DNA of 64,000 nt, taken from NCBI GenBank assembly GCA_028714855.1, contig JAQTLP010000005.1:124001-188000 (forward strand), given 5' to 3'. Below the pieces are notes generated by a model, which ran no database searches, was not told the DNA's origin, and saw only the letters and a list, made by a program, of their open reading frames with translations. Shown one piece after another: positions 1-64,000 of the stretch. Origin of the DNA: Phycisphaerae bacterium (lineage in GTDB: Bacteria; Planctomycetota; Phycisphaerae; Sedimentisphaerales; Anaerobacaceae). Each line of letters opens with the position of its first letter. Within the stretch, counting starts at the first letter, position 1. Both the position numbers and the translations under genes were made by a program.

Positions 1-2
1 GA

Positions 3-542
3 GCAAAGGCAATAGTAAAAAAGGGGATTGGGGCAAAGGACGTGGTTATCGGAATTGCCGCCTGCGGTATAACCCCTTTCGTTCGCGGCGCTTTAAGGCA
101 GGCAGCGAAAATAAAAACAGGCACTATCTTTATCACCTGTTCCAAGACAACAGGCAGAGACGTCCCCGCACAAATAGTCATAAACCCGATTGTAGGGCCG
201 GAAGTCATTTGCGGTTCAACACGGATGAAGGCTGGCACGGCAACGAAACTTGTTCTCAATAGTCTAACCACGGCAGCAATGATTAAAATGGGCAAGGTCT
301 ACGGGAACCTGATGGTTGACCTCAACGCAACAAACCAAAAGCTGCAAGACAGGTCCGTAAGAATTGTTTCACAATTGACCGGCCTTTCACGAACAAAGGC
401 TCAGAAATTACTCGAGCAGGCAAAAGGGAAAGTCAAGCCTGCGGTCGTAATGCACTTTCGCAATGTGGATTCCCGCCGGGCAGATATTATCCTTCAGGAA
501 AGCAGACAATCATTGAGAAAAGCCATAAGGGAAAATAAATGA
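3..542 (+). CDS. murQ: MurNAc-6-phosphate etherase, C-terminal part (cut by window edge)
   Basis: About 179 codons of an N-acetylmuramic acid 6-phosphate etherase; the frame is open from base 3, so the start lies outside the window. The family cleaves the lactyl ether of MurNAc-6-P, giving GlcNAc-6-P and D-lactate during cytosolic peptidoglycan recycling. The MurQ signature GSTRMKAGTATK is read at about bases 213-250, followed by KVYGNLMVDLNATN and a C-terminal helical region with the expected SxLTGLSRTKA stretch. It ends ...ENK TGA with the next gene's ATG overlapping (ATGA), so it is co-translated with the symporter. The family assignment is firm; only the missing 5' end is unknown. Confidence 0.93.
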   Translation, partial: AKAIVKKGIGAKDVVIGIAACGITPFVRGALRQAAKIKTGTIFITCSKTTGRDVPAQIVINPIVGPEVICGSTRMKAGTATKLVLNSLTTAAMIKMGKVYGNLMVDLNATNQKLQDRSVRIVSQLTGLSRTKAQKLLEQAKGKVKPAVVMHFRNVDSRRADIILQESRQSLRKAIRENK

Positions 543-2020
543 TTCATTTCAGTTTAGCGCAAAATATCGCGGCAGCTATAGGTCAAACTGATTTAATCAT
601 CGTTGGGTCGGCGATTTTACTTCTCTTTGTCATTTCATATATCTTCGGGCGCGAAGAAAAAGATATAAACGACTACTTTCTCGGCAGCAGAAAGATTCCT
701 TCGATTGTCGCGTGCCTGTCTTTCGTAGCAACTGAAGTTAGCGCGCTTACAATCGTCGGCGTGCCGGCAACGGCATTCAGCGAGAACTGGGAGTACCTGC
801 AGTTTTTTATCGGCTCGGCTGCTGCACGCATAGCGGTGGCGTTTCTGTTCATACCGGTATTTTATAAATACAACTGCACGAGCATATATGAATTTTTAAG
901 GCACCGCTTCGGGCCGGAGACACAATATGCGGGTTCGATTTTCTTTTTTATTACGCGGTTAATATCGTCAGGCATCAGGTTGTATGCCGCGTGCATGGGG
1001 GTCGGGATTATTATGGGCTGGAGTCTGGCACAAACAATTCTGGTATTTACGGCGGTAAGTATCATATTCATCGCATTCGGGGGCATAAAAGCGGTGGTTT
1101 GGGCAGGCGCATATCAGGCGATAGTATTCTTCGCTGCGGGCGCTGCGATACTGACTTATCTTTCGCTGCACATAAATGGCGGATTGTCCGCCGCATGGCA
1201 AACCGCAGGCGAAGCGGGACGACTCAGTATTTTTAATTTTAAATTCGACCTTAATAATCCCACGACCTTTTGGGCGGGCAGCATCAACGCTTTTTTCATC
1301 GGCTTAGCTGTCTTCGGCACCGACCAAGAATTGATGCAAAGGTTACTTACGGTCAGGACCAGAAAGACAAGCCAGAAGACAATTATTATGACTATATTGG
1401 CGGCGCTTCCGATTTTGTGCATATATCTGGGGATCGGCACTTTACTTTACGTATTCTACCAACAGAACCCTGACATCATTCAGCCGGGCAGGACCAAAGA
1501 AGTCCTTTCGCACTTTGTGACAAATTCTCTGCCGGCCGGCTTAAAAGGATTGATGCTTTCAGCAATTATATTAGCCAGCATTGACTCTCCGTTAAGTTCG
1601 CTTGCCTCGTCTTTTGTGACGGATATTTACCGCCCGCTCATCAAAAAAACCGCGACGGAAAAACACTATTTAATGATTTCGAGGGCGGGAGTGGTTGCTT
1701 TCGGCGTCATCCTGGCAACTATTGCCTTTTCGTGCGAATCGGTGGAAAACATATTGTGGTTCGCATTCGAGATATTTTCCCTGACTGGAGGCGCAACTCT
1801 CGGCGTTTTCATTCTCGGCGTGCTGACACGACGAAGGGCCAACCTCAGCAACGTAATCGCAATGATTATCAGCACGTTATCTGTGACGGCCCTGCTGCTA
1901 ATGTCTCATAAAGGATATATTAAACTGGCGTGGAGCTGGCTGATAGTCATCGGCACAATAATAACGCTGATTTTGAACTGCCTGTTTAGCTGTATTAAGA
2001 CAAAAGAGCGGCCGCAATAA
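539..2020 (+). CDS. Sodium:solute symporter (SSS family)
   Basis: A 493-residue polytopic inner-membrane protein with about 13 hydrophobic segments. Near the N-terminus, after the first TM segment, it carries the SSS hallmark DYFLGSRKIP (about residues 44-53), followed by SFVATEVSALTIVGVPA. The family couples Na+ influx to uptake of sugars, amino acids or sialic acid; the substrate cannot be read from sequence. The 4-base overlap with murQ suggests it imports a cell-wall sugar such as MurNAc, anhydro-MurNAc or a related amino sugar (inference from context). Length and hydropathy are normal for the family. No clear terminator was seen for the + strand after its stop. Confidence 0.88.
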   Translation: MIHFSLAQNIAAAIGQTDLIIVGSAILLLFVISYIFGREEKDINDYFLGSRKIPSIVACLSFVATEVSALTIVGVPATAFSENWEYLQFFIGSAAARIAVAFLFIPVFYKYNCTSIYEFLRHRFGPETQYAGSIFFFITRLISSGIRLYAACMGVGIIMGWSLAQTILVFTAVSIIFIAFGGIKAVVWAGAYQAIVFFAAGAAILTYLSLHINGGLSAAWQTAGEAGRLSIFNFKFDLNNPTTFWAGSINAFFIGLAVFGTDQELMQRLLTVRTRKTSQKTIIMTILAALPILCIYLGIGTLLYVFYQQNPDIIQPGRTKEVLSHFVTNSLPAGLKGLMLSAIILASIDSPLSSLASSFVTDIYRPLIKKTATEKHYLMISRAGVVAFGVILATIAFSCESVENILWFAFEIFSLTGGATLGVFILGVLTRRRANLSNVIAMIISTLSVTALLLMSHKGYIKLAWSWLIVIGTIITLILNCLFSCIKTKERPQ

Positions 2021-2044
2021 ACCAGGGATATTTGTGAGATGCGC

Positions 2045-2075
2045 AAAAAAAGACCTGCATTTACCTGCAGGTCTT
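2045..2075 (-). terminator. Rho-independent terminator after initiator tRNA
   Basis: A perfect 10-bp stem (bases 2050-2059 with 2066-2075) closes a 6-base loop. On the minus strand it is followed by six T residues (bases 2050-2045). It lies three bases beyond the 3' end of the tRNA gene, so it ends tRNA-fMet and probably the whole leftward ribosomal cluster. Confidence 0.85.
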
Positions 2076-2077
2076 AA

Positions 2078-2151
2078 TAGCGGGGGCAGGATTCGAACCT
2101 GCGACCTCCGGGTTATGGGCCCGACGAGCTACCAGACTGCTCTACCCCGCG
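2078..2151 (-). tRNA. Initiator tRNA-fMet (CAU)
   Basis: A complete cloverleaf on the minus strand with anticodon CAU. It is the initiator rather than the elongator type. Position 1 is C and unpaired with position 72, and the anticodon stem has three consecutive G-C pairs next to the loop (GGG...CCC). Acceptor pairs 2-71 to 7-66 are perfect. Position 72 reads U, giving a C1-U72 mismatch where most bacteria have C1-A72. CCA is not encoded. It lies downstream of the rplQ/HIT end of the ribosomal cluster and just before a strong terminator. Confidence 0.93.
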
Positions 2152-2231
2152 ATCATTTCTAGTATTTCGTATTTTGTCGCTACACTATAAATACCACAAA
2201 AAGCATTTTTTATCAAGAGGTAAGGATTAAA

Positions 2232-2648
2232 TTATAAATTTTCACGGATTTTAGCGGCGATTTGCTCGATTTTTCCTTCTTCGTATTCATAGGCCGGCCA
2301 GCGGTTAAAAACGCCATCGCCGGAGTTACGAGGAATTATGTGAAAGTGCAAATGGTCAACAAGCTGGCCAGCCGTCCTTCCGTTATTGCACAACACATTA
2401 TAGCCGTCAGAATTCATCGCACCCGCTACGGCCGCGGCGATTTTGCCAAGCTGTGAAGCAACCCGGCTTAAAATTTCAGGAGGGCACTGATGCAATTTTT
2501 CAAAGTGCTGCTTGGGAATCACCAATGCATGACCGTCGCTTATTGGGCCGATATCCAAAAAAGAAAGAACAACGTCGTCTTCGTAAATTTTCGTAACCGG
2601 AATCTGTCCAGCCACCATTTTACAAAATACACAACCATTTACGCTCAT
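2232..2648 (-). CDS. HIT-family (histidine triad) nucleotide hydrolase
   Basis: A 138-residue protein with the histidine triad HLHFHIIPR near residues 99-107 and the usual upstream DxxPxSDGHALVIPK block. It resembles HinT/Fhit-like nucleoside phosphoramidate or dinucleotide hydrolases; the exact substrate cannot be assigned. The N-terminal CVFC pair (residues 6-9) may bind zinc, as in many bacterial HIT proteins. It starts 26 bases downstream of the rplQ stop on the same strand and is probably cotranscribed with it. The Shine-Dalgarno is weak, but no other start fits the family length. Confidence 0.88.
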   Translation of the reverse strand: MSVNGCVFCKMVAGQIPVTKIYEDDVVLSFLDIGPISDGHALVIPKQHFEKLHQCPPEILSRVASQLGKIAAAVAGAMNSDGYNVLCNNGRTAGQLVDHLHFHIIPRNSGDGVFNRWPAYEYEEGKIEQIAAKIRENL

Positions 2649-2674
2649 TCCAGGCCTGTAGTCTAAATAATGAG

Positions 2675-3202
2675 TTACTGCTGTTTATCAGATTTGTCCG
2701 CTTCGTTTTTAACCTCGGCGGTACCTTCGGCCTTCTCTTTTTTAGTCTTTTTTCGAGAAGCTTTTTTGGCAGCAGCTTTGGTTTGTTTTTTTGTGCCCTC
2801 GTCAGCACCTACGAACTGCAGCAGGACGAGCCGGCCGTTATCGCCCAATCTTCTCTGAGACAGACGGATAATTCTTGTATAACCGCCCGGCCTGTCAAGA
2901 TATCTGGGGCCAAGCTCACTGAACAATTTCCCGATTACCGTGCCCTTTTTGACAGCTTCACCATCTTCATCAGCTACAATATCACGATTGCCAAGCAGCA
3001 TAATAGCTCGACGTCTGGCAGCCAACGTACCTTTTTTGGCCAATGTAATCATCTTTTCGGCAAAGGATTTTACCTCCTTGGCCTTTTCGGGAGTCGTTGA
3101 AATCGTTTCGTGCTGGATGAGTGAAGCGACCAGATTCCGGCGCATAGCCAAACGGTGCTCGGCTGTTCGATTTAACTGACGCCCTGCTATTCTATGACGC
3201 AT
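2675..3202 (-). CDS. rplQ: 50S ribosomal protein L17, with charged C-terminal tail
   Basis: L17 core of about 125 residues, beginning MRHRIAGRQLNRTAEHR, which binds 23S rRNA near the exit tunnel. The protein is 175 residues, clearly longer than the usual 115-130. The last 45 residues are a low-complexity Lys/Ala/Glu tail after the core end (LLQFVGAD). It is the last ribosomal protein gene of the alpha operon block, directly after rpoA, as in most bacteria. The tail resembles those on S3, S5 and L7/L12 in the same cluster. Confidence 0.95.
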   Translation of the reverse strand: MRHRIAGRQLNRTAEHRLAMRRNLVASLIQHETISTTPEKAKEVKSFAEKMITLAKKGTLAARRRAIMLLGNRDIVADEDGEAVKKGTVIGKLFSELGPRYLDRPGGYTRIIRLSQRRLGDNGRLVLLQFVGADEGTKKQTKAAAKKASRKKTKKEKAEGTAEVKNEADKSDKQQ

Positions 3203-3235
3203 ACGCTCAAATCCTCTTATCTGTTACTATCATAA

Positions 3236-4240
3236 TTAATCACCAATACCGGTCATTCCCAAAGACAAACCGATATCCGCAAGTTTTCTTTTGACTTCCC
3301 GCAGGCTCGTTTTACCGAAGCTGCGAACATTCAGCAAATCGGCTTCCGTCTTTTTCACCAGTTGGCCGACCGTTGTGACCTTTATTGCCTCAAGACAGTT
3401 GCTAACCCTCACCGATAATTCCAATTCCTGAATAGGGATACTCAGTTTTTTGGTTAATTCCTCATTCACCGTTTCTGCCGCTGCTTCTTCCAGAACGATT
3501 TGCTCGGTAACGGTTTCCTCTCCAAGCCCGAAATATTGCACGAACGGATTGATGTGCTTACGGAATATTTTGGCGGCCTCTACCAGCGCCATCTCCGGAG
3601 CAATTGTTCCATTGGTCCAAATTTCCAGAATCAGCCTGTCATAGTTGGTTCGCTGGCCGACGCGTGTGTCTTCAGTTATGTACCGAACTCTTGTAACCGG
3701 CGAATATACCGCATCAATCAATATTCTGCCAAGTTCCTGCTCAAATCTGTCCGCGGCGGCGATTCGTTCTGAAGCCGGCAAATAACCACGCCCCTTCTCA
3801 ACCACCATTTCCATTTCAAAATTCACATCCTCAGTCAAAGTAGCTAACACCGCATCTTTGTTTATCAATTCTATGGCCGGGTCCGCAACTATATCGGCTG
3901 CCGTTACAACGCCGGCTTTGTTGGCCGAAACTTTCATTACCTTCGGACCTTCATCATTGAGCCGAACAATAAGATTCTTTACATTCAAAACTATTTCGGT
4001 GACATCTTCCATTACGCCCTTCAAGGAGGTAAATTCATGGTCGGCGCCGGTCACTTTAATGGATGTTACGGCGCTGCCTTCAAGGGAAGAAAGTAATACG
4101 CGTCTTAAGCTGTTACCGACAGTGGTGCCAAAACCACGTTCGAACGGCTCGATGAAGAATCGGCCATATTTATCACTCGAAACCTCTATATCTCGTTCAA
4201 CATGAGTCGGCAATTCCAAACCACGCCATGTCACTCGCAT
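3236..4240 (-). CDS. rpoA: RNA polymerase alpha subunit
   Basis: A 334-residue RNA polymerase alpha subunit. The N-terminal assembly domain (about residues 1-230) is followed by a linker with an acidic stretch, then a C-terminal helix-hairpin-helix domain (about 255-320, LELSVRVSNCLEAIK) that contacts UP-element DNA and activators. The longest frame begins with a TTG at 4252, but that TTG and the next codon form the Shine-Dalgarno GGAGG. The ATG at 4240 is therefore the start. It is flanked by rpsD and rplQ in the standard alpha-operon order. Confidence 0.97.
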   Translation of the reverse strand: MRVTWRGLELPTHVERDIEVSSDKYGRFFIEPFERGFGTTVGNSLRRVLLSSLEGSAVTSIKVTGADHEFTSLKGVMEDVTEIVLNVKNLIVRLNDEGPKVMKVSANKAGVVTAADIVADPAIELINKDAVLATLTEDVNFEMEMVVEKGRGYLPASERIAAADRFEQELGRILIDAVYSPVTRVRYITEDTRVGQRTNYDRLILEIWTNGTIAPEMALVEAAKIFRKHINPFVQYFGLGEETVTEQIVLEEAAAETVNEELTKKLSIPIQELELSVRVSNCLEAIKVTTVGQLVKKTEADLLNVRSFGKTSLREVKRKLADIGLSLGMTGIGD

Positions 4241-4304
4241 ATATACCTCCAATAATACCGTTTATTAACAATTCGTTATTGACCAGCAAAATCCAACCAA
4301 ACGG

Positions 4305-4937
4305 CTACCTCGAACAGACCTCTACAATCAACTGCTCCTGAACCGGGATTTGAATATCATCCCTGGTGGGCAGTGCAACAACAGTAGCTTCGATATTTTC
4401 ACTATTCACTTGCAGCCAATTTTGTGTGGTAAAGTTTGGGTTACTTTCCAATTGTCCCTTTACCTTCTTTTTGCTTTTTTCGGAACTCTTAACTGTTATC
4501 TTGTCACCGACTTTTACAATATAATCGCTGATATTAACTTTCCGTCCTTTTACACAAATATGGCCGTGGTTAATCAGGAGTCTGGCTGCCTTTCGTGACG
4601 GCGCGAAATTCACCTTATAAAGCACATTATCCAAACGCCTTTCCAGCAATTGCAGCAGAATTTCACCGGTATTACCCTTCACCCGCTCAGCTTTGTGGAA
4701 ATACCTCATAAACTGTCGATCCAGAAGGCCGTAGTACCTTTTGACTTTTTGCTTTTCACGCAATCGAACACCATATTCGCTCGGCCTGCCTCTGCGCCAG
4801 CCGTGCATACCGGGACCCAAATTACGCTGTTTCTTTTCGATCGGGCACTTGGCCGTCTCACACCTGACGCCCTTGAGCATCAGCTTCATCGCCTCACGAC
4901 GACAATGTTTACAAGATGAACCAAGATAACGTCCCAT
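4305..4937 (-). CDS. rpsD: 30S ribosomal protein S4
   Basis: A 210-residue S4, a primary 16S rRNA binder and, in many bacteria, the autoregulator of the alpha operon. The N-terminus carries a four-cysteine zinc site (C9, C12, C26, C31 in SCKHC...CETAKC). The S4 RNA-binding domain (RRLDNVLYKVNFAPSRKAAR) lies near residues 92-160. A GGAGG Shine-Dalgarno precedes the ATG. It lies between rpsK and rpoA. The zinc-type S4 matches a genome that also uses zinc-type S14, L31 and L36. Confidence 0.97.
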   Translation of the reverse strand: MGRYLGSSCKHCRREAMKLMLKGVRCETAKCPIEKKQRNLGPGMHGWRRGRPSEYGVRLREKQKVKRYYGLLDRQFMRYFHKAERVKGNTGEILLQLLERRLDNVLYKVNFAPSRKAARLLINHGHICVKGRKVNISDYIVKVGDKITVKSSEKSKKKVKGQLESNPNFTTQNWLQVNSENIEATVVALPTRDDIQIPVQEQLIVEVCSR

Positions 4938-5021
4938 CTTCTTTATCTACCTCCAAAAACCATTTCAAGGCGTCCTATTTTATAACAAGCCATAAAAAAC
5001 ACGTTTTGGCGTCCTTTTACT

Positions 5022-5405
5022 TTATACCCGTCTTCGCTTCGGCGGCCGACAGCCATTATGCGGAAGCGGAGTAACATCTTCTATCGAGGCGATACGCAAT
5101 CCAGCCTGTTGGAGGGCTGAGATTGCAGATTCGCGACCAGAACCAGGCCCCTTAACCCTAATCTCAATCTCGCGCACGCCGTTACGCATAGCGATATTGG
5201 CACAACGCTGTGCAGCCTGCTGAGCAGCAAAAGGGGTACTTTTGCGCGAACCCTTGAAACCGACACAGCCTGCTGAACCCGAGCAAATTGTGTCACCATC
5301 GGGGTCTGTAATTGTAATCAACGTATTGTTGAACGTCGCTTTTATGTACACTATAGCCCTGGCGACATTCTTCTTGACCTTTCGTTTTACAGTCGGTGTC
5401 GGCAT
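5022..5405 (-). CDS. rpsK: 30S ribosomal protein S11
   Basis: A 127-residue S11, which contacts mRNA and the 16S platform. The conserved GPGSGRESA block and the invariant C-terminus [11 protein letters not shown] are present. The Shine-Dalgarno GAGG sits about nine bases before the ATG. It lies in the usual position between rpsM and rpsD. Confidence 0.97.
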
Positions 5406-5454
5406 TAAAAATCCTCAAATAACAAAACTATTACTTCCGAGCAGCAAGACCAAA

Positions 5455-5841
5455 CTATGTACGCTGCTCCTTCACGCCTTTCTTACCTGCAACCGTCTTT
5501 CTCGGCCCTTTACGGGTTCGCGCATTACTCTGAGTGTGCTGGCCCCGAACAGGCAAACCTTTTCTGTGTCGTATGCCTCTATAACAGCCTATATCTCGCA
5601 AACGAGCGATATTTTGAGAGACCTGCCTGCGAAGCTGGCCTCCCACGGTATAATTATGGTCAATAATCTGAGTTATCCTGCTAAGCTCATCTTCACTGAG
5701 TTTGCTGGCCTTGACGTCTTTTTCAATCTTGGCCTCCTTCAAAATCATTTCTGAAGTATGGCGGCCTATACCATGAACATACGTCAACGAAATCAAGATG
5801 GATTTGTCACTAGGAATATCAATACCTACTATTCGGGGCAT
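5455..5841 (-). CDS. rpsM: 30S ribosomal protein S13
   Basis: A 128-residue S13 from the head of the 30S subunit, which contacts tRNA and the B1 bridge. It starts [15 protein letters not shown] and includes the family block [16 protein letters not shown], with the basic tail [10 protein letters not shown] reaching the P site. AGGAG lies just upstream of the ATG. It sits between rpmJ and rpsK in conserved order. Confidence 0.97.
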
Positions 5842-5876
5842 ATCAGCTCCTTTTCGTATTCAGCCCGACGATAAAA

Positions 5877-5990
5877 TCAACCCTGGCGCTGTTTATGTCT
5901 CGGGTTGGCACAAATCACCCGCACAACGCCCTTACGGCGAATAACCTTACAATTCTCACATATACGTTTTACAGAACTTCTGACTTTCAT
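5877..5990 (-). CDS. rpmJ: 50S ribosomal protein L36 (zinc type)
   Basis: A 37-codon gene found by translating the spacer between infA and rpsM. The product starts [14 protein letters not shown] and ends [12 protein letters not shown]. The zinc ligands C11, C14, C27 and H32 are all present, so this is the C+ form of L36. Its place after infA and before rpsM is the standard location. No frameshift was found; TGA stop at 5877-5879. Confidence 0.96.
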
Positions 5991-6035
5991 TTTTACAATC
6001 TACTTTCGTGTCCTATCTCATTTAGGACGAATTTC

Positions 6036-6251
6036 TCAATTTCGCAGAACTATTCGGCCTCTATTCAAATCATACGGCGACATTTCAACTGTAATAGTAT
6101 CACCCGGCAAAATCCGAATAAAATGCATACGCATCTTGCCCGAAACATGCGCCAAAATCCTGTGGCCATTTTCCAGCTCCACTGTAAACATCGCATTCGG
6201 CAGCGCTTCAATCACTGTGGCCTGCAATTTTATTGTGCCCTTTCCTGCCAT
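6036..6251 (-). CDS. infA: Translation initiation factor IF-1
   Basis: A 71-residue IF-1 with a single OB/S1-like fold ([20 protein letters not shown], then [14 protein letters not shown]). It occupies the ribosomal A site during initiation. Length and position between map and rpmJ are canonical. The Shine-Dalgarno is weak (GCGAAAAGCT before ATG), so translation may be coupled to map, whose stop lies 23 bases upstream. Confidence 0.96.
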
Positions 6252-6274
6252 AGCTTTTCGCTTTCCTGCTTTCG

Positions 6275-7054
6275 CTACTTTACAGTCAGCACTTCACAAC
6301 CATTTTTCACTATTGCAATCGTATGCTCAAAGTGAGCCGAACACTTTCCATCCTTTGTTACCACTACCCATCCGTTTTTCAGCGTTCGCACATCACTGGT
6401 ACCGGCATTAACCATCGGCTCCACTGCCAGGATCATGCCTTCCGTCAGAATAATATCGCATCTGAGCAACTCATCACTGACAAAGTTGGGGACTTTGGGC
6501 TCTTCGTGCATCTTTTTACCGATGCCGTGTCCGACAAAATCCTTTACTACCGAAAAGCCGGCCGATTCCGCATAACCCTGCATTTCGGCGGCTATTTGGC
6601 TCCATTTTACGCCCGGTTTCGCTCGAGCTATCGCAATATCGAGAAGATGTTTAGTCGCATCTATAAGCCTGCGTTTATCTTCAGTAATCTCGCCGATAGC
6701 GACAGTAACAGCAGCATCTCCACAATAACCATCAAGCTTGGCGCCGAAATCAATGCTCAGGATATCGCCGTTCTTAAGTACAGCGGTCTCGGAAGGAATT
6801 CCGTGGACGACCTGCTCATTTATCGAGGCGCAAATTGCGCTCGGAAACGGCGCCGGAGCATAAGGACTGCGTACTCCTTTAAACAAAGCCGTTGCCCCGG
6901 CTTCGGTTGTAATCTGCGAAGCCATGCTGTCCAGCCAGCCGGTAGTTACTCCCGGTTCTGCAACCTCTTGTAATTTTAAAAGAACATCGGCTACAACAAC
7001 ACCTGCTTTACGAATCAGCTCAATCTCTCTTCGGCTGCGAAGCGTTATAGCCAT
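6275..7054 (-). CDS. map: Methionine aminopeptidase, type I
   Basis: A 259-residue type I methionine aminopeptidase, which removes the initiator Met from nascent proteins. All metal and substrate residues are visible: H84, D102, D113, H176, E212 and E243, within [30 protein letters not shown] and EPMVNAG. It sits between adk and infA, the usual spc-operon arrangement in many phyla. The 18-base spacer upstream holds a GCGAGATACG element of the kind seen before several genes of this cluster. Confidence 0.96.
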
Positions 7055-7072
7055 TTAATTCCGTATCTCGCC

Positions 7073-7732
7073 TCATACTTTATTTCCGGCGAGAGCATCC
7101 AAATTCTCGAACAATAAAGCGGTCACACTGCCGGCTTCTTCATTGGCATCGAAGTCATAAACAGTGTTGTTCTTTCTATAGTAATCCACCACCGGTTCTG
7201 TCTGCCGGTGATACGTCTTAAGCCGATTCTTAACCACTTCAAGACCGTCATCCGCCCTTTGAACAAGGGCGGTGCCATCTCTATCACATTTTCCTTCGAC
7301 CTTAGGCTTCAGGTTTTCAATGTGATAAACCGCACCACACTGAGGACAGCTTCTTCTGCCGGTCAATCGCCCGGCTACTATCCGGTCATCTACCTTTAAG
7401 TTCAAAACAGCATCTATTTTTTCGCCGTTACCAGCCAACGATTCATCAAGCTTGTCGGCCTGATTAACGGTCCTGGGAAAACCATCCAGCACAAAACCAG
7501 CCTGTGGTGTCTTTTTAATCGCACCAGCCATCATTTCAACTATTACATCATCCGGCACAAGCCCGCCGGAATCCATATACGTTTGGGCTCTTTTGCCCAA
7601 CTCGCTCCCTGTAGCTCTTTCCTGCCGCAGGATGTCTCCGCTGGATAAATGGAGCAAGCCATATCTTTCAACGATGCGCTTACACTGCGTTCCTTTGCCG
7701 GCTCCCGGAGCACCCAATAAGACTATCCTCAC
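7073..7732 (-). CDS. adk: Adenylate kinase (zinc LID type)
   Basis: A 219-residue adenylate kinase (ATP + AMP = 2 ADP). The P-loop GAPGAGKGTQ is at residues 7-16 and DGFPRT at 83-88. The LID domain has C129, C132 and C149 plus D152, a Cys3-Asp zinc site. Translation starts at GTG (7732), whose GTGA overlaps the secY stop, indicating translational coupling. The order secY-adk-map-infA is typical. Confidence 0.97.
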   Translation of the reverse strand: MRIVLLGAPGAGKGTQCKRIVERYGLLHLSSGDILRQERATGSELGKRAQTYMDSGGLVPDDVIVEMMAGAIKKTPQAGFVLDGFPRTVNQADKLDESLAGNGEKIDAVLNLKVDDRIVAGRLTGRRSCPQCGAVYHIENLKPKVEGKCDRDGTALVQRADDGLEVVKNRLKTYHRQTEPVVDYYRKNNTVYDFDANEEAGSVTALLFENLDALAGNKV

Positions 7733-9084
7733 GAATAGGCTCCTTTAATTCTGCCGGTTTCACTAAAACCATCGTAGCTGCGCATCAGGAGGTTGGCCTC
7801 TATTTTCTGCACCATGTCCAGCGAGACACTGATAACTATCAATAAACCAGTGCCGCCCAGGAAAGACGCAATTCTCCAGTCAACTCCTAATAATATTGTA
7901 ATCACCGACGGCACAACGGCAATTACGGCTAAGAATGCGGCTCCAAAATAAGTGATTCTAATCATCACCTTTTCCAAATAATCAGCGGTCCTTCGGCCCG
8001 GACGAAGCCCCGGGATAAAGCTGCCAGAATCCCGCAAATTTTTGGCCATCTCCTTCGGCTGAAACTGTATTGTTGTCCAAAAGTAAGCAAATAAGAATAT
8101 CAATAACATATACACAACATTATAAGTATAAGCACCGGGCCCAAAAGCATTCTGCAAATTCATAAGAAATACCGAAGATGGGAACCTGCTTGCCAACTGG
8201 CCGACAACTATCGGCGGGAACATCATAAAGCTCGATGCGAAAATTATCGGCATCACTCCGCCGTGATTGACCCTGAGCGGCAGATACTGTCTTTGGCCAC
8301 CATACATTCTATGACCGCGCATCTGCTTTGCGTACTGAATAGGTATTCTGCGCTGGCCTTGAGTTATCAGTATGGCGCCTGCAACAACAAATACAAACGC
8401 CGCTATCAGGAACAATATTTTTGCCGGGCCTACGGTTCCGGGCGGTGCACCAACGCTGAAGTCAACATTCCGCCAAAGCGTCTGGACGGCCCAGGGCATT
8501 CTGTCGATAATGCCAGCCATAATTATTAAACTGACACCATTGCCTATGCCGTATTCATCTATCTGCTCGCCGAGCCACATCAGGAAAATGGTACCGGCTG
8601 TCATACTTACAATACCCAGTATCATAGCCTGAGTTTGCATGCCGGCATAGATATAGGCCCCCATCCCAAACATCCTCATATACATTATAGCCTGAAAAAC
8701 ACATACCGGCACCGTCAGATAGCGTGTGTACTCCTGTATTTTCTTGTAGCCGGTCTGGCCCTCCTGTCGCAATTTTTTCAAGGCCGGAACAACCTCAGCC
8801 AGCAGCATAAGGAAAATCGATGCCATAATATAGGGCATAATTCCCAGGCCAAACAAACTGCTATGGCTCAAGGTTCCGCCTGTGAACATTTGGAGATATT
8901 CAGCAGCTCTGCCTATAGGGCTATCTGTGTCTCTTGTGCCGACGGCGGCTTCCATCTTCGCCTGGTCAAAACACGGCGTAGGGATATGGAAGCCAATCCT
9001 GTATATCATCAGCAACGCAAAAGTAAAAAGAATCTTGTTGCGCAAGTCTGGGATTCTGAATATGTTAACTACCGCTCCAAGCAT
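7729..9084 (-). CDS. secY: Protein translocase subunit SecY
   Basis: A 451-residue SecY, the channel of the Sec translocon, with about ten transmembrane segments. An early loop contains FGLGIMPYIMASI, the plug/TM2 region of the family. It is part of the spc operon after rplO and overlaps the adk start by four bases. Its partner SecE is encoded at 33849-34235. Length is normal and no break is seen. Confidence 0.97.
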   Translation of the reverse strand: MLGAVVNIFRIPDLRNKILFTFALLMIYRIGFHIPTPCFDQAKMEAAVGTRDTDSPIGRAAEYLQMFTGGTLSHSSLFGLGIMPYIMASIFLMLLAEVVPALKKLRQEGQTGYKKIQEYTRYLTVPVCVFQAIMYMRMFGMGAYIYAGMQTQAMILGIVSMTAGTIFLMWLGEQIDEYGIGNGVSLIIMAGIIDRMPWAVQTLWRNVDFSVGAPPGTVGPAKILFLIAAFVFVVAGAILITQGQRRIPIQYAKQMRGHRMYGGQRQYLPLRVNHGGVMPIIFASSFMMFPPIVVGQLASRFPSSVFLMNLQNAFGPGAYTYNVVYMLLIFLFAYFWTTIQFQPKEMAKNLRDSGSFIPGLRPGRRTADYLEKVMIRITYFGAAFLAVIAVVPSVITILLGVDWRIASFLGGTGLLIVISVSLDMVQKIEANLLMRSYDGFSETGRIKGAYS

Positions 9085-9133
9085 TTTTTAATATTCGCCT
9101 CTAATTTCTCACTTTTATAATAATCACAGTCGT

Positions 9134-9580
9134 TTACTCTATTGTTTTCGCGGTGCCTCCGGAAGCTACAATCTTCTGTTCGGCAGATTTACTGAATTTA
9201 TGAGCTGTTACCAGCAGTTTCTTTGTCAGTTCACCATCGCCAAGAATTTTGACTTTATTCCTGAGGCTGTCAATCAACCCGGCGCTGGATAACTGTTCCA
9301 CGCCAACGGTAGTGCCCTCGTCAAATATCTCCAATTGTGATACATTTACGGTTTTATAACGGGTTTCGAACTTGAAATTACTGAAGCCGCGTTTGGGCAA
9401 CCGCCTGAATAGAGGCATCTGCCCGCCCTCAAAAAGCGATACAGAAAAGGACCCGGCCCTGCTGAGGCTGCCTTTGTGGCCTCGGGTACTGGTTTTCCCA
9501 TGACCTGAACCAACGCCTCTACCAACACGCCTGCGAGCTTTATGTTTACCTACGGCAGAAGTTATTTCGAAATTCAGCAT
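9134..9580 (-). CDS. rplO: 50S ribosomal protein L15
   Basis: A 148-residue L15. The glycine-rich basic N-terminus RRRVGRGVGSGHGKTSTRGH, which runs into 23S rRNA, is followed by the globular domain. It starts only eight bases after the rpsE stop. The usual rpmD (L30) between rpsE and rplO is therefore absent, as is common in Planctomycetota. Confidence 0.97.
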   Translation of the reverse strand: MLNFEITSAVGKHKARRRVGRGVGSGHGKTSTRGHKGSLSRAGSFSVSLFEGGQMPLFRRLPKRGFSNFKFETRYKTVNVSQLEIFDEGTTVGVEQLSSAGLIDSLRNKVKILGDGELTKKLLVTAHKFSKSAEQKIVASGGTAKTIE

Positions 9581-9588
9581 TTAAATCA

Positions 9589-10173
9589 TCACCACCTTTT
9601 AACAGCTTCAACTTCTACACCACGAAGAGATTCAATCGTTTCTCTACTGCGCAACTTCAGCAATCCTCTTAACGTAGCTTTGACAACATTTTTAGCGGAG
9701 GTGCTTCCGTAAACTTTTGTAAGTACATCCTGCACGCCGGATAATTCGAGCACTGCTCGAGCACTTGAACCGGCGATAACCCCTGTACCGGGGCTGGCCG
9801 GAACCAGCGTTACCTTTGTTGCTCCATATTTGCCTTGGACCTGGTACGGAATCGTCCGGCCAAGCAGAACTATTTTGCACAAAGATTTCTTGGCATCTTT
9901 TACACCCTTCTCAACGGCTAATGGGACTTCATTGGCCTTACCATAACCGACACCTACTGTGCCTGCATGGTCACCAACTACGACCATCGCCGCAAAGCTA
10001 AACCGCCGGCCTCCCTTGACCACCTTGGCACAGCGAAATACTTTTACGACCGTATCTTCCAACGGTTGTTCTTCCTGAGTGGAGGGTTTGACCTCGTTAG
10101 AAGGCCGCACCGAAGGTACGACAGTCTTCTCCGAGGTCTCACTTTTAACAGGATTAGCCGATTCTTCTGTCAA
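9589..10173 (-). CDS. rpsE: 30S ribosomal protein S5, N-terminally extended
   Basis: A 194-residue S5 with the double-stranded-RNA-binding-like domain and conserved [15 protein letters not shown] and [13 protein letters not shown] blocks. It acts in decoding fidelity and mRNA unwinding. About 43 residues precede the core and are Glu/Pro/Ser/Thr rich. The start is TTG at 10173, supported by a GGAGAAG Shine-Dalgarno seven bases upstream. An internal start would leave no Shine-Dalgarno. It follows rplR. Confidence 0.95.
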
Positions 10174-10201
10174 TTTTCTTCTCCAAACCTAACTCTGATT
10201 T

Positions 10202-10567
10202 TTAAAAAACCAATCCAGCTTTTTTCGCCGCATCGGCAAGAGCTTTGACTCTGCCATGAAATTTATAGCGGTTTCTATCAAAGCAAACACATTTAATCCC
10301 AACGCCCATCGCCTGCTTCGCAAGCGTTTCACCTACTATTTGAGCGGCTTTTTTGCCGCTGCCGCGAGGCAATTGGTCCCTCAGGGCTTTTGTCCTTGTG
10401 CTCGCAGAAACGAGCGTCGCTCCTGCAACATCATCCATAATCTGGGTGTAAATGTGTCTATTCGAGCGAAATACCGACAAACGCGGCCTGTCCGGCGTTC
10501 CAAAAACCTTCTTTCGCACGTGAGACTTACGTCTCAAGGCCGCCTTTTTTTTATTATCAATGCCCAT
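10202..10567 (-). CDS. rplR: 50S ribosomal protein L18
   Basis: A 121-residue L18, which binds 5S rRNA with L5. The block RLSVFRSNRHIYTQIMDD and the C-terminal FDRNRYKFHGRVKALADAA are canonical. The frame extends to a TTG at 10576, but the ATG at 10567 is preferred because AGGAT lies at a suitable distance upstream. It sits between rplF and rpsE. Confidence 0.96.
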   Translation of the reverse strand: MGIDNKKKAALRRKSHVRKKVFGTPDRPRLSVFRSNRHIYTQIMDDVAGATLVSASTRTKALRDQLPRGSGKKAAQIVGETLAKQAMGVGIKCVCFDRNRYKFHGRVKALADAAKKAGLVF

Positions 10568-10583
10568 AAGAACCAAATCCTAA

Positions 10584-11165
10584 CTATGCTGTTCCTGTAG
10601 CAAATGCTTTGCCGACTTTGCGTTTTACGTATTCTCCGACAAAACGAATACCCTTGCCTTTATAGGGTTCCGGCGGCTTCACTTTTCTTATATCCGCAGC
10701 AAACTGTCCCAGCACTTTCTTATCCGAACCTAAAATCGTAAACTTGGCGGGAACTTCATCGCCTTTGGTCGCACCGGCCTCAATGTTCACCTTTATACCC
10801 TTCGGTATCGGCTTCTCTACCGGATTGCAGAAGCCAACTTGCAAAATCAGTTTGCCGCCCTGCTCCTTTACATTGTATCCGGTGCCGTATATCATCAGCT
10901 TCTTTTCATAACCTTTGCTGACACCGACTACCATATTTGCAATCAAGGCACGTGTTGTGCCGTGCATCTGCCTGTTCTGGCGCACTTCAAGTTTCTCATT
11001 TTCAACCAGTACTTGTCCCGCAGCGCTATCAATCTTTATCTTTATCTGCGGGTAGCATTTCAACTGCAAACTGCCAAGCGGCCCTGAAACCTCGATAAAC
11101 TGGCCTTTTTGCTCGACCTTTACCCCTTTAGGGACAATAACTGGTTTTTTCCCAATACGACTCAT
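10584..11165 (-). CDS. rplF: 50S ribosomal protein L6
   Basis: A 193-residue L6 with two similar alpha/beta domains and the C-terminal signature PEPYKGKGIRFVGEYVKRK. The longer frame starts at TTG 11180. The canonical N-terminus MSRIGKKPV starts at ATG 11165, whose A is the last base of the rpsH TAA stop. Translation is therefore coupled to rpsH through TAATG. Confidence 0.97.
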   Translation of the reverse strand: MSRIGKKPVIVPKGVKVEQKGQFIEVSGPLGSLQLKCYPQIKIKIDSAAGQVLVENEKLEVRQNRQMHGTTRALIANMVVGVSKGYEKKLMIYGTGYNVKEQGGKLILQVGFCNPVEKPIPKGIKVNIEAGATKGDEVPAKFTILGSDKKVLGQFAADIRKVKPPEPYKGKGIRFVGEYVKRKVGKAFATGTA

Positions 11166-11563
11166 TAACTCACCGTACAAAGTATCTCGCCGCCAATGTT
11201 GTCCTTGCGGCAGTTTCTATCACTCATCACACCTTTACTTGTCGAAACAATCGCTACACCCATACCACTCAAAACGTGCGGTAACCGGTCAACCGACAGA
11301 TAGACTCTCCTGCCGGGCTTACTTACTCTTGCTATCTCAGTAATAATAGCCTGGCCGCTCTGGTCATACTTCAGGGTAACCTTCAGCGTCCCCTGTTTGC
11401 CATCATCGATGCGGCTGAAATCTGAGATATAACCTTCCTGCTTAAGAACAGCCGCTATGCCTTCACAGATATTTGATGCCTTAATGTCAACCTCGGCCTT
11501 ACCTATCCGGATCGCATTGCGAATTCTTGTCAGCATATCAGCTATTGGGTCACTGGCGCTCAT
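11165..11563 (-). CDS. rpsH: 30S ribosomal protein S8
   Basis: A 132-residue S8, a primary 16S binder and, in E. coli, the spc operon translational repressor. It starts MSASDPIADMLTRIRNA at ATG 11563; the frame reaches a TTG at 11581 but the family starts here. The C-terminal STSKGVMSDRNCRKDNIGGE block is typical. Its stop overlaps the rplF start by one base. Confidence 0.97.
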   Translation of the reverse strand: MSASDPIADMLTRIRNAIRIGKAEVDIKASNICEGIAAVLKQEGYISDFSRIDDGKQGTLKVTLKYDQSGQAIITEIARVSKPGRRVYLSVDRLPHVLSGMGVAIVSTSKGVMSDRNCRKDNIGGEILCTVS

Positions 11564-11615
11564 AATTAGGTTCCAAATCAATCTCCAAATTACGATTTCT
11601 CAACGGTAAATCGCT

Positions 11616-11801
11616 TTACCAACTGGCTTTTTTCACTCCCGGTATTTTCCCTTCGAGAGCTAAGGTTCTGAAACAAATACGGCAAACCTTGAACTTGCGA
11701 TAAACAGCATGGGACCTTCCACAAAGCTGGCATCGCGTATACTGCCTAACGCGAAACTTTTGTTTCTTTTTTGACTTATTTTCCAAAGCTTTAGTCGACA
11801 C
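11616..11801 (-). CDS. rpsZ: 30S ribosomal protein S14, zinc type (type Z)
   Basis: A 61-residue short S14. Two CxxC pairs (C24/C27 and C40/C43) form the zinc ribbon that defines type Z. Its place between rplE and rpsH is the canonical rpsN/rpsZ slot. No zinc-independent copy is visible in this window. Confidence 0.96.
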
Positions 11802-11847
11802 TTATATACTCCAAACCTATCGTTTACCTTTAAGCAGTTATTAAATA

Positions 11848-12405
11848 CTACGCCTCTGTCGCTGCCGACTCTCTGAAGGGCATTCCAAAAAGCGCCAGCA
11901 TCTTCTTTGCTTCTTCATCGGTATTGGCCGTAGTTATAAAAGCTATGTTCATACCCTGCTGAAATTCTACTTTCGCGGGGTTAATTTCCGGAAAAACACT
12001 CTGTTCAGACAGCCCCATCGAGTAATTACCCCTGCCGTCAAAACTTCTTGGGCTAAGGCCGCGAAAATCTCTTACTCGCGGGATTGCAAGACTAATCAGT
12101 CTATCCATAAATTCATACATCCGACCATGACGGACAGTCACCTTCAAACCGATTTCGTTGCCTTCACGAAGTTTGAAATTCGAAACGCTTTTTGTGGCCT
12201 TGCATACGAGCGGCAACTGGCCGGTAATCATCATCAGGTCCTTTTTGGCAAGTTCCAGGAATTTCTTGTCCTGCGTCGCCTTGCCCACTCCCATAGAAAT
12301 AACAATTTTTTTCATCCGCGGCACAGCCATAGGATTTTTGTAGTCAAACTCCTTGATTAATTCCGGAACTACCTTAGTCTTATATAAATCCTTCAAACGT
12401 GCCAT
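11848..12405 (-). CDS. rplE: 50S ribosomal protein L5
   Basis: A 185-residue L5, which binds 5S rRNA and touches P-site tRNA. It has the family block KIVISMGVGKATQDKK and the C-terminal MNIAFITTANTDEEAKKML. The bases just before its ATG read GCGAGATACGA, one of several such spacer elements in the cluster. It lies between rplX and rpsZ. Confidence 0.97.
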   Translation of the reverse strand: MARLKDLYKTKVVPELIKEFDYKNPMAVPRMKKIVISMGVGKATQDKKFLELAKKDLMMITGQLPLVCKATKSVSNFKLREGNEIGLKVTVRHGRMYEFMDRLISLAIPRVRDFRGLSPRSFDGRGNYSMGLSEQSVFPEINPAKVEFQQGMNIAFITTANTDEEAKKMLALFGMPFRESAATEA

Positions 12406-12417
12406 TCGTATCTCGCT

Positions 12418-12756
12418 TTAGGCCTTTTTAGCCCTCTTAACAACGCTAATTTCACTGCCGTCGGCTGCAAAACGTTTCTTGCTTCCATCGGCGCTTACCT
12501 GATAATGAACCCTACTGCCTTTCGAGCTTTTCGAACTCAGAGGCAAAACATTACTCATATGGATAGGCTGCTCGACATCAATACGACCTCCATGCGGACT
12601 TTTGCGTGAAGGCCGAACATGCTTTTTCGCTATATTGTGTCCCTGAACAATTACCTTATTTTCTTCCGGTATGACACGCAGCACCTGACCGGTAGCACCC
12701 TTATGGTCACCTGTTATAATCTCGACCATATCACCTTTTTTTATATGTAGGGCCAT
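12418..12756 (-). CDS. rplX: 50S ribosomal protein L24
   Basis: A 112-residue L24 with an N-terminal KOW motif (KKGDMVEIITGDHKGATG, residues 6-23) and the L24 signature NIAKKHVRPSRKSPHGG. It is an early 50S assembly initiator. It lies between rplN and rplE. Confidence 0.97.
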   Translation of the reverse strand: MALHIKKGDMVEIITGDHKGATGQVLRVIPEENKVIVQGHNIAKKHVRPSRKSPHGGRIDVEQPIHMSNVLPLSSKSSKGSRVHYQVSADGSKKRFAADGSEISVVKRAKKA

Positions 12757-12793
12757 TTTTAAATTCCGTGTCCGTCTTTAATAACCAATTTCC

Positions 12794-13180
12794 TCAGACT
12801 ACCTCGCTTGCAAGCGAAATAATTTTCATGTAGTTTTTGTCACGAAGCTCACGGGCAACCGCACCAAAAATCCTCGTTCCTATGGGATTGCCTTCATTAT
12901 CAATCATAACAGCAGCATTGTGATCGAATCTCACGTAGCTGCCGTCAGGGCGTCTCAAAGGGCTCGTGGTTCGTATAACAACACATTTATGCACTTTCTT
13001 ATCATCCAGTTGACAGGTCGGAAGCGACTTTTTGATGGCAACACAGATAATATCACCTACTCTGGCTACAGTGCGCCTGAACTTACCCCTTGACCCTCCT
13101 TTGCCAAGGACCCTGATGCACATTGCCAACTTGACACCTGAGTTGTCGGCCACATCCAACATTGTTTCTTGCTGAATCAC
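12794..13180 (-). CDS. rplN: 50S ribosomal protein L14
   Basis: A 128-residue L14, positioned at the factor-binding side near bridge B5/B8. The frame stays open to 13258, which would overlap rpsQ by 40 bases. The family N-terminus is (M/V)[14 protein letters not shown], so the start is taken as GTG at 13180, with GGGA six bases upstream. This leaves a 38-base gap to rpsQ. The conserved block [15 protein letters not shown] is present. Confidence 0.94.
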
Positions 13181-13218
13181 TTTATTTCCCGTTTCTCGTC
13201 GTTTCTCTGACGTTACTG

Positions 13219-13476
13219 TTACCGAACAGCTTTTTCCAGAACCTTTAAAAGACGCCAATTTTTAGTTTTACTGTAGGGCCTGCACTCAACAACCTCAACG
13301 ACATCGCCCACGCCGGCCTGATTATGTTCATCATGGACCGCATACTTTGACCTTCGCTTTATGTATTTGCCGTACTGCGGATGCTTGACCTTGAAATCAA
13401 CGGTGATTTTAATGCTTTTATCACCGCTGTGACTTATCACCACGCCTGTTACAGTTTTTAATTTCTTATCCTGCAT
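13219..13476 (-). CDS. rpsQ: 30S ribosomal protein S17
   Basis: An 85-residue S17 with an OB fold, a primary 16S binder. The frame can be read to 13575, but the upstream codons cross a hairpin and overlap rpmC, and the extra residues are not S17-like. The ATG at 13476 ([13 protein letters not shown]) follows a purine-rich GGAAAACGAAG. The C-terminus ([15 protein letters not shown]) is typical. The 55-base spacer to rpmC holds a hairpin. Confidence 0.95.
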
Positions 13477-13491
13477 CTTCGTTTTCCAATC

Positions 13492-13528
13492 ACCCCCCTG
13501 CTTTCCTGCGAAAGCAAGAAGGGGTAAA
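13492..13528. repeat. Hairpin in rpmC-rpsQ spacer ending GGGGTAAAC
   Basis: A C-run and the arm TGCTTTC (13499-13505) pair with GAAAGCA (13510-13516) and a G-run, followed on the + strand by GGGGTAAACC. The form (C-run, stem, GGGG, then TAAAC) matches the hairpins at 52767-53102. It is probably a dispersed copy inserted in the ribosomal operon. Confidence 0.5.
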
Positions 13529-13531
13529 CCA

Positions 13532-13747
13532 TTACTTACCCTGCTGCGGCTTGCTCTGCCGTAACGAGCTTTCACGTATTATCGTTTTAATCCTGGCAAT
13601 GTCACGTCTGACATTGATTAGAGCCTTGGAATTCTCCAGCTTCTCCGTAACTGCCTGCGAGCGCAAGTCAAAAAAATGCCTCTGCATCTCTTCGAGCTTA
13701 TCTTTAAGCTCATCCGGACTCATTTCACGATACTGCTGGGCCTTCAT
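13532..13747 (-). CDS. rpmC: 50S ribosomal protein L29
   Basis: A 71-residue two-helix L29 near the exit tunnel. It has the family pattern LKDKLEEMQRHFFDLRSQ and KALINVRRDIARIKTII. It lies between rplP and rpsQ as usual. Confidence 0.96.
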   Translation of the reverse strand: MKAQQYREMSPDELKDKLEEMQRHFFDLRSQAVTEKLENSKALINVRRDIARIKTIIRESSLRQSKPQQGK

Positions 13748-13782
13748 CTGGCGCTTTCCTTTTATAAATTACTCATTGCAAA

Positions 13783-14202
13783 CTACAATGAATGTCTTCG
13801 CTTAATAAACCTGCACTTAATCGGCAATTTATGGGCAACTCTGCCCAATGCTAATTTCGCTACGTTCTCAGCTATTCCGCCGACTTCAAAGCAAACCTGT
13901 CCCGGCCTGACTCTGGCGACCCAAAATGCGGGCTCACCCTTACCTTTACCCATTCGCGTCTCCAGCGGCTTGGCGCTTATAGGCTTGTATGGAAAAATTC
14001 TAATATAAACTCTTCCTTCACGATGCAGAAAGTGGGTTGCCGAAACTCGGCCTGCCTCAATCTGCTTGGCGTTTATCCAGGAGGTTTCCATCGCCTGCAA
14101 ACCGTAGTCGCCAAACGCCACAAAATTGCCTCGAGAGGCGTTGCCCTTCATTTTGCCGCGTTGGCTTTTACGGTATTTAACCCTTTTCGGCATCGTTGCC
14201 AT
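13783..14202 (-). CDS. rplP: 50S ribosomal protein L16
   Basis: A 139-residue L16 near the A site of the peptidyl transferase centre. It has [17 protein letters not shown] and the [14 protein letters not shown] block with the loop arginine. Start codons at 14202 or 14193 (MPKRV) are both possible; AGGG lies nine bases before the first. It follows rpsC in the S10 operon. Confidence 0.96.
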
Positions 14203-14245
14203 TTTTTCAGACCCTTGCTAATTACTAACAATTAGTTATTGATTA

Positions 14246-15067
14246 TTAACTACTGACTTCTCCGGACTTTTCCGTATCCTTTAAGCTCTCCTGGGCAGGC
14301 TCTTTTTTAACTTCGGCAGCGCCTTCACCAGCTTGTGTCTTCGCAGATTTAGTACGGCGCCTGACACCTTGGTTTGCGTCACCACGCCTCGGTGAACGAC
14401 GCCGGCGACCTTGCTTCGGCTCAAGTACCTCTCCAAATTTGCCCTTATAAACCCAAACTTTGATGCCAATTGCTCCGTATGTCGTTCTGGCTGTCGCCGT
14501 GGCGTAATCCACATCGGCACTCAAGGTCTGCAACGGGATACTGCCGAGTTTCTGCGTCTCCCTACGCGCTATCTCTGCACCTGCCAACCGTCCCGAGCAG
14601 GCAACCTTAACCCCTTTGGCGCCGGCATTCATCGCCGCTTCGCAACACTCTTTCATCGTGCGCCTAAACGAAGCCCGCTTACCTAACTGTTCAGCAATTG
14701 CTTCACCTATCAAAGCAGCATCAAGGTCGGGCTCTTTTATCTCGATAACATTGACACCCATCTTCCGGCCCGTTAGTGCCTCAAGCTCTTCCCGCAGCTT
14801 ATCGACTTCACCGCCTCTGGGACCAATGACTATACCGGGCCGGGCGCTGTGCAGTGTCACTTTCACTTCATTACGTGTTCGGACTATTTCAACCTTTGCC
14901 ACTGCCCCCTTAGGCATCTGACGGTTGTATTTCTTATCGACATACTGACGTATCTTTTGGTCCTCGACAAGAAAATCACCGTAATCGCTCTTGGAAGCAA
15001 ACCATGTGCTTTGCCATCCACGCGTTACTCCCGTTCTAAAACCTGTTGGCGATACTTTCTGACCCAT
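14246..15067 (-). CDS. rpsC: 30S ribosomal protein S3, with long C-terminal tail
   Basis: A 273-residue S3 at the mRNA entry site. It has an N-terminal domain, a KH domain with GPRGGEVDKL (in place of GxxG), and the S3 C-terminal domain ending VWVYKGKFGEV. About 55 further residues follow, first Arg-rich, then a Lys/Glu tail. The frame can be read from 15106, overlapping rplV by four bases, but the family N-terminus MGQKVSPTGFRTG starts at ATG 15067. The upstream spacer is a tandem of CGAGATACGAAATACGAGAT-like units. Confidence 0.95.
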   Translation of the reverse strand: MGQKVSPTGFRTGVTRGWQSTWFASKSDYGDFLVEDQKIRQYVDKKYNRQMPKGAVAKVEIVRTRNEVKVTLHSARPGIVIGPRGGEVDKLREELEALTGRKMGVNVIEIKEPDLDAALIGEAIAEQLGKRASFRRTMKECCEAAMNAGAKGVKVACSGRLAGAEIARRETQKLGSIPLQTLSADVDYATATARTTYGAIGIKVWVYKGKFGEVLEPKQGRRRRSPRRGDANQGVRRRTKSAKTQAGEGAAEVKKEPAQESLKDTEKSGEVSS

Positions 15068-15102
15068 AATCTCGTATTTCGTATCTCGCCCGGCGAGATA
15101 CT

Positions 15103-15660
15103 TCATACTCCCTTTGCTTCTGTTACTGTTATATGTATATGACAGGCCTTTTTCTTAATCGAATACGCCTTACCTCTGTCTTTTGCTCTAAATCTTTTGG
15201 TGCCGATGCGCCACCCTGCATCGTCAACACGGGCTTCACTAACATAAAGATTATCAACGTCTGCTTGCTGCTCGTCGGCATCGGCCACGGCTGTTTTTAG
15301 AACCTTGTCAACCATTTCTGCAGCTCGTTTTCTTGTGAACTTCAAAATATCCATCGCATCTTGGACTCTTCGGCCGGCTACCAATTGTGTAACCAGTTTA
15401 ACCTTACGGGCGGAACTAGGGGCATAGCGATAACACGAACGCCAGTCTGCCAAATCATTCACCTCGACAGATAATGCGGCCGCCAGACGGCGAATATCCT
15501 CTTTACGCGGTATAGGCCTAAAAAGACCTTTCTGCCAGTTTTTAACAGCAGCAACCGCTTTTCCCTTGTTCAGCCCGCCTCCGGCAAGCTGACTGGCCAG
15601 ATGGTCTGTGCTCATCCGTCGCTGTTTGCAAAGCTCTTTTAATTTATTAGCACTTAACAT
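15103..15660 (-). CDS. rplV: Ribosomal protein L22 fused to an N-terminal Cro/C1-type HTH
   Basis: A 185-residue protein. Residues about 75-185 are L22 (CYRYAPSSARKVKLV, then FRAKDRGKAYSIKKKACHI), which lines the exit tunnel. Residues 1-72 are not ribosomal. They read as a Cro/C1 (XRE) helix-turn-helix: LKELCKQRRMSTDHLASQLA, then AVAAVKNWQKG, then EDIRRLAAALSVEVNDL, matching helix 1-2, recognition helix and scaffold. Normal L22 is about 110-115 residues. A GTG near residue 66 could give a short form, but the long frame has coherent domain sequence throughout. The gene sits between rpsS and rpsC. The domain could regulate the operon or bind rRNA (inference). Confidence 0.92.
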   Translation of the reverse strand: MLSANKLKELCKQRRMSTDHLASQLAGGGLNKGKAVAAVKNWQKGLFRPIPRKEDIRRLAAALSVEVNDLADWRSCYRYAPSSARKVKLVTQLVAGRRVQDAMDILKFTRKRAAEMVDKVLKTAVADADEQQADVDNLYVSEARVDDAGWRIGTKRFRAKDRGKAYSIKKKACHIHITVTEAKGV

Positions 15661-15682
15661 ATTCCGTATCCCGAAGTACCCG

Positions 15683-15973
15683 TCACCTTGCTGCTTCTGT
15701 TGTTACTTCCAGTTTTCTGCTCGAATGACCTCTAAATATCCTCGTCGGCGAAAATTCACCCAGTTTATGTCCGACCATATCTTCGGTAATGAAAACCTTA
15801 TTGAAAATTTTGCCGTTGTGGACCATAAAGGTAAAACCAACAAATTCGGGAATTATGGTGCACCTTCTCGCCCAGGTTTTTATCGGCTCACGAGAGCCGG
15901 TTTCAACTCGTTTATTAACCTTGGCAAAAAGCTTCGCGTCAACATAAGGCCCTTTTTTAAGTGATCTTCCCAT
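15683..15973 (-). CDS. rpsS: 30S ribosomal protein S19
   Basis: A 96-residue S19 from the 30S head, partner of S13. It has [15 protein letters not shown] and the C-terminal [16 protein letters not shown]. It lies between rplB and rplV. Length and order are normal. Confidence 0.97.
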
Positions 15974-16032
15974 TCGATTTACTTAACCTTCAATAGTTAC
16001 ACGACCAATTTTTCTTGTCTCTCATACGCTAA

Positions 16033-16881
16033 TTACGCCACGAACTGAAAACGCCCGCTTTTGCGTCTTCGAATAATCCTTTTATTACTTGTCTTTCGCG
16101 GATTTCTCGTTTTCCCGCCTTTTGCCAGCACGCCCGTAGGTGAGCAGGGATGCCGTCCGCCATTTGCCCGGCCTTCGCCGCCGCCCATCGGGTGAGCAAC
16201 TGGATTCTGCGCCTTGCCTCTGACGTGAGGTCTGATACCCATATGCCGCATTCTTCCGGCCTTGCCTATCCTAACATTCTGGTCGTCGGGGTTACTTAGC
16301 TGGCCAATTGTAGCCCTGCATTCTTTGCGAACCATACGCATTTCACCGCTTGGCAAAGCGATGGTGACCCAGTCGCCTTCTTTCGCCACAATTTTTGCGG
16401 CGCTGCCGGCACTTCGGACCAACTTTCCGCCCTGGCCTGCGGTCATTTCAATATTATGAATTTCATGGCCGGCAGGAATTGCCGCAAGCGGCATCGCATT
16501 ACCAATCTTGGGCTCACATTCAGAGCCGCTTTCCACCCGGTCTCCAACCTTTATACCCAGAGGCGACAAAATATATCTTTTTTCGCCGTCGGCGTAGTGC
16601 AGCAATGATATGAAACAATTCCTGTTAGGGTCATATTCAATCGCCGCCACTTTTGCGGGAACTCCATCTTTATCGCGCTTAAAATCGATGAGACGGTAAA
16701 TTTTTCTTGCCCCGCCGCCTCTGAATCGAACCATCGTCATACCGCTGTGGTTCCTGCCGCCCGCTTTTTTTATGCGAACACAAAGCGACTTGGTCGGCTT
16801 ATCGGTAGTCAACTCAGCGTAATCATTTACCGAGCTGTTTCGTCGTCCCGGAGACGTTGGTCTATAAATTCTAATACCCAT
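16033..16881 (-). CDS. rplB: 50S ribosomal protein L2
   Basis: A 282-residue L2, required for subunit joining and peptidyl transferase assembly. The C-terminal region has the invariant [20 protein letters not shown] with its key histidine. The frame extends to a GTG at 16890, but ATG 16881 ([15 protein letters not shown]) is the family start with GAGG eight bases upstream. The spacer to rplW contains GGTAATTGGTAATTACC-type repeats. Confidence 0.97.
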
Positions 16882-16926
16882 AACACACACCTCTTACTGG
16901 TAATTGGTAATTACCATTCACCAGAA

Positions 16927-17208
16927 TCAGAACAAATCTATATGATAGTCCGGTTTCAGAAATACAACGGCTTTTTTCCAGCTTGCTGTCGTCCCGAAGC
17001 TCCTGCCTTTGCGGCGGGATTTACCCTTGTGGTTAGCCGTTCTTACCTTGCTCACCTTAACGTTATATATTTTCTCAACAGCGCTTCTTATCTGCGTCTT
17101 ATTGGCCTTCTCATTCACCTCAAAGGAGTACGCACCTTTTACATTCGCAAAGTGCATCCCCTGCTCTGTAATCAAAGGCCGAATTATTATATTAAGATTA
17201 TTAAGCAT
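16927..17208 (-). CDS. rplW: 50S ribosomal protein L23
   Basis: A 93-residue L23 at the exit tunnel, docking site for trigger factor and SRP. It has IIRPLITEQGMHFA and the KIYNVKVSKVRTANHKGK block. It starts six bases after the rplD stop. Confidence 0.96.
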   Translation of the reverse strand: MLNNLNIIIRPLITEQGMHFANVKGAYSFEVNEKANKTQIRSAVEKIYNVKVSKVRTANHKGKSRRKGRSFGTTASWKKAVVFLKPDYHIDLF

Positions 17209-17214
17209 TTGCCG

Positions 17215-17850
17215 TCAATTCTCGCTTCTTTGGTCTTTACTCAAAAGGAACAAAAACGCCTCTTTGGTAAACAGCATTTTATGATGGCTGCAAATATCAC
17301 CGGCGTTTAATTCTGTAACGGGCATAACAGCTACCCTCGGAATGTTCCTGGCTGATTTATAAAGATTACCGTCATAGCCGTTAATCGTCACCAGGCAGCT
17401 ACGCTCAATTTTCAAATTACCTAAGACACTTACAAAATCGCTGGTGCGAGGCTTCTCAAATTTCAGCTCATCAACCACTACAACATCGTTTTTCAAAAGC
17501 TTTGCCAAAACCGCTGAGTCTCTGGCTAATATTCTCTGCTTCTTAGGCATACTTTTGCCGAAATCTCTGGCCACCTTGGCAAAAGTAACACCGCCGCCAA
17601 CCCGTTTGCCCGTTCGTATTGTTCCCGCGCGGGCGTTGCCGGTGTGCTTTTGAGCGTAAATCTTTCTCGTAGAGCCTTCGACCATTCCTCTGCTTTTTGT
17701 CGCAGCTGTCCCCACGCGCTTGTTGGCGTGGTACATAACGATTGCCTGTTTCAGCAGCGCATACCTAATCGAGCCGCCGAGAAGCGCCTCGTCGACCTTT
17801 AAGACGTCGACTTCCTTACCTTCCTTGTTGTAAACAGACAAATCAATCAT
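17215..17850 (-). CDS. rplD: 50S ribosomal protein L4
   Basis: A 211-residue L4. A long extended loop (GSTRKIYAQKHTGNARAGTI, residues about 62-81) reaches the exit tunnel, opposite L22. In E. coli this protein also regulates the S10 operon; nothing in the sequence shows that here. It lies between rplC and rplW. Confidence 0.96.
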   Translation of the reverse strand: MIDLSVYNKEGKEVDVLKVDEALLGGSIRYALLKQAIVMYHANKRVGTAATKSRGMVEGSTRKIYAQKHTGNARAGTIRTGKRVGGGVTFAKVARDFGKSMPKKQRILARDSAVLAKLLKNDVVVVDELKFEKPRTSDFVSVLGNLKIERSCLVTINGYDGNLYKSARNIPRVAVMPVTELNAGDICSHHKMLFTKEAFLFLLSKDQRSEN

Positions 17851-17875
17851 TTCTTTATTACATTCTCCGAATATA

Positions 17876-18523
17876 TCAGGCCTTCTGCGAACTGCGGACT
17901 ACAACATAACCGCCGCAAGCTCCTGGAACACAGCCTTTAATCATCAATAAATTTCTCTCCTGGTCTATCGCTACTAAGCTGTGATTTTTTTCTGTTGCTC
18001 TGTGATCCCCCAAATGCCCCGCCATTCTCTTGCCCTTGTGCAGATTGCCGCCGTGACCCCGGTCTGTGGCATGACTGGCAATCGAACCGGGAGAGCGGTG
18101 TTTCCGCTCGGTACCGTGAGAACCCGGCATACCGTGGAAATCGTACCGCTTCATCACTCCGGCAAAGCCTTTGCCCTTGCTTGTGCCTACAATATCAACG
18201 AATTTTTCTTTCTCAAAAACCGCAACCGTAAGAGCATCTCCTGCTTTATATTCCGGTGCAGCATCGTTCGGTAGATGCATCTCTCGGATAAATCTCTTTG
18301 GCTCTGAATTGGCTTTCTTGGCGTGTCCAATCTGCGAATTTTTTCTGCGCGATTTTTTTACATCATCATATCCCAGTTGAATAGCATTGTAGCCGTCTGT
18401 ATCTGCTGTTTTGACCTGCATAACAATACAAGGGCCGGCTTGTATGACCGTAACGGGCAGCAGTCTGTCCGCCTCATCATACATCTGAGTCATTCCAATC
18501 TTTTTACCCAGCAGCATTGCCAT
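17876..18523 (-). CDS. rplC: 50S ribosomal protein L3
   Basis: A 215-residue L3 with the central extension KGKGFAGVMKRYDFHGMPGS and SHGTERKHRSPGSI reaching the peptidyl transferase centre. A second in-frame ATG two codons later is equally possible as the start. It lies between rpsJ and rplD. Confidence 0.97.
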   Translation of the reverse strand: MAMLLGKKIGMTQMYDEADRLLPVTVIQAGPCIVMQVKTADTDGYNAIQLGYDDVKKSRRKNSQIGHAKKANSEPKRFIREMHLPNDAAPEYKAGDALTVAVFEKEKFVDIVGTSKGKGFAGVMKRYDFHGMPGSHGTERKHRSPGSIASHATDRGHGGNLHKGKRMAGHLGDHRATEKNHSLVAIDQERNLLMIKGCVPGACGGYVVVRSSQKA

Positions 18524-18541
18524 TATCTTTTACCTCGTATC

Positions 18542-18856
18542 TCAGGCTTTAATCTTCACAAACACGCCGGCCGGCACCACCAAACGGTTCAGCACTTCAA
18601 CCGTGCGTGCGTTGGCCTCGTGAATATCTATCAAACGTTTGTGAGTCCTCAGTTCAAACTGCTCACGCGACTTTTTATCAACGTGAGGACTTCGCAAAAC
18701 TGTGTATCTTTCTATCCGCGTAGGCAGAGGCACAGGACCGCTGACTCGGGCATTCGTCCTTCGGGCGTGCTCTACTATTTCCTTAGCAGATGCGTCAAGA
18801 GCCCTGGGGTCGTATGACTCCATTTTAATTCTTATCTTTTCAGTTTCAGTGGGCAC
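18542..18856 (-). CDS. rpsJ: 30S ribosomal protein S10
   Basis: A 104-residue S10, also NusE of the antitermination complex. It has [35 protein letters not shown] and [12 protein letters not shown]. The start is GTG at 18856 with AAGGAAAA upstream. It is the first gene after a strong promoter about 100 bases upstream, so the S10-spc-alpha block can be transcribed independently of the str/rpo genes. Confidence 0.96.
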
Positions 18857-18963
18857 AGTTTTCCTTCCTGTTCACCTTCGGCGAAATCTCGCCCAAAAGC
18901 GGATTTCCAATAAGCCGCCTCTTTACTTCAAATTCCTAACCTGAAAACTCGCGAAAACCTAAA

Positions 18964-18991
18964 ATTATACATACTTACGAACAAATTGCAA
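18964..18991 (-). promoter_or_regulatory. Promoter of the S10-spc-alpha block
   Basis: On the minus strand, TTGCAA (18991-18986), a 16-base spacer and a perfect TATAAT (18969-18964). The predicted transcription start is about 100 bases before the rpsJ GTG. AT-rich sequence lies upstream of the -35. Confidence 0.72.
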
Positions 18992-19407
18992 AATAATTTT
19001 CTTCAGCTATTTTCAGCAAATAGCCTCATTTTTTTACCAAATACATCTTGGTTTGATTTTGGCAGGAAAGGCATTTCTTATCGGACCGTCTTTAACTGTC
19101 GATGACCAAAAAAACACGACACACTACCAATAAATTCGCCTTCCTTAAAGAATCCAGGGTCTGACCACTTACGGCCATCCCAAAGCCATTTATCAGCTTT
19201 GGCGTACCCCTTAACCTAACAAAGTAACTAACAAACTATCCTTGACTACTACATCACAGATATGTAACAGCCCAACTCGTAAACGCAAAACCAATCCCTG
19301 GTTCTGCTCGCTACGGCTGAAAAAACAAGATATTACTACACAAATCTTTTTATATCAAACAAAAATTTGAATAAATTTTGCTAAAAATCGCAAAAATATA
19401 CACTTTT
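18992..19407. other. Non-coding spacer between fusA and rpsJ
   Basis: Over 400 bases with no credible gene on either strand. The part next to fusA is very AT-rich, with several A/T tracts. A 7-bp stem (19180-19186 with 19196-19202) is present but has no T-run, so it is not a convincing terminator. In many bacteria tuf occupies this position; here tuf is at 34692-35918. Confidence 0.6.
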
Positions 19408-21492
19408 TTATAAAATAACCTGCTTGGCAATCTGCTCCGGCACTCTTTCATAGCTCAACGGCTCCATAGTAAAGGTCCCGCGGCCGGCTGTGGCACTCCT
19501 AATTTCGCTGGAATATCCAAACATTTCAGCCAAAGGCACTTTGGCATCGATTATCCGCATATTTCCATGTAGCCGACAATCCGTAATTACCCCCCTTTTC
19601 CCGAGCAAATTGCCCTGTATTGCCCCAAAATTGGCCTCCGGCACTATTATTTGGAGCCGCATTACCGGCTCAAGCAAAACCGGCTCCGCCTCTTTGCACG
19701 CCTTTTCCACCGCTATTTTGGCAGCCTGCTCAAAAGCCAAATCCGAAGAATCAACCGAATGAAACGAACCGTCAATAAGAGCAACTTTGATACCCACAAC
19801 AGGAAAACCTGCCAGCACACCATTGCTCATAGCGTCTCTAACCCCCCTTTCCACTGCGGGAATGAATTCTCTCGGCACCGCATTGGAAACTATCTTGCTC
19901 ACAAATTCAATATCATTGCTACAATGCCCCTCCTCAGTCAACAGAGGCTCAACCGTCAAAACCACATGTCCATATTGGCCATGACCGCCTGTTTGACGTA
20001 CAAACTTTCCTTCTGCCTTAGATAACCTGGTAATAGCTTCTTTATATGCGACCTTTGGCTTGCCGACCCTGATATGAACCCCCTTCTCCCTTACCAGTTT
20101 ATGCTGGAGTATTTCCAAATGCAGCTCGCCCATTCCGCGGATGATTGTCTGGCCTGTTTCGCTGTCTATTTTACACTCGAAAGTCGGGTCTTCACGCCTC
20201 AAATCCGCCAGAGCTTTCGACAATTTTGCCGTCTCTGTGCCGCTTTTGGGCTCTATCGACATACTGATAACCGTTTCAGGAAATGTAATACTCGGCAGGC
20301 AAACCGGATGTTTAGGGTCGCAAATCGTATCGCCCGTAAGCGTTTCTTTTAACCCAACCACTGCGACAATGTCCCCGGCGACGGTTGAGTCCAGAATTTT
20401 TCGCTCGCCGGCGTGCATCTCGAATATCCTGGTAATATTCTCTTTTTTGTCGCGGTTTACATTTAAGACCCTCGTGCCGGACTTTAATGTCCCCTGATAA
20501 ATCCTTAGAAAGTATAAATCACCGTGCGAATCACTGGTAATCTTAAATGCCAGAGCTACAAGACTGGCCTTTCGGTCGCATTTAATTGATATTTCTTTGT
20601 CCTTGTCTTTACCTTTACCATCCCCTTTGTGCACGATTATATCAGGTCTGTCCAGCGGCGAAGGTAAATACGCCACAACGCCATCGAGCAGCTTTTGCAC
20701 GCCGATATACTTCAGGGCTGAACCGACAAATACCGGATGAAGTTTGTTGGCTATGGTTCCTTTTCTAATCGCTTTATTTATCATCTCAGCATCGACCGGC
20801 TTATCGTGAACGTAAGCATCCATCAGAGCCTCATCGTACTCAGCTGCGTGTTCAATCATCTCTTTTCTGTGCTGCTCTGCGGTTTGCCGCAATTCGTCGG
20901 GAATTTCAGCTTCTTCAAAGGTCGCCCCCAATTCTTCGGTCTTGTAGAAAATAGCCTGCATCTTTATAAGGTCTATTATTCCTCTAAAAGAATCTTCTGC
21001 ACCGATAGGCAGCTGCACACAAACAGGATTGGCTAAGAGTTTATCGCGAATGCTTTTGACGGTCATCTCGAAGTCGGCGCCGACTTTGTCCATCTTATTC
21101 ACAAAGCAAAGACAAGACAGGACGTATTTCTGTCCCTGTCTCCAGACGGTTTCGCTTTGCGCCTGAACGCCTTCACTGCCGTCAAACACTGCTACAGCAC
21201 CATCGAGAACACGCAGGGACCGCTCAACCTCAGCAGTAAAATCAATGTGCCCCGGCGTATCAATAAGGTTAATCTCAAAATCCTTCCAGGGACACTTTGT
21301 CGCGGCGCTGGTTATAGTAATGCCCCTTTTCTGCTCCTCTTCCAGATAATCCATAACTGCGGTGCCGTCGTGGACTTCCCCCATCTTGTAGGTTTTGCCT
21401 GTATAATAGAGTATGCGCTCGGTTACCGTCGTTTTGCCGGCATCGATATGAGCCATAATCCCGATATTACGTAATTGTTTCAATCTGTTCAT
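19408..21492 (-). CDS. fusA: Elongation factor G
   Basis: A 694-residue EF-G, the translocation GTPase. Domain I has AHIDAGKTT (14-22), the intact switch I motif [17 protein letters not shown] and NKMD. Domains II-V follow with GMGELHLEI and [13 protein letters not shown] short Lys/Asp-rich insert ([11 protein letters not shown]) sits between domains I and II. It is last in rpsL-rpsG-fusA. The intact RGITI here contrasts with the altered motif in EF-Tu of the same cluster. Confidence 0.97.
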
Positions 21493-21573
21493 TGTTCATT
21501 ACTATAAACGAGTAAAAAAATAGCGGACAAGAAAAATCCTATCCTATCCGCTATCTGCTATACCTTATTGAAA

Positions 21574-22080
21574 TTACCAGGCGAAATGAGCAAATGCCTT
21601 GTTGGCCTCAGCCATCTTGTGCACATTATCTCGGGTGGTCATTGCACCGCCGCGCCTGTCATAAGCTTCCATCAGTTCAGTGGCCAGCCGCTGACATATA
21701 GCGGAGCCTTTTTTGCCCCTGGTCGATTGTATTATCCACCGAAACGCAAGCGACTGCTGGCGGCTGGGTTTTACCTGCATCGGAATTTGATAACTGGCCC
21801 CGCCGATACGTTTGCTGCGAACTTCAAGTAACGGCTTCACATTATTAATAGCTGTCTCGAACACCTCCAGCTCGGTTTTCTGACCGGTTGCCCCTTCGCC
21901 CGAGCCGCCGGTGACCAGCGGTGAGCGGCGAATTATTTCCATAGCATCATAAAAAGCTCTTTGTGCTACGCTTTTTTTGCCGTCCCACATCAAACTGTTA
22001 ATAAACTTCGATACTAATTTGCTCTTATACACTGGGTCCGGCTTTAACTGCTGACCCGAAGCTGTAAATTTTCCTGCCAT
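21574..22080 (-). CDS. rpsG: 30S ribosomal protein S7
   Basis: A 168-residue S7, which organises the 16S 3' major domain and contacts E-site tRNA. It has [22 protein letters not shown] and the [17 protein letters not shown] block. It is slightly longer than the usual 156, because of a Gly/Glu-rich insert (SGEGATGQK) near residue 60. It lies between rpsL and fusA. Confidence 0.97.
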
Positions 22081-22128
22081 AATCTTTCTCTTTTTGACCT
22101 GTTATTAAGGCCGATTATCAATATCTTT

Positions 22129-22500
22129 CTATTTCGGCGTTTTTGCCCCGTATTTACTTCTGCCCTGTTTGCGGTTCGCCACGCCGGCACAGTCAAGCAC
22201 GCCGCGAACAATATGATACCGAACACCCGGCAAATCCCTGACTCGGCCTCCGCGAATTACAACTGTGCTGTGCTCCTGCAGGTTGTGGTCGATACCGGGT
22301 ATATAAGCTGTAACCTCCTTGCCATCGGTCAATCTGACACGGGCGATTTTCCGCAAAGCAGAGTTCGGCTTTTTGGGCGTTTGAGTTCTTACAATCAGGC
22401 ACACGCCTCTTTTCTGAGGGCTTCCGCTGATTTCAGATACTCTCTTTCGGCCCTTAGATTTCGCTCTCGACCGTTTGACCAACTGGTTTATAGTAGGCAT
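22129..22500 (-). CDS. rpsL: 30S ribosomal protein S12
   Basis: A 123-residue S12 at the decoding centre. [11 protein letters not shown] places K43 and K44 as in E. coli. The second decoding loop reads [13 protein letters not shown], with Arg at position 88 where E. coli has Lys. It starts the rpsL-rpsG-fusA run 40 bases after rpoC, so it is probably read through from the rpoBC transcript. Confidence 0.97.
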
Positions 22501-22540
22501 AATTCACTTTCGTTTTAATTTTCGTTCTGAATCACTATCT

Positions 22541-25500
22541 TCAATTAATTCCCAGAGCTTCCTTAATAGCAGCCTCTGCCTTTGCCTCGGTCTCCTCAAC
22601 CCCTTTAATCTCTGCAAACTCCTTCGGCAGCGGAGCTTCAGCAAGGTGCTTGACCTTAATGTCAAGATGCGGCTTGAAAGCTGTGCCGGCTGGTATCAAA
22701 TGACCAAGTATTACGTTTTCCTTTAAGCCGCGAAGCTTATCTACTTTAGCAGACAATGAAGCGGCAGTCAAGACCTTTGTTGTTTCCTGGAAACTGGCCG
22801 CTGCAATGAAGCTTTCGGACTGCAGTGAAGCCTTTGTTATTCCCAAAAGCAATGTCTTGGCAGTTGCGGGTCTGGGCTTTTTCCCCTTTGCACTTGTGCC
22901 GCCGATTGCCTCAACTCTTTCATTCATCGCAGCCAGTTCGTCGCGGCCGATAACCTGACCTTCCTTCAAATCGGTAACATCTCCGAGGTCGGCTATCTTG
23001 ATACTATTGGCTAAGCTCTCATTCTCTTTTTTGAACTGGAACTTATCAACAACCTCACCCGGCAGAAATGAACTATCACCAACAGAATCAATCTCAACTT
23101 TACGCATCATTTGGGAGCAGATAATCTCAATGTGTTTGTCGTTGATATTCACATTTTGTGAACGATAGACATTTTGAATCTCTGCGATTAAATACCTCTG
23201 CAATGCCTCTTCACCTTTAATTCGCAGAATATCGTGCGGAACCAGCGGTCCATCTGTCAATGGGTCGCCGGCCTCTGCCATATCTCCGGCGTGAACATTC
23301 AGGTGCCTGTCACGCGGAATGTGGTGTTCCTTCTCCATTCCCGATTCGGCGCCGCGAACTATAACTGTCATTTTGCCTTTGCGTTTATCGCTTCGCAACT
23401 CGACCCGGCCCGAGATTTCCGCCATTGCAGCAGGGTCTTTGGGTTTGCGCGCTTCAAATACTTCAGTAACTCTAGGCAGTCCACCTGTGATGTCCTGAGT
23501 CCCGGCGGCCGCCCTGGGTTGATGAGCAAGCAACTGGCCTGCCTGGACACGCTGGCCTTCGTCAACCTCAATCCTGGCCCCGGCAGGCAGATAGTGGACA
23601 TCAAGTATTTTGCCGTCCGCATCTTCTATGATAACTTGCGGATGCGTATCTCCTTTATGCTCGATTACTACGCGTTTACCGCCAAGCTGACCTTTTCGCT
23701 CTTCTTCAAGCCGAACTGTCTCGCCTTCTATAATATCTACGAACGCAATTTGCCCCGAAACTTCAGCCAGAATCGGCGTGCGGTGCGGATCCCAGGAGAA
23801 TAAAAGCTTACCCACAGCACAATCCTGTCCGTCATCTATGTGCATAAGTGCGCCGTAAGGCACCTTATACTTTTCAAGCTCACGGTCCTTTTGGTCTAAT
23901 ATGGCAAGTTCACCGCTGCGCTTTAGTACGACACCTTTAGACCTGACAGGCTTCTTTTCCTTGGAAGATGCTTCATCTTTCGACGAAGTACGGGAAGAAT
24001 CCAGCGGGTCTTCGACAACGCCCAAATTTCTGAACTCAACCTTTCCTTCAAAGCCCGCTTTCTGGCCGCTTTCAAGTATGGCTCTCGCAGCGATACCGCC
24101 GGTATGGAACGTACGCAGTGTCAGCTGCGTGCCGGGTTCGCCGATTGACTGTGCAGCAATAATGCCGACTGCCGAGCCCTCTTCGACAAGATGGCTGGTG
24201 CTCATATCCCAGCCGTAACACTTCGCACAAATACCGAACGTGCTGTCACAGGTTAGAGGGCTTCTAACTCTGATGGCATCAAGCCCCAAAGCTTCAATCT
24301 TCGCTGCTGCCTTGGGAGTAATAACTTCGTTCTCACGAACAATCATTTCATCTGTAATCGGGTTGCGGATATTATCTCTGGCTGTTCTGCCGACAATAAG
24401 TTGAGTAAGCGGTATATCAACCTGCTCACCTCTGCTGATTGCACTTTTGGTAATTCCCTGCAATGTCCCGCAATCGCGCTCGGTGACAATTACATTTTGC
24501 GCCACATCGATTAGTTTGCGGGTAAGATAACCGGAATTAGCGGTCTTTAATGCGGTATCAGCCAGTCCTTTACGGGCTCCGTGCGTTGAGCTGAAGTACT
24601 CAAGAACAGTCAAGCCCTCCCGGAAGTTTGACTTAATTGGGGTCTCGATAATCTCACCGCTTGGATTGGCCATTAACGCTCGCATTCCTGCCAGCTGCTG
24701 AATCTGGTCGACACTGCCTCTCGCACCTGAATCACTCATAAGGTATATCGGGTTCAAATATGGAGAGCCGTCTTCCTTCTTATCTTCTCTAAGGGCACGC
24801 ATCATCTCGCCGGTAACGGCAACACGGGCATGCGTCCAGGCATCGATGACCTGATTGTATCTTTCCCCCTCGGTCAGAACACCATTATTATAATTGGTCT
24901 GGATTTTACTGACCTTTTTCTCTGTCTCGTCGATAATTTCCTGTTTCTTCACCGGTATTTTCAGGTCGGTAAGACCAAAGCTCAAGCCGCCGAGCGTGGC
25001 ATGTTTGAAACCCACGTCCTTTATTTTATCAAGCAAATTTACAGTTTGAGCGCTGCCGGCAAATTCGAAACAGTCACTAATAACCCTGCTCAAAGTGCCC
25101 TGCGACATCGTCGTATTATAAAACGGCATTTCATCTGGCAGTATATCGTTGAAAATACACCTTCCAACCGTTGTCTCTATTATTTGGCCGGAGAGTCCCT
25201 CACCTGCTTTAGTTTCCGGAACCGCTTCTTTTTGAGTCTTGGACTGTTTGTGCTTCGAGTCCTTTTTCAAAACCACGCCTTCAGACCCCTTGACCGGTTT
25301 ATTAACCTTTACGCTAATGATAGAGTGCAAAGCGATTTTCCCCATTTCATAGGCCATCATAGCCTCGAAAGTGTTTCTAAAAGCCATCCCTTGTCCTTTT
25401 TGACCAGGGCTGATAGAAGTTAAATAATAGTTGCCCATAACCATATCCTGGGAGGGCCCGAGCATCGGAGAACCATTGGCCGGTGAGAAAATGTTGCTTG

Positions 25501-26944
25501 TAGGCATCATCAAGGTATGACTTTCGGCTTGTGCCTCGACACTCAGCGGCAAATGGACGGCCATCTGGTCACCGTCGAAGTCGGCATTGAAACCCCTGCA
25601 GGCCAGCGGATGAAGCATAATGGCGTTACCTTCCACAAGAATCGGTTCAAAGGCCTGAATACCCATTCGATGAAGAGTAGGCGCTCGGTTCAGTAATACA
25701 GGATGCTGATGAATGGCCTCTTCCAAGATGTCCCATACCTGCTCATCCCGCCGTTCGATTATTCTCTTGGCGCTTTTAATCGTATCGGCAAGGCCGTGCT
25801 GCTTAAGTTTTCTAATAATGAACGGCTGATACAGCTCCAATGCTATTTTCTTCGGCAAGCCGCACTGATAAAGCTTCAGATTAGGCCCTACTACAATCAC
25901 AGAACGAGCTGAGTAGTCCACGCGCTTGCCGAGCAGATTTTCGCGGAATCGACCCTGCTTACCCTTAATCATATCGGTCAAGCTCTTCAATGGCCGGCTA
26001 TTACTGCCGAGGACCGGCCTGCGGCACCGGCTATTGTCCAGCAGCGAATCAACTGCCTGTTGAAGCATTCTTTTTTCGTTGCGGATAATCACTTCGGGGG
26101 CATTGAGGTCTATAAGCTTTTTCAATCGGTTGTTACGATTGATAATTCGTCTGTAAAGGTCATTAAGGTCGCTGGTTGCAAAGTTGCCGCTTTCAAGAAG
26201 AACCAAAGGACGCAAATCCGGCGGAATAACGGGAACAACTTCGAGCACCATCCACTCCTGCTTGTTACTACTGCTCCTGATCGCATTGACTACCTTAAGA
26301 CGTTTCGTAAGGTCTTTGATTTTCTGATTGCTGTTGGTCTTGACTACGGCGGCTCTAAGCTCATTGCTCAATGCCTCAAGGTCAAGATTTGTCAGCAGGG
26401 CCTTGATGGCTTCGGCGCCCATCAGCGCCTTAAACGCGTTACCGTATTTGTTCAATGCCTCACGGTATTCTTCTTCGCTAAGAAGTTGACCAAGCTTTAA
26501 AGGACTTTGGCCAGCGTCGGTAACAACGTAATCCTGGAAGTAAATTATTTTTTCCAGGTCTAACGCTTTCATTGCCAAAAGAGTGCTGAGATGATTCGGT
26601 ATGGCCTTGAAAAACCATATGTGTACCACCGGCGCAGCAAGATTGATATGTCCCATTCGCTTGCGCCGAACGCGGCTGTGCGTAACTTTGACACCGCAGC
26701 GATCGCAAATTATCCCCTTGAATTTGGTGCCTTTATATTTGCCGCAGGCGCACTCCCAATCCCGTTCAGGACCGAAAATGCGTTCGCAGAACAAGCCGTC
26801 CTTCTCCGGCCGATACGTACGGTAGTTAATGGTCTCGGGCTTGCGAACCTCACCGAAAGACCAGCTGCGAATATCATTGGGACTGGCCAGCGAAATCTTG
26901 ACCAAACCATAATCGTTAATGCGATCGTATATATTTCCCAGCAT
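22541..26944 (-). CDS. rpoC: RNA polymerase beta-prime subunit
   Basis: A 1467-residue beta-prime subunit. The N-terminal zinc site has C65, C67, C80 and C83. The catalytic [14 protein letters not shown] lies near residues 452-465 and binds the active-site magnesium. The second zinc cluster (TERDCGT, then [11 protein letters not shown]) and trigger-loop region follow. Length fits the family and no frame break is seen. It lies 80 bases downstream of rpoB; the spacer carries GGTAATTGG/AACTGG repeats. Confidence 0.98.
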
Positions 26945-27024
26945 TTAAAGCTAACTCCTATCTTTTGGTGATTGGTATCCGGCGAATGCTAATCATTCAC
27001 CAGTTGACCAATTACCAGTTATCA

Positions 27025-30000
27025 TTATAAGGCAGAGCTTCCTAACCGTTTCTTCTCAAGCTGAATATTTAATCCCAATCCTCTTATCTCGTTGCACAAC
27101 ACATCAAAGGAAAGCGGCGTGCCAGCTTCGAGCCTGTTTTGTCCTTTGACGGTTGATTCATAGATTTTCGTTCGGCCCTCAACATCATCGCTTTTGACCG
27201 TCAGCATTTCCTGAAGGGTATAAGCCGCCCCGTAGCCCTCCAGCGCCCACACTTCCATTTCGCCAAATCGCTGGCCGCCAGTCCTGGCCTTGCCGCCTAA
27301 CGGCTGCTGTGTAATAAGACTGTATGGGCCGGTTGCCCTGGCGTGGATCTTGTCATCAACAAGGTGATGCAGCTTCATCGTATACATATATCCTATCGTG
27401 GCAGTCTGGTCGAACGGCTCACCTGTTCTTCCATCGTACAACTGGGTCTTCAGGGATTTGGGAATGTTTACGAAAAGCTCATCAGCAGGCGGTGCCTGTT
27501 TATTTTTTTCCAGCTCGGCCTTGCGCTTTTTCATAAGCTCGTTTGCTTCGGCTGTGAGCTTTTGGATATCCTCCTCAGAAGCGCCGTCGAAAACAGGTGT
27601 AATCGCATGAAAGCCCAGTACCTTTGCTACCCAGCCAAGGTGGGTTTCGAGAATTTGGCCGACGTTCATTCGGCTCGGCACACCAAGAGGATTCAGCAGA
27701 ATATCCAAAGGCGTGCCGTCTTCGAGGAACGGCATATCCTCTTCCGGCATAATCTTGGCAATAACACCCTTGTTACCGTGGCGTCCGGCCATTTTATCAC
27801 CGATTGACAGTATTCTCTTGGTGGCGATGTAAACCTTTACCATTTCCAGCACGCCGCTGGCCAGCTCATCACCGTGCTTCAAACTATCAATCCTGCGATT
27901 TTTTTCTTCTTTAATCTCAGATATTTTACCCCAGAATTTATCCACAACTTTCTGTACATCGTCCCGGACCGAAGCGGGCCTTATCCACTTAACATCAAAG
28001 CCCTCTACCTGCTCATAAATAACATCCTCATCAGTGCTGACTCCGACCTTCTGGCGCGTGGATGGGTCGATGATATTGACATCGAACTTCTTGTGAATGG
28101 CCTCAATCATTTGCCTGAATATCAAGCATTCTTTGGCACGCATTTCCCCTTCGTATTGTTTTATCTGGGCCTTGAGGGCTTTCTTTTGTTCCTCGCCGCC
28201 TGCGCCGCGCCTGGTGAACCGTTCTGTTTTTATCACCACCCCCTCATTTCCGCTGGGTAGTTCCAGCGAGTCATTCTTGACGTCTTCGCCCGCTCTTCCA
28301 AATATAGCGTGCAGCAATTTTTCCTCAGGCGTCAACTCGGTCTTGCTCTTGGGTACTACCTTGCCTACCAGAATATCGCCGGGACACACCCTTGTTCCCT
28401 CACGAATTACACCGTGTTCATCAAGACTCCGCAGGCCCTTTTCGCTGACATTGGGAATATCACGGGTAAATTCTTCCCTGCCGAGGCGGGTTTCTCGGAC
28501 CTCCGATGTAAATTCGTCGATATGAATACTTGTGAAACTGTCGTTCTTGACAAGTCTCTCACTTACAATAATTGCATCTTCAAAGTTAAAACCATCGAAA
28601 GTAACAAATCCCACAAGCAAATTTTTACCGAGGGCCAATACGCCGTTGGCAGTGCCGCCACCGTCTGCTATGACCTGGCCTTTCTGAACCTTTTCGCCGA
28701 GTTTAACTATAGGAGTCTGATTAAGGCAGGTTCTTTCGTTCAAACCAACAAACTTTTCGAGCTTATATTCTTCAGTATGGTTGAGAACTATTTTGGCAGC
28801 ATCCACCGAGGTAACAACATCGCCGCCATTCGCACGGACGACCATACTCGAGTTTTGCCCGACTACTTTCTCCATACCTGTGCCGACCAAAGGCACCTCT
28901 GTTTTCAGCAGCGGAACCGCCTGTCGCTGCATGTTGGAGCCCATCAAAGCACGGTTTGCGTCATCGTGCTCAAGGAACGGAATAAGCGACGCGGAAACAC
29001 CGACAATTTGTTTGGCTGAAACATCAACGTAATTCACATCCTCGTGCGGAACCTGGGCCAGCTCCCCCCCCTTCATAGCCAGCACCATCCCTTTTTGAAT
29101 ATCATGTGTATCCGGGTCGAATGTGTTGGGCGCGGCAATCACTGCCTTCATATCTTCATCCGCACGCAAGTAGTCGACTTTTTCGGAGGCCTTGCCCTTT
29201 TCAACTCGTCGATAAGGCGTCAGCAGAAAGCCATACTCATCAACTGTAGCAAATATCGCCAGCGAGGAAATCAAACCGATGTTCGTTCCTTCCGGCGTTT
29301 CAACCGGACAGATTCTGCCGTAATGGCTTATATGAACGTCGCGAACTTCAAAACCCGCCCGCCTTCTGTTTAAACCGCCGGGGCCGAGAGCCGACAAACG
29401 CCTTTCATGTGTCAATTGACTTAAAGCGTTGGTCTGGTCGACAATCTGGCTCAGCTCGCCGCGGCCAAAGAAATAGTTTATACTGCTCGATACGCTCTTG
29501 GAATTAACAAGGTCCGCTATCCGCAGCGATTCTTCGACTTCCCGTTTCATGCTCATTCGTTCCTGAACGGTTTTGCGTAGCCTCAACAGCCCTTTCCTGA
29601 TTTCATCGCCGGCAAGCTCATCGATTGTTCGCAGCCGTCTGTTGCCAAGATGGTCGATGTCGTCAATTGTTCCTTCGTTGTTGCGTAAAGCCAGTACGTA
29701 TTTTACTGTATTGAAGAAATCTTCGGGCCTCAGCGTCATCTCCCCTTCGTCAACCGTCTGCCCGAATTTCCGGTTCAATCTGAACCTGCCGACCTTACCC
29801 AGGCGATAGCGGTTAACATCAGAAAATTTCTCATCAAAGAAAGACTGCGCCTTCTTTTCGTTGGCCGGATTGCCGGGCCTTAATCTCATATAAAATTTTA
29901 ACAGCGCCTGCTCCTGGCTCTGGCAATCATCCTCCGCAAGGGTGTTCAATACGAGTGTATCGTTTGGCTCCTCGATAACTTCGATTTTCTTGGTTCCAGT

Positions 30001-30783
30001 CCGCTGTACTAAAGAAACCCTGTCGCCGATTTGTGTGCCGGCTTTGACTATAATTTCGCCGGTTTCAGTATCCGCAATCGGTTCCACCGCCCACATAACA
30101 GGAGTAAGCTGCGATGCCGAAACAGTTTTTGTCGAATAAAACAACCGCAGGATTTGCGAGGTGGTGCCGTAGTCCGGCCCCATCGCCCGTAAAAAAACCG
30201 TCGCCGGTATCTTGCTTGACTGGTCTATCTTGACAACTAAAACGTCTTTGCGGGTTACGCTTATCTCTATCCAGCTGCCGCGCTCCGGTATGATTCTGCC
30301 GCCGTGCAGCACCCTGTCGCCTTCCTTGCTCTCGATGAGAAAATCAACTCCGGGACTTCGATGAAGCTGGCTTACTATCGTGCGCTCGGCGCCGCTGAAG
30401 ATAAACTCTCCGCCGCCTATCATGACCGGCATTTCGCCAAGGTACACCGATTGTTCAGCCAAATCTTCGCCTTCTTTAGTACGCAATCTGCAGCAAATCT
30501 TTAATGGGTATCCGTAGGTCAGCCGTAACTGCCGGCATTCGTTGGGAGTATAACGGGGTTTTTCCAGTTCGTAGTAAAGATATTCCAAACGAATCGTCTT
30601 GTCGAAGTTCACGATAGGGAATATCTCGCGAAACAAACTTTCAAGACCAATGTTCTTCCTCCTGGTCGGCGCTACATCCGTCTGCAGAAAGCGATCATAA
30701 CTTTTCTTCTGTATTTCTACCAGGTCCGGAATCTCGACAACATCACGGAATCTGCTAAAATTACGTACGGCCTGTGAAACCAT
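27025..30783 (-). CDS. rpoB: RNA polymerase beta subunit
   Basis: A 1252-residue beta subunit. The rifampicin region reads GELSQIVDQTNALSQLTHER, then RLSALGPGG. D516, H526 and S531 (E. coli numbering) are kept; position 514 is I instead of F and 520 is A instead of P. The C-terminal regions GDKMAGRHGNKGVIAKI and GGQRFGEMEVWALE are intact. It follows rplL and precedes rpoC. Confidence 0.98.
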   Translation of the reverse strand: MVSQAVRNFSRFRDVVEIPDLVEIQKKSYDRFLQTDVAPTRRKNIGLESLFREIFPIVNFDKTIRLEYLYYELEKPRYTPNECRQLRLTYGYPLKICCRLRTKEGEDLAEQSVYLGEMPVMIGGGEFIFSGAERTIVSQLHRSPGVDFLIESKEGDRVLHGGRIIPERGSWIEISVTRKDVLVVKIDQSSKIPATVFLRAMGPDYGTTSQILRLFYSTKTVSASQLTPVMWAVEPIADTETGEIIVKAGTQIGDRVSLVQRTGTKKIEVIEEPNDTLVLNTLAEDDCQSQEQALLKFYMRLRPGNPANEKKAQSFFDEKFSDVNRYRLGKVGRFRLNRKFGQTVDEGEMTLRPEDFFNTVKYVLALRNNEGTIDDIDHLGNRRLRTIDELAGDEIRKGLLRLRKTVQERMSMKREVEESLRIADLVNSKSVSSSINYFFGRGELSQIVDQTNALSQLTHERRLSALGPGGLNRRRAGFEVRDVHISHYGRICPVETPEGTNIGLISSLAIFATVDEYGFLLTPYRRVEKGKASEKVDYLRADEDMKAVIAAPNTFDPDTHDIQKGMVLAMKGGELAQVPHEDVNYVDVSAKQIVGVSASLIPFLEHDDANRALMGSNMQRQAVPLLKTEVPLVGTGMEKVVGQNSSMVVRANGGDVVTSVDAAKIVLNHTEEYKLEKFVGLNERTCLNQTPIVKLGEKVQKGQVIADGGGTANGVLALGKNLLVGFVTFDGFNFEDAIIVSERLVKNDSFTSIHIDEFTSEVRETRLGREEFTRDIPNVSEKGLRSLDEHGVIREGTRVCPGDILVGKVVPKSKTELTPEEKLLHAIFGRAGEDVKNDSLELPSGNEGVVIKTERFTRRGAGGEEQKKALKAQIKQYEGEMRAKECLIFRQMIEAIHKKFDVNIIDPSTRQKVGVSTDEDVIYEQVEGFDVKWIRPASVRDDVQKVVDKFWGKISEIKEEKNRRIDSLKHGDELASGVLEMVKVYIATKRILSIGDKMAGRHGNKGVIAKIMPEEDMPFLEDGTPLDILLNPLGVPSRMNVGQILETHLGWVAKVLGFHAITPVFDGASEEDIQKLTAEANELMKKRKAELEKNKQAPPADELFVNIPKSLKTQLYDGRTGEPFDQTATIGYMYTMKLHHLVDDKIHARATGPYSLITQQPLGGKARTGGQRFGEMEVWALEGYGAAYTLQEMLTVKSDDVEGRTKIYESTVKGQNRLEAGTPLSFDVLCNEIRGLGLNIQLEKKRLGSSAL

Positions 30784-30893
30784 TTAACTACCCCTTTTTA
30801 AATTTCGTTTTTCGTCTATTGGTTGCTCGTAACAGTCAATCCTGGCGTTTAACACCTGACGAAACGAGCTTCACAACCGTTCAACGATATTCA

Positions 30894-31382
30894 TTACGCC
30901 AATTCGACTACCGCACCAACGGCTTCGAGCTTCGCTTTTGCGGCATCGGCGTCGGCTTTACTCAGCCCTTCTTTGACCGGCTTTGGAGCGCCTTCGACAA
31001 GATCTTTAGCTTCTTTCAAGCCTAATCCGGTAATCGCTCTTACTTCTTTGATAACCTGAATCTTCTTATCTCCAGCGGCCTTGAGAACCACAGTAAAACT
31101 GGTCTTCTCTTCTTTTTCTTCCGCCTGACCACCCGCCGCAGGCCCTGCCATCATAACAGCGCCGCCGGCTGCCGGCTCGATTCCGTATTCTTCCTTGAGA
31201 TAATCGCCAAGCTCTTTCGCCTGCATCAGCGTCAGCTTGACTATCTTGTCACCGAGAGTCTTAATCTCGCTGTTCCATTCCTTTGTCTCTTTAACTTCCT
31301 TTGCTTTTTTAGGTTCCTTCGCTTCCTGCGACTTTCCCGCTTCCTCGGTCTGTTTCGTTTCTTTTGCTGCTTCTTCTGCCAT
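30894..31382 (-). CDS. rplL: 50S ribosomal protein L7/L12 with N-terminal charged extension
   Basis: A 162-residue L7/L12 stalk protein; the usual length is 120-130. The normal dimerisation domain starts near residue 40 ([20 protein letters not shown]), followed by an Ala/Gly hinge and the factor-binding domain [20 protein letters not shown]. The first 35 residues are a Lys/Glu/Ala run. The start is real: AGGAG lies eight bases before the ATG at 31382. It lies between rplJ and rpoB. Confidence 0.96.
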
Positions 31383-31484
31383 TTTCGTTAACTCCTATCT
31401 GTTAGCACCCGTTGGTAGCCGAAACTACGTCGTTTCGTTTAACCCTCGATGGGGGCAGCCATACAGGTAATCTCAAATTTCTCT

Positions 31485-32018
31485 TTACGCCGCTTGCGGC
31501 TTCGCCTTTTCGGAAATCGTTTTTATACAACCCGCAATGTTTCTTGCAGGGGCCATAACAGCAGCGGCCAATCTTGACGCAGGCGACTGTGCCAGGCTGA
31601 CAATCCTGCCCAGCAATTCCGCTCGCGTCGGCATCTTTGAAAGACCCTTCGCTCCATTAGCATCCAATACCATGCCGTCCAGAAAGGCACCTTTAACCTC
31701 TATCACCGGAATCTTCTTGCCGTATTCCGCTATTTCTTTGGCAACGTCAACTATGCTGTCTCCGCCGTAAGCTATAGTGCAGGTCCCCCTAAATAGTGAC
31801 GCCGCCGGTTCCATCTGCCGGCTGCTCAACGCCCTTTTAAACAGCGAATTCTTCACCACCGACAACCTGATGCCCTTTTCCTTTAACCCGCCTCGCATCA
31901 GGTTTCCATCGACACCGCCGAGACCTTTGGTGCTGATAACAAGAAAATCCTTGATATTTTCACCAACGATTTTCTTTTCCAGTTCCGACTGCTGCAAATT
32001 TTTTACGTATTTACTCAT
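31485..32018 (-). CDS. rplJ: 50S ribosomal protein L10
   Basis: A 177-residue L10, the anchor of the L7/L12 stalk. It has the N-terminal RNA-binding domain, [23 protein letters not shown]-like region, and a C-terminal helix that carries L7/L12. In many bacteria it autoregulates rplJL through the leader; the 74-base spacer to rplA was not shown to fold that way here. Confidence 0.95.
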
Positions 32019-32092
32019 CTTTTCACCTTAAATCTTTATGTGCTTACCATAACTGTTTCACGCTCCTGCCCGCTCGCCATAGCCAGGGGACA

Positions 32093-32767
32093 TTAAACGC
32101 TGACTATTACGCTCGGGCTCATCGCCGCAGATATGCACACTTTTTTGATATACGTGCCTTTTGTTGATACAGGCTTAATTTTCCTTATATGCGAAATAAA
32201 TGCCTCGATATTGGCGATTAATTTCTCCGCCTCGAAGCTCTGCTTGCCTACTATTACGTGGACGTTTCCGCCGGCGTCGTTCTTAAATTCGACCTTGCCT
32301 GCAGCAAACTCAGCTACTGCTGTCGCAACATCGGCGGTTACCGAGCCGTTTTTCGGCGAAGGCATTTTACCTTGCGGCCCGAGAACTCGGCCCAGTTTGC
32401 CAACCTTGCCCATCACCTTCGGTGATGCAATAGCAACATCGAAATCCAGCCAGCCGTCAGAAACCTTCTTTACCAGTTCATCGCAGCCGGCCTCAATAGC
32501 ACCGGCAGCCTTTGCCGCCTCGATGTCCTTGTCCTCACAGAAAGCGATAACTTTCTTCTGCTTACCTATCCCATGAGGTAAAGATAGCGAGCCGCGAATC
32601 AATTGGTCGCTCTGCTTTGGGTCAACACCCAAATGCAGCACGCATTCTATACTCTGGTCAAACTTTACTGAGTTAAACGATTTTATCTTTGCGACCGCCT
32701 CAGCCAGGCTTACCGGCTCGTCGCTTCGCTGCTCGAATTCCTTTTTGTATCTCTTGCCTTTATTCAT
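32093..32767 (-). CDS. rplA: 50S ribosomal protein L1
   Basis: A 224-residue L1 of the mobile stalk. It has the blocks [22 protein letters not shown]-like and [16 protein letters not shown]. The frame is open to 32842, but the family start is [11 protein letters not shown] at ATG 32767, overlapping the rplK end by eight bases (ATGAATAA), which implies translational coupling. Confidence 0.95.
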
Positions 32768-33224
32768 GCTTCGTTTCTGGTACCTCACTTGCTGCTTCTT
32801 TAGATACCACCTCGACACCCATGCTTCGGGCGGTACCCTCAATAATTTTTACGGCCTGTTCCAGACTGTACGCGTTCAGGTCCTTCATCTTGGCTTGGGC
32901 GATTTTACGCACCTGCTCCGGAGTTACTTTCCCGACCTTTTCTTTATTCGGAACGCCGCTGCCCTTTGCGATTTCCGCCGCCTGTTTCAGCAAAACCGCC
33001 GCAGGTGGACTTTTCACCTCGAAGCTGAAACTCTTGTCCTTATAAAGGGTTATCACAACAGGCACAATTGTTCCGTTAAGCTCTTTTGTTCGTTCGTTGA
33101 ACTGCGAAACGAACTGGCCGATGTTAACGCCGTGCTGTCCCAGTGCAGGACCTATCGGCGGGGCAGGAGTCGCCTGTCCGCCGGGAGCCTGCAACTTAAT
33201 CTTTACTGCTACTTCTTTGGCCAT
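32760..33224 (-). CDS. rplK: 50S ribosomal protein L11
   Basis: A 154-residue L11 of the GTPase-associated centre. The N-terminal domain [20 protein letters not shown] and the C-terminal rRNA-binding domain are complete. The last 12 residues exceed the usual 141. It lies between nusG and rplA. Confidence 0.97.
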
Positions 33225-33234
33225 TACTTGTCCT

Positions 33235-33777
33235 CTATATCTTCTCTATCTGCCAATACTCTATATCCAGAGGCGTGCTTCGCCCGAATATCGTAACTAT
33301 CACCTTCACTATCCCCCTGCTCGAATCGATCGAATCGACCGTCCCTTCGAAATTCTCAAAAGCGCCTTCCCGAATTTTAATCATGTCACCCTTCTTGAAT
33401 TCGACCTTGATGCTCGGTGCTTCCTCCGGCTTTTCCGCCTCTAAAAGCATCTTGGCAACGTCTGTATCGCGCATCGGAGTAGGCATTCCTTCGGTGCCGA
33501 TAAAATCTCCAACTCCGGAAGTTTCCTTAATTATAAACCAGGCAGACTCCGAAACCCGTCCGTCCACCGTCGGCTCCATCTCCATAAAAACATAACCAGG
33601 ATAAAGTTTCCGCTTATGGACCGTTTGCTTGCCGCCGCGAATACGCTTAACCTGCTCCACGGGAACCTCTATCCTGCCGACAATACCCTTCAAATCCTCC
33701 CTCTGCATCTTCTGGGAAAGAGCCTCTTTCACCTGCATCTCTTTATTCGCCGCAACTCGCAAGACATACCACTGCAT
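33235..33777 (-). CDS. nusG: Transcription elongation/antitermination factor NusG
   Basis: A 180-residue NusG. The NGN domain (starting [18 protein letters not shown]) binds RNA polymerase. The C-terminal KOW domain ([18 protein letters not shown], about residues 126-143) can contact S10 or Rho. It lies between secE and rplK, the universal order. Confidence 0.97.
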
Positions 33778-33848
33778 ACCAATACCTGCCTCTAAAAATC
33801 TGACCGGTTTAATACTGACTGGTCCATCCGAGTAATTTACGTTCTAAC

Positions 33849-34235
33849 CTAAAGGCCGAAAACCTCGGTAAAAAAGAGCTTAAATCCTAAATCTGCAGAG
33901 CCAAGAAACACCGCCATAATAATCACAAGCACAATAACGATAAACGTCGAAACCGCTATTTCCTTTCTGCTTGACCAGCTGACCTTTTTCATCTCGCCTT
34001 CAGCTGCAATCAGAAAATCAGCAATCGAAGACTTGTTCGACAGCCAAAAAATCAAAACTGCAAACCCGGCAGCTATGCCGACCGGAACCATTGTCGACAC
34101 CCACAAGCCCATATCAGCGCCGTCTAATTTCTGGTAAAGCAGCAAACATCCTACCGCCGCTACTAACCCGAAACCAAAAGCGCTGCCAAGCCTTGTGTAT
34201 TTAGCCTGACCTCGTTTATAAATACCAAATATCAT
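33849..34235 (-). CDS. secE: Protein translocase subunit SecE
   Basis: A 128-residue SecE with the C-terminal core AAEGEMKKVSWSSRKEIAVST, then a transmembrane helix, which is the essential part of the family. Two more hydrophobic segments lie N-terminal (about residues 22-70), as in three-TM SecE forms. It sits just upstream of nusG and just downstream of tRNA-Trp. Confidence 0.93.
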   Translation of the reverse strand: MIFGIYKRGQAKYTRLGSAFGFGLVAAVGCLLLYQKLDGADMGLWVSTMVPVGIAAGFAVLIFWLSNKSSIADFLIAAEGEMKKVSWSSRKEIAVSTFIVIVLVIIMAVFLGSADLGFKLFFTEVFGL

Positions 34236-34317
34236 ATCTGACCAATCCCTTTTAACTTCCGAACTTCAACTTATAACCTTCAATCGGTTCCACCAAGCCC
34301 CTCCCCCTGAAACGGAA

Positions 34318-34390
34318 CAGGCCAGGGAGGCCTCGAACCCCCAACCTTCGGTTTTGGAGACCGACGCTCTGCCAATTGAGCTACTGGCCT
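34318..34390 (-). tRNA. tRNA-Trp (CCA)
   Basis: A cloverleaf on the minus strand with a perfect 7-bp acceptor (AGGCCAG/CTGGCCT), anticodon stem TCGGT/ACCGA and loop CTCCAAA, so the anticodon is CCA. The discriminator is G73. CCA is not encoded. It lies between rpmG and secE, a placement common in bacteria. Confidence 0.95.
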
Positions 34391-34428
34391 ATCTTTTTCT
34401 CCTATTGCCAACCACAGGCTGGTTTTTA

Positions 34429-34596
34429 TTACTTACGCCGTATCTTATGAACAGTATGCGCTCGTTCATTGCTGCAAAACTTCTTTAGCTCTATTTTCGG
34501 CGCACCCTCTGCTGTACTGACATTCGTGCGGTAGTTTCTATGGCCACACTGTTTGCACTCAAGCCATACATCTTCTCTTTTGCTTTTCTTAGCCAT
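34429..34596 (-). CDS. rpmG: 50S ribosomal protein L33
   Basis: A 55-residue L33, read from ATG 34596: MAKKSKREDVWLECKQCGHR, then NYRTN, ending HTVHKIRRK. The first zinc pair CKQC (C14, C17) is present. The second is degenerate (FCSNERAHT instead of a CxxC), so zinc binding is uncertain. It lies between tuf and tRNA-Trp/secE, the usual location. It is too short for a 60-codon cutoff. Confidence 0.93.
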   Translation of the reverse strand: MAKKSKREDVWLECKQCGHRNYRTNVSTAEGAPKIELKKFCSNERAHTVHKIRRK

Positions 34597-34608
34597 AAAA
34601 CCTGTCCC

Positions 34609-34655
34609 CGCTATGCCCCCGCTTTTGCATTAGCAAAAAAGCGGGAGGGCTCTTG
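34609..34655. repeat. GC-rich hairpin between tuf and rpmG
   Basis: CCCGCTTTT and AAAAAGCGGG form a stem around a GCATTAGC loop in the tuf-rpmG spacer, with an outer C-run/G-run and GGGCTC 3' on the + strand. It may be an attenuator or processing site, or a member of the C-run/GGGGCTAAAC hairpin family. No T-run follows on the minus strand, so it is not a classical terminator. Confidence 0.45.
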
Positions 34656-34691
34656 ATATTTATGGAGCTCAACTACTATTCAGAAATACGT

Positions 34692-35918
34692 TTATTCAAT
34701 GATCTTGATCACCACTCCGGCGCCGACCGTTCGGCCTCCTTCTCGGATAGCGAAGCGAAGACCTTCTTCCATAGCGATTGGTGAAATAATCTCCACCTCC
34801 ATCGCTATGTTATCGCCGGGCATACACATCTCGGCTGGCTTGCCTTCTCGGCTCTTTATCGCCTTGACGGCACCGGTAACGTCGGTCGTTCTGAAATAAA
34901 ACTGCGGCTTGTAGCCTGCAAAGAACGGCGAATGACGTCCGCCTTCCTCTTTGGTTAATACGTAAACCTCGGCATCAAAATGTGTATGAGGCGTAATCGA
35001 GCCTGGTGCCGCAATAACTTGGCCGCGCTGCAAGTCATTCTTTTCTACACCACGCAGGAGCAAGCCGACGTTATCACCGGCCTGACCTTCGTCGAGCGTC
35101 TTATTAAACATCTCTACGCCGGTCACAACCGTCTTTCGTATATCTTTGGACAATCCGATGATTGCCACTTCATCGCCGACATGAACTTTGCCGCGGTCAA
35201 TTCGGCCTGTGCCAACCGTTCCTCGGCCTTTTATACTGAAAACATCCTCTATCGGCATCAAAAACGGTTTATCGACGTCTCGCACCGGCATCGGTATATA
35301 CTTATCCATTGCATCGAGCAGCTCAACTATCGGTTTGCACTCAGGGTCGTCAATGCTCGCAGCCCTCATCGCCTTAATCGCAGAACCGCGGATTATTGGC
35401 GTCTCGTCTCCGGGGAAATCGTATTTGCTAAGTAATTCTCTTGTCTCCAATTCAACCAAATCCAGCAATTCAGGGTCGTCAACAAGGTCCACCTTGTTCA
35501 GGAACACCACAATTTTCGGCACATTGACCTGACGGGCAAGCAGAATGTGTTCGCGGGTCTGAGGCATAGGGCCGTCGGCTGCACTGACCACAAGAATAGC
35601 TCCATCCATCTGCGCCGCTCCTGTTATCATGTTCTTGACGTAATCGGCGTGGCCGGGGCAGTCGATATGTGCATAATGCCGGTTGTCCGTTACGTATTCA
35701 ACGTGTGCTGTGGAGATGGTCAGAATCTTTGTGTCGTCACGTCGCCCTTGAGATTCAGACGCCTTGGCGATGTCATCGTATGATTTAAACTTGCATAGCC
35801 CCTTAAACTCCATAACCTTCGTCATCGCCGCCGTCAATGTCGTCTTGCCATGGTCAACGTGACCGATTGTTCCAACGTTTACGTGTGGTTTTGTCCGTTC
35901 AAATACTGCTTTAGCCAT
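34692..35918 (-). CDS. tuf: Elongation factor Tu (altered switch I)
   Basis: A 408-residue EF-Tu, the carrier of aminoacyl-tRNA. The P-loop GHVDHGKTT (19-27), [13 protein letters not shown] and NKVD are canonical, as are domains II and III to [14 protein letters not shown]. The switch I loop differs: the near-universal RGITI is replaced by TKILTI (residues 63-68). The catalytic-site threonine is kept at T67. The frame starts at TTG 35930, but that codon is part of the GGAGG Shine-Dalgarno; ATG 35918 ([14 protein letters not shown]) is the start. It follows tRNA-Thr. Confidence 0.97.
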
Positions 35919-36096
35919 ATAAACCTCCAATGTGTAGGGTTACTTTTTATATCCCTATTCTCTTCCTCTAAAACAAATCTCAATCCTTATATAAACGCCA
36001 AGTCAAAACAACCATATCTCACGCCATCCGATGACAGCGACGAATAAAGTGTCTCAACTGCAAAATAAGCCTTCTCTACAGGGCTTGCTTTCATTT

Positions 36097-36169
<73 letters not shown>

Positions 36170-36194
36170 AATATCGTTTTTCCCGTTCGGCACT

Positions 36195-36223
36195 ATTCTA
36201 ACGGCCGGTCAAACAATAAACAA
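36195..36223 (-). promoter_or_regulatory. Promoter of the tRNA-Thr-tuf operon
   Basis: On the minus strand: TTGTTT (36223-36218), 17-base spacer, TAGAAT (36200-36195). The expected start is about 20 bases before the tRNA 5' end, a normal tRNA leader. A second, weaker candidate (TTGCAC 36348-36343, 17 bases, TAGATT 36325-36320) lies further upstream. Confidence 0.55.
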
Positions 36224-36630
36224 AAGGTGCGCTCCACCCTTCTTTCCTGCCTCGATTAACCTAAACAATCAGCGCAGGAATTTATAGCGTCCACCGATTC
36301 TATTTATTGCAAAACGGGTAATCTATGAAAATAACCGTAAAAGTGCAAACATAAAAACCAAAAAAATGCAAAAAAAACAAAAAAATCTGAAAATATTCAA
36401 ATTTTTCGCTTTTTCGCGGAAAATCATACTGAAAAGGCCTTTATCGCCGCATCGGTACACTGACCCGCACTTAAGGTTATAACATGGATTTTGATAGTAT
36501 AATTAGGATACAGATGCCTTACAAACCCGATTTTGGCTCATTAACCCCGGAAAGAAGCTTAAATAAGTAGTAATTCGAATAAGGTTTTGATATTATCGCC
36601 GAATTGAAAGGTTTATCAGGGACGTAAAAT
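36224..36630. other. Divergent spacer between tuf operon and radical SAM gene
   Basis: No gene seen. Bases 36353-36415 contain seven A- or T-tracts of 4-8 bases at intervals of about 7-11 bases, which should bend the DNA. A TATAAT at 36498-36503 on the + strand, without a good -35, may serve the radical SAM gene. Confidence 0.5.
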
Positions 36631-38082
36631 ATGCCAGAGCCTCATAAGTACCGCCACGCCCTATGCCTGTATCCTTATTATGCAGGGGAAAGGGGCACAG
36701 GTTTAGACTTCTTTCCGCCGACAGGGTTGGAGTACGTGGCTACCGCCCTGAAAGATCACGTAGGACAAATCAGCCTGATTGACCTCCGTTATAAGCGGTC
36801 TCTGCTGGCGCCTCGGAATATGTTCGAGTTTATCCAAAAAAACATCGATTTGATTTGCATCAGTATTGGCTGGAGGGCGCAATACAAAAAAGTTTGTGAT
36901 TATATCAGCCGATTGCCCCATGCCCAAATGACCGTTGTCGGCGGACGCGAGGCAACCGACAAGGTGGAGGATGTTTTTCTGCGATGCCCAAACGTCGATG
37001 TTGTTGTTCGCGGGGAAGGCGAGCAGACTATCCAGGAGCTTGCAGATGGACAGCCGTTGGATGGAATTCTTGGCCTGTCTTACAGGCATAATGGTAAAAT
37101 CATTCACAACCCGAACCGGCCGCTCCAGCCTATCGAAGATATCGCTCCCCCGGACCGCAGCCTGAGGCAAAACCGCTACTTCCCTGTCGCTCATGGAATA
37201 CGTTTGCTGCCAATTGAGTTTGACACTATCCTCGGTTCACGGGGTTGTCCCTACAAATGTAAGTTTTGTACATTCAGCGTGAATCCTTTGGGACAAAAGC
37301 GTGACTACGTCGCTCGGTCGCCGGAATCGGTGGTAGATGAAATCGAAGCCTGTAAGGGAAATAGGATTATTTTTGCTGATGACAATTTCTTCGTTAATCC
37401 GGACCGCGTTGAGCGTATATGCGATTTAATCATAGAAAGAGGCATAGATAAAATATACTTCGCTAATGCGAGAATCGAGGCGGCCAGGCACCCACGCATG
37501 CTCGAAAAAGCTTACCGCGCGGGATTTCGAATGCTTCTGCTGGGTATTGAGTCCGCAAGCGATAGAATCCTCGAACAGCTAAACAAGGGATTTAACACAC
37601 AGCAGATTCGGGATGCGTTTACGGTATTCCGGCAGTTCCCCTTCTTTTACCATGCCTACTTCATCTATGGCAATATTGGTGAGACTGAGGAAGAAATGAT
37701 GGCCATACCTGATTTCGCCAAAGAGCTTGGAGCGCACACTATCAACCTTAGTATGCTTCGCGTCGATAACTTCTCACCGTTGCGGCAGTTGGTGGAAAAC
37801 ACGCCTGGCTGCCGCATCAGCAAAAACGGGAATGTCTATTCACGCGAGTTTGACAGGAAAAGGCTCGGGCGTATTCGCAATCGGATTCGCAATCGTTTTA
37901 TGCTTCGGTCGGGACAATTGGCCAAGACACTCACCACCATGCACAACTGCAACATTCTAACTTACCGGCAGATGGCCAAACTGGGCTTGATGACGCCTTT
38001 GCTTCTGCTGGATTATGTGATTCAAAGAAATGCCAAAACTTTTCGGTACCCAGCTAACATCTCCGAAAGTAAAGTTCAGTAG
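36631..38082 (+). CDS. B12-binding-domain radical SAM protein
   Basis: A 483-residue protein. Residues about 1-175 look like a cobalamin-binding Rossmann domain, with FPPTGLEYVATAL, VVGGREATD and the VVRGEGEQTIQELADG stretch typical of the BchE/P-methylase-like class. The radical SAM core starts at GSRGCPYKCKFC, with the [4Fe-4S] ligands C206, C210 and C213. GIESASDRILEQLNKG lies in the barrel. Substrate unknown; such enzymes methylate or rearrange unactivated carbons in lipids, hopanoids, pigments or natural products. It stands alone, divergent from the tuf operon. Confidence 0.87.
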   Translation: MPEPHKYRHALCLYPYYAGERGTGLDFFPPTGLEYVATALKDHVGQISLIDLRYKRSLLAPRNMFEFIQKNIDLICISIGWRAQYKKVCDYISRLPHAQMTVVGGREATDKVEDVFLRCPNVDVVVRGEGEQTIQELADGQPLDGILGLSYRHNGKIIHNPNRPLQPIEDIAPPDRSLRQNRYFPVAHGIRLLPIEFDTILGSRGCPYKCKFCTFSVNPLGQKRDYVARSPESVVDEIEACKGNRIIFADDNFFVNPDRVERICDLIIERGIDKIYFANARIEAARHPRMLEKAYRAGFRMLLLGIESASDRILEQLNKGFNTQQIRDAFTVFRQFPFFYHAYFIYGNIGETEEEMMAIPDFAKELGAHTINLSMLRVDNFSPLRQLVENTPGCRISKNGNVYSREFDRKRLGRIRNRIRNRFMLRSGQLAKTLTTMHNCNILTYRQMAKLGLMTPLLLLDYVIQRNAKTFRYPANISESKVQ

Positions 38083-38136
38083 TGCCTCTGAGCAAAAACA
38101 TACAAATTGCTTACGAAAAATTCCCCTTAACCGCCT

Positions 38137-38320
38137 CTAATTTCTCGGCTTATTTACGTCTGCGGTATGACCGGGGCGCTTAGTCCATCGCCGCACCTGC
38201 TCCGACCACATCGGCCTGGCCCCCGTATCTTGTGAACTTAATCGCTCTCTGCCAGGCTGGTTCGCTCTCGGACGAGCCAAGCTTTTCCGCCAGACACCTC
38301 AAATCATCACCGATGCCGCT
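38137..38320 (-). pseudogene. Decayed copy of the 3' end of the HEAT-repeat lipoprotein gene
   Basis: On the minus strand two segments match the intact gene at 39786-42107. Bases 38181-38225 match 39827-39871 almost base for base and read RPMWSEQVRRWTKRPG against RPMWAEQVRQWTKHPG in the intact gene, running to a TAG at 38137. Bases about 38241-38316 match 40348-40422 and read DDLRCLAEKLGSSESEPAW against DDLTWLAEKLGSAESEPAW. The roughly 480 bases between these segments in the intact gene are missing here, and the two parts are in different frames. It is a remnant, not a gene. Confidence 0.8.
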
Positions 38321-38426
38321 ATCTCATCGGGATATTTCTGTGCCGTGGGAGGCTATAGGAAACTTTTTCCATAGCAGGACAGGAATACCATAATTGCCAT
38401 ATAAATTTTGGACAAGAAGAAATATC

Positions 38427-38455
38427 TTGACAAAATGACCTGGCCAATGTAGACT
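38427..38455 (+). promoter_or_regulatory. Promoter of the haloperoxidase-like gene
   Basis: Perfect -35 TTGACA (38427-38432), 17-base spacer, -10 TAGACT (38450-38455). It lies about 50 bases before the ATG at 38505, which has a strong GAGGAGGAAG Shine-Dalgarno. Confidence 0.65.
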
Positions 38456-38504
38456 AATTTTATCTGTATGTATTAGGGTGAATTTTTAGTTGCGAGGAGG
38501 AAGA

Positions 38505-39803
38505 ATGTGTTACAAATACACAGTGGCTTTGGTTTCAATTATTGTCTTCTCAACTTCCTGTTATGCCGATTCCGTTCTGGAATGGAACAATATTGCCCTT
38601 GAAGCAATCAAGCAGGAGAGTCTTTCGCCTCCGGTCGCCACGCGGGCATTGGCGATATTGCATTGCGCTATTTTCGATTCGATGAACGCCATAGAGGGAC
38701 AATACATATCTTACAATTCCAGTCCCGTGGTCGCGCCAGGCGCCAGTGCTAAAGCCGCTTCCGTATCCGCAGCGTTCAACACCCTTTCTAATTTACTTCC
38801 GAATCAAGCATCCACATTCCTGAATAAATATAACAGTGATATAGCCTCACTTGGGCCGGGCCAGTCTGTCAATGATGGAATTGCGACTGGGCTAACGGTT
38901 GCCTCTGAAATGTTGGACTTGCGGAGCAACGACGGAAGCAACAATAATTTCATTTATAACGGAGGCACAGACCCGGGCGAATGGCGGCCAACCCCGCCAA
39001 ACTACGAGCCAAGTCTGCTTCCGCTATGGGGTTCTGTTACACCGTTTGCGATTCAAAGCGGTTCCCAGTTCAGACCTGCAGGCCCGCCCGATCTTTCAAG
39101 CCCCGAATATACAGCAGCTTACAATGAAGTAAAAGATTATGGTGCCGTAAACAGCAGTCTCAGAACGCCGGATCAGACCGAAATAGCCTATTTCTGGGCA
39201 GATGGCGTAGGCACCTATACACCGCCGGGCCATTGGAACAAAATCGCACAGACAGCAGCCGCACAGTTGAGCTGGTCCGAATACGACAATGCTAGAGCTT
39301 TTGCACTGCTGAATATTTCTCTGGCTGACGCGGCAATATCTGCATGGGATGCCAAACATGAATTTTTGTTCTGGCGGCCTATTACCGCTGTCCGCGAAGG
39401 CGAAAATGACACAAATCCTCTTACTGTCGGCGACACAGACTGGCTCCCTCTCCTGTCAACACCACCATTCCCTGAATACACAAGCGGACACAGCACCTTC
39501 AGCGGAGCCGCCGCTGAAGTTCTGGCAGGCCTTGTTGGCTATGATAATTTCGCTTTTGTTACTGACAGTAATGGACTGCCGGGCGTCTATCGTTCATTTG
39601 ACAGCTTTTCCGAAGCTGCGATTGAGGCGGGTGAAAGCAGGATTTACGGCGGTATTCATTTCGATTTTTCTGATTACACAGGAAGAGACTTCGGTGCGGC
39701 ATTAAGCGATTACGTATTAGCTAATTATCTGTTACCTGTCCCCGAACCCGCAACGCTTTTGCTGGTTGGATTGGGTATGGTGATGTTACGGAGGTTCATT
39801 TAA
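38505..39803 (+). CDS. PEP-CTERM vanadium haloperoxidase-like (PAP2 superfamily) protein
   Basis: A 432-residue exported protein. A signal peptide (TVALVSIIVFSTSCYA) starts it. The vanadate/phosphate site has K284-x6-R291-P, TSGHS (326-330) and SRIYGGIHFDFSD (378-390), matching the KxxxxxxRP, PSGH and SRxxxGxH motifs of vanadium-dependent haloperoxidases. The last 24 residues are a PEP-CTERM sorting signal (VPEPATLLLVGLGMVMLRRF), so it is probably processed by an exosortase and surface-associated. The TTG at 38490 is within the Shine-Dalgarno; ATG 38505 is used. Its 3' end overlaps the convergent HEAT gene by 18 bases. Haloperoxidase and acid phosphatase activities cannot be told apart here. 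Confidence 0.85.
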   Translation: MCYKYTVALVSIIVFSTSCYADSVLEWNNIALEAIKQESLSPPVATRALAILHCAIFDSMNAIEGQYISYNSSPVVAPGASAKAASVSAAFNTLSNLLPNQASTFLNKYNSDIASLGPGQSVNDGIATGLTVASEMLDLRSNDGSNNNFIYNGGTDPGEWRPTPPNYEPSLLPLWGSVTPFAIQSGSQFRPAGPPDLSSPEYTAAYNEVKDYGAVNSSLRTPDQTEIAYFWADGVGTYTPPGHWNKIAQTAAAQLSWSEYDNARAFALLNISLADAAISAWDAKHEFLFWRPITAVREGENDTNPLTVGDTDWLPLLSTPPFPEYTSGHSTFSGAAAEVLAGLVGYDNFAFVTDSNGLPGVYRSFDSFSEAAIEAGESRIYGGIHFDFSDYTGRDFGAALSDYVLANYLLPVPEPATLLLVGLGMVMLRRFI

Positions 39804-42107
39804 GTCCCCAGCCTGACCAGGATGTTTAGTCCACTGCCGCACCTGCTCCGCCCACATCGGCCTGTCCTCCGCGGTCTTTATTTTAACAAGTGCCCCTAAC
39901 ACAACGTTAGGGTCAGAGGTAGCTGACGGTTCAGCAAAATATTTCTCTATCGACAGCACTATAACATTGTCAGGGCCCAGATCCTTTTCCAACAAACAAT
40001 TATTCACCAATTGGATTGCGGCATCTATCTTCGGCCACCTCAGATACACATCTAACATCTGGGCCAAAATTGCTTCTTTCTCCTCCGGACTTCCGCCAGA
40101 TTCCCGCAGCAGCCCTAAACTTTTCGCCGCCTGTTCATATCTGCCGGTCTTGCTGTAAAGCTGTGCCAGCTTCCCCCTCACATTCTTAAGCATTTCTCCG
40201 TTTTGTTCGCCGCCTGCCTTGCGCTCCGCTATCTCAAGAAAAGAAATCATCTGCTCATCAGAGAGCAGGGACTCCATATCTGGCGAACTTAACCGCCCTA
40301 CCCATTTATCCAATACGTCGGCTTCGACTGCCTTGAATATCGTCAGCATCGCCTTCCAGGCAGGTTCGCTCTCGGCTGAGCCCAGCTTTTCCGCAAGCCA
40401 CGTCAAATCATCGCTGTTGCCGACTTCGCCGGCAAGTTCTATCACTCTCTGCCTTATCTTCGCACTGCTGTCATTCGCAAAACCCTCTTTCAGTTTGCCA
40501 AGCGCAGTAGTCTTGTCTATATTTATCAGCCCCTCCACTGAGGCCTCACGCGCCAAATCTGCTTTATCGCTTAGGCCTTCTTCAAAAAAGGGCCCGAATG
40601 CCTTTGCAGCTTCCGCTTTGTGGATACTGCGAGGACCGCACAGGTCTGCCATTACGCCAAGCAGTTCTCCTCGCAGGGCGCCGTCTGCTTTATCTTTTTG
40701 CAGATTATATCTTTCCGCAAGCAATCCAAGATACCTGTCAACCTCACCAGTAGTTAACCCGTTCTGCTCAATAAGCTTCTTTATAACTTCCGCACCTTTT
40801 TGCGCCTTTTTGGGATTCTCTTCGATAAGGAACTTTGTCGCCCATTCCAGAGTCTTTTTCCTTACTTCCTCCGGTACTTTGACCTCTGAACCGGGTAAAA
40901 AGGCATAGTAGCACGCCCCGCCGAGCGCAGCAAACAACTCAGTCTTAACCCCGTCGTCCTGTTCAACTTCGAGTTGTTGCAGCAAACGTTGGGATGAATC
41001 CAACTGCCCCATCAAAGACAATAGCCCCGCCGTTTTCAGCCGAACGTCCCTGTTCTGGTCCGAAACCAGATTGACTAAAACAGGCCCGAGCTCGACTGGT
41101 AATTCCGATTTTGTCCCCACACGCCACTGTGAAACCTTCTCCAATGCCCACAATCTAACTACATCTTTGGAATCACCCAGACACTCAGCTAAAAACCGGC
41201 CCTTACCCGCATCATCACTTATCCCGTCATATATTTTATCTAACGATAACAAATACATCCCCTGCCACATGTCCAATTCAGTTTCCATCTTGCGCATCTG
41301 CGATTCCTGCCGAACCAGCCAATCACGCAGGAAGTCGTTTATGCCTTTGCGCTTGAGTTCATCTATAATCTGTTCGCGAGTTTTTGCGTCCTCGCCGACT
41401 GGTATGCCTAACGAATGCAGCGTATCCTCCGCCTCGGCCGCCACCTGCTTTTCGGGATCATCGAGCAGCCTGATAATCTTAAATATCGCCCTCATATCCG
41501 GCTGAAGTTTCAGCGCGTATATCGCATTCAATCTCGCCTTGACCGGCAGCGTTCCGTCCGATACCATCTTTTCAAGCGGCCCGGATATCTGCTCATACTT
41601 GAAAAGCAACGTCGCCTCAGCAGCCAATTTGGCCTCGCCAAAATCCTTCGTGGCTAAAATGTTAATCAGAGGCTCGACGAAGTCCTCCTCTGACTTTATG
41701 GATTCGGACATCCCGCGGGCTTGACCCAATGCCTTGCAGACAGCTATCCGTGCAGCGCTATTTTCCTCCCGCCCCAACACCAATAGCAGAATTTCTCGCC
41801 CCTGGGGGTCTTCACTAAACAGCATTACCGTCGCCGCATCGATGCGTATCTGTTCGTTTGCGCCCCGCAGCAAGGCGTCTTTGTTGATTTTCAGTTGTCT
41901 GCCGAGGCTAAGCTCGGCTTTGGCATTCATTTTAACTTTATCAGAAGCTCGCCCTGCCTTCGCACGTTCAACGCCCGCCTGCTCGCCTCGGGGCGAAGCC
42001 GCAGGCTGGCAGCCTATCGCCAATACTAATAGCAATATCACCGGATACAATCTCTTTGCAGTCATCGTGATAACCAAGGGCAAATTCCTGCTCTTTAACC
42101 TGTCCAT
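39786..42107 (-). CDS. HEAT-repeat lipoprotein
   Basis: A 773-residue protein with a lipoprotein signal (YPVILLLVLAIGC, lipidated Cys33, counted from the first ATG; an ATG at codon 15 would also do). Behind it come many degenerate helical repeats of HEAT/armadillo type (such as AKIRQRVIELAGEVG, VVRLWALEKVSQW, DVRLKTAGLLSL), then a C-terminal TPR-like part (GKLAQLYSKTGRYEQAAKSL). It is probably an envelope scaffold or binding protein; function unknown. Its 3' end overlaps the haloperoxidase gene, and a truncated copy of the 3' end lies on the other side of that gene. Confidence 0.75.
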   Translation of the reverse strand: MDRLKSRNLPLVITMTAKRLYPVILLLVLAIGCQPAASPRGEQAGVERAKAGRASDKVKMNAKAELSLGRQLKINKDALLRGANEQIRIDAATVMLFSEDPQGREILLLVLGREENSAARIAVCKALGQARGMSESIKSEEDFVEPLINILATKDFGEAKLAAEATLLFKYEQISGPLEKMVSDGTLPVKARLNAIYALKLQPDMRAIFKIIRLLDDPEKQVAAEAEDTLHSLGIPVGEDAKTREQIIDELKRKGINDFLRDWLVRQESQMRKMETELDMWQGMYLLSLDKIYDGISDDAGKGRFLAECLGDSKDVVRLWALEKVSQWRVGTKSELPVELGPVLVNLVSDQNRDVRLKTAGLLSLMGQLDSSQRLLQQLEVEQDDGVKTELFAALGGACYYAFLPGSEVKVPEEVRKKTLEWATKFLIEENPKKAQKGAEVIKKLIEQNGLTTGEVDRYLGLLAERYNLQKDKADGALRGELLGVMADLCGPRSIHKAEAAKAFGPFFEEGLSDKADLAREASVEGLINIDKTTALGKLKEGFANDSSAKIRQRVIELAGEVGNSDDLTWLAEKLGSAESEPAWKAMLTIFKAVEADVLDKWVGRLSSPDMESLLSDEQMISFLEIAERKAGGEQNGEMLKNVRGKLAQLYSKTGRYEQAAKSLGLLRESGGSPEEKEAILAQMLDVYLRWPKIDAAIQLVNNCLLEKDLGPDNVIVLSIEKYFAEPSATSDPNVVLGALVKIKTAEDRPMWAEQVRQWTKHPGQAGDLNEPP

Positions 42108-42234
42108 CCTAAATAATCCCCGCCTTCTGCTCGCATAAATTACCTATCGACTATTTTCTCCATTGGGACATAAATTTTGCACAAAATTTTCCTGCATTTT
42201 CAAAAATTCAAAACTGTTTCAAACAGCAGCCGCC

Positions 42235-43176
42235 TTAAGGCCTCGGATGGAACTTTTTGTGCATCTCTCGCAGCCTTTCCTGGTCAACATGAGTATAAAT
42301 CTGGGTAGTGGCTATGTCAACATGTCCGAGCATCTCCTGCACGCTTCGCAAATCCGCCCCGCCGGCCAGCAGGTGCGTCGCGAAGCAATGCCTCAATGTA
42401 TGAACGGTTAATTTTCTTGGCATACCTGCACGGATTGCATATTTCTTTATCAATCTCCAGATTTCAATACGCCCCATAGGCCGCCCTGTTCGGGAAAGCA
42501 GCAAAAAATCACCGCTGAATGGCTTGACCAGCTTCGGACGAAGCTCCCGCAGGTACTCAGCTGTCGCCCCAATCGCAGCCTTGCCGACCGGGATTACACG
42601 TTCCCTGTTGCCCTTGCCTATGCAGCGAAGGTATCCGACGTCAAGGTTCAAATCACCCGTTTTCAGGCCCGCCAATTCGCTGGCTCGCACTCCGGTGGCA
42701 TAAAGCAATTCGACTATCGCCCGGTCACGAAGATAAAAAGGTTCCTCTGGACTAACCGCACTAATGATGTCGATAACCTGTTTCTTGCTGCAAATAACCG
42801 GAAGCCTCTGCCACAGCTTCGGCCCCTCGAGGATTGCGCCAAAATCATCTTCGACAAGACCCGTCAGTCTGCCGTACCGGAGAAACATCCTCACGGCAAC
42901 AAGACTGCGCTTAATCGAGCTTTCACTTTTCCGCTCGTCTTTTGTAAGGATTTGCAGATACTTTTGGATAAGGGCAGGCTTTATCTGGTCCAGTCGGCTG
43001 ATTTTACTCCCCTTGCAGTATTCCAGAAAATCCGCAAGGTCGCGCCCGTATGCCAGAATGCTGTTGTTCGCCAGCCCTGCCTCAACCGTCAGGTAATCCA
43101 GAAAACCCTTGGCCTCCTTGCCTAAAGGTAAAGACAGTAACTTCTCACCAACAGATTGTAACTGCACTGACGCCAT
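42235..43176 (-). CDS. xerD: Tyrosine recombinase XerD
   Basis: A 313-residue tyrosine recombinase with a SAM-like N-terminal domain (FLDYLTVEAGLANNSILAY) and a catalytic domain. All active residues are visible: R164 (ATGVRASEL), K188 (GKGNRERVIPV), H259/R262 (HTLRH), H285 (LGH) and Y294 (TQIYTH). With a normal length and no phage neighbours it is most likely the chromosome-dimer resolvase. XerC and XerD are hard to tell apart; the KLTVHTLRHCFATHLLAGGADLR stretch is more XerD-like. Confidence 0.88.
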   Translation of the reverse strand: MASVQLQSVGEKLLSLPLGKEAKGFLDYLTVEAGLANNSILAYGRDLADFLEYCKGSKISRLDQIKPALIQKYLQILTKDERKSESSIKRSLVAVRMFLRYGRLTGLVEDDFGAILEGPKLWQRLPVICSKKQVIDIISAVSPEEPFYLRDRAIVELLYATGVRASELAGLKTGDLNLDVGYLRCIGKGNRERVIPVGKAAIGATAEYLRELRPKLVKPFSGDFLLLSRTGRPMGRIEIWRLIKKYAIRAGMPRKLTVHTLRHCFATHLLAGGADLRSVQEMLGHVDIATTQIYTHVDQERLREMHKKFHPRP

Positions 43177-43292
43177 CGCTCCCTGCTTTCAAACGCTGAC
43201 TACTAACATAAATATCGGCCTTAAAACAAGTTAATCTTTAGTTGTAAAGCCCGGCCGGATAATATGGCAACTGTTTTGAAAAAAAATGGTTC

Positions 43293-43321
43293 TTGAGCTA
43301 AATGCTCGACGCATATATAAT
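43293..43321 (+). promoter_or_regulatory. Promoter of the lipoprotein-galE-ROK operon
   Basis: TTGAGC (43293-43298), 17-base spacer, perfect TATAAT (43316-43321). It overlaps the upstream in-frame ATG at 43302, which argues that translation starts at 43347. Confidence 0.68.
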
Positions 43322-43346
43322 CTGTCAAAATTCGGGAAAATCTGAA

Positions 43347-43943
43347 ATGAATAGAAAACTCAAAATCAACTTACGTTCCTATGCCCTTATCGCCTGTGCA
43401 CTTTTCGCAGCCGGCTGCGCAAAACCATACAAAGGTGTTACTGTCGAAAAAATCTGCCCCGCTGGTATCGACAAACAGCAGGCAATGCAAATCGCCGAAG
43501 ATGTTCTGGCTAAAATGTATTTTACTGTCGCAAAATCTGATGCCAACCTCGGCGTTATAAAAACAAGGCCCCTCGCTGGAGCCCAATTCTTCGAATTCTG
43601 GCGCAAAGATAATGTCGGGTCTTTCGACTCCGCAGAAGCAAACCTCCACACCATTCGAAGAATCGCGGAAATAAATGTAAAACACCAGGATACGCTTCTG
43701 TGCCTCAGCTGCAATGTAAATGTTCAAAGACTTAACATGCCCGAACAAGAGTTCCGCAGCAGCTCGCGGGTTTATGAAATGTTTTCGCAGAGCAGTTCCA
43801 CACAACAAACGTTCGTAATGAACCCCAGGCAGAAAGAAAGTATGGCCTGGGTCAATTTGGGCAACGACGCCAATCTGGCTACAGTGATTTTGAAGCGAAT
43901 CGAAAACAAAATCGCCAAAATGCAAAAGGGAAAATCGCTGTGA
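43347..43943 (+). CDS. Putative lipoprotein, unknown function
   Basis: A 198-residue protein with signal LRSYALIACALFAAGC and the lipobox AAGC. No known domain is recognised. The body has a mixed alpha/beta look (IDKQQAMQIAEDVLAKMYFTV) and resembles small planctomycete lipoproteins of unknown role. The ATG at 43302 lies inside the promoter; ATG 43347 (MNRKLKINL) is used. It overlaps the galE start by four bases (GTGA), so the three genes form one operon. Confidence 0.65.
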   Translation: MNRKLKINLRSYALIACALFAAGCAKPYKGVTVEKICPAGIDKQQAMQIAEDVLAKMYFTVAKSDANLGVIKTRPLAGAQFFEFWRKDNVGSFDSAEANLHTIRRIAEINVKHQDTLLCLSCNVNVQRLNMPEQEFRSSSRVYEMFSQSSSTQQTFVMNPRQKESMAWVNLGNDANLATVILKRIENKIAKMQKGKSL

Positions 43944-44923
43944 GAATACTCGTCTGCGGCGGAGCTGGTTACATCGGTAGTAATATGGTGCCGTCCCTCG
44001 CCGCCGAAAAACACGACCCCGTCGTTTACGACAACCTCAGCAAAGGCCACAAGGCAGCCGTCGCAGATTGCGAGTTCGTCAAAGGTGATTTGGGCGATTA
44101 CGACCTCCTCGTCAAAACACTCAAAAAATACAAAATCGATGCCGTCTTCCACTTCGCCGGATTGATTGAAGTCGGAGAATCCGTGCAGGCCCCGCTTAAA
44201 TACTATCACAACAATGTCTCCTGTACCCAGGTCTTATTGAGCGCGATGGAGGCCGCGGGCGTGGAAAAATTTATCTTCAGCAGTAGCGCTGCCGTTTATG
44301 GCCTGCCCAAACAGGCCCGTATCTCGGAAAACGCGCCGACAGCGCCCATCAATCCTTACGGAGAATCAAAACTGGCGGTCGAAAAAATATGTCACTACCA
44401 AAACGCCACCGGCAAACTCCGCTACGCCTCGCTTAGATATTTCAATGCCGCAGGAGCCGGAAACAACTGCACGCTCGGCGAAGACCACCGCCCCGAATCA
44501 CACCTCATCCCCCTGACAATCGCCGCCGCTATGGGAAAAACAGATTCAATCAAAATCTACGGCACTGATTACCCGACGCCCGATGGCTCCTGCATCCGCG
44601 ATTACATCCATATTGAAGACCTCTGCAGGGCACACCTGCTGGCGATGAACAAACTCGATAATCAATCGGAGCTTATTTACAACCTCGGTAACGGAAATGG
44701 CTGCTCAGTCAAAGAAGTAATCGAAACAGTTAAAAAAGTCAGCGGCAAAAATTTCAAAGTCGTCGAATCGCAGCGCCGTCCGGGCGACGCCCCGATATTG
44801 ACCGCCAACGCCGCCAAGGCAATTAACGAGCTCCTCTGGAAACCAAAATTCACAGACCTCGAAAAAATAATCGAAACCGCCTGGCTCTGGCACAACAAAT
44901 TCCCCAATGGCTATCCGGAATAA
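43940..44923 (+). CDS. galE: UDP-glucose 4-epimerase
   Basis: A 327-residue extended short-chain dehydrogenase. The NAD-binding GGAGYIG (7-13), catalytic FSSSAAVYG and Y140-GES-K144 are all present, as is SLRYFNAAGA, typical of GalE. It interconverts UDP-glucose and UDP-galactose for envelope sugars. It starts at GTG 43940 with AAGGG upstream, coupled to the lipoprotein gene. Confidence 0.92.
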   Translation: MRILVCGGAGYIGSNMVPSLAAEKHDPVVYDNLSKGHKAAVADCEFVKGDLGDYDLLVKTLKKYKIDAVFHFAGLIEVGESVQAPLKYYHNNVSCTQVLLSAMEAAGVEKFIFSSSAAVYGLPKQARISENAPTAPINPYGESKLAVEKICHYQNATGKLRYASLRYFNAAGAGNNCTLGEDHRPESHLIPLTIAAAMGKTDSIKIYGTDYPTPDGSCIRDYIHIEDLCRAHLLAMNKLDNQSELIYNLGNGNGCSVKEVIETVKKVSGKNFKVVESQRRPGDAPILTANAAKAINELLWKPKFTDLEKIIETAWLWHNKFPNGYPE

Positions 44924-44924
44924 T

Positions 44925-45881
44925 ATGGCAAACTTATTGATTGGTATTGACGTTGGCGGCACGAATATCAAAATCGGCTGCTTCGATACACGCCTGAATT
45001 TACTGAAAAAAATTTCAATCACTACAGATGCCGACTCTGGCCCCCAGGCGGTCGTCGAAAAAATGCTCGCCGCCGTCGATAAGCTCGTCAAAGAATGCGG
45101 CTTCACTTCCTCTGATATATCTGCCGCCGGCATCGGCACACCGGGACCTGCTGATTACACAGCGGGTATCTTAACTAACCCCACAAATATGCCTGCCTTC
45201 AAAAATGTCCCCATCAGGCAGATGCTCTCGGACGCATTGCATTGTCCCGTCGTCTTCGACAACGATGCCAACGTCGCCTGCTTCGGCGAATTCGCCGCAG
45301 GTGCCGGCAAAGGCGTCACCGATATGGTCTTCTTCACCCTTGGCACAGGCATCGGCGCCGGCATTGTCTCCGAAGGCAAACTCCTTCGCGGCTTCGATGG
45401 CAACGCCGCCGAGCTTGGCCATACCATAATCTACCCCGATGGCCGCCTATGCAACTGCGGCCAAAAAGGCTGCGCAGAAGCCTATGCCTCCGCCTCGAAT
45501 ACCGCCAAAAGAGCTACAGAAGCCCTAAATGCCGGAGAAAATTCAAGTTTGAAAAAAGTCCTCGACAAATCCGGCCAAATCACCTGCGAAGATGTTTACG
45601 ACCACCTCAAGACCGGCGACAAACTCGCAAAAAAAATAACCGACGAAACAGCAAAAGCCCTTGCCATCCTCTGCATCAATGCCCTGCACACCGCAGACCC
45701 GCAGCGCATCGTCTTCGCAGGCGGAATGATTGCCGCTGGTGACATCTTGTTGAACAGAATCAAAGATTATTTCAACGAGCAGGTTTGGAAATTGAAAAAA
45801 GAAACCGTCGAGATTTGTTTCGCAACCCTCGGTGAAGACGCAGGCATCATCGGCGCAGCAGCCCTCGCAAAGAATAATTAG
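44925..45881 (+). CDS. ROK-family sugar kinase (glucokinase-like)
   Basis: A 318-residue ROK protein. The ATP-binding DVGGTNIKIG lies at residues 8-17. The zinc motif CNCGQKGCAEAYAS and ELGHTIIYPDGR are those of bacterial ROK glucokinases. No N-terminal HTH, so an enzyme rather than a repressor. ATG 44925, one base after the galE stop, is preferred to ATG 44907 inside galE. The exact hexose is not shown; glucose is the usual substrate. Confidence 0.87.
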   Translation: MANLLIGIDVGGTNIKIGCFDTRLNLLKKISITTDADSGPQAVVEKMLAAVDKLVKECGFTSSDISAAGIGTPGPADYTAGILTNPTNMPAFKNVPIRQMLSDALHCPVVFDNDANVACFGEFAAGAGKGVTDMVFFTLGTGIGAGIVSEGKLLRGFDGNAAELGHTIIYPDGRLCNCGQKGCAEAYASASNTAKRATEALNAGENSSLKKVLDKSGQITCEDVYDHLKTGDKLAKKITDETAKALAILCINALHTADPQRIVFAGGMIAAGDILLNRIKDYFNEQVWKLKKETVEICFATLGEDAGIIGAAALAKNN

Positions 45882-45965
45882 CCCCGCAATTTATTGCGAG
45901 GGTCACAAAGTAAGTAAGCGGTATTAAAATCTCGGTTAGCCCCCAAGTTTATCTTGGGGGTTACT
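45882..45965. repeat. Two hairpins between convergent genes (GGGGCTAA type)
   Basis: First hairpin: CCCCGCAA (45882-45889) with TTGCGAGG (45894-45901). Second: CCCCCAAG (45940-45947) with CTTGGGGG (45953-45960). Read on the minus strand both end GGGGCTAA, the same as the array near 53 kb. They separate convergent transcription units and may stop transcription, but neither has a T-run. Confidence 0.6.
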
Positions 45966-45983
45966 TAATAGATTCGCTTGTGA

Positions 45984-46895
45984 TTACTTTTTCTCCCCCT
46001 TCGCAAATTTCCCCGCTGGCCCGCCCGCCGTAAATAATACTGCGAAACGTGTTATCAGCGTACCCAGCAGAACATATCCCAAAATCACCTGCGCCATTAA
46101 TAAAGTCTGGCCCCACCAGCTATCTGGATTAGCGGCTATATCGCCAAATCCCAGCGTTGTCATCGTAACTACCGAAAAATATAAAACATGCCAGAACCCC
46201 CGAATATCACCAACAACTCCATTAACCATAACAAAGTTTGGCCACAAACGGTATACCGCCGCGAATAACAGCGCCAATATAAGGAACACCCCCATAACCC
46301 GCAGCGTGCTCATCCCGTAATCGCTCATCGCCCAAAATGCCTGCACCGGCCATCTCAATAACCAATGTTCCCCATACCACTCCTCCCAATTCATCCGCCG
46401 TATATTATACTCCAACAATTGCTTCGTCGCAGCATCTATACGCACACTATCCAAACCCACTCCACGGAAATCTGTTAAGCGGTCAACCTTGCATTCCCAA
46501 ATCAACGTTTCACCATCTACAATCGCATGTGAAAAATCCGCGCCCTGGAGTTCAGCTCCACCAAACACAGCACCTTGCAGACTTGCCCCCCTAAGACTAG
46601 CATCTTGCAGTTTTGTATCCCAAAGTCGGGCACCTTGAAGGTCAACTCTCCAAAGGTCGGCATCTTGCAGATTGACTCCCCGAAGTTTGGTATTTTCCAG
46701 ATAGGCTCTCGTAAAGTCGGCATTTTGCAGCCAAATTTCCTCTTTCGGATGCTCTTTGCGCCACTCATTCCACTTTTTTATACCCTCCGCACCTTCTTCT
46801 GAACATTTCTTTAGAAAATCATACTGCTCCTTACTAAACCGAAGCTCTTCTTCAATCCACTTTTTTTCTTCTCCCTTTTTTCCTTCCTCACTCAT
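45984..46895 (-). CDS. Pentapeptide-repeat protein fused to an ion-channel domain
   Basis: A 303-residue membrane protein. Residues 59-128 are about 14 pentapeptide repeats of A(D/N)LxG form (VNLQDADLWRVDLQGARLWD). Then come two transmembrane helices flanking a pore loop with TMTTLGFGDIAAN (244-256), which fits a K+-channel-like selectivity filter (TTLGFGD). The N-terminus is a charged helical region. The fusion is cytosolic repeat plus two-TM channel (Ion_trans_2). Its role may be ion homeostasis; the gating signal is unknown. Confidence 0.85.
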   Translation of the reverse strand: MSEEGKKGEEKKWIEEELRFSKEQYDFLKKCSEEGAEGIKKWNEWRKEHPKEEIWLQNADFTRAYLENTKLRGVNLQDADLWRVDLQGARLWDTKLQDASLRGASLQGAVFGGAELQGADFSHAIVDGETLIWECKVDRLTDFRGVGLDSVRIDAATKQLLEYNIRRMNWEEWYGEHWLLRWPVQAFWAMSDYGMSTLRVMGVFLILALLFAAVYRLWPNFVMVNGVVGDIRGFWHVLYFSVVTMTTLGFGDIAANPDSWWGQTLLMAQVILGYVLLGTLITRFAVLFTAGGPAGKFAKGEKK

Positions 46896-47058
46896 CTTTT
46901 CCCCTAAAAAAATATGTTAAATCACACTACCCAAAACTGCGAGTCCGCTTGCGAGCATCCTGAGCATCGTCGAAGGATCAATATCCTCCGCTGCACGCTG
47001 TCCCCCATTTTACCCTCAAATTCAAAAAGCCCCAAACTAATACAGGGAGCAATTCTTT

Positions 47059-47535
47059 TTATTTCTGCTTTTTAAAAAGATTCTCGTCCAGCCAACATTT
47101 TAGGCTTGGAAATTTAATATAATACTTTTCATATTTGTCCAAAAGCTTTACAAACACATCTTCTTGGTGGTTCGGGGAAAAATATGATACAAAGATGTGT
47201 TTGTTACCGGAAACATGTATCTCAAATATGGGGCCGTCATATCTTTCCTTTTTGTGGAGTTTGCATACCTCATTTTTCCCGAGAGAACTCTTGAATTTAT
47301 CAATAGCTTGGACGTTGGTGACGTGGATATTCGGCTTTTGACCCTGATTGACATCAATAGCCGAGATATTGCTGTTAATTAGATAGTTTACCAAGTCTTT
47401 CTTCTTTTTCTTTTCCTCCAGTATTTCTCCCATACCTTTAAAAACCATTTGTAGCGTTTTCCCTTTTAGGTAAACCAATACAAATATTCCTATTAGCATC
47501 AGAGTGGACAATAAAATGTATAGCAGTTCTGTCAT
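47059..47535 (-). CDS. Small membrane-anchored protein of unknown function
   Basis: A 158-residue protein with one N-terminal transmembrane helix (LLYILLSTLMLIGIFVLVYL) and a basic stretch (EEKKKKKD), then about 110 soluble residues. No family recognised. Coding looks real: normal start, no internal stop and a spacer upstream with its own features (a curved-DNA tract at 47719-47803). Its upstream spacer shares a short sequence with that of the channel gene. Confidence 0.5.
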   Translation of the reverse strand: MTELLYILLSTLMLIGIFVLVYLKGKTLQMVFKGMGEILEEKKKKKDLVNYLINSNISAIDVNQGQKPNIHVTNVQAIDKFKSSLGKNEVCKLHKKERYDGPIFEIHVSGNKHIFVSYFSPNHQEDVFVKLLDKYEKYYIKFPSLKCWLDENLFKKQK

Positions 47536-47610
47536 ATTTATATCAACCTACACAACCTGCTAATGTCCCTCATTGTGGCCTCAGCACCACCGCGCAATAA
47601 AGTTTCACCG

Positions 47611-47644
47611 CCCTATTTTACCCCCAAACTCAAAACCCGCAAAC
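47611..47644. repeat. Short repeat shared by two upstream spacers
   Basis: Bases 47611-47644 (CCCTATTTTACCCCCAAACT and following CAAAACCCGC) resemble 47002-47036 (CCCATTTTACCCTCAAATTC). Each lies about 75-110 bases upstream of a leftward membrane-protein gene (starts 47535 and 46895). It may be a duplicated leader. Confidence 0.4.
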
Positions 47645-47718
47645 ACCTTTTAAAAAGCCCCCGCGGCACCTGAGCGGAATTCAATCAAATGCGCAGGGGG
47701 GTAAAAAATTCCCTGCAA

Positions 47719-47803
47719 TTTTCAATCATTTCTGTGCATTTTGTCTCACTTTTGCGCGCATTTTTAGCAATTTTCTACAACTTTTTACCATTTTCTACCA
47801 TTT
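47719..47803. promoter_or_regulatory. Helically phased T-tracts (curved DNA)
   Basis: Nine T-tracts of 3-5 bases start at 47719, 47729, 47739, 47750, 47761, 47771, 47782, 47791 and 47801. The spacing averages about 10.3 bases, one helical turn, over 85 bases. Such phasing bends DNA strongly. It lies upstream of the 47059-47535 gene and just past the larE stop. Confidence 0.7.
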
Positions 47804-47848
47804 AAAAACACAAACTTGCGCGTTTGGTGCTACCCCATTCCCCCTATC

Positions 47849-48676
47849 TTATCTATTTTCCGCCTTCTCCTCTTCCGTCAATATCTCGTTCATCGACCCC
47901 GACCGGAACCCCTGCAAATCAATCGTAACATACTTAAAGCCAAGCCCTTGCAGCTTTTCTACAATCCGCGCTCGGTTCACCAAAACCTTCTCGAAATCCC
48001 CCTGTTTGACCTCTATTCTCGCGAGTCTATCGTGGTGCCGCACCCTAAATTCCACCAGCCCAAGCCCTCTCATAACTTCCTCTGCCTTCTCGACTTGCAT
48101 CAATCTCTCTTCCGTAATTTCCAGCCCATACGCAATCCTTGAAGCCAGGCAAGGCGACGCCGGAATGTCCGCCGTCGCTAACCCCATTTCTCTACTCAAC
48201 TTACGAATGTCCTCCTTAGTCAGCTCTGCCTCCATCAGCGGGCTGCGCACCCCAAAAACCTCCGCCGCCCTGTTCCCAGGCCGAAAATCGTTCTTGTCAT
48301 CGAAATTGCATCCGCAAATTACTTTGCCGAATTTTTGTTCCTTCGCAATATCCTCTAACAGCTTATAAAGATGTGACTTACAAATAAAACATCTGTCCGC
48401 CTTATTGGCTGCGTATGCCGCATCCGCCATCTCATTTGGCCTGATAGTCTCAACCTCAACACCTATATTCTTCGCCGTCTCAACCGCCTGCAAATATTGT
48501 CTCCTCGGCAGCGATGGCCCTTCAGCAATACAAGCCTGCACCCTCTCGGCACCGACCGTCTCAACCGCCGCTTTCAAAAGAAACGTGCTGTCCACTCCGC
48601 CGGAGTATGCGACAATCACTTTATCCAGCTTCTTAAGGATTCTTTGAAGCGAATTGTACTTCTCTTTCAGATTCAT
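47849..48676 (-). CDS. larE: ATP-dependent sacrificial sulfur transferase LarE
   Basis: A 275-residue PP-loop enzyme. SGGVDS (25-30) binds ATP. C176 in PASPCLASRIAYG coincides in number with the sacrificial cysteine of Lactobacillus plantarum LarE. RCFICK (95-100) and FRSGSMNE near the C-terminus are typical. LarE donates its cysteine sulfur to make the nickel-pincer cofactor of lactate racemase and relatives. No larB, larC or larA neighbours are in the window. Confidence 0.88.
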   Translation of the reverse strand: MNLKEKYNSLQRILKKLDKVIVAYSGGVDSTFLLKAAVETVGAERVQACIAEGPSLPRRQYLQAVETAKNIGVEVETIRPNEMADAAYAANKADRCFICKSHLYKLLEDIAKEQKFGKVICGCNFDDKNDFRPGNRAAEVFGVRSPLMEAELTKEDIRKLSREMGLATADIPASPCLASRIAYGLEITEERLMQVEKAEEVMRGLGLVEFRVRHHDRLARIEVKQGDFEKVLVNRARIVEKLQGLGFKYVTIDLQGFRSGSMNEILTEEEKAENR

Positions 48677-48823
48677 AATAATCTTAACATCTGTTTTGAC
48701 ACCGCCTTAAATCCGGCTCTGTCTCAATATACAACCTTTCTTCCCGCCTCTACAAGCAAAAACGCCTATGCTATCCAACATTTTCTGCAGTCCCAATAAC
48801 CAATTGTCCTATTTATAATTTCC

Positions 48824-48851
48824 TTGCCAAAAAGCCTTAATGTTGTATAAT
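48824..48851 (+). promoter_or_regulatory. Promoter of the pseudopilin gene
   Basis: TTGCCA (48824-48829), 16-base spacer, perfect TATAAT (48846-48851). The leader to the ATG at 48928 is about 70 bases and ends with AAGGAGAATAAA. Confidence 0.65.
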
Positions 48852-48927
48852 ATAAGAGAACTTGAAAGCCGATATACCCCCTTTACGGGCATTGCGGTTT
48901 ATTGCCGTTTAGGATAAGGAGAATAAA

Positions 48928-49827
48928 ATGAAATCAAAAAGCCAAATCTATGCCAAAACAGGTTTCACTATCATAGAGCTACTGACCATTATGAGCATTA
49001 TTGTAATTCTTGTCGGCGCCCTTTTACCAGCCTTGAACATGATAAGGTGGTATGCCAGATATACAACGCAAAAGAATCAGTTTCGTAATATCGAGACAGG
49101 ACTGCAAACATACGAATTTGATTATGGGGAATATCCGGATTCAGGTGCATTAGACACCACTGACGAGCCATACTGCGGCGCAATGAAGCTTGCTGAAGCA
49201 ATGGCAGGACAGGATGGTTTGGGATTCAACCCTGATTCAAAATTCACTGCCGATGACGGCACTGGTGATACTGAATTATACCCTCCCTTTACAGACGCTC
49301 CCTGGTATTACGAAAACTTAAAAAAGAGAAAGGAGTACCTGGAAGCCAAAGACGTCCAACTCTCTTCTTTAACCGGCTTGTATGGTACCAATATAGGAGA
49401 CTTTCCTTTTCCAGATGAAGTAGCGTTGCTCAGCGATGTTTATAAACGCAATGAACTGAGAAACAGCAAAGGAACAAAGCTCGGCATGCCTATATTATAC
49501 TACAGAGCAGACCCAGCCAAGCTTTTGCACGATGCTAATTACCCTGATAATCCAGATAATATTTACAATTACACCGACAACCAGGACCTTCTCGAACTTG
49601 GCGTGCCCTGGAGCCCAAGCATCGTACACCCGCTTTATCAAGATAAATATGGCAACGAACCAGGTTACGTATTTTATCAGAAAACAATGGATGAGAGTGC
49701 CCTGCCCATTGAAAGACCTTACAATAAGAACAGCTATATTCTTATTTCCGCAGGCGGAGATGGGATATTCGGCAACGGCGGCAGCATGAGAACAAAAGAT
49801 GTGTACAACTTTGCGGGGGCGGAATAA
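48928..49827 (+). CDS. Large pseudopilin-like protein (type II secretion/pilin signal)
   Basis: A 299-residue protein with a class III prepilin signal: cleavage after G12, then FTIIELLTIMSIIVILVGAL with Glu at +5, followed by a long hydrophobic helix. The body is Asp/Asn/Pro/Tyr-rich and lies outside the cell. The form resembles the big planctomycete prepilin-like proteins with a GspG/GspH-like helix and unusual heads. No pilus assembly genes are nearby. Function unknown; surface filament or secreted structural role is possible. Confidence 0.7.
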   Translation: MKSKSQIYAKTGFTIIELLTIMSIIVILVGALLPALNMIRWYARYTTQKNQFRNIETGLQTYEFDYGEYPDSGALDTTDEPYCGAMKLAEAMAGQDGLGFNPDSKFTADDGTGDTELYPPFTDAPWYYENLKKRKEYLEAKDVQLSSLTGLYGTNIGDFPFPDEVALLSDVYKRNELRNSKGTKLGMPILYYRADPAKLLHDANYPDNPDNIYNYTDNQDLLELGVPWSPSIVHPLYQDKYGNEPGYVFYQKTMDESALPIERPYNKNSYILISAGGDGIFGNGGSMRTKDVYNFAGAE

Positions 49828-49839
49828 AAAAACAGACAA

Positions 49840-49911
49840 AGCCGATGGTGAGAATCGGACTCACAACCCCGGCTTTACGAAAGCCGTGCTCTACCGTTGA
49901 GCTACATCGGC
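49840..49911 (-). tRNA. tRNA-Thr (CGU)
   Basis: Acceptor GCCGATG/CATCGGC, anticodon stem CGGCT/AGCCG and loop TTCGTAA give anticodon CGU. The discriminator is U73, as in tRNA-Thr(GGU) at 36097. CCA is not encoded. It converges on the pseudopilin gene and starts a tRNA-to-tRNA interval that holds the restriction-modification genes. Confidence 0.93.
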
Positions 49912-49931
49912 AACAAACGCCATATATGGGC

Positions 49932-50273
49932 TTATTTTTTTACATTAGACCCGCCGGAACCCACCGTCGGATTATTGAGCAATACGAGTAAAATCTCATC
50001 CTTTTGCTTCTGGTCCAGCGAATCTTTCTTAACGGCCTGGACAAGATAATCCCGTTCAGCCTGCGTCAAATCAGTTCTTGCAGCTATCGCCTTGTATCCA
50101 TCGACTTTGGCCTGGTCCGACAGGTTACTGACAACATCGACATCATTCATAGCTGATGTTCGATAGACCTGTATCTCGCTGCCCTCGGCTTTGACGGTAT
50201 TGCCTGTTACCGTTACGCAGCCGTTCAATACAAACGCCGAACTAATCAGTAAAACAACCAGTATAGCTTTCAT
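49932..50273 (-). CDS. Small lipoprotein, unknown function
   Basis: A 113-residue protein from ATG 50273 (MKAILVVLLISSAFVLNGC), a clear lipoprotein signal with lipobox LNGC. The frame runs to 50321 but the first codons are not signal-like, and AAGGGC precedes ATG 50273. The rest is hydrophilic with no known domain and ends in a Gly/Ser/Asn linker (GSGGSNVKK). Confidence 0.62.
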   Translation of the reverse strand: MKAILVVLLISSAFVLNGCVTVTGNTVKAEGSEIQVYRTSAMNDVDVVSNLSDQAKVDGYKAIAARTDLTQAERDYLVQAVKKDSLDQKQKDEILLVLLNNPTVGSGGSNVKK

Positions 50274-50344
50274 TTCATTTGCCCTTTTCAAATAATAACG
50301 ATAGTTCTGATTATAATTCATTTCTGATAAGCCGTAAACGGTTT

Positions 50345-50600
50345 AGATTAACGAAATTTCCGCACCGCCTGCCTTTTAAAATTGGCTTTGTTTGGCTTTG
50401 TTTTTGGCAGTTCATTGTTGGCAGTTTTTTGTTATTAGTCATTGTGTATATTGAGGTTAAATTCATTTTCAGCTTTTTGAAAATTGGCTTTGTTTTGCAT
50501 AATTTATTCATTTTGATTGATTTTTTCCTTCTGCGCAAACAACCATAGCTTCCGCCGTCGCTGAAGCTATGGCGGACAATACATACCTCCTTCCACAATA
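50345..50600 (-). repeat. Degenerate dispersed element (KTKPI-type) with terminal hairpin
   Basis: The minus frame contains CKTKPIFKKLKMN, then KQSQTKPI. The 13-base string AAAATTGGCTTTG occurs at 50378-50390 and again at 50480-50492, 102 bases apart, so the frame is built of tandem units. At the end a perfect 10-bp stem (50543-50552 with 50563-50572) carries CCATAGCTTC. I read this as a dispersed planctomycete repeat, not a gene. The related frame at 50311-50598 is not a protein gene. Confidence 0.6.
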
Positions 50601-50766
50601 GGACGAACCTGCGCGAATGTGTCGAAAAATGTGGGGTTTATAGGGGTGCGGTTTTGGCTAAGTCGTTATAGCTAAAGGGATAAAAAATTTCCCCAAAAAC
50701 CATTTTGGATGTTTGACTACCTGCGCATTTGATTGAAAATTTGAAAAGACAACAAAACCGTTGTTT

Positions 50767-51399
50767 TCACTTTTCGCTTAATCGTTTTATTTCCTGCTGA
50801 ATTTCAGGGATAACTTGAGGATTGTGAATGATTTTGTTTTTTCCTTCGGTTATCGAAATAATGTAAAAAACTTTACCCCCATATTTTTTTGTGAATTTCT
50901 CATGTGTACTTTTTTGGAATTCGAGCTCATTTATTATTTGTGTAATATAAGCGAAACCAGCCGGTTTAATTTGTAGGCCGACGTAGCTTCCTTTGACATC
51001 AATATAGAAATCAACGTTATAACCTCTGTCCCATTCATCAGGCGCAGGGAGGATTTTTACTCCCAATTCTTTTTCGAGACGGCCATAAATAGTTTGAATT
51101 TCAGATTTGTAACCATCGAATGTTCTCGAAATAACAAGGTCAATTAAAAAGTTAATACAATCCTGTTCGGTGATGCTTTCTATCTCAGCATGGCAAATTT
51201 CTGTCACTTTTATAAACAGTGTCCTGCCAAGCTGCTCTAAATGTTCCCGAGCATATACGTTTGAATAATAATATTGCTCCCACTCTTCCACTTTCTTCGG
51301 GGCACATTTTCTTATATGCTCAGCGACAGGGCCAACTTTATTCTTGCGTGTAAGTCCCCATCGCATATTTGCGCCGTTTAGTATCCATTCTTTAGGCAT
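50767..51399 (-). CDS. MjaI-family restriction endonuclease
   Basis: A 210-residue protein that resembles the MjaI family of type II restriction enzymes, which cut at CTAG. Seen: the N-terminal MPKEWILNGANMRWGL, the central YNVDFYIDVKGSYVGLQIKP, which reads as a PD-(D/E)xK-like core (D-x-Y-I-D-V-K-G then Q-I-K), and PAPDEWDRGYN. The gene is 20 bases downstream of its methyltransferase and on the same strand. Its base composition is more AT-rich than the neighbouring housekeeping genes. The family call is from memory of MjaI; CTAG recognition is inferred. Confidence 0.75.
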   Translation of the reverse strand: MPKEWILNGANMRWGLTRKNKVGPVAEHIRKCAPKKVEEWEQYYYSNVYAREHLEQLGRTLFIKVTEICHAEIESITEQDCINFLIDLVISRTFDGYKSEIQTIYGRLEKELGVKILPAPDEWDRGYNVDFYIDVKGSYVGLQIKPAGFAYITQIINELEFQKSTHEKFTKKYGGKVFYIISITEGKNKIIHNPQVIPEIQQEIKRLSEK

Positions 51400-51419
51400 T
51401 TAAACTCCTCTTCAAGAAC

Positions 51420-52673
51420 TCAGTTAAGCTGCCGTGCAGTGTTATCTGCTTCCACAAAGCCTTGTTTAAGCAGATGGCGGTTAATAAAAGTTTTATTTTG
51501 TAAATACAAATAACACAACAGGTTATTTTGGCTGTCGTGTTTCGTATGGCCGAATTTCATAAAAACTTTCTGGCCTTTGGTTTTCGACTGCAAAAATTCA
51601 ATAGCTTGGGCTTTCTTTTCAGCTTTTTCTTTTATACCTATCAGGCGAATTTTCAGACCGTCATCAAGTTCGAGTTCTATAGGAGAAATAACCTTTTTTA
51701 CATTATGATAATCCTGTCTTTTTTGGCTATCGCCATTAATTTTAGAACCAAACTGTAATTTCCGAGGGTCGATTTTTTTGTCGAATTTTACGGGATCTTT
51801 AAAAACATAAGGCAATTTATTTATTTCCTCTTTCCAGTCAATTTCATCCTCTCTGTTTTGTGCAAGTTCGATGCTGAACTTATCAAAAAATTCTTTTTCC
51901 TTTAAACCAAGTTTTTCTTTGATAACAGGTATGAAATTAGGGTTTATTTCATACCCTATTGAATTTCTTTCGAGGTTTTTTGCTGCCAGAGATGTTGTCC
52001 CGCTCCCGATAAACGGGTCCAATATTGTATCGCCGATAAAACTAAACATTTTAATAAGCCGGCGGGGGATTTCTTCCGGAAACATTGCCAGATGGCCATT
52101 TTGTTTTTCACCTGGGATATTCCAATGGCCGACAAAATACTGATTCCATTCTTCAGTGGTCAGTTTTGATTTGTCTTTGATACCTCTTGGCACTGCTTTG
52201 CAAATGCCGGGCTTTTTAAAAATCAGAATGAATTCATAATCGATTTTGATAATTCCGTTTCGCGGATACGGGAAAGAACCCATAATCGTAGCACCGCCGG
52301 TAGTGTTACAGGTTGTGACCTTTTGCCAAATAATAGCCCCCATATAATCGAACCCTATTGTTTCACAGAATTTGATTATTTCGGTGCGGATTGGAATTAT
52401 TTTATATCTGCCATAATAAACCGACCTCGCAAATTGATCGCCGATATTTATACATAATCGGCATCCATCCTCGAGTGTTCGGAAACACTCGCTCCATACA
52501 AGGTTAAGATTGTTTATATAATTTTCGTAAGTATCGTCAAAACCTATCTGACCGCCGTTGCCATAATCTTTTAATTGCCAGTAAGGAGGCGAAGTTATGA
52601 TAAGCTGAATAGATTTATCATCTATTTCAGTCATTTGTCTTGAATCACCGATTATAATTTTGTGTTTTGTCAT
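51420..52673 (-). CDS. DNA methyltransferase of an MjaI-type system, with SNase-like tail
   Basis: A 417-residue beta-class DNA methyltransferase. TSPPYW (residues 27-32) is the catalytic motif IV, in the form typical of N4-cytosine methylases; DPFIGSGTT (220-228) is the AdoMet-binding motif I. So motif IV comes before I, as in the beta class. Residues about 328-410 look like a staphylococcal-nuclease (OB) fold: VISPIELELDDGLKIRLIGI, then KGQKVFMKF and NNLLCYLYLQNKTFINRHLL. The nuclease catalytic Glu and second Arg are not kept, so it is probably a binding domain. It should protect CTAG sites for the partner enzyme. Confidence 0.85.
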   Translation of the reverse strand: MTKHKIIIGDSRQMTEIDDKSIQLIITSPPYWQLKDYGNGGQIGFDDTYENYINNLNLVWSECFRTLEDGCRLCINIGDQFARSVYYGRYKIIPIRTEIIKFCETIGFDYMGAIIWQKVTTCNTTGGATIMGSFPYPRNGIIKIDYEFILIFKKPGICKAVPRGIKDKSKLTTEEWNQYFVGHWNIPGEKQNGHLAMFPEEIPRRLIKMFSFIGDTILDPFIGSGTTSLAAKNLERNSIGYEINPNFIPVIKEKLGLKEKEFFDKFSIELAQNREDEIDWKEEINKLPYVFKDPVKFDKKIDPRKLQFGSKINGDSQKRQDYHNVKKVISPIELELDDGLKIRLIGIKEKAEKKAQAIEFLQSKTKGQKVFMKFGHTKHDSQNNLLCYLYLQNKTFINRHLLKQGFVEADNTARQLN

Positions 52674-52766
52674 ACAGATTTCTTTCCCATAGGCATTAGT
52701 GTAAACCTTGCCGAATAATTTGCAAGAGGCAATAAAGATAAAGCATCCCTCGCCCCGGTGAGATAG

Positions 52767-53102
52767 CCCCGATGAAGTAGCAAAAGCACTTCACGGGGTA
52801 AACTTCCACGCCCCGAAGAGATAATTTCACATCTCATCCCAGTTAGACAGCAAAAGACGCGTCTCACGGGACAGGCGGGGCAGGCATCTCACGGGGTAAA
52901 CTCTGGCACCCCGCCGGCATAGTAACCCCTGCCGCGAGCGGCAGGGCTAACCAACCCCCAAGCAGGCTTGAGGGCTAAACATATTTGGATTACCGCTCCA
53001 TTACTGTCGCGGCTCTGTAACCCACGCAATAAATCCGCCTTCGGCGAGACAGGTTGCGGGGCTAAATATCTGAATCCCGTCATCAAGATGACGGGGCTAA
53101 AC
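52767..53102 (+). repeat. Array of hairpins ending GGGGCTAAAC / GGGGTAAAC
   Basis: At least six stem-loops in 336 bases, each starting with a C-run and ending with a G-run followed by (C)TAAAC or CTAACC. Clear ones are 52767-52803, 52923-52952, 52953-52980, 53019-53067 and 53074-53102. The string TCACGGGGTAAACT occurs twice exactly (52791-52804 and 52889-52902). The array fills the space between the methyltransferase start and tRNA-Tyr. There is no credible gene in it. Confidence 0.75.
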
Positions 53103-53161
53103 AAGAATAAGACAATTTTTCTTGTAAAACCAATTGGTAATAATTAAACTACTCAAATTAA

Positions 53162-53244
53162 GGGTCGGTGCCCGAGCGGCCAAAGGGGATGGGCTGTAAA
53201 CCCATTGGCGCAAGCCTACGTTGGTTCGATTCCAACCCGGCCCA
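53162..53244 (+). tRNA. tRNA-Tyr (GUA)
   Basis: A class II tRNA with the acceptor GGGTCGG/CCGGCCC, one G-U pair, anticodon stem ATGGG/CCCAT and loop CTGTAAA (anticodon GUA). It has the long variable arm expected for bacterial tRNA-Tyr and discriminator A73. Confidence 0.95.
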
Positions 53245-53461
53245 TTTTCCGAGTTTTTAATCGCTGATTAAGCTGATTTTGTCGATTTTCAATTAACCAC
53301 GAATTAACACTAATAAACACAATTGTAACGAAAGACACGGGTAATAAGCCCGTAAATAGCAGGATAGTGCAAAAAGAAGGCTTTCGTCTTATATTTCTTA
53401 CACCCCCCCACCGATGATAATAGAGAGCGTTAAATTTGACAAAATCTTAAGAGGATAATCT

Positions 53462-55231
53462 ATGAAACTTGACCCAACCAAGATGAAGGATTGGCAGATT
53501 GCTGAAGCGGCAGAGCAATCTATGAAACCCGTCAGTCAGTTGGCTAAAGAATTAGGATTGGCCGACGATGAGGTGCTGCCGATGGGACGGCAGTTAGCAC
53601 GTATCGATTATGTCAAGGTCTTAGAAAGACTGAAAGGTCAAACCAAGCCAAGCGCAAAATACATCGACGTTACCGCCATCACTCCTACGCCTTTGGGAGA
53701 AGGGAAGAGCACGACAACAATCGGATTGATTGAAGGGATGGGGAAATTAGGTAAAAAGGCGACCGGCGCCATTCGACAGCCAAGCGGCGGCCCGACATTT
53801 AACATCAAAGGTTCGGCAGCAGGAGGCGGGCTGGCCCAATGTATTCCGCTGGTGCCGTTTTCAATTCGTCTTACCGGCGATATCGACTGCATCACGAACG
53901 CACACAATTTGGCAATGGTGGCACTGACCAGCCGAATGCAGCACGAGAGAAACTATACTGATGAGCAGTTAGCAAAAAGAAATTTAAAGAGATTAGATAT
54001 CGACCCGGATCAGGTACAAATGAAATGGGTGATGGATTTTTGCGCACAATCACTTCGCAATATAACTATCGGCAAAGGCGGCAAGATGGACGGCTATGAG
54101 ATGGAATCCGGATTTGCCATCGCGGTCTCGAGCGAACTGATGGCGATACTGGCGCTGGCCAGAGACCTGAAGGACCTGCGGGAAAGAATTAGTAAAATCG
54201 TAGTCGCATACAGCAAAAGCGGAAACGAAGTTACCACAGCCGACCTCGAAGTTGACGGCGCGATGACGGCGTGGATGCTGGAAACGCTCAATCCGAGCCT
54301 GCTGCAGACTATCGAAGGCCAGCCGGTGTTTGTCCACGCGGGGCCGTTCGCAAATATCGCGATAGGCCAAAGCTCGATTATCGCCGACAGGGTCGCCACG
54401 AAATTGTCAGAATATCACGTTACAGAAAGTGGTTTCGGCGCTGACATCGGCTTCGAGAAGTTCTGGAACTTAAAGTGCCGGATGTCGGGCCTTAAACCCG
54501 ACGCGGTGGTTATTGTCGCCACCATTCGGGCGCTAAAGATGCACGGCGGCGGCCCCGTGGTCAAGCCGGGATTACCGCTCGATAAGGAATACACAAAAGA
54601 AAATCTCAAGTGGGTCGAGGATGGCTGCGACAATCTTATCGCTCATATTGAAACGGTGAAGAAAAGCGGTGTCCGTCCCGTTGTCTGCATAAACGGCTTC
54701 AGCGCCGATACCAAAGCCGAAATCGAACTGGCGCGTAAAATTTCGGAACAAAACGGCGCTTTGGCGGCATATTCGGAACACTGGCTGAAAGGCGGAGACG
54801 GCGCAATCGAGCTTGCCGAAACCGTCATTGCGGCCTGCAAGGAAAAGAGTAAATTCAAATTCCTCTATGAATTGGGGACACCTTTGCGAAAACAGGTGGA
54901 ATTAATCGCCAAAGAAGTTTACGGCGCCGATGGTGTTACATACACAGAAGAAGCATTGAAAAAGGCGGAAGCCCTCGAAAAGAACGAGGATTTCAAGAAC
55001 TTCGGCACGTGTATGGTCAAGACGCACTTGAGTCTGTCTCATAATCCTGATTTTAAGGGCCGGCCAAAGGGATGGAAACTTCCAATTCGCGACTTTATGG
55101 TGTATAAAGGGGCAGGTTTTATCGTACCGCTGGCAGGCGAGATTAAGCTGATGCCTGGCACAAGCTCGGACCCGGCTTTTAGGCGCATCGACGTGGACTT
55201 AAAAACCGGAAAAGTAACGGGAATGTTTTAG
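53462..55231 (+). CDS. fhs: Formate-tetrahydrofolate ligase
   Basis: A 589-residue formyl-THF synthetase (formate + THF + ATP to 10-formyl-THF + ADP + Pi), central to one-carbon metabolism and to the methyl branch of the acetyl-CoA pathway. The P-loop is [11 protein letters not shown] (residues about 76-86), in the GEGKST form rather than GEGKTT. It is about 30 residues longer than the usual 555-560, mainly at the N-terminus. It is followed 42 bases later by folD. AGAGGA precedes the ATG. Confidence 0.95.
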
Positions 55232-55273
55232 AATGACAAATGGTAACTGGTAATCGGGAACTGGAGTAAACAA

Positions 55274-56161
55274 ATGGCAGCAAAAATCATCGACGGAAAA
55301 CAAGTAGCAGCGGAAATGCAGGCAGAGCTGAAAAAAGAAGCAGCATCGCTGAAACAAGAAAATATCGTGCCTGGACTGGGAGTCATCCTCGTAGGTGAGG
55401 ACCCCGCATCACAATCTTATGTTACTGCAAAAGAACGCGCGTGCGCAGAATTGGGGATTTACTCCGATGATAACCGTCTGCCTGCAGATATCACACAGAA
55501 GGACTTGATTGCTCTAATCAACAAAATGAATGCCGACCCAAAAATAAACGGTATCCTGGTCCAGCTGCCTCTGCCCAAACATCTCAATGAAGGCGAAGTT
55601 CTTCTCGCAATCAGCCCTGACAAGGACGTCGATGGTTTTCATCCGACCAATATCGGCAAAATGGTGGCGGGACAGCCGGCATTTTTGCCCTGCACGCCGC
55701 ACGGCGTCATTAAACTTTTGCAGCGTAACGGCGTTAAAATCGAAGGCGCCCACGTAGTAGTCGTCGGACGCAGCAATATCGTCGGCAAGCCCATTGCGAA
55801 TATGCTCATTCAGAAAAGTCAAACCGGCAACGCCACCGTAACGGTCTGCCACACAAAAACAAAAGACCTTGCCCACCACACCCGCCAAGCCGATATTATC
55901 ATTGCCGCCGCAGGCAGGCCCAAAACTATAACCGCGGACATGGTAAAGGACGGCGCAGCCGTAATTGATGTGGGCGTCAACCGCGTTAAAGATGCTACCA
56001 AGAAAAGCGGATATCGGCTGACCGGCGATGTTGATTTTGAAGCAGTCAAGGAAAAGGCGAGCGTGATTACTCCTGTCCCCGGCGGAGTCGGACCGATGAC
56101 TATAACAATGCTGCTCTACAATACAGTGGAATCCGCCAAGAGGGCTGCCGGGAAAATTTAA
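55274..56161 (+). CDS. folD: Methylene-THF dehydrogenase/cyclohydrolase FolD
   Basis: A 295-residue bifunctional enzyme: 5,10-methylene-THF to methenyl-THF (NADP) and then to 10-formyl-THF. The catalytic SYVTAKERAC motif supplies the lysine; VQLPLPKH and GRSNIVGKP (NADP binding) and the C-terminal TPVPGGVGPMT are canonical. It follows fhs, so the two form a folate C1 pair. The spacer contains GGTAACTGGTAATCGGGAACTGG repeats. Confidence 0.96.
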   Translation: MAAKIIDGKQVAAEMQAELKKEAASLKQENIVPGLGVILVGEDPASQSYVTAKERACAELGIYSDDNRLPADITQKDLIALINKMNADPKINGILVQLPLPKHLNEGEVLLAISPDKDVDGFHPTNIGKMVAGQPAFLPCTPHGVIKLLQRNGVKIEGAHVVVVGRSNIVGKPIANMLIQKSQTGNATVTVCHTKTKDLAHHTRQADIIIAAAGRPKTITADMVKDGAAVIDVGVNRVKDATKKSGYRLTGDVDFEAVKEKASVITPVPGGVGPMTITMLLYNTVESAKRAAGKI

Positions 56162-56171
56162 TATCGAATTC

Positions 56172-56999
56172 TTAGTTTTGTCCCGTGAGTTTTTTCAGCA
56201 GACTCCTGAGGACATATGCAAATTCCCAGCTTCTGCCTTTGCTTTCTTTTAAAAGCTTTGTTCCTTCTTTCGTAGCGGTTTTGCCCAGTTGTATGGTCGT
56301 GCCAAGGGTTGACTTCATGGCAGCAATCATCTCGTTAGGCAAAACACCTGTCCCTTTATCCGCCACGCCGGCTACTATGGCTGCCAAGATCTTCCTGGAC
56401 AATTCGGCCGTATCCAAGTCGTTATCGCGGCCTAAATCGGTCATCACGATAGGGTCAAGATTAAACGTAATGGTATCTACCTTTCCGGGGACAGGCAGCA
56501 ACTTTGCCTTAACTATTACGTCAGTAATTTCGATGTTATTGACGTGGATTTTTTTCCCGTCTTTTCCAGATTTGCCTTCGGCTTTTCGCCGATCGGACAC
56601 CGCTTTCATCACATCTTGAAGGTTATTACCGGAAACACCTCTTTGCTCAAGAAAGATATTTACTCCATCGAGTTTGATTTCTTTTATATCAACCCTCTCA
56701 CCCAGAAGCGCCCTTACATCAACTTCGATTTTGGCACTTTTCAGCTCAAGCAGCTTATCGTACCGATAACCAGGCGGATTATTAACTGAAAGATTACTAA
56801 TGCTAAGCTTGCCTGCGAAAATTTGCAGGTCGACATCCCCCACACTTACCCCGACGTTTAAGGCTTTGGTCGCCGCGACCTCGATACCCATTTTTAAGGC
56901 ATGGTCGGCAAAAATATCAATGGCTATCGCCGCAACGGCAGCCAGAATCAGAACAGCCGGCAGAATAACCCACACAATTTTTTTTAAAGATTTTTTCAT
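56172..56999 (-). CDS. AsmA-like membrane-anchored protein
   Basis: A 275-residue protein with an N-terminal transmembrane anchor (VILPAVLILAAVAAIAIDIF) and a periplasmic body. The region VGVSVGDVDLQIFAGKLSISNLSVNNPPGY resembles the repeated beta-taco units of the AsmA/DUF748 class, which in other bacteria affect outer-membrane lipid transport. It is much shorter than classical AsmA. It lies downstream of murA on the same strand, 14 bases after its stop. Confidence 0.62.
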   Translation of the reverse strand: MKKSLKKIVWVILPAVLILAAVAAIAIDIFADHALKMGIEVAATKALNVGVSVGDVDLQIFAGKLSISNLSVNNPPGYRYDKLLELKSAKIEVDVRALLGERVDIKEIKLDGVNIFLEQRGVSGNNLQDVMKAVSDRRKAEGKSGKDGKKIHVNNIEITDVIVKAKLLPVPGKVDTITFNLDPIVMTDLGRDNDLDTAELSRKILAAIVAGVADKGTGVLPNEMIAAMKSTLGTTIQLGKTATKEGTKLLKESKGRSWEFAYVLRSLLKKLTGQN

Positions 57000-57013
57000 T
57001 TTCTAACCTCACC

Positions 57014-58312
57014 CTAAACTTTCTCTCCGGCCAAACTTTCAGCAGGCTCACGAAAGATTTTTGCACCGACCAGATTCAATTTTTCTTCGATTTTTTCATA
57101 GCCGCGGTCGATGTGATAAACTCTGTTGACAATTGTGGTGCCTTCAGCAACCATACCGGCGAGAACCAGCGCCGCCGACGCCCTCAGGTCAGAGGCCATT
57201 ACAGGGGCGGCAATCAGTTTCTTTACACCCGCTACTATGACCGTAGGCCCTTCTTTGCGCAAATTCGCCGCCATTCGATTCAGTTCAGCGATGTGCATAA
57301 ACCTGTCAGGAAAAACTTTTTCAATCACAATGCTATTACCTTTGGCAAGTGACAGAAGTGCCATAAACTGAGCCTGCAAATCGGTAGGAAAACCCGGATA
57401 AGGCTGTGTGGTAATATCAGCCGGTTTAATTGTTGAGCTTTTGCGGGCAACGACACAGCCATCGTCTGCGGCTTCGACTGTTACCCCAATACTTCTTAAC
57501 CTGTCAACAACAGCCATCATATCCTCGAGCCGACAATTCTGAATATGAAGCGAGCCTGACGTTATAGCGGCAGCAACCATAAAAGTCCCGGCCTCGATTC
57601 TGTCGGGAATTACCTGATGTTCGGCCGGGGCCAACTCTTTAACTCCTTCGATAATCAGCCTGGGTGAACCGATACCGTTTATCTTAGCACCCATTTTGGT
57701 AAGGCAGTTCGCCAAATCAACTATTTCCGGTTCGCAGGCAGCCGACTCGATAGTCGTCTTACCCTTGGCCAGTGTTGCGGCCATTAACACATTTGCCGTG
57801 CCTAATACAGTCGAGCCAAAGGGCCCGCCCATAAAAATATCTTTCCCCCTCAATCCGTTCTTAGGCGCCTCGGCGACAACATAGCCGTTTTTAAGATGGA
57901 TTTTCGCGCCAAGCTCAGAAAGGCCCCGCAGATGAATGTCGATGGGCCTGTCGCCAATAGCGCATCCGCCCGGCATTGAAACCTCCACCCTGCCGCAGCG
58001 AGCAAGCAACGGGCCGAGTATGCAAACACTCGCCCGCATTCTGCGGACAATGTCATACTCGCCAACCGGATTATCAATTGTTTCCGAATCGATGCACAAA
58101 TCCCCGTTTGGTTTTCGTGTAAATCCGCAACCCAATTGGTCAAGCAGCTGGCCAAAAACGGTAATATCAGAAAGATATGGCACGGCTTTTATAACCGATT
58201 TGCCGGCAGCTAACATAGTGGCGGCCATTATCGGCAAAGAAGCGTTTTTGGAACCATTTACATTAACGGCCCCCGAAAGCCGGACAGGCCCTTCGATGCG
58301 AAATATATCCAT
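57014..58312 (-). CDS. murA: UDP-GlcNAc 1-carboxyvinyltransferase MurA
   Basis: A 432-residue EPSP-synthase-fold enzyme, the first committed step of peptidoglycan synthesis (PEP transfer to UDP-GlcNAc). NGSKNASLP at the N-terminus, the active-site C117 in MPGGCAIGDRPIDIH (113-127) and the conserved DRIEAGTFM block are present. The catalytic Cys makes it fosfomycin-sensitive by sequence. Its presence indicates a true cell wall. Confidence 0.96.
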   Translation of the reverse strand: MDIFRIEGPVRLSGAVNVNGSKNASLPIMAATMLAAGKSVIKAVPYLSDITVFGQLLDQLGCGFTRKPNGDLCIDSETIDNPVGEYDIVRRMRASVCILGPLLARCGRVEVSMPGGCAIGDRPIDIHLRGLSELGAKIHLKNGYVVAEAPKNGLRGKDIFMGGPFGSTVLGTANVLMAATLAKGKTTIESAACEPEIVDLANCLTKMGAKINGIGSPRLIIEGVKELAPAEHQVIPDRIEAGTFMVAAAITSGSLHIQNCRLEDMMAVVDRLRSIGVTVEAADDGCVVARKSSTIKPADITTQPYPGFPTDLQAQFMALLSLAKGNSIVIEKVFPDRFMHIAELNRMAANLRKEGPTVIVAGVKKLIAAPVMASDLRASAALVLAGMVAEGTTIVNRVYHIDRGYEKIEEKLNLVGAKIFREPAESLAGEKV

Positions 58313-58404
58313 AATCTATTTTCCCCCGGGCGGCACTAATTCTCAACATAAGCTAATAGACCAGACACAGACAAAAAAATTGGTGCTGCCCGAACGTTTT
58401 TGGT

Positions 58405-58433
58405 AATGTAGCACAAAACAGGCTTAGTTTCAA
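58405..58433 (-). promoter_or_regulatory. Promoter of murA
   Basis: On the minus strand TTGAAA (58433-58428), 17-base spacer, TACATT (58410-58405). The leader to the murA ATG is about 85 bases. Confidence 0.45.
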
Positions 58434-58453
58434 GGTTGCAAAAGTATATAACG

Positions 58454-59314
58454 ATGAATATTCCTGAGATTATTAAATCCGCCTGCGGCGAAGTCAGCTA
58501 CACAATCGCAATTGACTTCGTTATTTTCCTTGCAGGACTATTAATATTCGGCAACTGGCTGCTCAAAACATCCTTAGGCAGAAAATCTTTATCCGATTCG
58601 GTGCCGCGCCGAAACAATATGCCTCTCTATTTGCCATTTGTTTCGCTGTTTATCTGGTTCGGGGCTGTCTCGCTCGCAACATCAGTTACAGAAAAATTTT
58701 TGCCCGCCCTGCAGGACTGGCAAAAGGCTTTCCTGGATAATCTTATCCTCTGCATTGGAGAGATAACAGCAATAGCGGCAGTTGTTTTGCTGGCAAGAGC
58801 CAGTTTTGCCCGGCGATTAAAGGGGTTCGGGGTAAATTTCAGGACAATTCACAAAGATATTCCCGCAGCTTTGCTGAACTTGGTTTCTGTCTGGCCTCTT
58901 ATAGCAGTGATGTTAATCCTGACGATGCACGTCGGCAAACTTATCATAGGGCCTGATTTTGAATTACAACCGCACGAGGAACTCGAAACGATAAGAGCAT
59001 ATTCGCAACTGCCGGTCAGGGCGCTGATTATCGTTACTGCCATAGCGATAGTGCCTGTGTTTGAAGAAATGCTTTTTCGCGGCCTGTTTCAAACAATGCT
59101 GCGTTCTATTTTAGCAAAACCCTGGCCATCAATTGCAATAAGCTCCGGCTTATTCGTACTGGCACATTCAAATGCGGGACATTGGCCGGCCCTGTTTGTG
59201 CTCTCGGTGTGTATGGGTTATTCGTATGAAAAGAGCGGCTCGCTGCTGCGTCCTATCTTTATTCACGCAATTTTCAACGCAATCAGCATCATAGGAACTT
59301 TATATAACATATAA
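58454..59314 (+). CDS. CPBP-family intramembrane metalloprotease
   Basis: A 286-residue membrane protein with about seven hydrophobic segments. The CPBP/Abi motifs are EEMLFRG (motif 1), FVLAHSNAGH-like (motif 2) and HAIFNAIS (motif 3). These glutamates and histidines form the metal or catalytic site of the Rce1 family. Targets unknown. The frame starts at TTG 58436; ATG 58454 is preferred. Confidence 0.83.
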   Translation: MNIPEIIKSACGEVSYTIAIDFVIFLAGLLIFGNWLLKTSLGRKSLSDSVPRRNNMPLYLPFVSLFIWFGAVSLATSVTEKFLPALQDWQKAFLDNLILCIGEITAIAAVVLLARASFARRLKGFGVNFRTIHKDIPAALLNLVSVWPLIAVMLILTMHVGKLIIGPDFELQPHEELETIRAYSQLPVRALIIVTAIAIVPVFEEMLFRGLFQTMLRSILAKPWPSIAISSGLFVLAHSNAGHWPALFVLSVCMGYSYEKSGSLLRPIFIHAIFNAISIIGTLYNI

Positions 59315-59348
59315 TGTGCAGTAAGATGCAGCAGGCCGTTATATATTT

Positions 59349-59966
59349 TCATAGTACTATAAGCAAAAGTATAACCAGGCCGAAAGCTGTTATAATTATT
59401 CCTGAAACTTTATTAAACATGGTCAACTTATCTAAGCTTATCTTTCCATGAAGGATACCAGCTATACCGCAAAGCATAACCCACCAAAGAGCTGAGCCGG
59501 TAAATACACCCGCAACCGACAAACCAACGGAAATATAACGTGCGCTCGAAGTTAACGTGCCTAAACCGGCAAATACCGCTGCAAAAACGAGAATCGTAAC
59601 AGGGCTTGTAATCGCAAGCAAAAAGGTCGACCCGTAATTACCAATATGAGTGGGTACATTGGCTGAAGAACCCTGTCCAGCCGACTTTGACAGAAAAGTC
59701 TTAATTCCAAGGTAACAAAGAAAAAGACCGCCAAAGAGCCGAATCCATAGCTGCTTTTCAACTAAAAATGTCGAGATAACCGTAAGGCCCAAAGCGGCAA
59801 TCAAGCCGTATATGGCATCGGCGGTAGCGGCTCCAAGCCCTGAAACCAGGCCGTGCATTTTCCCCTCACTCAAAGTCCGCTGTATACACAGCAACCCGAC
59901 CGGTCCAACGGGTGTGGCAACCAGGAACCCAACAATAAGGCCTTTTAAAAATATATCAGCAGCCAT
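59349..59966 (-). CDS. LysE-family amino acid exporter
   Basis: A 205-residue protein with six hydrophobic segments and the LysE signature FLVATPVGPVGLLCIQRTL near the N-terminus, followed by the family GLGAATADAIYGLIA. It exports amino acids such as lysine. It starts seven bases after the dapB stop (ATG 59966; the longer frame to 60029 would overlap dapB). The pairing with lysine biosynthesis suggests lysine or diaminopimelate overflow control (inference). Confidence 0.82.
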   Translation of the reverse strand: MAADIFLKGLIVGFLVATPVGPVGLLCIQRTLSEGKMHGLVSGLGAATADAIYGLIAALGLTVISTFLVEKQLWIRLFGGLFLCYLGIKTFLSKSAGQGSSANVPTHIGNYGSTFLLAITSPVTILVFAAVFAGLGTLTSSARYISVGLSVAGVFTGSALWWVMLCGIAGILHGKISLDKLTMFNKVSGIIITAFGLVILLLIVL

Positions 59967-59973
59967 TTTATAT

Positions 59974-60771
59974 TTAACCAATTCCAAGGACGTCGGCCAT
60001 CGAGTAAAGTCCGGGCTTTTTTCCAACAAGCCACCGTGCCGCCCGCAACGCCCCTGCCGCGAAAGTGTCCCTGCTATGCGCAGTATGGTTCAGAGTTACC
60101 GTTTCGCCGAGCGTGCTGAAGATTGCCGAGTGGATACCAACAACGTCTCCTGCACGTACGGCGTGCATGCCGATAGCGCCTTTCTGTCTAATGGTGTCTT
60201 TGCCGCTTCTGCCGTGAACGAGACAATCGGGGAATTTTTTTCCGGTCGCCTTGCAGATATTCTCAGCCAATGTCAGGGCTGAGCCGCTCGGAGCATCTTT
60301 TTTGAATCGATGGTGCTGCTCGATTATTTCCGTATCATACTCGTCGCCAAGCATCGAAGCAACTTTACCAACCAGCGAGAACAAAACGTTCATCCCTATA
60401 CTCATATTAGTTCCATATATAACAGGGATTTTCGCCGAGGCGGTCTTTATTTTTTCACGCTGTTTCTCGGTCAGACCTGTAGTGCCCAACACCAACGCGG
60501 CACCGCCTTTAAGACAGTAATCAATAGTACCATCCGCCGCTGCAGGCTGCGAGAAATCGATGGCCACGTCGGCACCGGCCGAGTAGGCACTATCCAGCTT
60601 AACATTTATCGGCCCTGCTGACGCCGCAAGACCGGCATCTTTACCTATATCAGGATGACCTTTTGTTTCAACTGCTGCAATAATATCAAACCATCCAGCG
60701 TCTATATTCAGTGAAATGATGCGCCTGCCCATCCGACCGGCAGCACCGACTATTATCAGTTTAGGACGCAT
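59974..60771 (-). CDS. dapB: 4-hydroxy-tetrahydrodipicolinate reductase
   Basis: A 265-residue DapB in the diaminopimelate/lysine pathway. The NAD(P)-binding GAAGRMGRRI is at 9-18. The catalytic and substrate block EIIEQHHRFKKDAPSGSAL is intact. AAGGAG lies upstream of the ATG. It is cotranscribed with the LysE exporter. Confidence 0.94.
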   Translation of the reverse strand: MRPKLIIVGAAGRMGRRIISLNIDAGWFDIIAAVETKGHPDIGKDAGLAASAGPINVKLDSAYSAGADVAIDFSQPAAADGTIDYCLKGGAALVLGTTGLTEKQREKIKTASAKIPVIYGTNMSIGMNVLFSLVGKVASMLGDEYDTEIIEQHHRFKKDAPSGSALTLAENICKATGKKFPDCLVHGRSGKDTIRQKGAIGMHAVRAGDVVGIHSAIFSTLGETVTLNHTAHSRDTFAAGALRAARWLVGKKPGLYSMADVLGIG

Positions 60772-60857
60772 TTTCGAGCTCCTTAATAAGCGTTTTGGAT
60801 GAGAATTGAACTAACGTAACAAACAGGGCGTATATTTGCAAGACCAAAGGATTACAG

Positions 60858-60893
60858 TTGACTATTTCGTCCGGCCGGTTATAAAATAACCGG
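60858..60893 (+). promoter_or_regulatory. Promoter with palindromic operator upstream of glycine-zipper gene
   Basis: TTGACT (60858-60863), 16-base spacer, TATAAA (60880-60885). A perfect palindrome, CCGGTTAT-AAA-ATAACCGG (60875-60893), overlaps the -10 box and would allow a dimeric repressor to block it. It lies in the dapB/glycine-zipper divergent spacer. Confidence 0.6.
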
Positions 60894-60935
60894 TACTATA
60901 GTAAAATATATTTTTAGATTTGATGGAGGTATAAA

Positions 60936-61391
60936 ATGGTTAAAAGTTTAGTGACAACTCTAATTATAGCTGTTATGGGCGTAGGGCTGGCATTTACTTG
61001 CGGCTGTGAAAGCGACGCACAAACTGGCGCCCTTATCGGCACGGCGGCCGGCGCCGGTGTCGGCCAGGCAATAGGCCATAATACGCAATCAACGCTGATT
61101 GGTGCAGGAGTAGGCGCAGCAGGCGGCTATATGATAGGCAACGAATCGGACAAGAAAAAAACAAAAGCCGAAATGCAAAGTCTCCAACAGCAAAATATGC
61201 AACTGCAACAGCAAAATGCACAAGTACAGCAGGAAATGAGCACCGTTACTATCAACGTCACCAACAGCAACGGCTCCATTTCTCCCGTAACTCTGAGGAA
61301 GCAAGGTGTTGTTTACATCGGCCCAAGAGGCGAAACATATACGACCCTGCCGACACAAGAACAGCTAAAACAGGCGGGATACGGTTTTTAA
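60936..61391 (+). CDS. Glycine-zipper domain lipoprotein
   Basis: A 151-residue protein. The signal peptide ends in a Cys pair (FTCGC), so it may be a lipoprotein, although the box is atypical. Two glycine-zipper segments, GALIGTAAGAGVGQAIGH and LIGAGVGAAGGYMIG, form membrane-associated helices. Then come a Gln-rich coiled coil (LQQQNMQLQQQ) and a small C-terminal domain. TGGAGG precedes the ATG. Family members act in envelope maintenance; the exact role is unknown. Confidence 0.72.
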   Translation: MVKSLVTTLIIAVMGVGLAFTCGCESDAQTGALIGTAAGAGVGQAIGHNTQSTLIGAGVGAAGGYMIGNESDKKKTKAEMQSLQQQNMQLQQQNAQVQQEMSTVTINVTNSNGSISPVTLRKQGVVYIGPRGETYTTLPTQEQLKQAGYGF

Positions 61392-61444
61392 AGATTGGTT
61401 AAATGGTAATTGGTAACTGGGGATTCAACCAGTTACCAATTCCG

Positions 61445-62245
61445 CTATGTGGGGTTATAAATAGCCTCTGCGTAACCGGGCTGTTTTTGGGGCCGATTAG
61501 GCCATTTCAATACACCAAATAAAAAGTCGCTTGCCTGCCGCAGCATCACGGGCGGCATAGGCGGGCACATCTCAAATGAACCTATTACATCATTGTCGTA
61601 GTTGCTTAAAACATCCAACAGATACTCCCAATTTTTACGGGCTATACCGCCTCGCACGCCGGGCGGCTCATGGTCGTCCGCGTGGCCGTAATTGTCACTC
61701 AGATGCAAATGGGCCACCCTCTCGCTCAGCTCATCCACATACTGCTTGAAAGCAAATTCACGATCCAGACTGGCATAGCCGATATCGAGGCAATACCAAA
61801 TAGATTCAAACTTTTCACCAATCTGTTTGAGCGCCGACAATCGGCCGGTTTCGAGGCACAACTTTACATTATTAAGCTCGGCCAGCTTGACTACTTCTTC
61901 GGCAAAAGCATAATCGTCGGGCCCCGGGGCATTCGGAATACCCAAACTTTTGAAGTCGGCCACGATATTTGCTCCGAGCAGTTTGGCGCATCCGATTTGC
62001 TCATCCCACTTTTCTAATGTGGGCACGTCGTTACGGGAACGCATAGAGACCAGCATACCTTCAGTAGCCTCAGCAAGTCTGGACCAATTACGTCTCTCAT
62101 AACGGCAGTCACTTTGACCTTTTATATGAGGCCATAGCTCCACCCCGAAACCGCAAGACTTCAAGAATTGACATTCCTGCTCAAAAGAGAGGTGATGCTC
62201 CTGCCCCCAAAATAACATCGTTGAAACAACATATCTAATCCGCAT
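61445..62245 (-). CDS. Sugar phosphate isomerase/epimerase-like TIM-barrel protein
   Basis: A 266-residue protein with the AP-endonuclease-2/xylose isomerase-like barrel. Metal-site acids and histidines are in KLCLETGR, WYCLDIGYA and VAHLHLSDNYGHADDH. No reaction can be assigned; the family includes isomerases, epimerases and myo-inosose dehydratases. It converges with the glycine-zipper gene; the spacer carries GGTAATTGGTAACTGG and its inverse. Confidence 0.75.
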   Translation of the reverse strand: MRIRYVVSTMLFWGQEHHLSFEQECQFLKSCGFGVELWPHIKGQSDCRYERRNWSRLAEATEGMLVSMRSRNDVPTLEKWDEQIGCAKLLGANIVADFKSLGIPNAPGPDDYAFAEEVVKLAELNNVKLCLETGRLSALKQIGEKFESIWYCLDIGYASLDREFAFKQYVDELSERVAHLHLSDNYGHADDHEPPGVRGGIARKNWEYLLDVLSNYDNDVIGSFEMCPPMPPVMLRQASDFLFGVLKWPNRPQKQPGYAEAIYNPT

Positions 62246-62551
62246 TACGCCATCTCCATCTTACGGCCTATAAAGTATGCTCTCCCCATGTTTCCATATG
62301 CCGAGAGACATCCCAAAGCATATATAATATCGATTAAAAACAAACGGAGCTTTAGGCTCAACCCCTTCGACAAGCTCAGGGCAGACAAAGGCGCGTTTTC
62401 CTGAATTAGGAGCCGGCAACCCTGATTTTAACCGCCTTAAGACGTCTCTAAGCGAAGAAAAACCGCTTTCCGCATAACGTCTTTGTCCAATAATAAATAT
62501 AAATTTACGCCGGTGAAACAGCCGGAAGCAGTTAATATAGAAAAATTTATA
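62246..62551. other. Spacer with degenerate repeats, no gene
   Basis: No real gene is seen, although a minus frame of 98 codons exists. It contains the CCTTCGACAAGCTCAGG palindromic core at 62364-62380, read as PELVEG in that frame. It ends just before the rpmE promoter. Confidence 0.55.
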
Positions 62552-62579
62552 TTGCAAAATCTGCTAATATTGTTAGAAT
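62552..62579 (+). promoter_or_regulatory. Promoter of rpmE
   Basis: TTGCAA (62552-62557), 16-base spacer, TAGAAT (62574-62579). Transcription should start about 19 bases before the ATG at 62605, with AGGAG in between. Confidence 0.6.
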
Positions 62580-62604
62580 TCCTCGTTTTAGGAGCATTTT
62601 AGTT

Positions 62605-62826
62605 ATGAAGAAAGATATACATCCAAAATATCAAAAGGTAGTGGTTCATTGCGGCTGCGGGAGTACATTCGAGACTTTCAGCACAGCAGAAGAAATACAC
62701 GCCGAAATCTGTTCGATGTGCCATCCATTCTATACAGGCAAGCAGAAATTCGTCGATACCGCGGGACGGATAGAGCGGTTCCAAAAGAAATACGGCAAAG
62801 ATTACTTCAAGAAAAAAGAAAAATAA
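62605..62826 (+). CDS. rpmE: 50S ribosomal protein L31 (zinc type)
   Basis: A 73-residue L31 with C16, C18, C36 and C39 (HCGCG, then [13 protein letters not shown]), the zinc-binding C+ form. The start [16 protein letters not shown] is canonical. It is upstream of prfA, as is common. Confidence 0.96.
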
Positions 62827-62927
62827 CAGCCGGCTTTCCAGTTATAATGGCATTTAGCGTTTAGTTTTCTTCCCGTTATTTTTATCCGCCTTACGCCCGG
62901 CGGATTTACCTTCGCAGGACCGTCTCT

Positions 62928-64000
62928 ATGGCTGAAGAAAAAAGCACTCTCATGGCAAAACTCGATGCAATCGAGCTCCGCTACAGCGAAATCGAAAAGC
63001 AAATTGCCGACCCGGCAATCACAAGCGATTCAGTAAAGCTGATTGCGCTTGCCAAAGAGCAGGGAAAACTGAAAACAACCGTCGCTAAATATCGCGAATA
63101 CAAGAAAACCATCTCCAGCCTGGAAGAAGCCGAACACATATTAAGAGACGCCACCGCGGACGAAGATTTCAAAAATCTGGCAAAAGAAGAAATCAGTCCG
63201 CTCGAAGCCAAAAAGAAAGCGCTTCTCGAAGAAATGCAAAATATTCTCCTGTCGGGCGATGATATGGGTATCGACTCAATCATAATGGAAATACGCGCAG
63301 GCACCGGCGGCGAAGAAGCCGCCTTGTTCGCACGCGATTTATACAATATGTACACAAAATACGCTGAGGGGCGCAAGTGGAAAATCGAACATCTTAGTTT
63401 TAGCCCGGCAGAAATGGGCGGCTTTCGCGAAGTTATATTCAGCGTGAAAGGCCGGGGAGTATGGTCCGAATTAGGGTATGAATGCGGCGGGCATCGCGTT
63501 CAGCGCGTGCCAGAAACCGAAGCGCAGGGAAGGATTCACACTTCCGCCGCAACAGTAGCGGTATTACCCGAGCCGGAAGAACTTGATATCCCGATTGCCG
63601 AAAGCGATGTCATTGAACATGTATGCAGGTCGGGCGGGCCGGGCGGACAAAGCGTTAACAAGCTTAACAGCGCGATTAAACTCGAACATATACCAACAGG
63701 AATTACCGTCAGCATGCAGGAGGATAAAAGCCAGCATAAAAACCGTGCCAAGGCATGGCGGCTCCTCAGGAGCAGGGTTTACGAACACTACCAGAGCAAA
63801 AAACGAGCACAGCGCGATTCACAGCGCAAAATTATGATCGGCTCAGGCGACAGGTCTGAAAAAATAAGAACATATAACTTCCCGCAAAATCGCGTCACCG
63901 ACCACAGAATAAACTTGTCGCTTTACAACCTCGACAAAATAACAGCCGGTGATATGGATGAACTTATTGCTGCACTGAAAGAGCACGACAGACAGCAACG
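62928..64000 (+). CDS. prfA: Peptide chain release factor 1, N-terminal 357 codons
   Basis: RF1 starting MAEEKSTLMAKLDAIELR. The frame is open to the window end (357 codons), so the extreme C-terminus is missing. The stop-codon recognition stretch reads RVPETEAQGRIHTSA (the PxT tripeptide is PET; E. coli has PAT) and the catalytic loop is SGGPGGQSVNK, with Ser after GGQ where E. coli has His. It recognises UAA/UAG. It lies 101 bases after rpmE, likely in one transcript. Confidence 0.95.
   Translation, partial: MAEEKSTLMAKLDAIELRYSEIEKQIADPAITSDSVKLIALAKEQGKLKTTVAKYREYKKTISSLEEAEHILRDATADEDFKNLAKEEISPLEAKKKALLEEMQNILLSGDDMGIDSIIMEIRAGTGGEEAALFARDLYNMYTKYAEGRKWKIEHLSFSPAEMGGFREVIFSVKGRGVWSELGYECGGHRVQRVPETEAQGRIHTSAATVAVLPEPEELDIPIAESDVIEHVCRSGGPGGQSVNKLNSAIKLEHIPTGITVSMQEDKSQHKNRAKAWRLLRSRVYEHYQSKKRAQRDSQRKIMIGSGDRSEKIRTYNFPQNRVTDHRINLSLYNLDKITAGDMDELIAALKEHDRQQ

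Follow-up and report, generated by a model that had tools for sequence, protein, structure and literature searches.

A Cro/C1-type helix-turn-helix domain fused to ribosomal protein uL22 in Sedimentisphaerales and two other families of Phycisphaerae

We report that rplV of a Phycisphaerae genome (GenBank GCA_028714855.1) encodes a complete ribosomal protein uL22 that is preceded, in frame, by a helix-turn-helix (HTH) domain of the Cro/C1 type, and confirm that this extension is a translated, selected and folded domain. The same arrangement is conserved in the order Sedimentisphaerales (below, the order) and in two other families of the class (f5 and f9). As to its function, we put the probability at roughly one half that the Cro/C1 fold has been co-opted for docking, as a module bound to the ribosome on its exit side. 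The stretch of DNA that was analysed (the window) comprises 64,000 nucleotides of contig JAQTLP010000005.1, and its features are listed in Table 1.

Ribosomal proteins with lineage-specific extensions are known; what is unusual here is a folded domain of the DNA-binding type on a universal single-copy protein, and folded regulatory-type domains are rarely gained by universal ribosomal proteins. Since the sole L22 of the order and of the two families bears the HTH, all their ribosomes are altered, at a site near the meeting place of nascent chains, targeting factors and chaperones. These lineages thereby put to a natural test whether a DNA-binding fold can become part of the ribosome. We found no description of an HTH-L22 fusion in the open-access literature, and a first-pass annotation of the window, which had suspected a lineage-wide, undescribed fusion, is borne out in this respect by the conservation across the order. 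In practice, such genes may pass for mis-annotated in L22-based trees and under length filters.

Table 1. Features of the HTH-L22 gene and the S10 operon leader (positions in the window)
Feature	Position	Strand	Basis or remark
rplV, whole HTH-L22 fusion ORF	15103..15660	-	185 aa, ATG start, stop included; only L22 copy
N-terminal Cro/C1-fold HTH domain, residues 1-70	15451..15660	-	profiles, AlphaFold, structure matches, conservation in relatives
Recognition helix (residues 32-43) with two residues beyond it	15526..15567	-	AlphaFold limits, conservation
Ribosomal protein uL22 core, residues 71-185	15106..15450	-	PF00237, TIGR01044, structure alignment
Order-specific 3-residue insertion in L22 hairpin, residues about 148-154 (AGWRIGT)	15199..15219	-	11/11 order representatives
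Covarying RNA hairpin element, 5' end of S10 leader	19258-19324	-	in fusA-rpsJ gap 18857-19407
Second conserved hairpin-like pair	18857-19257	-	most leaders of the window's family

The fusion gene and its two parts

The layout of the S10 operon is normal, with rpsS upstream and rpsC downstream of rplV. The product matches Pfam Ribosomal_L22 (PF00237) over residues 78-179 with 96 bits (cut-off 28) and TIGR01044 with 88.1 bits (cut-off 73.65); both scores lie above the cut-off and the L22 core is therefore complete, as the first-pass annotation had held. The first residue of E. coli L22 corresponds in the alignment to residue 71, and solved L22 chains align to the predicted model from the same residue onwards (Z up to 18.9, residues 71-185), and hence residues 1-70 are additional. 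The source genome has one L22 gene, the HTH-bearing rplV, and nearly all genomes of the class give a single L22 match. By curated profile and fold the rplV product is uL22 and, being the only copy in the genome, it is expected to be incorporated into the 50S subunit.

The complete core, the position between rpsS and rpsC and the single copy are thus as in other bacterial uL22 (TIGR01044/PF00237), while the differences are the 70-residue folded N-terminal HTH and, in the order, an insertion of three residues into the L22 hairpin. Here the order has AGxRxGTKR compared with EGP-xKR, and the insertion is absent from the other families of the class that were looked at. The L22 hairpin lines the exit tunnel, and the insertion adjoins what we take to be the E. 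coli site whose deletions give macrolide resistance. The NCBIfam family NF008917 (L22/unknown domain fusion) also represents an L22 lengthened by fusion; however, the window protein matches only its L22 part, with 44.6 bits against a cut-off of 526.

AlphaFold predicts five helices for the extension (residues 4-13, 18-25, 32-43, 53-62 and 67-70); the pLDDT is 88.3 when the domain is modelled by itself and 86.8 in the model of the full protein. Structure matches are nearly all Cro/C1, and the 50 best for the domain model are Cro/C1 regulators or enzymes carrying such a domain, e.g. C.Csp231I (Z = 10.7), CylR2 (10.1), P22 c2 (9.6) and SinR (9.6). We are confident that the N-terminal domain has the predicted five-helix Cro/C1 (XRE) HTH fold, which is also how it had been read from the sequence at first. 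In profile searches the window copy scores 17.4 bits with Pfam HTH_26, below the gathering cut-off of 22, and homologous copies from two relatives exceed it (HTH_26, 26.1 against 22; HTH_3, 25.5 against 23).

The likeness to the Cro/C1 domains of C.Csp231I, P22 c2, SinR and CylR2 lies in the five-helix fold (Z 9.4-10.7 over 64-70 residues), and what sets the present domain apart is its fusion to a ribosomal protein and the apparent freedom of its base-reading positions. Compared with lambda repressor, helix 3 presumably begins about one turn earlier in most HTH-L22 members (f9 is shorter). Precedents for Cro/C1 domains fused to non-regulators occur among the structure matches (HppE and HEPD); these are, however, metabolic enzymes and not parts of the ribosome. 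No stand-alone relative of the domain was found in the source genome (next best E 0.26). The best PDB sequence matches, to the HTH of TniQ, are weak (E 0.005) and were not accepted as kinship. One copy from family f2 (L152) has two short inserts, of about 7 and 6 residues, within the HTH around the recognition helix.

Translation of the extension was assessed in 81 genes, i.e. that of the window and 80 named relatives, mostly uncultured Phycisphaerae, several of them titled Sedimentisphaerales. An annotation artefact, in which translation truly begins close to the core and the frame ahead of it is a chance or relic reading frame, would be compatible with two possible in-frame starts of the window gene, GTG (residue 67) and TTG (residue 70), and with the frequent lack of a clear Shine-Dalgarno sequence ahead of residue 1. 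Against this, residue 1 is ATG in 81/81 genes, the extension can be aligned over its whole length and has no stop in any order carrier that was examined, and internal in-frame starts are not common to the relatives. Specifically, eight of the 81 genes have no ATG, GTG or TTG between residues 51 and 86, and in these, translation could not begin at the core. Moreover, across 74 pairs the extension has a median dN/dS of 0.23 and the core one of 0.085, and third codon positions vary in both parts. The invariant ATG, the stop-free frame, the purifying selection and the confidently predicted fold together speak strongly against a start near the core, and we leave the artefact only a very slight chance. 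In the wider set of representatives, the HTH-L22 genes of f5 start with GTG in 8/8 cases (L153-L160), and those of the order and f9 with ATG.

Distribution and origin of the domain

A profile of the extension matches 22 of 392 genomes of the phylum, all within one class, and the matches comprise 11/11 Sedimentisphaerales, 9/9 members of f5 and 2/2 of f9. This count excludes a planctomycete-wide trait, and the first-pass idea of long L22 proteins in planctomycetes at large is not supported. In a survey of the class, 91 of 95 order genomes match, and one of the four that do not (G461) has no L22 at all in its assembly. In families f6, f7, f8 and f105-f118, L22 begins directly at the core and the distance from the S19 stop to the core is 34-143 nt.

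In a tree of seven concatenated ribosomal proteins, f5 and f9 fall among f6-f8, far from the order, and a single clade of all carriers is rejected by the AU test (delta lnL 349, p-AU 3e-58). A profile built from the order only nevertheless finds the f5 and f9 extensions with E-values of 4e-8 to 9e-18 (next in those genomes at least 0.17), and separate fusions of unrelated HTH domains are therefore unlikely. Because the carriers do not form one clade and their domains are homologous, the domain must have moved or been lost repeatedly. As judged from these comparisons, it probably has one origin and a patchy spread, by domain transfer or by many losses; such a pattern suggests that domain exchange or loss can affect even a core ribosomal gene. 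In the domain tree (77 columns) only 10% of the bootstraps set the order apart from all other copies by a branch, and the f9 copies tend to fall among those of the order. The f9 core is nearer to f5 (57% identity) than to the order (50%), and given this, transfer of the whole gene appears unlikely. There are thus hints of a domain transfer as the origin of the f9 copies, for which 77 columns are too few to give certainty.

Conservation of the recognition helix and of the S10 leader

The two halves of the recognition helix differ: positions 32-34, 36 and 37, which we equate with the base contacts of the lambda and 434 repressors, are variable, and its end (N41, W42, K44 and G45) is frozen. Among 27 disjoint close pairs, the rate of change per pair is 0.42 at the base-reading positions, 0.39 at ordinary exposed positions and 0.11 at buried positions. 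On this sequence evidence the base-reading positions appear to be without constraint among close relatives and the fastest-evolving part of the domain. N41, W42, L46, P51, D55 and W73 have no changes across the same pairs, and the first two of them do not vary in any of the three carrier groups; several of the frozen residues may be merely structural. Position 44 is basic in 75/76 relatives, and positions 40 and 48 are mostly basic. The mean net charge of the domain, +4.5, suits DNA or RNA alike.

The fusA-rpsJ gap is 343-869 nt among the order leaders where it is measurable, and in 23/23 of them a hairpin element follows directly after a promoter-like stretch. Its pairing covaries (36 doubly changed cells compared with 13.3 in shuffles; 0/500 shuffles as high), and in a 150-genome sample of the class its covariance model finds the element in 23/23 order genomes and in none of the others convincingly (next best E 0.007). 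The constant part of the element, AGCCGUAGCGA, occurs also in the genome's own 23S rRNA, within GCCGUAGCGAAAGCGAGUCUUAACAGGGC. This 23S site is presumably near the uL4 contact in domain II, in which case the element would be a mimic for classical uL4 control. When run on the 23S rRNA, the covariance model gave no significant match and did not find the AGCCGUAGCGA site. The sequence comparisons make the element a candidate r-protein leader, perhaps one for uL4, the protein that controls the S10 operon of E. coli via leader RNA (PMC10931766). Rfam at the gathering threshold gave no match around the operon. Most leaders of the window's family also have a second conserved hairpin-like pair, TTAAGGAAGGCGAA ... 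GCCTTTCCTGCCA.

Proposed role and alternatives

Four proteins surround the tunnel exit in bacteria, among them uL22, whose size is nearly doubled in chloroplasts by terminal extensions (PMC5071890). In at least two lineages of the class, the Cro/C1 HTH was joined in frame to the start of the only uL22 gene, and in the docking reading it would be retained after translation as a folded portion of mature uL22; with a single L22 gene, every ribosome must be built with HTH-L22. The domain would stay on the surface of the 50S subunit beside the tunnel exit, where the globular part of uL22 lies, and the fold would be used for binding and no longer as a sequence-specific reader of DNA. The putative docking patch consists of the end of helix 3 and the loop between helices 3 and 4 (N41, W42, K/R44, G45, L46, P49, P51 and D55), and its partner may be rRNA, a ribosomal protein close by or a factor at the exit site. 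Chloroplast uL22c resembles this situation in being nearly doubled by terminal extensions in the tunnel-exit region; however, its extensions are organellar and are reported without an HTH (PMC5071890). Alternatively, the domain could be cleaved off or be disordered on the ribosome.

The autoregulator suggested at first, here taken as free L22 that binds an operator at the S10 promoter (or at another site) through its HTH and shuts down its own genes once assembly is saturated, draws on a Cro/C1 fold carried by an r-protein encoded within the regulated operon, and on the long gap with a promoter-like stretch in the order. Since recognition positions may diverge jointly with their operator, their variability is in itself compatible with DNA binding; even so, the lack of constraint between close pairs speaks against a specific operator. 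In addition, a simple scan for dyads upstream of rpsJ gave, A/T tracts aside, none that more than a few of the 23 order leaders have in common above the level of shuffles, and none in 11 leaders of f5 and f9. The covarying RNA element in the leader of the order is of the kind usual in classical r-protein control and fits control of the L4 type better. Families f5 and f9 have the HTH without this element, and consequently the two are not linked by necessity. Autoregulation has thus lost ground and we regard it as distinctly unlikely: with the base-reading part free, the patch frozen, no widely shared dyad in the scan and a single gene copy, a docking module is favoured.

Non-specific binding of DNA or RNA via the basic loop, by which ribosomes would be tethered to the nucleoid or to RNA polymerase engaged in transcription, agrees with the basic residues at and around position 44 and the mostly positive charge, and DNA or nucleoid binding is known for bL17 and uL24 of B. 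subtilis (PMC10931766). Some members are, however, low or negative in net charge (L145, +1; L147, -3), and such a tether seems unlikely to us. That the domain has a task only while the 50S subunit is assembled or for L22 in its free state (chaperone-like, or for solubility), and that it is cut off or inactive once ribosomes are mature, would suit the place of uL22 among the early-assembling 50S proteins (PMC10931766), and the domain evolves faster than the core; the short linker and the junction residue W73, invariant in the order, argue against it, and we consider it improbable, slightly more so than autoregulation. A bifunctional uL22, in which a ribosome-borne Cro/C1 domain still binds nucleic acid, so that DNA or RNA is acted on by the ribosome or by free L22 (as autoregulator or nucleoid tether), and has been exchanged as a module between lineages, is a tentative option of rather low probability.

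The docking module may act as an rRNA-binding surface, as was also suggested at first. In the 23S rRNA, no column separates carriers from non-carriers, and thus no rRNA partner is indicated. Finally, the 23S rRNA genes of three representatives (L242, L247 and L249) are 3170-3293 nt long, about 250-400 nt above the others, suggesting insertions.
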